20,950 nt of DNA. Source: a virus. Made by a program: the position numbers and the translations under genes. Under the pieces are notes generated by a model. That model had not been told where the DNA came from. It made no database searches and saw only the letters and a program-made list of their open reading frames with translations. Below, piece after piece: positions 1 to 20,950 of this stretch. The first letter of the stretch is position 1; each line of letters starts with the position of its first letter. The stretch lies in the IMG/VR virus record IMGVR_UViG_3300047276_000148, positions 1-20,950 of that record, one strand, 5' to 3'.

Positions 1-825
1 ATCTGTTGCCTTGGCATAGCGAAGAGTTGTCTCTATGCGCTTGTGTCCAAGCAGATACATAATGGTTCGGATTGGTACACCTGCATCAGCGAGCCAGGTG
101 GCATAGCTGTGGCGAAGTGTATGGAAAACGTAACCTTCTGGTTTTGGTAACAGGTTGTTGATCTTGCGAAAGTTTCTCAATAACTGATCTTTGTCCGTCC
201 ACTCCTGACCGAACACACGGGTGTGGCCAGATGATTGTGAACAACGATCTGTTAATAATTTGAGACATGACTCATGGATGGGGACAACGCGAACGTTGCC
301 CGCCTTTGTTGTGACTTCCGCTTCACCACCAACCGTGATGCGCTTGGTGATCAGATCAATGTCCTTACACCTGAGCTTGAGGATCTCCCCCTGCCTGAGC
401 CCGTGATAGGCCGCAAATAACGTGATATGCGCTAAGTCATCACGCTGAAGAACATTAGTGGACAGGTCAACCAAGCGATGAACCTCATCTTTGGTGTAGT
501 AGAGGACACGTCCTTCATTCTCCTTACGTCTCCTGAACTTGGGAGGAGGCGGAATCAATCCGTCAAAGGCGCAGTGGTTAAGGACTGTGCTAACTGCAGA
601 CACAACTCGGTTGATCGTCGCGTCGCTTTTACCCGCGTCCTCAAGCTCGATTGCAACTCGGCTGAGGAGAGGCTGATCAATTTTTCGCACAGGGAAAGAT
701 AGTCCAACACTCTGGGTAAAGTGTCCCGCATTGATGAGAGCAGTTTTTCGTCCGTTGCCATGTCTCCAGGTGTGTCGTGTTGAGAGGGTGTAATCAAGAG
801 CTTGTCCCCAAGTCTTAATCTCCAT
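1..825 (-). CDS. int: Tyrosine recombinase integrase (partial, C-terminus cut by window edge)
   Basis: I translated this frame by hand. It starts at ATG 825 (MEIKTWGQAL) and stays open to base 1, giving 275 visible residues. The family catalyses site-specific integration and excision of phage DNA through a covalent 3'-phosphotyrosine. The full catalytic set is visible: R144 in GLRQGE, the hairpin lysine K174 in TTKAG, H235 and R238 in HTLRHS, H261 in LLGHKR, and nucleophile Y270 in TTLRYAK. The N-terminal ~100 residues fit a SAM-like core-binding domain. Since the nucleophile is only six residues from the edge, perhaps 10-40 residues are missing. The start overlaps the stop of the MarR-like gene by 11 bases. 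Any attP downstream of int would be outside the window. Integrases are known in T7-like cyanophages, although lysogeny is rarely demonstrated. Identification is very secure; the exact start is slightly less so. Confidence 0.95.
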   Translation of the reverse strand, partial: MEIKTWGQALDYTLSTRHTWRHGNGRKTALINAGHFTQSVGLSFPVRKIDQPLLSRVAIELEDAGKSDATINRVVSAVSTVLNHCAFDGLIPPPPKFRRRKENEGRVLYYTKDEVHRLVDLSTNVLQRDDLAHITLFAAYHGLRQGEILKLRCKDIDLITKRITVGGEAEVTTKAGNVRVVPIHESCLKLLTDRCSQSSGHTRVFGQEWTDKDQLLRNFRKINNLLPKPEGYVFHTLRHSYATWLADAGVPIRTIMYLLGHKRIETTLRYAKATD

Positions 826-1171
826 AAAGGATGTCCTCGATTTGTTTGATGAGTGCTTTGCCTTTGGCGTTAAGCCTTAACTGTTGTCGTCGTCTGTTGG
901 TTGGGTCTTGCTCCTTGATAATGAGATCTAATCCAGGTTTGTTGACCCACGACATGTCAGTGAGCTTGTCAGTGCATCGACTGCCAGCCGCAGTAGAGAG
1001 TTGTAAGTCCTCTTCTACTGCTTGCTTATGACAGTTGTCGTGGGCTGCTATGTAAAAGAACGTAGCTAGAACCTGAGCTGGTACCTCACGATCCAATAGA
1101 CGTAGTAGGTCCATGACCTTTTGCACCCTCTCCATCCGTGGGTTGGTGAGTTGGCGTCTGTAGGGGTCCAT
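815..1171 (-). CDS. MarR-like winged-helix DNA-binding protein
   Basis: This encodes 118 residues. Residues ~35-115 follow a winged-helix plan: a helix (QVLATFFYIAAHD), a helix-turn-helix (VEEDLQLSTAAGSRCTDKL), a basic wing (KEQDPTNRRRQQLRL) and a final helix (NAKGKALIKQIEDIL). The 'LNAKGKALI' ending is typical of MarR-type regulators. The likely role is transcriptional regulation of phage or host genes, binding as a dimer; the ligand or target is unknown. It lies directly upstream of the integrase and overlaps its start by 11 bases, so the two are probably co-transcribed and translationally coupled. No clear Shine-Dalgarno sequence precedes ATG 1171, and the frame closes at a stop 24 bases further upstream (1196-1198), so the start is well bounded. 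The fold assignment is from sequence pattern only. Confidence 0.75.
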   Translation of the reverse strand: MDPYRRQLTNPRMERVQKVMDLLRLLDREVPAQVLATFFYIAAHDNCHKQAVEEDLQLSTAAGSRCTDKLTDMSWVNKPGLDLIIKEQDPTNRRRQQLRLNAKGKALIKQIEDILYGD

Positions 1172-1286
1172 TGGATTGTGGGCGACAGTCCCATTCTAGT
1201 CTTATTCTGCCGATGTGGACAAGAAGATCGGTATAGGATTCCTTATCCAAGCCAAGGTAGAAGTTACCAAAGCTGATCAGTTGCAT
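1086..1286 (-). CDS. Small hypothetical protein overlapping the MarR-like gene
   Basis: This is a possible 66-residue protein beginning MQLISFGNFYLGLDKESYTD. Its ATG lies two bases after the TGA of the preceding small gene, which fits the close packing of this operon. The first ~37 residues look like an ordinary small alpha/beta protein. The remainder is rich in P, G, T and Q and overlaps the N-terminal coding sequence of the MarR-like gene by 86 bases in another frame. That overlap is far longer than any other in the window. Either the C-terminus is a non-conserved run-on, or a frameshift has extended a shorter gene. No family was recognised. Confidence 0.4.
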   Translation of the reverse strand: MQLISFGNFYLGLDKESYTDLLVHIGRIRLEWDCRPQSNGPLQTPTHQPTDGEGAKGHGPTTSIGS

Positions 1287-1288
1287 AG

Positions 1289-1426
1289 TCAGTTGTAGGT
1301 AGGCAGTACAAGCGTATCATCCTCGAGCTGTTCCTGCATAAGCATTAGCAGCTCGTCTTTATGCGGATGCTGCATAATGTCGGCAATCAGCTGCTGGAGC
1401 CGTCTTTCAAAAGTTCGTTCAGTCAT
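1289..1426 (-). CDS. Small hypothetical early protein (45 aa)
   Basis: A 45-residue protein starting MTERTFERRLQQLIADIMQH, predicted mostly helical and acidic towards its end. A longer version starting at 1483 is possible, but ATG 1426 is preferred because it overlaps the preceding gene's TGA by only 8 bases, like its neighbours. The longer start would run through 65 bases of that gene. No function recognised; position suggests an early takeover or accessory protein. Confidence 0.55.
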   Translation of the reverse strand: MTERTFERRLQQLIADIMQHPHKDELLMLMQEQLEDDTLVLPTYN

Positions 1427-1730
1427 TAGAGTTGTGTGGAGAGAGGTGATGAATAGATTCGTGGTCAACGACAGTGAACTCAACGTTCGGTGTGCTTAAC
1501 AGCTGATTGACTTTGCTCTGTGCAGCACTACGTTTTTGATACACATGTTCCTTGACCTTGTGTGTCTCTAGATCAGTAACCCGAATGATGCAGCACACAG
1601 AACTAGGCAGTTCCCAACCTGCAACTTTCCAAGACATGATCTCTTCAAATGTATGCGGAATGAAGTCGCTATCGTCTGCTTCCTTGTACTCTTCCCAGTT
1701 ATTGGGGAAATAATCTTTCTTACCACTCAT
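1419..1730 (-). CDS. Hypothetical early protein (103 aa)
   Basis: This 103-residue protein starts MSGKKDYFPNNWEEYKEADD and contains an aromatic/acidic N-terminal half (FIPHTFEEIMSWKVAGWEL) followed by a strand-rich part and a basic helix (HVYQKRSAAQSKVNQLL). The frame is open up to ATG 1853. ATG 1730 is chosen because the stop of a well-formed 47-residue gene (1863-1720) overlaps it as ATGAGTGGTAA, a typical coupling arrangement. The sequence has the look of short conserved early proteins found in T7-like cyanophages, but I cannot name a domain. It overlaps the next gene by 8 bases. Function unknown. Confidence 0.7.
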   Translation of the reverse strand: MSGKKDYFPNNWEEYKEADDSDFIPHTFEEIMSWKVAGWELPSSVCCIIRVTDLETHKVKEHVYQKRSAAQSKVNQLLSTPNVEFTVVDHESIHHLSPHNSND

Positions 1731-1863
1731 CGGATACACGTACGTTAATAAGAGTTGCTTGCTTTTCTTTGGACAATTCAAGAGCAGACCATGCAGCCTG
1801 TTCTGAATTGGGCGCAAGGATGTACCAAGTGCCTGTAGAAAGTGTGACTTCATAGGTTTTCAT
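1720..1863 (-). CDS. Very small early protein (47 aa)
   Basis: A hand-translated frame too short for usual cut-offs, with N-terminus MKTYEVTLSTGTWYILAPNS. It reads as two short strands, then a helix (EQAAWSALELSKEKQATL) and a final strand ending in DEW. This is a compact beta-beta-alpha-beta-like layout typical of tiny phage accessory proteins. A Shine-Dalgarno-like GGAG precedes the ATG (CCTTGGAGTTGCTATG). The stop overlaps the next gene's ATG by 11 bases. The start, ribosome site and overlap together support a real gene. Function unknown. Confidence 0.7.
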   Translation of the reverse strand: MKTYEVTLSTGTWYILAPNSEQAAWSALELSKEKQATLINVRVSDEW

Positions 1864-1910
1864 AGCAACTCCAAGGGGTTATCATTACAGCGGCGCTGAT
1901 GATTGTGAAA

Positions 1911-2099
1911 TCAAAAGCTATTGTTTGGGGTATCGAAGGTGAAGTAGTAATCCAGTTGAATCCAGATCTCCTTGCTGATGTTGTCGGCCAAGCGATCAAT
2001 CAAGTCAACACGATCAGGTAGTCCATCTGTGTTGTTAAGTGCGTGCTTGACTCCTTCATCTATACACTGATCTATGAGGTTGAATAAATTAACTTGCAT
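1911..2099 (-). CDS. Small hypothetical early protein (62 aa)
   Basis: A 62-residue acidic protein, MQVNLFNLIDQCIDEGVKHA..., largely helical, ending in an aromatic stretch (IQLDYYFTFDTPNNSF). Its ATG overlaps the stop of the antirestriction-like gene as TGATG, implying translational coupling. About 47 noncoding bases separate it from the next gene, which carries its own ribosome site. No domain recognised. Confidence 0.65.
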   Translation of the reverse strand: MQVNLFNLIDQCIDEGVKHALNNTDGLPDRVDLIDRLADNISKEIWIQLDYYFTFDTPNNSF

Positions 2100-2668
2100 C
2101 AGTAGTTACGAAGGAAGAATGTGTACCCACCATGTTCAATGGTGATAAAGTCATACCTGAGTTGATGATCCCAGACTGCTTGCCAATCAATAGCGTGGTA
2201 GACAAGAGAGTCTTGGATAGACTCCAGCTCATTCACATACTCTTCAGCAAAGTGACGCTCTGCCCAATACTCATCGTTGTATGAGTAGAAAGCATCCTCA
2301 TAAGAAGAGACAGTCTCGATACCATTGTCATCAAGTAGTTCAATAAACTCAATGAACTCCTCATGGTCCCACTTCTCTGTGTAGGATTGTTGATCTAAGT
2401 AATCGTACAAAGCTTTCTGATCCTCAGGAAGGTCTTCATACTCATTGTCTTGAACGTCAGTGTTACTTACTGGTGTAACTCCACGTGCATTCAATAGTTC
2501 AGTGTAGAAGTCAACATAACGTGCTTTGCCATTGTTATAGACATAGCCTGCATCTAGAATCATCTGAGTGCGTGTTAGCTCACCCCTATTGATGAGTTCT
2601 TTGCGTTCATCAACGTAATTAACGAGCGCCTGGCCTGTGAGTGTGAAAGCAACAGTGGTGGTTGTCAT
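2099..2668 (-). CDS. Fusion of a cyAbrB-like domain with an ArdA-like antirestriction domain
   Basis: This is 189 residues from ATG 2668 (MTTTTVAFTLTGQALVNYVD). The frame is open to 2758, but ATG 2668 lies one base after the stop of the 48-residue gene upstream. Residues ~8-63 match the pattern of cyanobacterial AbrB-like DNA-binding proteins: LTGQALVNYV, then GYVYNNGKARYVDFYTELLNARGV. An acidic linker follows (VQDNEYEDLPEDQKALYDYL). Residues ~102-189 resemble ArdA: EDAFYSYNDEYWAERHFAEE, then YHAIDWQAVWDHQLRYDF and a short GGYTFFLRN end. ArdA proteins mimic DNA and block type I restriction-modification enzymes. The whole protein is very acidic, as expected for a DNA mimic, and sits among early genes, where protection on entry is useful. 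The ArdA call is by motif spacing. The AbrB-like call is weaker because the canonical 'K-R-V-N' is replaced by KARYV. Confidence 0.65.
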   Translation of the reverse strand: MTTTTVAFTLTGQALVNYVDERKELINRGELTRTQMILDAGYVYNNGKARYVDFYTELLNARGVTPVSNTDVQDNEYEDLPEDQKALYDYLDQQSYTEKWDHEEFIEFIELLDDNGIETVSSYEDAFYSYNDEYWAERHFAEEYVNELESIQDSLVYHAIDWQAVWDHQLRYDFITIEHGGYTFFLRNY

Positions 2669-2669
2669 G

Positions 2670-2816
2670 TCAGTTTGTGGGAATAACGTCGATATACGCA
2701 TATGGATACATGTCGCAGTACGCATCATGTGCATCCTCTGCTTCTGAGTAGGAGTCAAAGCTTTCTAAGAACTCCCAGCGTCCTTCATCATCAAGACGTG
2801 CAATGGTGTAGGTCAT
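2670..2816 (-). CDS. Very small acidic early protein (48 aa)
   Basis: A hand-translated frame with N-terminus MTYTIARLDDEGRWEFLESF and a C-terminus ending in DVIPTN. It reads as a strand pair, a helix rich in E, A and D (SYSEAEDAHDAYCDMY), then a strand. GGAGG stands four bases before the ATG (GGAGGTTGTATG). The start overlaps the upstream stop as ATGA, and its own TGA is one base before the ATG of the antirestriction-like gene. These signals make it a confident gene despite its size. Function unknown. Confidence 0.75.
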   Translation of the reverse strand: MTYTIARLDDEGRWEFLESFDSYSEAEDAHDAYCDMYPYAYIDVIPTN

Positions 2817-3049
2817 ACAACCTCCATACCTTGGTCAGCCATTTCATCCATCATTGCTTGTTGAAACAAGTGTGGACAAATAGATTCACTGAGTAGCATC
2901 CTTGCTGCATTGCGTGCTATTACATAGTCAGCAAAGCCATGCATATCATCTTTGCTGATCATCTCATCAGCATCATCACGATTGAATGATACGATGTTGT
3001 TAGCAGCAGTGAAGTCAAGACGCTTGGCTTTCTTTCTCTTCTTAGACAT
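2813..3049 (-). CDS. Small hypothetical early protein with basic N-terminus (78 aa)
   Basis: 78 residues from ATG 3049 (MSKKRKKAKRLDFTAANNIV). The codon before it is TTG, so a 79-residue version is possible but less likely. A strongly basic N-terminal tail is followed by an acidic helical body (RDDADEMISKDDMHGFADYV, then ARNAARMLL). The start overlaps the upstream stop as TGATG and the stop overlaps the next start as ATGA. The tail could bind nucleic acid, but no domain was recognised. Confidence 0.65.
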   Translation of the reverse strand: MSKKRKKAKRLDFTAANNIVSFNRDDADEMISKDDMHGFADYVIARNAARMLLSESICPHLFQQAMMDEMADQGMEVV

Positions 3050-3330
3050 CAAACAAACTCCATAGCAGGTAAGGTTTGGATAGCAACACTGTCTTGCATG
3101 AAGGCGTCCTTGTACTTACGCGCAACATACAACACATCATCTATGTAATCAGTACACACTGAGACACACTTAGTATCTTCATGCTCTGATTTCCATACAC
3201 CATCAACACTGGAGATAGTGTATCCATCAAACACAGTATCCAATACATTGATGAACTGTTCCCAGTCACGATTGGTTACTATGTCACCATTGGGTATGTT
3301 CCTACCCATGAATAGTTGATAGGTGTTCAT
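3049..3330 (-). CDS. Hypothetical protein with DUF3574-like pattern (93 aa)
   Basis: 93 residues. The order of features recalls the DUF3574 family: an initial strand with 'GRNIPNGDIVTNRDWEQF', a 'FDGYTISSVDGVWKSE' strand pair, then a helix with 'YKDAFMQDSVAIQTL'. Members are small ferredoxin-like alpha/beta proteins of unknown function, often secreted in bacteria; no signal peptide is seen here. Its ATG overlaps the upstream TAA by one base (TAATG). The family match is a pattern judgement and needs a profile search. Confidence 0.65.
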   Translation of the reverse strand: MNTYQLFMGRNIPNGDIVTNRDWEQFINVLDTVFDGYTISSVDGVWKSEHEDTKCVSVCTDYIDDVLYVARKYKDAFMQDSVAIQTLPAMEFV

Positions 3331-3563
3331 TAGTTCTCCTTGATGTAGTTATCTAGGTAATCCTCAACCTCACTGTTGTTGGTGATGTAGTCCTCAACAT
3401 CAGCTAGTTCATAGAACAAGTCACCATCGCGATCACCGAATGGATCGATCAATGCATAGGCATACATGTCAGCATCTTCGTCATCAACTTGGATGAGGTC
3501 GTAGCTGGTGCATTCACGTACCGCTGCTTGCAGTACCTCAAATGGAAGGGTGGATGTTGTCAT
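3330..3563 (-). CDS. Small acidic early protein (77 aa)
   Basis: 77 residues, strongly acidic, with long D/E-rich stretches (DDEDADMYAYALIDPFGDRD, ELADVEDYITNNSEVEDYL). A strong Shine-Dalgarno AAGGAG lies seven bases upstream of ATG 3563, the best ribosome site in the early block. It is preceded by a 17-base motif that recurs at 9921-9937. Very acidic small early phage proteins sometimes mimic DNA or inhibit host enzymes, but nothing specific is recognised here. Confidence 0.65.
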   Translation of the reverse strand: MTTSTLPFEVLQAAVRECTSYDLIQVDDEDADMYAYALIDPFGDRDGDLFYELADVEDYITNNSEVEDYLDNYIKEN

Positions 3564-3574
3564 TATTATCTCCT

Positions 3575-3591
3575 TGTGTACAGGTTAATCA
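3575..3591 (-). promoter_or_regulatory. Repeated 17-base motif, copy 1
   Basis: On the minus strand this reads TGATTAACCTGTACACA and runs directly into the Shine-Dalgarno AAGGAG of the gene starting at 3563. A copy with one difference lies at 9921-9937. Both copies are in short intergenic gaps, on the same strand and in the same direction. It could be a phage RNA polymerase promoter, a processing site or a protein-binding site. No experimental motif known to me matches it. Confidence 0.4.
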
Positions 3592-3593
3592 GC

Positions 3594-3611
3594 GAGTGCT
3601 AGCTCGCACTC
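3594..3611 (-). other. Small hairpin at the end of the first early gene
   Basis: Inverted repeat GAGTGC/GCACTC with a six-base loop, overlapping the TGA of the 49-residue gene. No U-tract follows, so it is unlikely to be a full intrinsic terminator. It may stabilise or punctuate the transcript between this gene and the next. Confidence 0.35.
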
Positions 3612-3759
3612 AGAACTGAATCTCTTCAGTCGTTGGTTCTACCTTGGTAGATTTGGTGAAGCTATCGACAATCATGTCGAGTACAGCAAGCAACTCATTG
3701 CCAGTTGTAGCACGACCAATCATCCCAGTAGCAATCTTGCGGTCAAGAGTGATAGACAT
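3610..3759 (-). CDS. Very small protein, first gene of the early block (49 aa)
   Basis: A hand-translated frame of 49 residues starting MSITLDRKIATGMIGRATTG, followed by a helix (NELLAVLDMIVDSF) and an acidic tail. The sequence resembles short 'RATTGNELL...LD' proteins I associate with cyanophages, but I cannot name the family. It is the first left-pointing gene after the long control region. No Shine-Dalgarno is evident before the ATG. A sigma-70-like promoter candidate lies about 250 bases upstream (4015-4043). Function unknown. Confidence 0.6.
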   Translation of the reverse strand: MSITLDRKIATGMIGRATTGNELLAVLDMIVDSFTKSTKVEPTTEEIQF

Positions 3760-4014
3760 AAGTAATTACAGAATCACAGAGTACAGCACACTCTTGTTAG
3801 TATGCTGTAGAAAGTGAACTGTGCCATGATCTAATTTATGTCCGCGCATGTGGCTCTGCGCTGTTACTCACTCGTATAGCCAGGTCGGGTTGCAACCTAT
3901 AGCTATTCGCGGGATCGCTCGCTCCGCTAGTTCCGTCTTGTGACGAGTGCTTGTATTGAGTTGTCGAGGTTCTGAGTGGAGAGTGACGGTCACGCCTCCC
4001 CCACCGATGAACCT

Positions 4015-4043
4015 ACCATACCATAGCGGACAGGATGTGTCAA
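4015..4043 (-). promoter_or_regulatory. Sigma-70-like promoter candidate for the early block
   Basis: On the minus strand there is a perfect TTGACA (-35, 4038-4043), a 17-base spacer and TATGGT (-10, 4015-4020; 4 of 6 consensus). It points towards the early genes that begin at 3759, as expected for host-polymerase transcription of early phage genes. It is prediction only. Confidence 0.5.
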
Positions 4044-4320
4044 GCCCCAGAACCCAGTGGAACCGTGTAGGCCACTAACTGATGCCATCAGCGTTGCTTA
4101 TGTATGCGTACTGGTGTGGACAGGTGCTATTGTTTATAACGTGTAGTCATGATTGGTGTCTGTAAGCGTCTGTGAGAGGCGATGAGTGTGAATGGTGTCT
4201 ATGTACCTGAAAACAATTAGAGAGGGGTTGTAGAGGCTTACAGCGTGGTCTGGTGATGATATTGTGTCAATGCGTTAACGAATAAGGCTATCGCTACAGA
4301 TGGCGACATATTAATGCTAA

Positions 4321-4335
4321 TGAGAACCATTCTCA
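4321..4335. promoter_or_regulatory. Fur-box-like palindrome
   Basis: TGAGAACCATTCTCA is a perfect inverted repeat (TGAGAA-CCA-TTCTCA). It matches the common bacterial Fur-box form TGAGAATCATTCTCA at 14 of 15 positions. It is in the control region ~20-35 bases downstream of a minus-strand TATAAC hexamer. It may bind host Fur or a phage repressor, or be chance. Confidence 0.35.
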
Positions 4336-4393
4336 ATAACAATTAAACAGCGCGACTGCAGCGTTATACTATGGTTCAGTAGGATACAATAAG

Positions 4394-4414
4394 CGCTAGA
4401 TTGCATATCTAGCG
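4394..4414. other. 8-bp perfect hairpin in the control region
   Basis: CGCTAGAT and ATCTAGCG form a perfect 8-bp stem with loop TGCAT. No T-run directly follows on either strand, so it is not a standard intrinsic terminator. It may be an operator or an RNA structure at the head of a transcript. Confidence 0.45.
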
Positions 4415-4565
4415 TGCCAAAAAGCCTCCATCCTCGCTTAATTGAATACCCGGCATGGGGGTAAAAACGTCCATCCCCCCGCGTATAAGGCTTCTCAAAT
4501 TTCTGTCAAAATTTACTGATGGTGATATGCTGTGGTGGGCCAGCGTAGTTGCAGCTACCTGACCC

Positions 4566-4808
4566 GTGACCAGTCCAACCGTGATTGAACTGATGACTTC
4601 ATTCTCACGACAACCAAGCTATCGGCAAGGTTTGTCTCCGTTTACAACACCATTAACACGCAAACCAAGTCGTGTAACCATCACAGTCCCATGGGCACTA
4701 CGACAACAACTCGATAACAGGAGTGTCCTAGAAGGGAGAAGCCTTAGCAACCTTATCGCTTACCTCCTAGAAGAAAGTTTATCGACTAAAGCTCCCTCTT
4801 CCACATAG
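4566..4808 (+). CDS. Ribbon-helix-helix (CopG/Arc-type) DNA-binding protein
   Basis: This is the only plus-strand gene. The 80 residues include an RHH domain at ~34-72: strand SRVTITVP, helix WALRQQLDNRSVLEG and helix RSLSNLIAYLLEESL. RHH proteins bind DNA as dimers through the paired strands and commonly act as repressors; P22 Arc and Mnt are phage examples. The first ~33 residues look disordered. The frame starts at GTG 4566; ATG at 4593 is an alternative. Neither has a clear Shine-Dalgarno. A weak promoter is possible upstream (CTGTCA-17-TATGCT with an extended TG, near 4503-4531). The gene faces away from the early block across the control region, and its last 23 bases overlap the end of thyX in a tail-to-tail arrangement. 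A regulator of the early region is a reasonable inference. Similar short RHH proteins also occur in cyanobacterial chromosomes. Confidence 0.8.
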   Translation: MTSPTVIELMTSFSRQPSYRQGLSPFTTPLTRKPSRVTITVPWALRQQLDNRSVLEGRSLSNLIAYLLEESLSTKAPSST

Positions 4809-5427
4809 CATCAGACACTGCAGGCAAGTGTAGGTACAGTAAATCCTGCACTTGTCCTGCTATCTGTGCGTGTTCCTTCTGAGTACCATTACTTGTACGT
4901 AGGTCACAGTAATGCAACCAAGACCTAATGGTGCCATTCATGTACAACTTAGTTGGTGCTGCCATTGGTAACACTTCTCGTGCACACTCCTTAGCTACCC
5001 CGGCTTCTACCAGTTCTTTGTAGAGACCATAACAGTCTGAGTAAAGACTACCAATCCTGAATTGGAAGTGTTTCTTCAACACCTCATCTAGATCATCAAT
5101 ACTATTCTGTCTATTCTTAGTATCTTGCCTACGTAGTTCAGGGATAGATGCTTGCTTCTCTACCTTGGCATACCGTTGACTAAACTCTTGAAAGGAGAAG
5201 CTCCTATGCCGAAGGATCTGTGCTGCAATACTACGTGTTGTCTCAATACATACACACATATTCACCATCTCAAAAGGAGACCAGTGTTGATGGTCTATGA
5301 GATATTTAATTAACTTAGCACTTGTCTGAGTGTTGTTTTGATTAGATGGGTTAGATACTCTAGCCATATAGGCAATAAGATCTTCTGCATCAGGTGTGAT
5401 GTGTACGAGACTAACTTGGTGGGTCAT
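4786..5427 (-). CDS. thyX: Flavin-dependent thymidylate synthase
   Basis: ThyX makes dTMP from dUMP using methylene-tetrahydrofolate, FAD and NADPH, providing thymidine for phage DNA synthesis. The 213-residue length is normal. The ThyX signature RHRX7S is present at residues 73-83 (RHRSFSFQEFS), continuing QRYAKVE. The C-terminal half has the expected substrate-binding region (AREVLPMAAPTKLYMNGTIR, then SWLHYCDLR). The N-terminal 'IAYMARVSNPSNQNN...KLIKYLIDHQHWSPFE' is also typical. The start overlaps the preceding stop as TAATG. thyX is found in many cyanophages. Here it lies after the terminase rather than with replication genes. Confidence 0.95.
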   Translation of the reverse strand: MTHQVSLVHITPDAEDLIAYMARVSNPSNQNNTQTSAKLIKYLIDHQHWSPFEMVNMCVCIETTRSIAAQILRHRSFSFQEFSQRYAKVEKQASIPELRRQDTKNRQNSIDDLDEVLKKHFQFRIGSLYSDCYGLYKELVEAGVAKECAREVLPMAAPTKLYMNGTIRSWLHYCDLRTSNGTQKEHAQIAGQVQDLLYLHLPAVSDAMWKREL

Positions 5428-5621
5428 TAGTGGTGATCGTTTTGGTAGATGGAGGTAGCTGTAATGTCATCCCATGCTGTAGGAATAAAACGTTTCCTAA
5501 TATGTGGCGTATATTGAGGATCGTAGTAAGTATCAGCTACAAGAACTTGCTTACGTTCGTTGAATGTCTTAGGGTTACGGAATTGACTACGTATGGGTTG
5601 TTTACGATATGTTCTACTCAT
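5427..5621 (-). CDS. Small basic hypothetical protein (64 aa)
   Basis: A 64-residue basic protein with N-terminus MSRTYRKQPIRSQFRNPKTF and a D/T-rich, aromatic second half. Its stop overlaps the thyX start as TAATG, so the two are likely co-translated. Similar short 'RTYRK...RNPKT' proteins occur beside nucleotide-metabolism genes in cyanophages, as far as I recall, but no function is known to me. It is preceded by a noncoding stretch containing strong hairpins. Confidence 0.6.
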   Translation of the reverse strand: MSRTYRKQPIRSQFRNPKTFNERKQVLVADTYYDPQYTPHIRKRFIPTAWDDITATSIYQNDHH

Positions 5622-5786
5622 AGGTAAGGTGAGGTAGTGACATATTCTCTACTGCCTCCCACGCTTCGCTGTGGTCGAGAGGAGTGGGTCTCACTGGGAA
5701 GAGGAGTTGTAGTAGATGTGCTTACAGAATGAACTAAGAGGGGGGAGATGTGGTCTTTGTTCCCTCACTGTTCATTAGTAAAGGAA

Positions 5787-5830
5787 GGGGAAGATGATCA
5801 AGACAACTTGTTTGTCTTGGAGTCTTCCCC
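5787..5830 (-). terminator. Long two-part stem-loop, likely late-transcript terminator or stabiliser
   Basis: Outer stem GGGGAAGA (5787-5794)/TCTTCCCC (5823-5830), a 4/3-base internal loop, then inner stem CAAGACAA (5799-5806)/TTGTCTTG (5812-5819) with a five-base loop. All 16 pairs are Watson-Crick. It lies 56 bases past the terminase stop. There is no U-tract, so it may be a factor-dependent terminator, a phage-polymerase terminator or a 3'-end stabiliser. Confidence 0.6.
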
Positions 5831-5878
5831 CATCACAGGGGTCCGGTCCACCCTTCCATCCCCCTGTATAGATGTGGG
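5827..5878 (-). other. Alternative stem-loop sharing bases with the neighbouring hairpin
   Basis: Inner stem ACAGGGG (5835-5841)/CCCCTGT (5861-5867) with a 19-base loop. Outer stem CCCCCATC (5827-5834)/GATGTGGG (5871-5878) has one mismatch and a three-base bulge. It uses bases 5827-5830, which the adjacent hairpin also needs, so both cannot form fully at once. It begins eight bases past the terminase stop codon. Confidence 0.5.
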
Positions 5879-5885
5879 ACCGCTC

Positions 5886-7634
5886 CTAAACCCAGGTGGG
5901 CACTGGCTTTTTACCAGATAGACCTCTTGCTTGTCTTCGCTTGTCTAGGGACATGCCCATAACCAAGTGATCTGTGGCAGATTGAGGATCGTCTATGAAG
6001 GTATCAAGCATGTCTTGCCAATCCTCCTGCCTTCTAGCTTTGACTGCTTCATAGGCTGAGATAGACATAGCATCGGTGAAGTACTTAACACCTTGAGCTA
6101 GGCTATCTAATCTGTCGTCGTGTTTAACAGCACCCTTTTCACGACACATCCGACTCATCTGGTAGAAGAGCATATAGAGGAGTCGTTCTTCTGGTGGTGC
6201 GTCTTTATTGGAACTGTAGTCCCATTCAATGACACCACGATCAACAATAAGTTTATGTTGATTAAGGATAGGCTCTAAGGCATCAATGATTCGGTCTTCT
6301 TTACGAACATTAGCCCGGACTTCTTCTACGTCTATGGGTTGTTTGGTCTGTTGGAGGTGTTTTTTGAACAGTTCTGCGACGATACCGTCACCGAAGTTGG
6401 TTTCGATGAGGAGTTTAGTAACATTGTAGCGCTTACACCCACGAAGGATGTCAAGAAGTGTATTGTCGCTATAACCATCGCGATACGCTCGTATTTCGTG
6501 AACGTAGAGAAACCCATTCTTTTGACTGATGTATGTAGCTGCTGTCTCGTCAGTACCCCTACCTGATGGGTCTACTGAGCAGATTGTTTCTGTATATGGT
6601 CCCCATTCACCTTGTAATTGCATCGGGGAGTAGAAGTAATCACCCGGTAAGCCAACCGTAGGCAGATCCTTGAGACAATTACGAGGGTCACTGCACCACA
6701 CAACAGCATCCGGCGCTTGAGTCGGATTAACGGAGGTAATGATGAGGTCTGAGAACTTAAGCGGGAACTTCTCGGCATCACTAAGCGTTGTATCGAGTTG
6801 AAACTGCAACATGAAGTTGCTACGACCCATTGCTGCTTCCCGTTCCAACAGGTCATCACTGGTAAAGCGATCAGGATCTGTAGGTTCCCATTCATCAACA
6901 CCCATCTCAATATCTTCTGAGATCTGAGGGGCCAGGAGACCTTCGTATTGGGAGAGCTTGTCTTTACGTGGGTAACGGGATGGCCAGACAAATGGACGGT
7001 AGTTGCGCTCAGCTAATTTTCGGTATATGGTGAAAGTGGTTTGGGGTGTACCTAGGTACATAATGCGGGAGTCCTTCTTCGGTGTGAGGATGGACTCCGC
7101 TTCTGTACACAACTGAAGGAGCTTTTCTCGCATCATCTCTGTCATGGAGTTACCAGGAACCTCCACGTCATCAAGAATCATCAGGTCTGCACGAGAACCA
7201 GTTAGCTGACCTGTGATACCAACTGACTTAACGGATGGTGCTTGGTGAGGTGAGCAGTTAACGTCAAAGGAGATACGAGACCATCTGGCTTCATCACTCT
7301 TAGGTCTTAGGTGAGCTAGCCATGGGGTTTCAATGATCAACTTCTGAAGGAAGATGGACATGTTATCTGCACGCTCTTTAGACGCAGAGATGATCATGAT
7401 CTTCTTTTCAGGATCATTGAATAGGGTCCACAACACAAACGCTCCAGTAATCCAGCTCTTACCGACTCCTCGGAAAGCTTGGATCTGTAGTCGTTTAGGT
7501 CCGTGTTGCAGGTAGTCAGCAATGGCGTATTGTGCTCGTGTAGGAGAAGGAAGATCTAGTTGTCCCCATAGGGCTTGAAGAAAGATCTTAAAATCGTCTC
7601 TAAGGGCTGTTAAAGTATCCATATAGGGAAACAT
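5886..7634 (-). CDS. terL: Large terminase subunit (T7 gp19-like DNA packaging motor)
   Basis: This is the ATP-driven motor and nuclease that cuts and pumps phage DNA into procapsids. The 582 residues compare with 586 in T7 gp19. Seen in order: an ATPase domain with Walker A in AFRGVGKSW (~53-61), Walker B LMILDDVEVP (~151-160) and coupling motif MYLGTPQTT (~192-200). Then comes a nuclease domain with ICSVDPSGRGTDETAA (D355), LLIETNFGDG (E411) and HDDRLDSLAQGVKYF near the end. All key acidic residues appear intact. ATG 7634 has no good Shine-Dalgarno; ATG at codon 5 is an alternative. A GU-containing hairpin lies just upstream (7648-7682). It belongs to the late operon and is its last large gene. 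Confidence 0.97.
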   Translation of the reverse strand: MFPYMDTLTALRDDFKIFLQALWGQLDLPSPTRAQYAIADYLQHGPKRLQIQAFRGVGKSWITGAFVLWTLFNDPEKKIMIISASKERADNMSIFLQKLIIETPWLAHLRPKSDEARWSRISFDVNCSPHQAPSVKSVGITGQLTGSRADLMILDDVEVPGNSMTEMMREKLLQLCTEAESILTPKKDSRIMYLGTPQTTFTIYRKLAERNYRPFVWPSRYPRKDKLSQYEGLLAPQISEDIEMGVDEWEPTDPDRFTSDDLLEREAAMGRSNFMLQFQLDTTLSDAEKFPLKFSDLIITSVNPTQAPDAVVWCSDPRNCLKDLPTVGLPGDYFYSPMQLQGEWGPYTETICSVDPSGRGTDETAATYISQKNGFLYVHEIRAYRDGYSDNTLLDILRGCKRYNVTKLLIETNFGDGIVAELFKKHLQQTKQPIDVEEVRANVRKEDRIIDALEPILNQHKLIVDRGVIEWDYSSNKDAPPEERLLYMLFYQMSRMCREKGAVKHDDRLDSLAQGVKYFTDAMSISAYEAVKARRQEDWQDMLDTFIDDPQSATDHLVMGMSLDKRRQARGLSGKKPVPTWV

Positions 7635-7647
7635 ACTAGGGTGGGAA

Positions 7648-7682
7648 GAGAGGCACCTTGTAGGGGCTTCTAGGCACCTCTC
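7648..7682 (-). other. 10-bp stem-loop before the large terminase gene
   Basis: On the minus-strand RNA GAGAGGTGCC pairs with GGTGCCTCTC: eight Watson-Crick and two G-U pairs around a 15-base loop. On the plus strand the same two positions are A-C mismatches, so the structure is only good in the transcribed sense. It lies 13 bases upstream of the terminase ATG with no U-tract; an RNase processing site or translational control element is possible. Confidence 0.5.
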
Positions 7683-7690
7683 CGTGGCGT

Positions 7691-8035
7691 TTAATCAGCC
7701 AGCTTTACTCGTGGCTGGTAATAGTTGTTATAAATCCGTTCAGTCGTACCGATCTTGCTTGTAGTTGCTTTGAGTTGAGTAAGAGGGTCTCCAGGTCTGA
7801 CACGCATAGCAGGGTCATAAGGGACACCCATCAACTTGCCAAAGTTAAGAGCAGCATTCTTGGTCGGTGTAAACCCATGTGCAGTTTGTGCCCTAGCAAT
7901 AGGGTTAGTGCCGCTGATGTACTTAGGGTTGATATACTTCAGGAAATGATCGAGAAGGTTCTGACCCTTTTCTTGTTTAAGTACAGCTGCAGAAGGGCTA
8001 CGTGCTGGGTTTACTTTTAAGGAAGGGTTAGCCAT
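7691..8035 (-). CDS. Hypothetical late protein (114 aa)
   Basis: A 114-residue basic protein with N-terminus MANPSLKVNPARSPSAAVLK. It has a helical middle (QEKGQNLLDHFLKYINPKYI) and a C-terminal 'TTERIYNNYYQPRVKLAD'. No motif is recognised. Its start overlaps the stop of the large 615-residue protein by eight bases, and it is immediately upstream of the terminase gene. The position suggests a virion or packaging-related role, which is inference only. Confidence 0.7.
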   Translation of the reverse strand: MANPSLKVNPARSPSAAVLKQEKGQNLLDHFLKYINPKYISGTNPIARAQTAHGFTPTKNAALNFGKLMGVPYDPAMRVRPGDPLTQLKATTSKIGTTERIYNNYYQPRVKLAD

Positions 8036-9875
8036 ATTTCTGTTTTAGTAGAAGTGCCGAGCCGCGTTCTATTACTTGCTCTCTGGTAAGACCGTCACGG
8101 AGCATCGCCGCTTGACCACCACCAGCTTGGAAGGACCTAATCTGAGCAGCAGAGAGTTTGCCGCTAAGGTCTGCCTTAATACGTGGTTTGCTAGTTGTTG
8201 GTATAGGCGTAGGCTTAGAAGCACTGGCTTGCTGTTTTTTATAACCTTCCCATGCAGCCTGTGGAACAATAAGACCTTTTTGAATAGCTTCAGCAGGTCC
8301 AGCTAAAACAGGAACAAGCGAAGCTAGATCAAGTCCAAGACTAACTCCATCAAAGGCAGCATCAACCCCAGTATTAAAGCTAGGTTTTTGAACAGCTGCT
8401 TTTGCGGATTGTCCAGCAACCATCGCGCTCAGCGGGATGCTACCCCAAAGTGGCGCTGTATTTCTAGCTACACGAAGTAGATTAGTATTAGTTTCTGGCG
8501 TTGAAGCAGGTTTAGCTGGAATTGGATTTGATGCAGGTGCCGCACCTCCCAAACTTCCTTTGACGTCTATACTTGGAATACGTTTTGGTGTTTTAACTGG
8601 TAGAGCCGCACCTGCTGCGCTTGCTTGCTGTGCGATAACCTTTTTAGCACCTTGAGCTGTGTTATTAGATGAAATCTTAGAGTGCTGTTCTGGTGATAAC
8701 GCATTGTACGATCGAACTGGACCTGAATTAGCAGTAGCGTTGGATGTATTGTATAGGAAGGATTTACTATAAGATAGATCGTTCATCTCAGACCTTGCTT
8801 GTGCTAAGGCCCGCCTAGAGTCAACACCAGTCTCTAATTCAATTTCTACAGCGCGTTGCTGAGCAGCATCTTCCAAGCGTCTATCTCTCCACTCAATAGA
8901 TGCAGCCGTTACGTTATTGGGTTCAACTGGGGTAGTTACTTGTGGGTTGCCAGTACTGTTATTTTTTCCAGTAATCTCTGGCCTTTCCATTTCGCGGTAC
9001 GTCTCATCCGCTGCCAAGTAGTTTCCACTATATCTCTTGGGATTAATGTCATAACCCATCCACCTAAGGTACCCATCACCAAGAGCCTGTAGGTCATTTG
9101 CTGACATATTGAGCCTTCTAAGTACAGCAAGTGGATCCTGGACATCCTTAAGACCACGTTGTTTTGTTATATTAAAATCGTTGCTTGGGTATCTGGGGGT
9201 AGAGCCGTGTCCCCTATTTCCCATACCCCACTCACCCTCAAGGTTACTGTTACCTACACCTGCACCGTCCATAGCGGAGACACCGTGACCTCTGTCAGTT
9301 TGCGCTGCTTTGCTCTTACCAAAGGCAGCGTGTAGACGATCACGGCTACGGTCAGCTTGAGTTTTAGCCGACTCAAATTCTGGAGCAGTTTGGCTCCGTT
9401 GAGTAGGTTCTAGATCAGAAGCCTTACGTATTGCATTATAGATACGATCCTCTAGTTCAGCTACGTTCTCCCCCTTATGGGGCTTTTTATTTCCCCATTC
9501 CAACTCTCTCAGCCTTCTCACATCCTTCTCAAAGTCAGGACCAAAGGTATCACGCATGTATAATTGCTCGTCAGGTTTGATGTCCTCGCGAGCCGCCCTC
9601 ATGTCCATACCCCTAAGAGAACCAGAGCTGCTTAGAGAAGGCTGAAACATCGGGTTGGAGATTACATTTCGATAATCAGCACCAGTGGCTTCACTGATTT
9701 GAGCTGAAGTCTTGCCTTCGTTTTTTAACTGAATAACATAGTTGGTTAGATCATCCAACGATGCGTAGGTTGTTGGTATATGCCCCAGCTGTTGCATCTG
9801 CTTGAACCATTTATCCTTTTTAGAGTCAATAGTTGCAACTGATCTATTACCGGGCTTATTGAGCCTTTCCGCCAT
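8028..9875 (-). CDS. Large hypothetical late protein (615 aa), possible virion-associated protein
   Basis: 615 residues, not recognised. N-terminal ~75 residues are folded-looking, with a helix-turn-helix-like segment (NEGKTSAQISEATGADYRNV). Residues ~95-240 are charged and probably partly disordered, with glycine-rich patches. Residues ~400-475 are A/P/S-rich low complexity. Residues ~475-560 contain small-residue, weakly hydrophobic segments (SIPLSAMVAGQSAKAAV and VSLGLDLASLVPVLAGPAEA) that could touch membranes. The C-terminus is a K/Q-rich helix ending in LLLKQKYG. The composition (disordered, Ala-rich, with hydrophobic segments) resembles ejected internal virion proteins, but this is only an analogy. 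A strong intrinsic terminator ends seven bases before the ATG. T7 has nothing comparable between genes 18 and 19. Confidence 0.8.
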   Translation of the reverse strand: MAERLNKPGNRSVATIDSKKDKWFKQMQQLGHIPTTYASLDDLTNYVIQLKNEGKTSAQISEATGADYRNVISNPMFQPSLSSSGSLRGMDMRAAREDIKPDEQLYMRDTFGPDFEKDVRRLRELEWGNKKPHKGENVAELEDRIYNAIRKASDLEPTQRSQTAPEFESAKTQADRSRDRLHAAFGKSKAAQTDRGHGVSAMDGAGVGNSNLEGEWGMGNRGHGSTPRYPSNDFNITKQRGLKDVQDPLAVLRRLNMSANDLQALGDGYLRWMGYDINPKRYSGNYLAADETYREMERPEITGKNNSTGNPQVTTPVEPNNVTAASIEWRDRRLEDAAQQRAVEIELETGVDSRRALAQARSEMNDLSYSKSFLYNTSNATANSGPVRSYNALSPEQHSKISSNNTAQGAKKVIAQQASAAGAALPVKTPKRIPSIDVKGSLGGAAPASNPIPAKPASTPETNTNLLRVARNTAPLWGSIPLSAMVAGQSAKAAVQKPSFNTGVDAAFDGVSLGLDLASLVPVLAGPAEAIQKGLIVPQAAWEGYKKQQASASKPTPIPTTSKPRIKADLSGKLSAAQIRSFQAGGGQAAMLRDGLTREQVIERGSALLLKQKYG

Positions 9876-9882
9876 ATCTCAT

Positions 9883-9910
9883 AAAAAAAAAACCGCCCCT
9901 TGCGGAGCGG
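9883..9910 (-). terminator. Intrinsic terminator abutting the next start codon
   Basis: On the minus strand CCGCTCC-GCAA-GGGGCGG forms a 7-bp stem (one G-U pair) with a GNRA tetraloop, followed by ten T residues. This is a textbook Rho-independent terminator. It begins 25 bases after the stop of the 244-residue gene, and its T-run ends only seven bases before the ATG of the 615-residue gene. Confidence 0.9.
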
Positions 9911-9920
9911 CTGATACTTA

Positions 9921-9937
9921 TGTGTACAGGTTGATCA
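9921..9937 (-). promoter_or_regulatory. Repeated 17-base motif, copy 2
   Basis: On the minus strand this reads TGATCAACCTGTACACA, 16 of 17 identical to the copy at 3575-3591. It overlaps the stop codon of the 244-residue gene and precedes the intrinsic terminator. It may be a phage polymerase promoter or a processing or binding site. Two copies are too few to settle this. Confidence 0.4.
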
Positions 9938-10669
9938 ATCAAGACCAAGACGCCGACGCCTAATGCGCTCAGCAAGAGTCATCACCTTTGTACCCTTGTC
10001 GTTCTTTTTAGGTTGATTAGGAGACGGAGGGGAGGCAGGTTTTGCAGGTTGAGCAGGAACAGGAGGGCCTTGCTTAATTTGTGCTTTATTGGCATCAGAC
10101 CTAGCCCGCTCTAGATCATCCCGTTGAGCACGTTGTTTAGGAGAATCTCCCGTTTGATAGTCAAAGGTCTTTTGCATCAACGGGTTGTACTTCTTAGGAT
10201 CCTTATTACGTGCATAATCATCACCGCTAGCTACAGGTCCAATGTTTCTAGATTGGGTCTTTGGCTTTTCAGTGACTGAAGCAGTCGTAGTACGGGAGCT
10301 AGACGAGGCATAAGTACGACCACCACTAGAAGGCTTAGCAGCAGGCTTAGCCGCTACCTTGGACTTAAGACGACCAGTGTTACCGTCATAGGTATTACCT
10401 TGGGCATCGTTGTAGTCAGCTACTTTAGGCTTCGAAGTGGGTTGTTTCTTAAGCCACTTACCATCTTTAAAGACAAACGTATGCCCTTCTTTAACAGTAG
10501 TGTCTCCGTTTTTGTTAGCTGCAGGATTAGCGGCTAGCTTCTTGTATTTATTCTGTTCTGCCTGACGAGCAGAACTACCAGCACCAGCACGAGAACGATT
10601 AGCTTCTGCAGCTTTACGCTCCGCCTCTTTCTTTTTACGTGCTGCTACTTGAGCTTTAGTAGGTTGCAT
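9935..10669 (-). CDS. Basic low-complexity late protein (244 aa)
   Basis: 244 residues, very rich in K, R, A, P, S and Q and probably mostly disordered. The N-terminus is a charged helix (AARKKKEAERKAAEANRSRA). A short ordered-looking element follows (VKEGHTFVFKDGKWLKK, ~60-76) and a second one around YNDAQGNTYDGNTGRL. The C-terminus is 'KVMTLAERIRRRRLGLD', strongly basic. The charge suggests nucleic-acid or scaffold binding, for example with DNA in the head, but no family was recognised. It follows the HNH gene with a two-base gap and is followed by an intrinsic terminator. Confidence 0.75.
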   Translation of the reverse strand: MQPTKAQVAARKKKEAERKAAEANRSRAGAGSSARQAEQNKYKKLAANPAANKNGDTTVKEGHTFVFKDGKWLKKQPTSKPKVADYNDAQGNTYDGNTGRLKSKVAAKPAAKPSSGGRTYASSSSRTTTASVTEKPKTQSRNIGPVASGDDYARNKDPKKYNPLMQKTFDYQTGDSPKQRAQRDDLERARSDANKAQIKQGPPVPAQPAKPASPPSPNQPKKNDKGTKVMTLAERIRRRRLGLD

Positions 10670-10671
10670 GA

Positions 10672-10998
10672 TCAGTTAATATGAGATAGAATGAGGTTCT
10701 CTCTAGGTGTAATACCAAAGGTTGCTCTCATCCACGAGAGCCAGTTGTTGCTTCCCTTAGCCTGATTACATTTACGACAGGACGGTACAAGGTTGTTCGT
10801 AAAAGAGTGTCCGCCATAACAACGAGGACGGACATGATCAATAGTGAGTTCATCAGGTTCATGTTTAATACCACAATAGACACATTGAAATTCAAATGCT
10901 TCTTTAATTGCATGACGATGGAGCCGTTTTGCTTCGGAGCTTGTCATGGCTTGCAAGTTGTGGAGATAATGATCAGGGCTAGGGAATAGCGGTGTCAT
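10672..10998 (-). CDS. HNH nuclease next to the terminase genes
   Basis: 108 residues with a compact HNH domain: CVYC at ~39-42, the catalytic 'LTIDHVRPRCYGG' with D54-H55, the central Asn in FTNNLVP and CRKC at 74-77. The two CxxC pairs bind zinc and the His-Asn set binds the catalytic metal. HNH nucleases beside terminases take part in DNA packaging in some tailed phages (HK97 gp74 type), though in T7-like phages the role is not established; a selfish homing enzyme is the other option. Start ATG 10998 follows the preceding stop by two bases; ATG at codon 18 is an alternative. It is complete and apparently functional. Confidence 0.92.
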   Translation of the reverse strand: MTPLFPSPDHYLHNLQAMTSSEAKRLHRHAIKEAFEFQCVYCGIKHEPDELTIDHVRPRCYGGHSFTNNLVPSCRKCNQAKGSNNWLSWMRATFGITPRENLILSHIN

Positions 10999-11000
10999 GA

Positions 11001-11255
11001 TTAGGCGTACTTCTTACCAGTTCTTGGACGACGACGGTTAGCTGAAGGGGATTCAAGCTTGCCTTTATTAGGGCCTGTATGGGAGGCGTCTTTACCGTCA
11101 CCATTACCGTATGTACCAAGTTTTCTGTTCAGCTCATTAGCTGCAGTACGAATCTTGAGACCGTTATTTGTCTTGTTATATTTAGCCTGTTGCTTAAGAC
11201 GACGCTTATTGGCAGCAGGGTTTTGTTTGTAGTAGTTAGCTGTACGACTTGCCAT
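11001..11255 (-). CDS. Small very basic protein (84 aa)
   Basis: 84 residues starting MASRTANYYKQNPAANKRRL, rich in K, N and R throughout and ending RRRPRTGKKYA. An earlier ATG at 11273 exists, but 11255 is chosen because AGAGG stands four bases upstream (AGAGGTTGTATG) and the N-terminus 'SRTANYYKQNPAANKR' looks like a natural start. Related short 'NPAANKRR' proteins occur in cyanophages to my knowledge, with no assigned role. The charge suggests nucleic-acid binding. It overlaps the end of the small terminase gene by 20 bases. Confidence 0.7.
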   Translation of the reverse strand: MASRTANYYKQNPAANKRRLKQQAKYNKTNNGLKIRTAANELNRKLGTYGNGDGKDASHTGPNKGKLESPSANRRRPRTGKKYA

Positions 11256-11487
11256 ACAACCTCTTTTGTACAAGTTCGGGATCTACCTTTGGCAGTACGG
11301 TCGCTAATTTGTCTAGGGGGTTACCGTCATAAGCAACCCCACTAATATCATTCTTAGCCAACCAGTCACAGGCAGCTTTCAGATCAGCTGTAGATGCCTC
11401 ACCAGACTTAATTCGATTAAGCAACTCTTGAGTGACCATGTTATGAAGTTCATTGAACATGTCCTCTGTTGCCTTGTTCTTAGCCAT
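11236..11487 (-). CDS. terS: Small terminase subunit (T7 gp18-like)
   Basis: 83 residues, close to T7 gp18 (89). A helical N-terminus (TEDMFNELHNMVTQELLNRI) is followed by 'STADLKAACDWLAKNDISGV' and 'PLDKLATVLPKVDPELVQKR', a pattern I associate with T7-like cyanophage small terminases. The subunit recognises phage DNA and controls the large subunit. Its position after the lysis genes and before the large terminase fits gene 18 of T7. It overlaps the coiled-coil gene upstream by eight bases. Sequence similarity to T7 gp18 itself is faint, so position is part of the argument. Confidence 0.75.
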   Translation of the reverse strand: MAKNKATEDMFNELHNMVTQELLNRIKSGEASTADLKAACDWLAKNDISGVAYDGNPLDKLATVLPKVDPELVQKRLYGKSYS

Positions 11488-11713
11488 TTCTAAGGACGAT
11501 CTGATCTAGTTTATTTTCGATGCGGATCATGTGATCCTCCATCTTTTGTAGTGCAGAGGTAAGCTCTTCACGTTGGACGTATTTCTCAGCGATTCGTAAT
11601 TCAACCTGATCAATACGTTTATCGACTTCAGAGATACGACCGTGCATACGTGAATGTAGAGCTACGACTGCAGTAAAGACAGCTACAGTGCCTGAAACTA
11701 TTGCTTCAATCAT
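11480..11713 (-). CDS. Membrane-anchored coiled-coil protein, candidate holin or spanin-like
   Basis: 77 residues. Residues ~3-21 (EAIVSGTVAVFTAVVALHS) form one membrane segment. The rest is a charged coiled coil (RISEVDKRIDQVELRIAEKY, then LQKMEDHMIRIENKLDQIVL). The signal-anchor plus coiled-coil plan fits an inner-membrane spanin (T7 gp18.5 type) or a small holin-associated protein. It follows the glucosaminidase gene with an eight-base overlap, so a lysis role is likely. There is no lipobox partner nearby. Confidence 0.6.
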   Translation of the reverse strand: MIEAIVSGTVAVFTAVVALHSRMHGRISEVDKRIDQVELRIAEKYVQREELTSALQKMEDHMIRIENKLDQIVLRNG

Positions 11714-12269
11714 GCTGCTCCATCAACCGAATAAGCTTTTGCGGGTAGATGGGATCTGTAGCGTAACCTTCACGCTTCAGTAGATACGCACAGTCTTCAC
11801 GAGTAGCTGCTCGGTTGACACCTTTGTAGCCTTTGTAATCTTTGTACCATTGCGTGACAAGGTGAGCCACGCAATCGTATGGTGTAGCGAAATCTTGGAA
11901 GGAAGCCTTGATGGTTACAGGACCATTACCGTAGTCTTCCCATGTAGTCTTGACCGTTCCCGGTCCCTTAATTCCAAAGAAGTTATTCTTACCAGATAGG
12001 GCAGTGCCATACGCACTTTCTAGTGCCCACTGTGCTGCCACAACCTCAGGAAATTTAGCTCCAGCCGCTGCTGCAGCTGCTTCAATACCATCCCACGAAT
12101 TAGAGAAGGTTTGACTAGGTGGTTTAGCAGGAGGTTGTCTCCATAGCTTTACCCATTCCTGATTTTCAGAAAGGCCCTCCTCACCAATGAGTTTCTCAAG
12201 GAGTTGGAGGGCTTTAACTTGGTTAGGCAGACCTTTGTAGTAGCGAGCTACGTCAGTCAGCTTAATCAT
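11706..12269 (-). CDS. Glucosaminidase-type endolysin (GH73)
   Basis: 187 residues. The N-terminal ~55 residues (YYKGLPNQVKALQLLEKLIG...) form a short helical region. A Pro-rich hinge leads to a GH73/FlgJ-like glucosaminidase domain: 'PEVVAAQWALESAYGTALSG' with likely catalytic E84, then NNFFGIKG (95-102), and later FATPYDCVAHLVTQWY and a final YATDPIYPQKLIRLM. It cleaves N-acetylglucosaminyl bonds in peptidoglycan for host lysis. There is no signal peptide, so a holin is needed; the genes on both sides encode small membrane proteins that could serve. The start overlaps the upstream stop as ATGA. Unlike T7, whose lysozyme is an amidase encoded early, this enzyme is in the late operon. Confidence 0.92.
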   Translation of the reverse strand: MIKLTDVARYYKGLPNQVKALQLLEKLIGEEGLSENQEWVKLWRQPPAKPPSQTFSNSWDGIEAAAAAAGAKFPEVVAAQWALESAYGTALSGKNNFFGIKGPGTVKTTWEDYGNGPVTIKASFQDFATPYDCVAHLVTQWYKDYKGYKGVNRAATREDCAYLLKREGYATDPIYPQKLIRLMEQHD

Positions 12270-12475
12270 TTCCGTTTGGTTAATGCACGACGGTAACGGC
12301 GGACTACATCATCTTCAGTGCGGTATTTACTAAGGTATGCAGCCAGCATGGAGATTGCTTGAGTAACGCTGTTAGCACGGCGCTTCTTGGTCATGCCAAG
12401 GTACTCAGAAGCAATAAACAAAGCAAAAAAGGCCAAGGTCTCATAAGAAACCTTGACCCCAAGAATGGTGATCAT
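12266..12475 (-). CDS. Small membrane protein, candidate holin
   Basis: 69 residues. A single likely membrane helix (ETLAFFALFIASEYLGM, ~12-28) is followed by a basic turn (TKKRRANS), an amphipathic helix (VTQAISMLAAYLSKY) and a positively charged C-terminus (RRYRRALTKRK). Size, one or two membrane helices and a basic tail fit a phage holin. It lies directly before the endolysin with an ATGA overlap. Holins are too diverse to confirm by eye. Confidence 0.6.
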   Translation of the reverse strand: MITILGVKVSYETLAFFALFIASEYLGMTKKRRANSVTQAISMLAAYLSKYRTEDDVVRRYRRALTKRK

Positions 12476-12483
12476 GACTATAA

Positions 12484-12996
12484 CTAAGTAGTAGGTTCTT
12501 CAGGCCAAGTCACGTTATGTGGGAAGCCTGGTTGTGAGGTGATATCACGAAGTGCTTGACGGTAATCTCCCCAAACTTGTGGGTATTGAATACCAAGACC
12601 ATCAATGGCAGCCTTTTCTACTTCGTAAGTAACACGCCAATCGGTGTCAGCAAGACGCTTATTGCGATCATCACGAACACGCTTTGCTGCTTCATCATCG
12701 ATACGCTGCTTGTAGGCAGCTTCTTGCTCAGCAGCAGTAGCATCTTCAGTGTCAGTAAATACAGGTCCAACGATGTACTTGGTGAACCACTGCCCGTTGA
12801 TTTCTTCTACACCAGCACGAACACTGACTTCATAGGGAGGTATGGTTGGAGCCTGAGCACCTTCAAGTACAGGGTCGTAGCCGAAGCTGTCAATGATTTC
12901 ATCAGTGATTTGCTGAGGAAAGCTGGTGTTTGGATGTTCATCACGGAACTGCCGATCAGTGATGACAGCTCCAGTCGTTCTGTTACGGAGTTCCAT
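12484..12996 (-). CDS. Tail-fibre / tail-assembly chaperone-like protein
   Basis: 170 residues. The N-terminus (MELRNRTTGAVITDRQFRDE) and a middle strand region lead to a helix (EQEAAYKQRIDDEAAKRVRD) and the characteristic end 'RNKRLADTDWRVTYEVEKAA' ... 'YRQALRDITSQPGFPHNVTW'. That C-terminal pattern (R..LA.TDW, YR.ALRDI...GFP..V.WP) is typical of the phage tail assembly chaperone-like family (Phage_tail_APC type). Such proteins are encoded right after fibres and may help them fold or assemble. It begins two bases after the second fibre gene ends, which supports this. Confidence 0.75.
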   Translation of the reverse strand: MELRNRTTGAVITDRQFRDEHPNTSFPQQITDEIIDSFGYDPVLEGAQAPTIPPYEVSVRAGVEEINGQWFTKYIVGPVFTDTEDATAAEQEAAYKQRIDDEAAKRVRDDRNKRLADTDWRVTYEVEKAAIDGLGIQYPQVWGDYRQALRDITSQPGFPHNVTWPEEPTT

Positions 12997-12998
12997 AA

Positions 12999-14969
12999 TT
13001 AAGCAATAGCAAGGAAGATATAAGAGCCACCGTTTGCATTGATGGCGGCAGGGGCGGTGGAGCTGATTTGGAAGCCAGAACTCAGCGGGTCGATGTAGTC
13101 CGTGTTGGTGACTTCAGCGGCGGTGGAGTTGAGCAGTAGGTAAGGATCGTTACCACTGACAATGCCGCGAGCAGTGTCCCAAACGTACCAATCACCTGTG
13201 CTATCGGTGCGTTTGATGAGTACAAAGCGGGCACCGTTAGTGAAGCCGCAATCAATGTCCTTGGTGGTGCCGGTGCCGGTGAAGCTGCCGACTTTGCTCA
13301 CGCCGGGGCAGGTGGCGAACAGGTAGGCGATAAAAGTCCCATTCAGCATATTGGCTCTGTCGCCAACAGTAAATGCGGTTGCTGTTGGGCTAGTTTGATT
13401 CCACCAGCCAGTGTCGCCGCTAATAGCTCCTGTTGTATTAAGCAACAGCGCATACTGAGAAGTAAGACCACTCACAACTTCGTAACCAGAGTGCCAGACA
13501 TGCCATCCGTATGAGGACGTGGTATCCCTGCGTTTAACAATCATCATCTCAGGTTTGACACCGAGATTATGAGAGACAGTTTGTGGAAGAGAATTACTAG
13601 TGCCCGTATAAGCCACCACGTCCATGAAGCCGGGAGCGCGGCGGAAGGAGTAATAGATAGAAGAAACGCCACCCAAAGAGCTGCCGATCTTGAAGGAGAC
13701 GTTGCTCCAAGAATCCGATAACGCTCTCGTCGTATCTGAGGTCTCTGCAGTAGTGCCGTTTGTCCGCAGATACGGACCATCCATACCATTTACACCTGTT
13801 GTATTAACACCCCTAAGACGGTCTAAAACAAACGTAGATCCAACGTTTACGCGATCTCGTTCAATTTGAAAATCTAGGGGAAAATTAGTTGTTAGCGTTG
13901 TTCCTGTTGCGGAAGACGAGGTAATTGCACTAAACACCTTTGTGGCATCGGTGGGCGTCTTCATCGGCCCACGGCGGATGGCGATGTAGATGTAGGTATC
14001 GCCGCTCCCGTTGTGATCGTTAGAGCTGGTTGTGAGCTTAAAACCAGTACTGTTGAAGTCTAAGTAATCAAAACTGGCGCTTTCTGCGCTAGAGCTATTT
14101 GCTTGCAGGTTTGCATCGATTCCTCCTGTAGCCACGCCGCGCATATTGTCGTACATGTACCAACCAGCCGCGCCGCTGGTGCGCTTGAGCATGAGCCATT
14201 GCGGCTCCCATCCCAGATCAATCGTCGGTCCACTGGTACTGCCATTCCCCGTATAACTCCCGCACTTGACCACACTGTCATTGCCGCTATCGCCAAACCC
14301 GCCAGCGTCGTGCGCGAACAGGTAGGCGACGTAGGTGGTGCCGCCTGCGTTGGTGTTAGCAACACCTTTTACTGTGAAAGTTGTACTTGTGGGTGTGCCC
14401 CAATAAGTACCGGCAACAGAAGCATTAGTAAGGTTTAGTCGCAGTAGATCCGTAGAATTACTTCTATGATATACATTCCAGTTGCCCACGTCATTTACGG
14501 CTTTGACAATAATACATCCAGGGGTGGTGCCCAAATTATGTGAAATTACCTTTTCAAAATCTGCATCCCCCGTATAAGTCACCACATCAAAGAACTTGGC
14601 CGCCTTGCGGAAGGTCCAGGAGGTAAAGGTTTCGCCAGAAGTATTGACGCCACCCCAGTAATTTGCACCTAAGGTGAAGCCATCCGAATTGTACTGATAC
14701 AAATCGGTGTTACCGACTGCGGCTTCCTGCGCTCCCGTGTTGTTTGAGTTGAGGTGATTACGAGCGCCCCTTGCTGTATCAAATAGAAAATGATCTGCAA
14801 CAGAGCTGCGCTGCTTAATCCAAACCAATCCCCCCTTACCGCTCAGATCAATCCCATTCGTGATCGTCTGCGTGCTGCCGTTGCCGGTATATAAATGGGT
14901 CGCAAAGACGGATTCAATATAAATCTTTTCCGCTGAAGCACTTGCGCTCTGTAGGGCTTTATTAAGCAT
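12999..14969 (-). CDS. Second tail fibre/receptor-binding protein with six tandem repeats
   Basis: 656 residues. After a short helical start the protein consists of six ~100-residue repeats of the cyanophage fibre type (DUF7483-like). Each has 'YTGNGS'-like, 'G..P..IIVKR', 'WYVWDTARG'-like and 'S.GF' motifs. Repeats end in an A-B-C order that occurs twice: FRKAAKFFDVVTYTG / AYLFAH / YIAIRRG, then FRRAPGFMDVVAYTG / AYLFAT / IFLAIA. The repeats probably form beta-rich receptor-binding domains at the fibre tip. It overlaps the endonuclease gene upstream by eight bases and is followed by a chaperone-like gene. The DNA alternates between GC-richer and GC-poorer blocks, which suggests shuffling. 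Its role in host range is inference. Confidence 0.85.
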   Translation of the reverse strand: MLNKALQSASASAEKIYIESVFATHLYTGNGSTQTITNGIDLSGKGGLVWIKQRSSVADHFLFDTARGARNHLNSNNTGAQEAAVGNTDLYQYNSDGFTLGANYWGGVNTSGETFTSWTFRKAAKFFDVVTYTGDADFEKVISHNLGTTPGCIIVKAVNDVGNWNVYHRSNSTDLLRLNLTNASVAGTYWGTPTSTTFTVKGVANTNAGGTTYVAYLFAHDAGGFGDSGNDSVVKCGSYTGNGSTSGPTIDLGWEPQWLMLKRTSGAAGWYMYDNMRGVATGGIDANLQANSSSAESASFDYLDFNSTGFKLTTSSNDHNGSGDTYIYIAIRRGPMKTPTDATKVFSAITSSSATGTTLTTNFPLDFQIERDRVNVGSTFVLDRLRGVNTTGVNGMDGPYLRTNGTTAETSDTTRALSDSWSNVSFKIGSSLGGVSSIYYSFRRAPGFMDVVAYTGTSNSLPQTVSHNLGVKPEMMIVKRRDTTSSYGWHVWHSGYEVVSGLTSQYALLLNTTGAISGDTGWWNQTSPTATAFTVGDRANMLNGTFIAYLFATCPGVSKVGSFTGTGTTKDIDCGFTNGARFVLIKRTDSTGDWYVWDTARGIVSGNDPYLLLNSTAAEVTNTDYIDPLSSGFQISSTAPAAINANGGSYIFLAIA

Positions 14970-15582
14970 GACGCACCTCCTCGGTTAAAGCACGGTCAAC
15001 GGACCAGCCTCGATTAAGGCGTGCCCAGACAGTTTGTATCTTTAATCCCATCTCATCGCTCCATTGCTGCATGGTCTGTTTCCGCCCGTCAAACTCCAGC
15101 ACAACGTTACTGCGTCGATTGTTGGCTTGATCTTTATAGGAAGCCCAACGCACGTTTTCTGGTGAATATGGACCGTGATTATCAATCCGCTCTAGCGTCA
15201 TGCCTTTTGGTTTGTCGCCCATGTCAGCGTAAAAATTTTCAAAGTCATGCCAGTGCTCACAAACAGTGATTCCACGCTCGCCGTAGTTTTTGTAAGCATG
15301 GCTGGTTTGCATGTAGCAACGGTCCATCATCGAACTGTGGATGTTCCATATTTGCGATTTTGATTTGCCATGTTTTTTGTTGACATTTCCAATAATCTCT
15401 TTGTGCAGGCAGCCGCAGGATTGAGTGTCCCCGTAGCGCAAGCAATGCCCGATGACTTCGGTGGTATTACCGCAATCACAGACGCAACGCCACATGCGCT
15501 GGTTGTGCTTGTTATGGCCGCACATCTCAATGACCTGCAGCCGCCCGTAACGCTGGCCTGTCATGTCGATTGGCTTTCCCAT
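14962..15582 (-). CDS. Free-standing HNH-type endonuclease, likely mobile
   Basis: 206 residues. An N-terminal zinc-ribbon-like part (GQRYGRLQVIEMCG..., WRCVCDCGNT, QSCGCLHKE; Cys 33, 35, 37, 56, 58) is followed by a nuclease core, 'HGKSKSQIWNIHSSMMDRCY' and 'YGERGITVCEHWHDFENFY', ending in 'LERIDNHGPYSPENVRWASY'. A C-terminal DNA-binding repeat follows (EFDGRKQTMQQWSDEMGLKI ... RLNRGWSVDRALTE). This arrangement is common in phage homing-type endonucleases. It is inserted between two fibre genes without breaking either: its ATG overlaps the fibre stop as TGATG and its end overlaps the next start by eight bases. It appears intact. It may promote exchange of the flanking fibre genes. Confidence 0.88.
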   Translation of the reverse strand: MGKPIDMTGQRYGRLQVIEMCGHNKHNQRMWRCVCDCGNTTEVIGHCLRYGDTQSCGCLHKEIIGNVNKKHGKSKSQIWNIHSSMMDRCYMQTSHAYKNYGERGITVCEHWHDFENFYADMGDKPKGMTLERIDNHGPYSPENVRWASYKDQANNRRSNVVLEFDGRKQTMQQWSDEMGLKIQTVWARLNRGWSVDRALTEEVRHA

Positions 15583-17567
15583 CAGGCATCACCCACGCGA
15601 GCGCCGTACACCTGCGTGCCGACTTTCCACAGCACAATAACCGTGTAGCCCGTTGTATTCAGCGTCGGTGCATTGCCGCCGCCTGTCTTCCACACCACGC
15701 CACTACCACCGAACGTGGAATCACTCCAGGTCAACGTGTAGGCGCTGCCGTCATCCACCATCAAGGTGACCGATTCACCCGCTGCAAAGTTGGTGGCCTT
15801 CGGTGTGCGGTTGGCACCCAGTGTGATCAGTTGGATGCTGCCATTGCCGGGGTCGATCTCAAACGCTGCCCCATCGCTGATCGTATAAATATCCTCCAGG
15901 ATCGTGCCGATGATGGCTGGATCGGTGAGCGTTTTGTTGGTGAGGGTTTGGGTGTCGCTGGTGCCAACAATGGTGCCGCTCGGTGCTGTGACCGTTGAGG
16001 CTGTACCAGCGCCAGTGCGGTTGATTAGGCCGGTGGTGCTCAATGCAGCAACAGCAGCAAGATCAGCGTCATACGCCTGAACAGTGGACCCGATGCCGCT
16101 AGTTGGCACATAACTGCTCATACCAGCTTGGGTCTGGTAAGTACTGGCAGCGTTACTTTGGGTGAGATAGGTAGATGCAGCGTTGGCAGTCGTCAAATAG
16201 GACGACATACCAGCTTGCGTTTGGTAGGTAGACGCAGCATTACTTTGGGTTAGATAAGTTGATGCTGCTGTCGTGGTATCAAGGTAACCAGTGACAGTAG
16301 ATCCAGCAGGAATTGTGACCGAGTTAGCAAAGGTTGCGTTGCCAGACGAATCAAACGTCAGACGTGGTGTGCCACCAGTGACTAGAGCAAGCTCATTGGC
16401 ACCTGTGTGAGCAATGCCAGTATCGGTGTCACCGTCAAATGAATAGACGGGGGCTGCAGTGCTGGTGCTGTCATCGGCTTTGAGTTGGCCAGTCAGAGTG
16501 CCGCCAGTTTGCTTGAGGTAGCGAGCATCAGAGTTGGTGGCAAAGTAGCCAAACCAGTTCCATGTCCCGCTGCTGTACTGGATGCGAGCAGCAATACCAC
16601 TATCACCTACAAATCCGACAGGAAGACCAGCAAGGGGAGTGAAGCTCTCAATGCCTGTTGAATCAGTGACTTGGATATTCTGACCATTCGTTGGACTGCC
16701 AGGAATGGCTGCCACGTTGGCAACAGGGGTAAAAACAGCAGACGAGCTGATCGCAGTAATAGCTGAGTCAGCTTTTGCATTGGCTGTGTTGGCTGTTGTA
16801 ACTGCTGCGCTGGCATTAGAGCTAGCAGTATTTGCTGTGGTTACAGCATTGCTAGCATTGGCCGAAGCAGTGTTAGCCGTAGATACAGCAGATGCAGCAG
16901 TACTGGATGCAGCGTTGGCTGTATTAACTGCAGATGTTGCATTAGTTGATGCGGTGTTAGCTGTGCTCAGTGCAGTGTTGGCAGTGCTTAGAGCAGTCGC
17001 AGCAGCAGATGCAGCACTTGTCGCAGTAGCACTAGCAGCGTTGGCTGTGTTGACTGCTGTGGTGGCGTTAGAGCTAGCTGTATTGGCGGTAGACACTGCA
17101 GCACTAGCGTTTGTGCTGGCGGTGTTCGCCGTTGCTACAGCAGCAGAGGCATTGCTGGAGGCAGTATTAGCCGTTGCAGTAGCTGCATTAGCCGTGCTTA
17201 GAGCGGTGTTAGCCGTGGTGGTAGCACTGTTTGACGTTGCGATAGCAGACGTAGCATCCCTATTCGACTCCTGCGTCACATACAGGTTCTGAGTGAAGTT
17301 ATCATTCAGATCCTGAGAGCGAATAGCAGAACCCGGATAGAACTGAGCAGCAAGAGCTGCGTCATCAGTAACCCGATAGATCCGAATAGCAGCTCCATTA
17401 GCAGGAGCCGTATTGAATTGGATCGTGGTAGCGTTGGCTAAAGTGTATGCAGTTGTAATTGTGCCATTGACACTTACTTTAATGTCAGTGGTCTCTAGAT
17501 ATGGGAAGGTAAAAGAAAAGAGAACGGTAGAACCGTTCCCTGTGTATGTATTCTGAGTAACAGCCAT
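15582..17567 (-). CDS. Tail fibre with T7 gp17-like N-terminal domain
   Basis: 661 residues. Residues 1-~105 match the T7 tail-fibre attachment domain that anchors fibres to the tail: MAVTQNTYTGNGSTVLFSFT..., then IRIYRVTDDAALAAQFYPGS and LNDNFTQNLYVTQESNRDA. Residues ~106-285 are an A/T/S/N repeat region in units like TANTASSNASAAV, probably a long trimeric shaft. A middle part has 'DARYLKQTGGTLTGQLKADD' and repeats of SNAASTYQTQAGMSSYL. The C-terminal ~160 residues (TNKTLTDPAIIG... WKVGTQVYGARVGDA) form a compact tip shared by many cyanophage fibres. The DNA for this tip (15582 to ~16060) is clearly more GC-rich than the rest, suggesting a recombined module. Confidence 0.95.
   Translation of the reverse strand: MAVTQNTYTGNGSTVLFSFTFPYLETTDIKVSVNGTITTAYTLANATTIQFNTAPANGAAIRIYRVTDDAALAAQFYPGSAIRSQDLNDNFTQNLYVTQESNRDATSAIATSNSATTTANTALSTANAATATANTASSNASAAVATANTASTNASAAVSTANTASSNATTAVNTANAASATATSAASAAATALSTANTALSTANTASTNATSAVNTANAASSTAASAVSTANTASANASNAVTTANTASSNASAAVTTANTANAKADSAITAISSSAVFTPVANVAAIPGSPTNGQNIQVTDSTGIESFTPLAGLPVGFVGDSGIAARIQYSSGTWNWFGYFATNSDARYLKQTGGTLTGQLKADDSTSTAAPVYSFDGDTDTGIAHTGANELALVTGGTPRLTFDSSGNATFANSVTIPAGSTVTGYLDTTTAASTYLTQSNAASTYQTQAGMSSYLTTANAASTYLTQSNAASTYQTQAGMSSYVPTSGIGSTVQAYDADLAAVAALSTTGLINRTGAGTASTVTAPSGTIVGTSDTQTLTNKTLTDPAIIGTILEDIYTISDGAAFEIDPGNGSIQLITLGANRTPKATNFAAGESVTLMVDDGSAYTLTWSDSTFGGSGVVWKTGGGNAPTLNTTGYTVIVLWKVGTQVYGARVGDA
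16745..17250 (-). repeat. Degenerate short tandem repeats encoding the fibre shaft
   Basis: About 500 bases of imperfect repeats of units such as GCNNNNACNGCTAACACTGC, encoding Ala/Thr/Ser/Asn heptad-like units in the tail fibre. The repeats vary at synonymous positions, so they are old or kept by protein-level selection. They could allow length variation by recombination. Confidence 0.75.
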
Positions 17568-17572
17568 GACGC

Positions 17573-20500
17573 TTATTTAGCGATGTCTAAGAGTTGTTGA
17601 ACTTGGTCAGCCCTCTGTGAGTTGCCTTGTTTACGTTGGGTGGCTGCAAGAGCTTCTAGACGAGCTTGTTGATTGAGTTGTTGAATATCAGCTGAATCAT
17701 TCATCAAGTGCTGCCAAGCATTAACCTTGGCTTCCTTGAGAATGCGTTCAATACGAGCATTGTGGAAGGTACTAGCTGCATCATAACGACGACCATTATC
17801 CCGATCATTCTCCATCTGAACAATAGACTCAATGACCTTAGGATCTTGAAATAGTGCCTGAAGCTTACCTTCAATATTCTGCTGGCTTACGTAATACTGG
17901 TATTTGGACTTAAGGTCAGGACGACCTTCAAGTGACTCCTTATTAGGACCAGTATTGAATGTCAGTTTCAGATCCACTCCACTACGGAAGAGAAGATCCC
18001 TAGTTGGGTTAACAGTCGGATTGACCATGAATGGAGAAACACCATTCCATAGACGTACAGCAAGGTTGTAGTCTTGAAGAGGTTGGCCATTCAGAATGTC
18101 ATATCGGTAGTTGGGAGTAACACCGGAAACTACGTCAACGTACAGGTTACGGTTGTAGATACTCTGCTGGAAGCCTTTCTCCAGTTCACGCATACCAGGA
18201 CTGATCAGCTTACCAATCTCATTCCTCATACCACTGAGTGGCACTTGGTTGTTAGCAAGGTTAGCTGCAATCTGAGGTAGCTTCATACCACCTTGGAATG
18301 CTTCAGTCACCTGAAACAAACCAGCCATGAAGGACTTATTGGTTACGTTCTGAGAGATCAGATAAGCAATAGCTCCGAGTTGATCACCAGTCTTCTGCTC
18401 GCCCATGACCTTAGAGGCATCACCCACATCAGCAATGAAACTGAGGATGGTGTTAAAAGGTTCTAGAGCTTCATAGGAGACATAGGTATCACCAATACGA
18501 ATCGAACGAGGACGCCATCCGAACTGCTGCCATGTTTCACGGAGTTGACGATCAGAAGGACCGTTACCAGTGACGACACCATTAGCAACTGCCATAGCCA
18601 CCATCGTGGTGAAACCATAGCCAATAGCCTGACGACCACGAACAGTAGCCCTAGCGATCTCTAGGTCTTCAGCAGTCTTGATACCGTACTTGAGAAGCTG
18701 TGGGTCATCAAAGTTACGAGTAAGAATATCGGTGTGCTCTTTGATGATGTTATTGACGATAGGTGTGTACTTGGAAGTCATATCCAAGGCATTCACACCA
18801 GTCTTCATAAACAGCATGAAGGGACGGAGATAAGGCTGTGCCTTGAAGGCTTCATCGAGCTTCTTAGCAAAACCATCCAACTCCTTCGTCATAGTTGCTT
18901 CGCTGTAGGCATACTTAGCTAATTCATCAGAGATCTGACCATCAGCGGTGAAGACCTTGTTCTCAAACCGACCTTCAGCTTCTTGAATAAGACGAGGAAT
19001 ATCTGCATCATCCCAAGCCTTACCCATCTGCTTGGCCTGATCCCATACTTCCATCACAGCACGTTGCCTAATAGAAGCACGACCGATCATGTTCTTAAAG
19101 AACGTATCAGAAGCCTGGAGGATCCTAGGACCGTAGTTGAAGAACGGAAGCTTGTTCATCGTACGGAGGAAGTTAGCGATCTCCATAGTCGCCTTATCAC
19201 CGTCTGAGCCATACAGCTTGGCGCTTTCCTTCAGTGCTTCCCACTCATAGTCTTTAGCACTAGGAGTAACACCACGCCATCCATCTTCCATCTGTGTGTA
19301 AGCGTGGAAGTCAGCTACAGCACGCTTCCAAGACTCACCAATGGATTCGTACATAGCTCCAAGAGAAGCATACGCACCACGGATAACACCTTCTTTATCT
19401 GCCTGCCCAAGACTACCAACAATAGTAGCCACAGGACGCATTACAGTACCAATACCAGTACCAACAGCAGCACGTACAGGTGTCTTAGGGCCGGACAACA
19501 TAGAGTTAATACCCATTGTTGCCAGCTCATCAATGACCTTGTTACGGACTACAGCATCTCCATCCTTGTAACCACGCAGGTTACGAGACATGAAAGCGTT
19601 GAAGTCAACAAGCATCGACTTGTTAGCACCATTGGTAGCTACAAAGTGATTAAAAACCTGCAGCAGTTCATCGTTAGCATTATCCCTGATGAGCTGTTTA
19701 AGTGCCTCAGAGGACTCCATAACAGCACGATCAGAGGCATCCATCATGGTGCCAAGGTCTTCCAAGCCAGGAGAGAACCTACGCAGATTCCAGGAAGACA
19801 GCATGGAGGTTTCCTTACGGATACGGGTAAGAGCAGCCCAACGAGCAGCAATGCCATCCATCACACCACCAGGAGCATTGAGTGCAACCTCATCAGCAAC
19901 GTTGACAGCACCCCTAGCAAGGTCACGCATACCATGGGTTAGTTGACCAATAACAAGATCAGTAGCGATTAGCTGTGAGTGGTTAAGGATTTCACGACCT
20001 TCAATGATGGTCTTAGGAAGTTCACCACCATTCTTGGTACGGGAGAAGCTATCAATGAACCCACGAAGCTCTGTCTCATCCAGATCAGTGATAGCACGTT
20101 GATTAACACCATCATTCAGGAAGCGGTACAGCTCAGTAGCTGCCTCCACAAAGTCTTCCTTGATGTTCTGTGGTGTCTTCTTGCCGCCGTACAGGGCTTG
20201 GAATGCAGGATCAGCTACCAGTTGATCTGCAATCTGATCAATCTGACGCTTACTGAGACCAGGAGCACCGTACTCAAGTCTACGGATATGAGCTTCGGTA
20301 AGAGGACCACGAGGAGAACCTTGTGATTGCTCCCAATCATTACGGATAGCGATCATGTCCCGCACACCCTTAGTAGGGCGTGAGGTATTAGTAAGAGCTT
20401 GGTTATCGGTTACATCACCTTCATCGTAATAGGCAGGATTCTGACGAGGAGCACCATTCTGCATATCCTCAAGGAGTTGATCTTCTGCAACCTCTTGGTT

Positions 20501-20950
20501 AGCCTTGCCTTGCTTCTCAGCACGACGAGAGAAGTCACGAGTATTACCCCAGTCAAGTTGGTGCTTCTCGGAAGCCTTAGCCATCAGCTGCAGCTTCTCA
20601 TCTTCACCAAGTACTTTCCAGTGGTCGATACCAAGAACTTCGTTGTTAGCCTTCCACTCTGATTGTGTTGGAAACTCAGCCTTAACCATTGATGGGTCAA
20701 TACCCATAGCAGCAGCTTGCTCTTTAGCCAGAGCATCAGCACCTGCCTTCTCTTTACGGTATTGAGCAGCTTCATAGTCCTTCTGAGCGTAACGTTGTAC
20801 TTGCTCAGTCTTTTGTGCATACTCAATCCTAGAAGACCTCTCAAGGGCCTCCTGAGTCGGATTAGGTACATTCCCTTTAGCGGTGGGCTTGAGGCTCCTT
20901 GCAGCGGCTCCTACGCCCTCCAGAGCACCGTCTATGACCAGGCCAATGCC
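17573..20950 (-). CDS. Internal virion (ejection) protein, T7 gp16-like position (partial, N-terminus beyond window)
   Basis: The frame ends at 17573 and stays open to the right edge, 1125 visible residues. An internal Met at 20707 is only one possible start. Continuing upstream I read GIGLVIDGALEGVGAAARSL..., then a charged helical run (EYAQKTEQVQRYAQKDYEAA) leading into it, so the true start is outside. Length and position directly before the tail fibre match T7 gene 16, whose product is ejected from the capsid to form a channel for DNA. The sequence is mostly helical with Q/K-rich ends. A hydrophobic stretch (AIGYGFTTMVAMAVANGVV, near 18570-18630) and a glycine-rich one (AAVGTGIGTVMRPVATIVGS, near 19420-19480) might insert in membranes. 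The T7 gp16 lytic transglycosylase motif, if present, would lie in the missing N-terminus; none is visible here. Confidence 0.85.
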   Translation of the reverse strand, partial: GIGLVIDGALEGVGAAARSLKPTAKGNVPNPTQEALERSSRIEYAQKTEQVQRYAQKDYEAAQYRKEKAGADALAKEQAAAMGIDPSMVKAEFPTQSEWKANNEVLGIDHWKVLGEDEKLQLMAKASEKHQLDWGNTRDFSRRAEKQGKANQEVAEDQLLEDMQNGAPRQNPAYYDEGDVTDNQALTNTSRPTKGVRDMIAIRNDWEQSQGSPRGPLTEAHIRRLEYGAPGLSKRQIDQIADQLVADPAFQALYGGKKTPQNIKEDFVEAATELYRFLNDGVNQRAITDLDETELRGFIDSFSRTKNGGELPKTIIEGREILNHSQLIATDLVIGQLTHGMRDLARGAVNVADEVALNAPGGVMDGIAARWAALTRIRKETSMLSSWNLRRFSPGLEDLGTMMDASDRAVMESSEALKQLIRDNANDELLQVFNHFVATNGANKSMLVDFNAFMSRNLRGYKDGDAVVRNKVIDELATMGINSMLSGPKTPVRAAVGTGIGTVMRPVATIVGSLGQADKEGVIRGAYASLGAMYESIGESWKRAVADFHAYTQMEDGWRGVTPSAKDYEWEALKESAKLYGSDGDKATMEIANFLRTMNKLPFFNYGPRILQASDTFFKNMIGRASIRQRAVMEVWDQAKQMGKAWDDADIPRLIQEAEGRFENKVFTADGQISDELAKYAYSEATMTKELDGFAKKLDEAFKAQPYLRPFMLFMKTGVNALDMTSKYTPIVNNIIKEHTDILTRNFDDPQLLKYGIKTAEDLEIARATVRGRQAIGYGFTTMVAMAVANGVVTGNGPSDRQLRETWQQFGWRPRSIRIGDTYVSYEALEPFNTILSFIADVGDASKVMGEQKTGDQLGAIAYLISQNVTNKSFMAGLFQVTEAFQGGMKLPQIAANLANNQVPLSGMRNEIGKLISPGMRELEKGFQQSIYNRNLYVDVVSGVTPNYRYDILNGQPLQDYNLAVRLWNGVSPFMVNPTVNPTRDLLFRSGVDLKLTFNTGPNKESLEGRPDLKSKYQYYVSQQNIEGKLQALFQDPKVIESIVQMENDRDNGRRYDAASTFHNARIERILKEAKVNAWQHLMNDSADIQQLNQQARLEALAATQRKQGNSQRADQVQQLLDIAK

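Follow-up and report, generated by a model that had tools for sequence, protein, structure and literature searches.

Here, we describe a cyanophage protein in which the N-terminal module of the host regulator cyAbrB is fused to a strongly acidic tail homologous to the C-terminal domain of the antirestriction protein ArdA. Both parts belong to known families. CyAbrB proteins are global, partly essential, chromosome-organising regulators of cyanobacteria, and a widespread cyanophage protein carrying their N-terminal module is a concrete starting point for working out how these phages may gain control of the host nucleoid. We tentatively read the protein as a host-takeover DNA mimic of T7-like cyanophages whose module docks onto host proteins, most likely cyAbrB, and we put this at somewhat less than an even chance. 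The preliminary description of this DNA had called the fusion unusual, and we agree. The combination itself, the substitution of a host-regulator module for the ArdA N-terminal domain and the loss of a conserved cysteine in all members were not found in the openly licensed literature searched, which is weak evidence of absence; nor did the literature searched yield a phage factor acting on cyAbrB.

The window, i.e. the whole 20,950-nucleotide stretch of viral DNA analysed here, is a fragment of a T7-like cyanophage, with genes for a T7-type terminase (5886-7634), ThyX (4786-5427) and an endolysin (11706-12269) as well as structural genes. The fusion gene occupies 2099..2668 on the minus strand and is an intact open reading frame of 189 codons plus stop, running from an ATG at 2668 to a TGA at 2101-2099. 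Within the protein, residues 8-63 (2480..2647, minus strand) make up the cyAbrB-type module, for which three helices are predicted. Residues 64-100 (2369..2479, minus strand) form an acidic linker with helices and have no firm homology, and residues 101-189 (2102..2368, minus strand) are the strongly acidic ArdA-like domain. The signature IDWQAVWD at residues 160-167 (2168..2191, minus strand) is near-invariant in the family and also occurs in full-length viral ArdAs. The AlphaFold2 model of the fusion has a mean pLDDT of 80.5 and is interrupted at residues 66-74, in the linker region, by a break of low confidence.

The closest named relative is gene 5 of S-CBP1, a phage of Synechococcus CB0101, with 82% identity, followed by proteins of DSL-LC07 (55%) and of S-B28, WH11-B and 7B11-B (about 41%). 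Two scans of IMG/VR gave 19 and 80 loci, with many contigs in common. Once near-identical copies were removed, at least 48 non-redundant full-length relatives remained (IMG/VR contigs, including S-CBP1 and S-B28), which together with the window protein gives a family of 49 members. The two-part layout is common to all 48, and the dN/dS values of 0.13-0.15 in comparisons with the window protein (~0.13 against S-CBP1), about equal in both halves, indicate purifying selection. Given the intact reading frame, the 48 relatives with the same layout and the similar selection on the two halves, we conclude that the gene is real, widespread and maintained as a fusion. The preliminary description had considered that homologues might always be split and that an assembly error might have joined two genes here. 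The 48 other non-redundant sequences, and sequenced isolate genomes too, carry the fusion intact, and both halves are under purifying selection; this rules out the split-gene reading and leaves an assembly artefact or frameshift with a negligible probability. Bacterial genomes yielded no such fusion: in the 244 cyanobacterial genomes sampled, the full-length profile matched through its N-module part only. In three relatives (L077, L078 and L081), the C terminus has diverged, with changes to the IDWQAVWDH signature or its loss, which may mean that the mimic end is diversifying.

The origin of the module was established by profile-profile comparison. A profile of residues 5-66 from the 49 phage sequences matched the N-terminal module of 20 host cyAbrBs (HHalign 98.2%, E 5.6e-14), aligning to residues 7-64 of the cyAbrBs of small-genome cyanobacteria, with residues ~8-63 homologous. 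Its score of 74.9 compares with a maximum of 16.8 in column-shuffled controls, 0/100 of which reached it. The cyAbrB query used as bait was an approximate consensus, and we base our conclusions on the real sequences that it retrieved. When the profile was run genome-wide, 97 of the 244 cyanobacterial genomes contained matches, the strongest (E ~1e-9 to 1e-10) in genomes of 1.6-3.0 Mb, presumably picocyanobacterial given their size, and the others mostly at 1e-4 to 1e-3. Against the C-terminal half of cyAbrB, the same profile gave no match (HHalign 0.5%), and the values for the profiles of the two fusion parts lay at 0.1-0.5%.

The fusion of a cyAbrB-related segment with an ArdA-like acidic segment was proposed in the preliminary description and is borne out by these comparisons (HHalign 98.2% and, for the tail, 98.1%). 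Its further claim that the N-terminal domain binds DNA does not stand, as the AbrB fold lies in the other half of cyAbrB and the phage protein has the N-terminal module only. The putative DNA-binding domain of cyAbrB is described as C-terminal in a review (PMC4264147). The Pfam family for cyAbrB, PF14250, has no match in the window protein or in any member tested, because it begins at cyAbrB residue ~45-53 and models the C-terminal half that is missing from the phage protein. In the AlphaFold2 model of a host cyAbrB, a three-helix N-terminal module is followed by a disordered linker and a beta-beta-alpha-beta-beta C-terminal half. The best 16 PDB matches of this model in Foldseek are nearly all SpoVT/AbrB/MazE or related DNA-binding structures, aligned over 41-57 columns; their E-values are individually only 0.08-0.9, and it is the agreement among them that we find telling. 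Pfam, the predicted structure and Foldseek therefore agree in placing the AbrB DNA-binding fold of cyAbrB in its C-terminal half. As the phage protein lacks that half, its mimic is joined to an accessory module of cyAbrB rather than to a DNA-binding domain. Compared with the nucleoid-associated regulators cyAbrB1 and cyAbrB2 (PF14250), the phage protein shares the N-terminal module (LTGxxL ... GY ... FYxxLLxAkG) but has neither the C-terminal AbrB DNA-binding half nor the conserved cysteine, and it carries an ArdA tail.

The module is also found in other company. Large proteins of small-genome cyanobacteria carry it without the AbrB half; these have 589, 1110 and 1489 aa (minus strand: L241 1135-2901 and 3243-6572, and L242 1224-5690) and contain LRV/HEAT repeats and hydrophobic N termini. 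In a small cyanobacterial genome it also lies within an open frame of 399 residues that contains a BRCT domain (L243 2436-3632, plus strand). Among phages, the Prochlorococcus myovirus P-TIM68 encodes the module alone as a 52-aa protein (L106 2498-2656), and gp246 of Synechococcus phage B23 joins it to a different tail (L107 2411-2839). Judging by these sequences, the N-terminal module of cyAbrB is apparently an undescribed mobile module. Its association with repeat and BRCT proteins in hosts and the stand-alone copy in P-TIM68 suggest a role in protein interaction, and the family described here singles out this poorly understood part of cyAbrB as a mobile and probably protein-interacting module. 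AbrB1 has been reported to bind itself and AbrB2 (PMC4264147), and homotypic docking is our simplest guess at what the module does.

One position in the module differs consistently between phage and host. The cysteine of the CGY motif is present in 55/55 host proteins, whereas 49/49 phage members have Ala or Ser there; in the window protein the residue is A40 (codon at 2549..2551, minus strand). The CGY cysteine is also absent from the modules of P-TIM68 and B23. In AbrB2, glutathionylation of the single conserved cysteine affects oligomerisation and DNA binding (PMC4264147), and this cysteine is residue C34 (PMC13421787), which fits the CGY cysteine of the module by its position. The loss of the cysteine in phage modules could be mere relaxation.

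The tail is strongly acidic in every member, as DNA mimicry would require: residues 67-189 of the window protein contain 32 acidic and 5 basic residues, a net charge of -27 over 123 residues, and the net charge of the tail ranges from -24 to -30 across the 49 members, with the N-terminal module near neutral (mean -1.9). Residues ~101-189 match the C-terminal domain of ArdA with HHalign at 98.1% (E 9e-14) when viral and cyanobacterial ArdAs are combined and at 86% (E 5e-6) with cyanobacterial ArdAs alone; 0/100 column shuffles reached the real score. The family phrog_36653, annotated as 'anti-restriction protein', is matched by 15/16 members (best 6e-6), and two undoubted ArdAs, L101 and L104 (PF07275 E 3e-20 and 1e-22), match it through their C-terminal part. 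The viral contigs L101-L105 carry full-length ArdAs with the same C-terminal IDWQAVW motif, with PF07275 over its cut-off in the two tested; among complete ArdAs, these are likely to be the nearest to the tail.

No significant domain emerged when the window protein was scanned with Pfam, NCBIfam and PADLOC. PF07275, the Pfam ArdA family, has no match in it and at best reaches E 0.029 in 2/16 members, short of the curated cut-off. The profile searches for ArdA and AbrB-like families suggested in the preliminary description thus gave nothing as direct Pfam matches (PF07275, PF14250) and succeeded as comparisons of family profiles with the C-terminal domain of ArdA and the N-terminal module of cyAbrB. 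Neither the protein nor its alignment gave a significant match when searched by sequence against the PDB. In Foldseek, the fusion model has its best viral matches in two short proteins from phages (133 aa, 9e-8; and NATL2A-133, 120 aa, 1e-4); several models of phage proteins named 'Antirestriction protein' come next, with insignificant E-values. Against the PDB there was no significant match, and Tn916 ArdA (2W82) was not among the matches listed.

The domain had been called ArdA-like, and this holds for its C-terminal homology and acidity but not for ArdA as a whole, since the ArdA N-terminal domain (IYVAxLxxYNxGxLxGxWI) is absent and the N-part profile scores 0.1-0.3% against ArdA. ArdA itself (PF07275; Tn916 Orf18, PDB 2W82) is an elongated dimer and an inhibitor of type I restriction enzymes. 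Like it, the fusion protein has the homologous C-terminal domain and strong acidity; unlike it, it has the cyAbrB module in place of the N-terminal domain and falls below the Pfam cut-off. An ArdA domain can, on this evidence, be swapped for a host-derived part. The fusion also resembles sArdC, reported in 2025 (PMC12548430), in the part of ArdA that is kept, namely the C-terminal part only. However, sArdC is a stand-alone protein of about a third of ArdA encoded on bacterial chromosomes, whereas the fusion has 189 aa, a host-derived N-terminal module and a home in cyanophages. Other cyanophages carry the homologous ArdA-like C-terminal domain in short proteins without the cyAbrB module (NATL2A-133 CYPG_00064; MedDCM-OCT-S08-C41; phrog_36653).

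How might such a protein work? We infer that the tail mimics DNA in the manner of the acidic ArdA proteins and would cover the surface with which a host protein binds DNA. The module taken from host cyAbrB could serve as a handle for docking or self-association, bringing the mimic to proteins that carry or bind the same module. In a more specific version, the phage protein would join cyAbrB oligomers as a decoy subunit without a DNA-binding half, its tail would compete with DNA for the adjacent AbrB domains and, having no regulatory cysteine, the decoy would escape the redox switch. Such a redox-insensitive decoy would insert into cyAbrB assemblies and strip them from DNA, and a scaffold of antirestriction type would then serve counter-silencing or nucleoid takeover; we regard this version as rather unlikely as it stands. 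It draws support from the ancestry of the module, the loss of the redox switch and the rarity of type I RM set against cyAbrB in 22/22 small cyanobacterial genomes (2-6 matches each). The cyAbrB count is partly circular, because presence of the module was the criterion by which the 22 genomes were selected; the RM count alone escapes this problem. The occurrence of the C-terminal domain without the module in other cyanophages counts against the decoy, since the ArdA-like tail is evidently useful on its own. There are precedents for both strategies against H-NS, as T4 Arn is a DNA mimic and T7 gp5.5 binds the oligomerisation domain (PMC8501957). The likeness is conceptual only, that of phage proteins acting on a host nucleoid protein by mimicry or via its oligomerisation domain; no homology is claimed, and by analogy both strategies would share one chain in the fusion. 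The suggestion in the preliminary description that a host regulator is the target thus seems plausible to us.

The main competing explanation is plain antirestriction, in which the ArdA domain acts as an inhibitor of restriction enzymes of the host (type I or similar), the module stands in for ArdA domain 1 and does no more than help the mimic to dimerise, fold or gain length, and cyAbrB is no target at all. The homology of the tail to ArdA speaks for it, as do the module-free C-terminal domains of other cyanophages, an early-region location like that of antirestriction genes and the protection of lambda from EcoKI and EcoR124II by sArdC, in which the C-terminal piece of ArdA stands alone (PMC12548430). 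However, type I RM is rare in the 22 small cyanobacterial genomes, with HsdS in 5 and HsdR in 4, and this explanation does not tell us why a host-regulator module was recruited and then kept under selection in all 48 full-length relatives. We consider it a real possibility, and yet favour, still with less than even confidence, a docking mimic with cyAbrB as the likeliest partner.

Two further explanations concern the partner and the module, and both appear improbable. The tail might be aimed at some other host DNA-binding or defence protein (RNA polymerase, HU, CRISPR or another system), while the module would dock to a partner other than cyAbrB. DNA mimics do strike varied targets, such as HU in the case of DMP19 (PMC5722371), and since several host proteins unrelated to one another contain the module, the partner may be something else, although nothing points to any specific target. 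Less probable still is that the module itself binds DNA, the protein being a regulator whose DNA-binding and mimic parts control or inhibit each other. The module is helical and derives from a family of DNA-binding proteins, but the AbrB DNA-binding fold lies in the other half of cyAbrB (PMC4264147), the charge of the module is near neutral, and elsewhere in hosts the module is found in repeat and BRCT proteins.

The gene neighbourhood speaks for both the docking mimic and plain antirestriction. In S-B28, DSL-LC07 and 7B11-B, thyX is on one side of the fusion gene and the phage RNA polymerase gene on the other; in S-CBP1 the fusion gene is upstream of the polymerase gene, and in the window it lies beyond thyX on the same strand. 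This is where early genes are expected, and the gene is probably expressed early. The best sigma-70-like site (4015..4043, minus strand; 10/12 match, with a TG before the second hexamer) lies upstream of the gene cluster and is a candidate early promoter, the number of such sites in the scan upstream of the cluster being not above chance. Downstream, a small ORF of 62 aa (1911..2099, minus strand) overlaps the fusion stop codon with its start as TGATG. It is not a conserved partner: at homologous loci the start/stop overlap is common and the downstream gene varies between phages, so that the position 3' of the fusion gene appears to be a swappable cassette.

Several neighbouring genes deserve a mention. 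In the window, a 93-aa protein encoded at 3049-3330 (minus strand) matches DUF3574 above cut-off (1.1e-8) and has a weak match, below cut-off, to an S-adenosylmethionine lyase family (E 0.0017); going by these matches, it is possibly a second gene of antirestriction type in the same cluster. An 80-aa ribbon-helix-helix ORF (RHH_5, 9.4e-9) lies at 4566-4808 on the plus strand, among recognisable phage genes that are all on the minus strand. A 118-aa ORF at 815-1171 (minus strand) matches a phage transcriptional regulator family (phrog_9665, 4e-48), and in S-CBP1 a gene annotated as MarR family is found between the fusion gene and the integrase.
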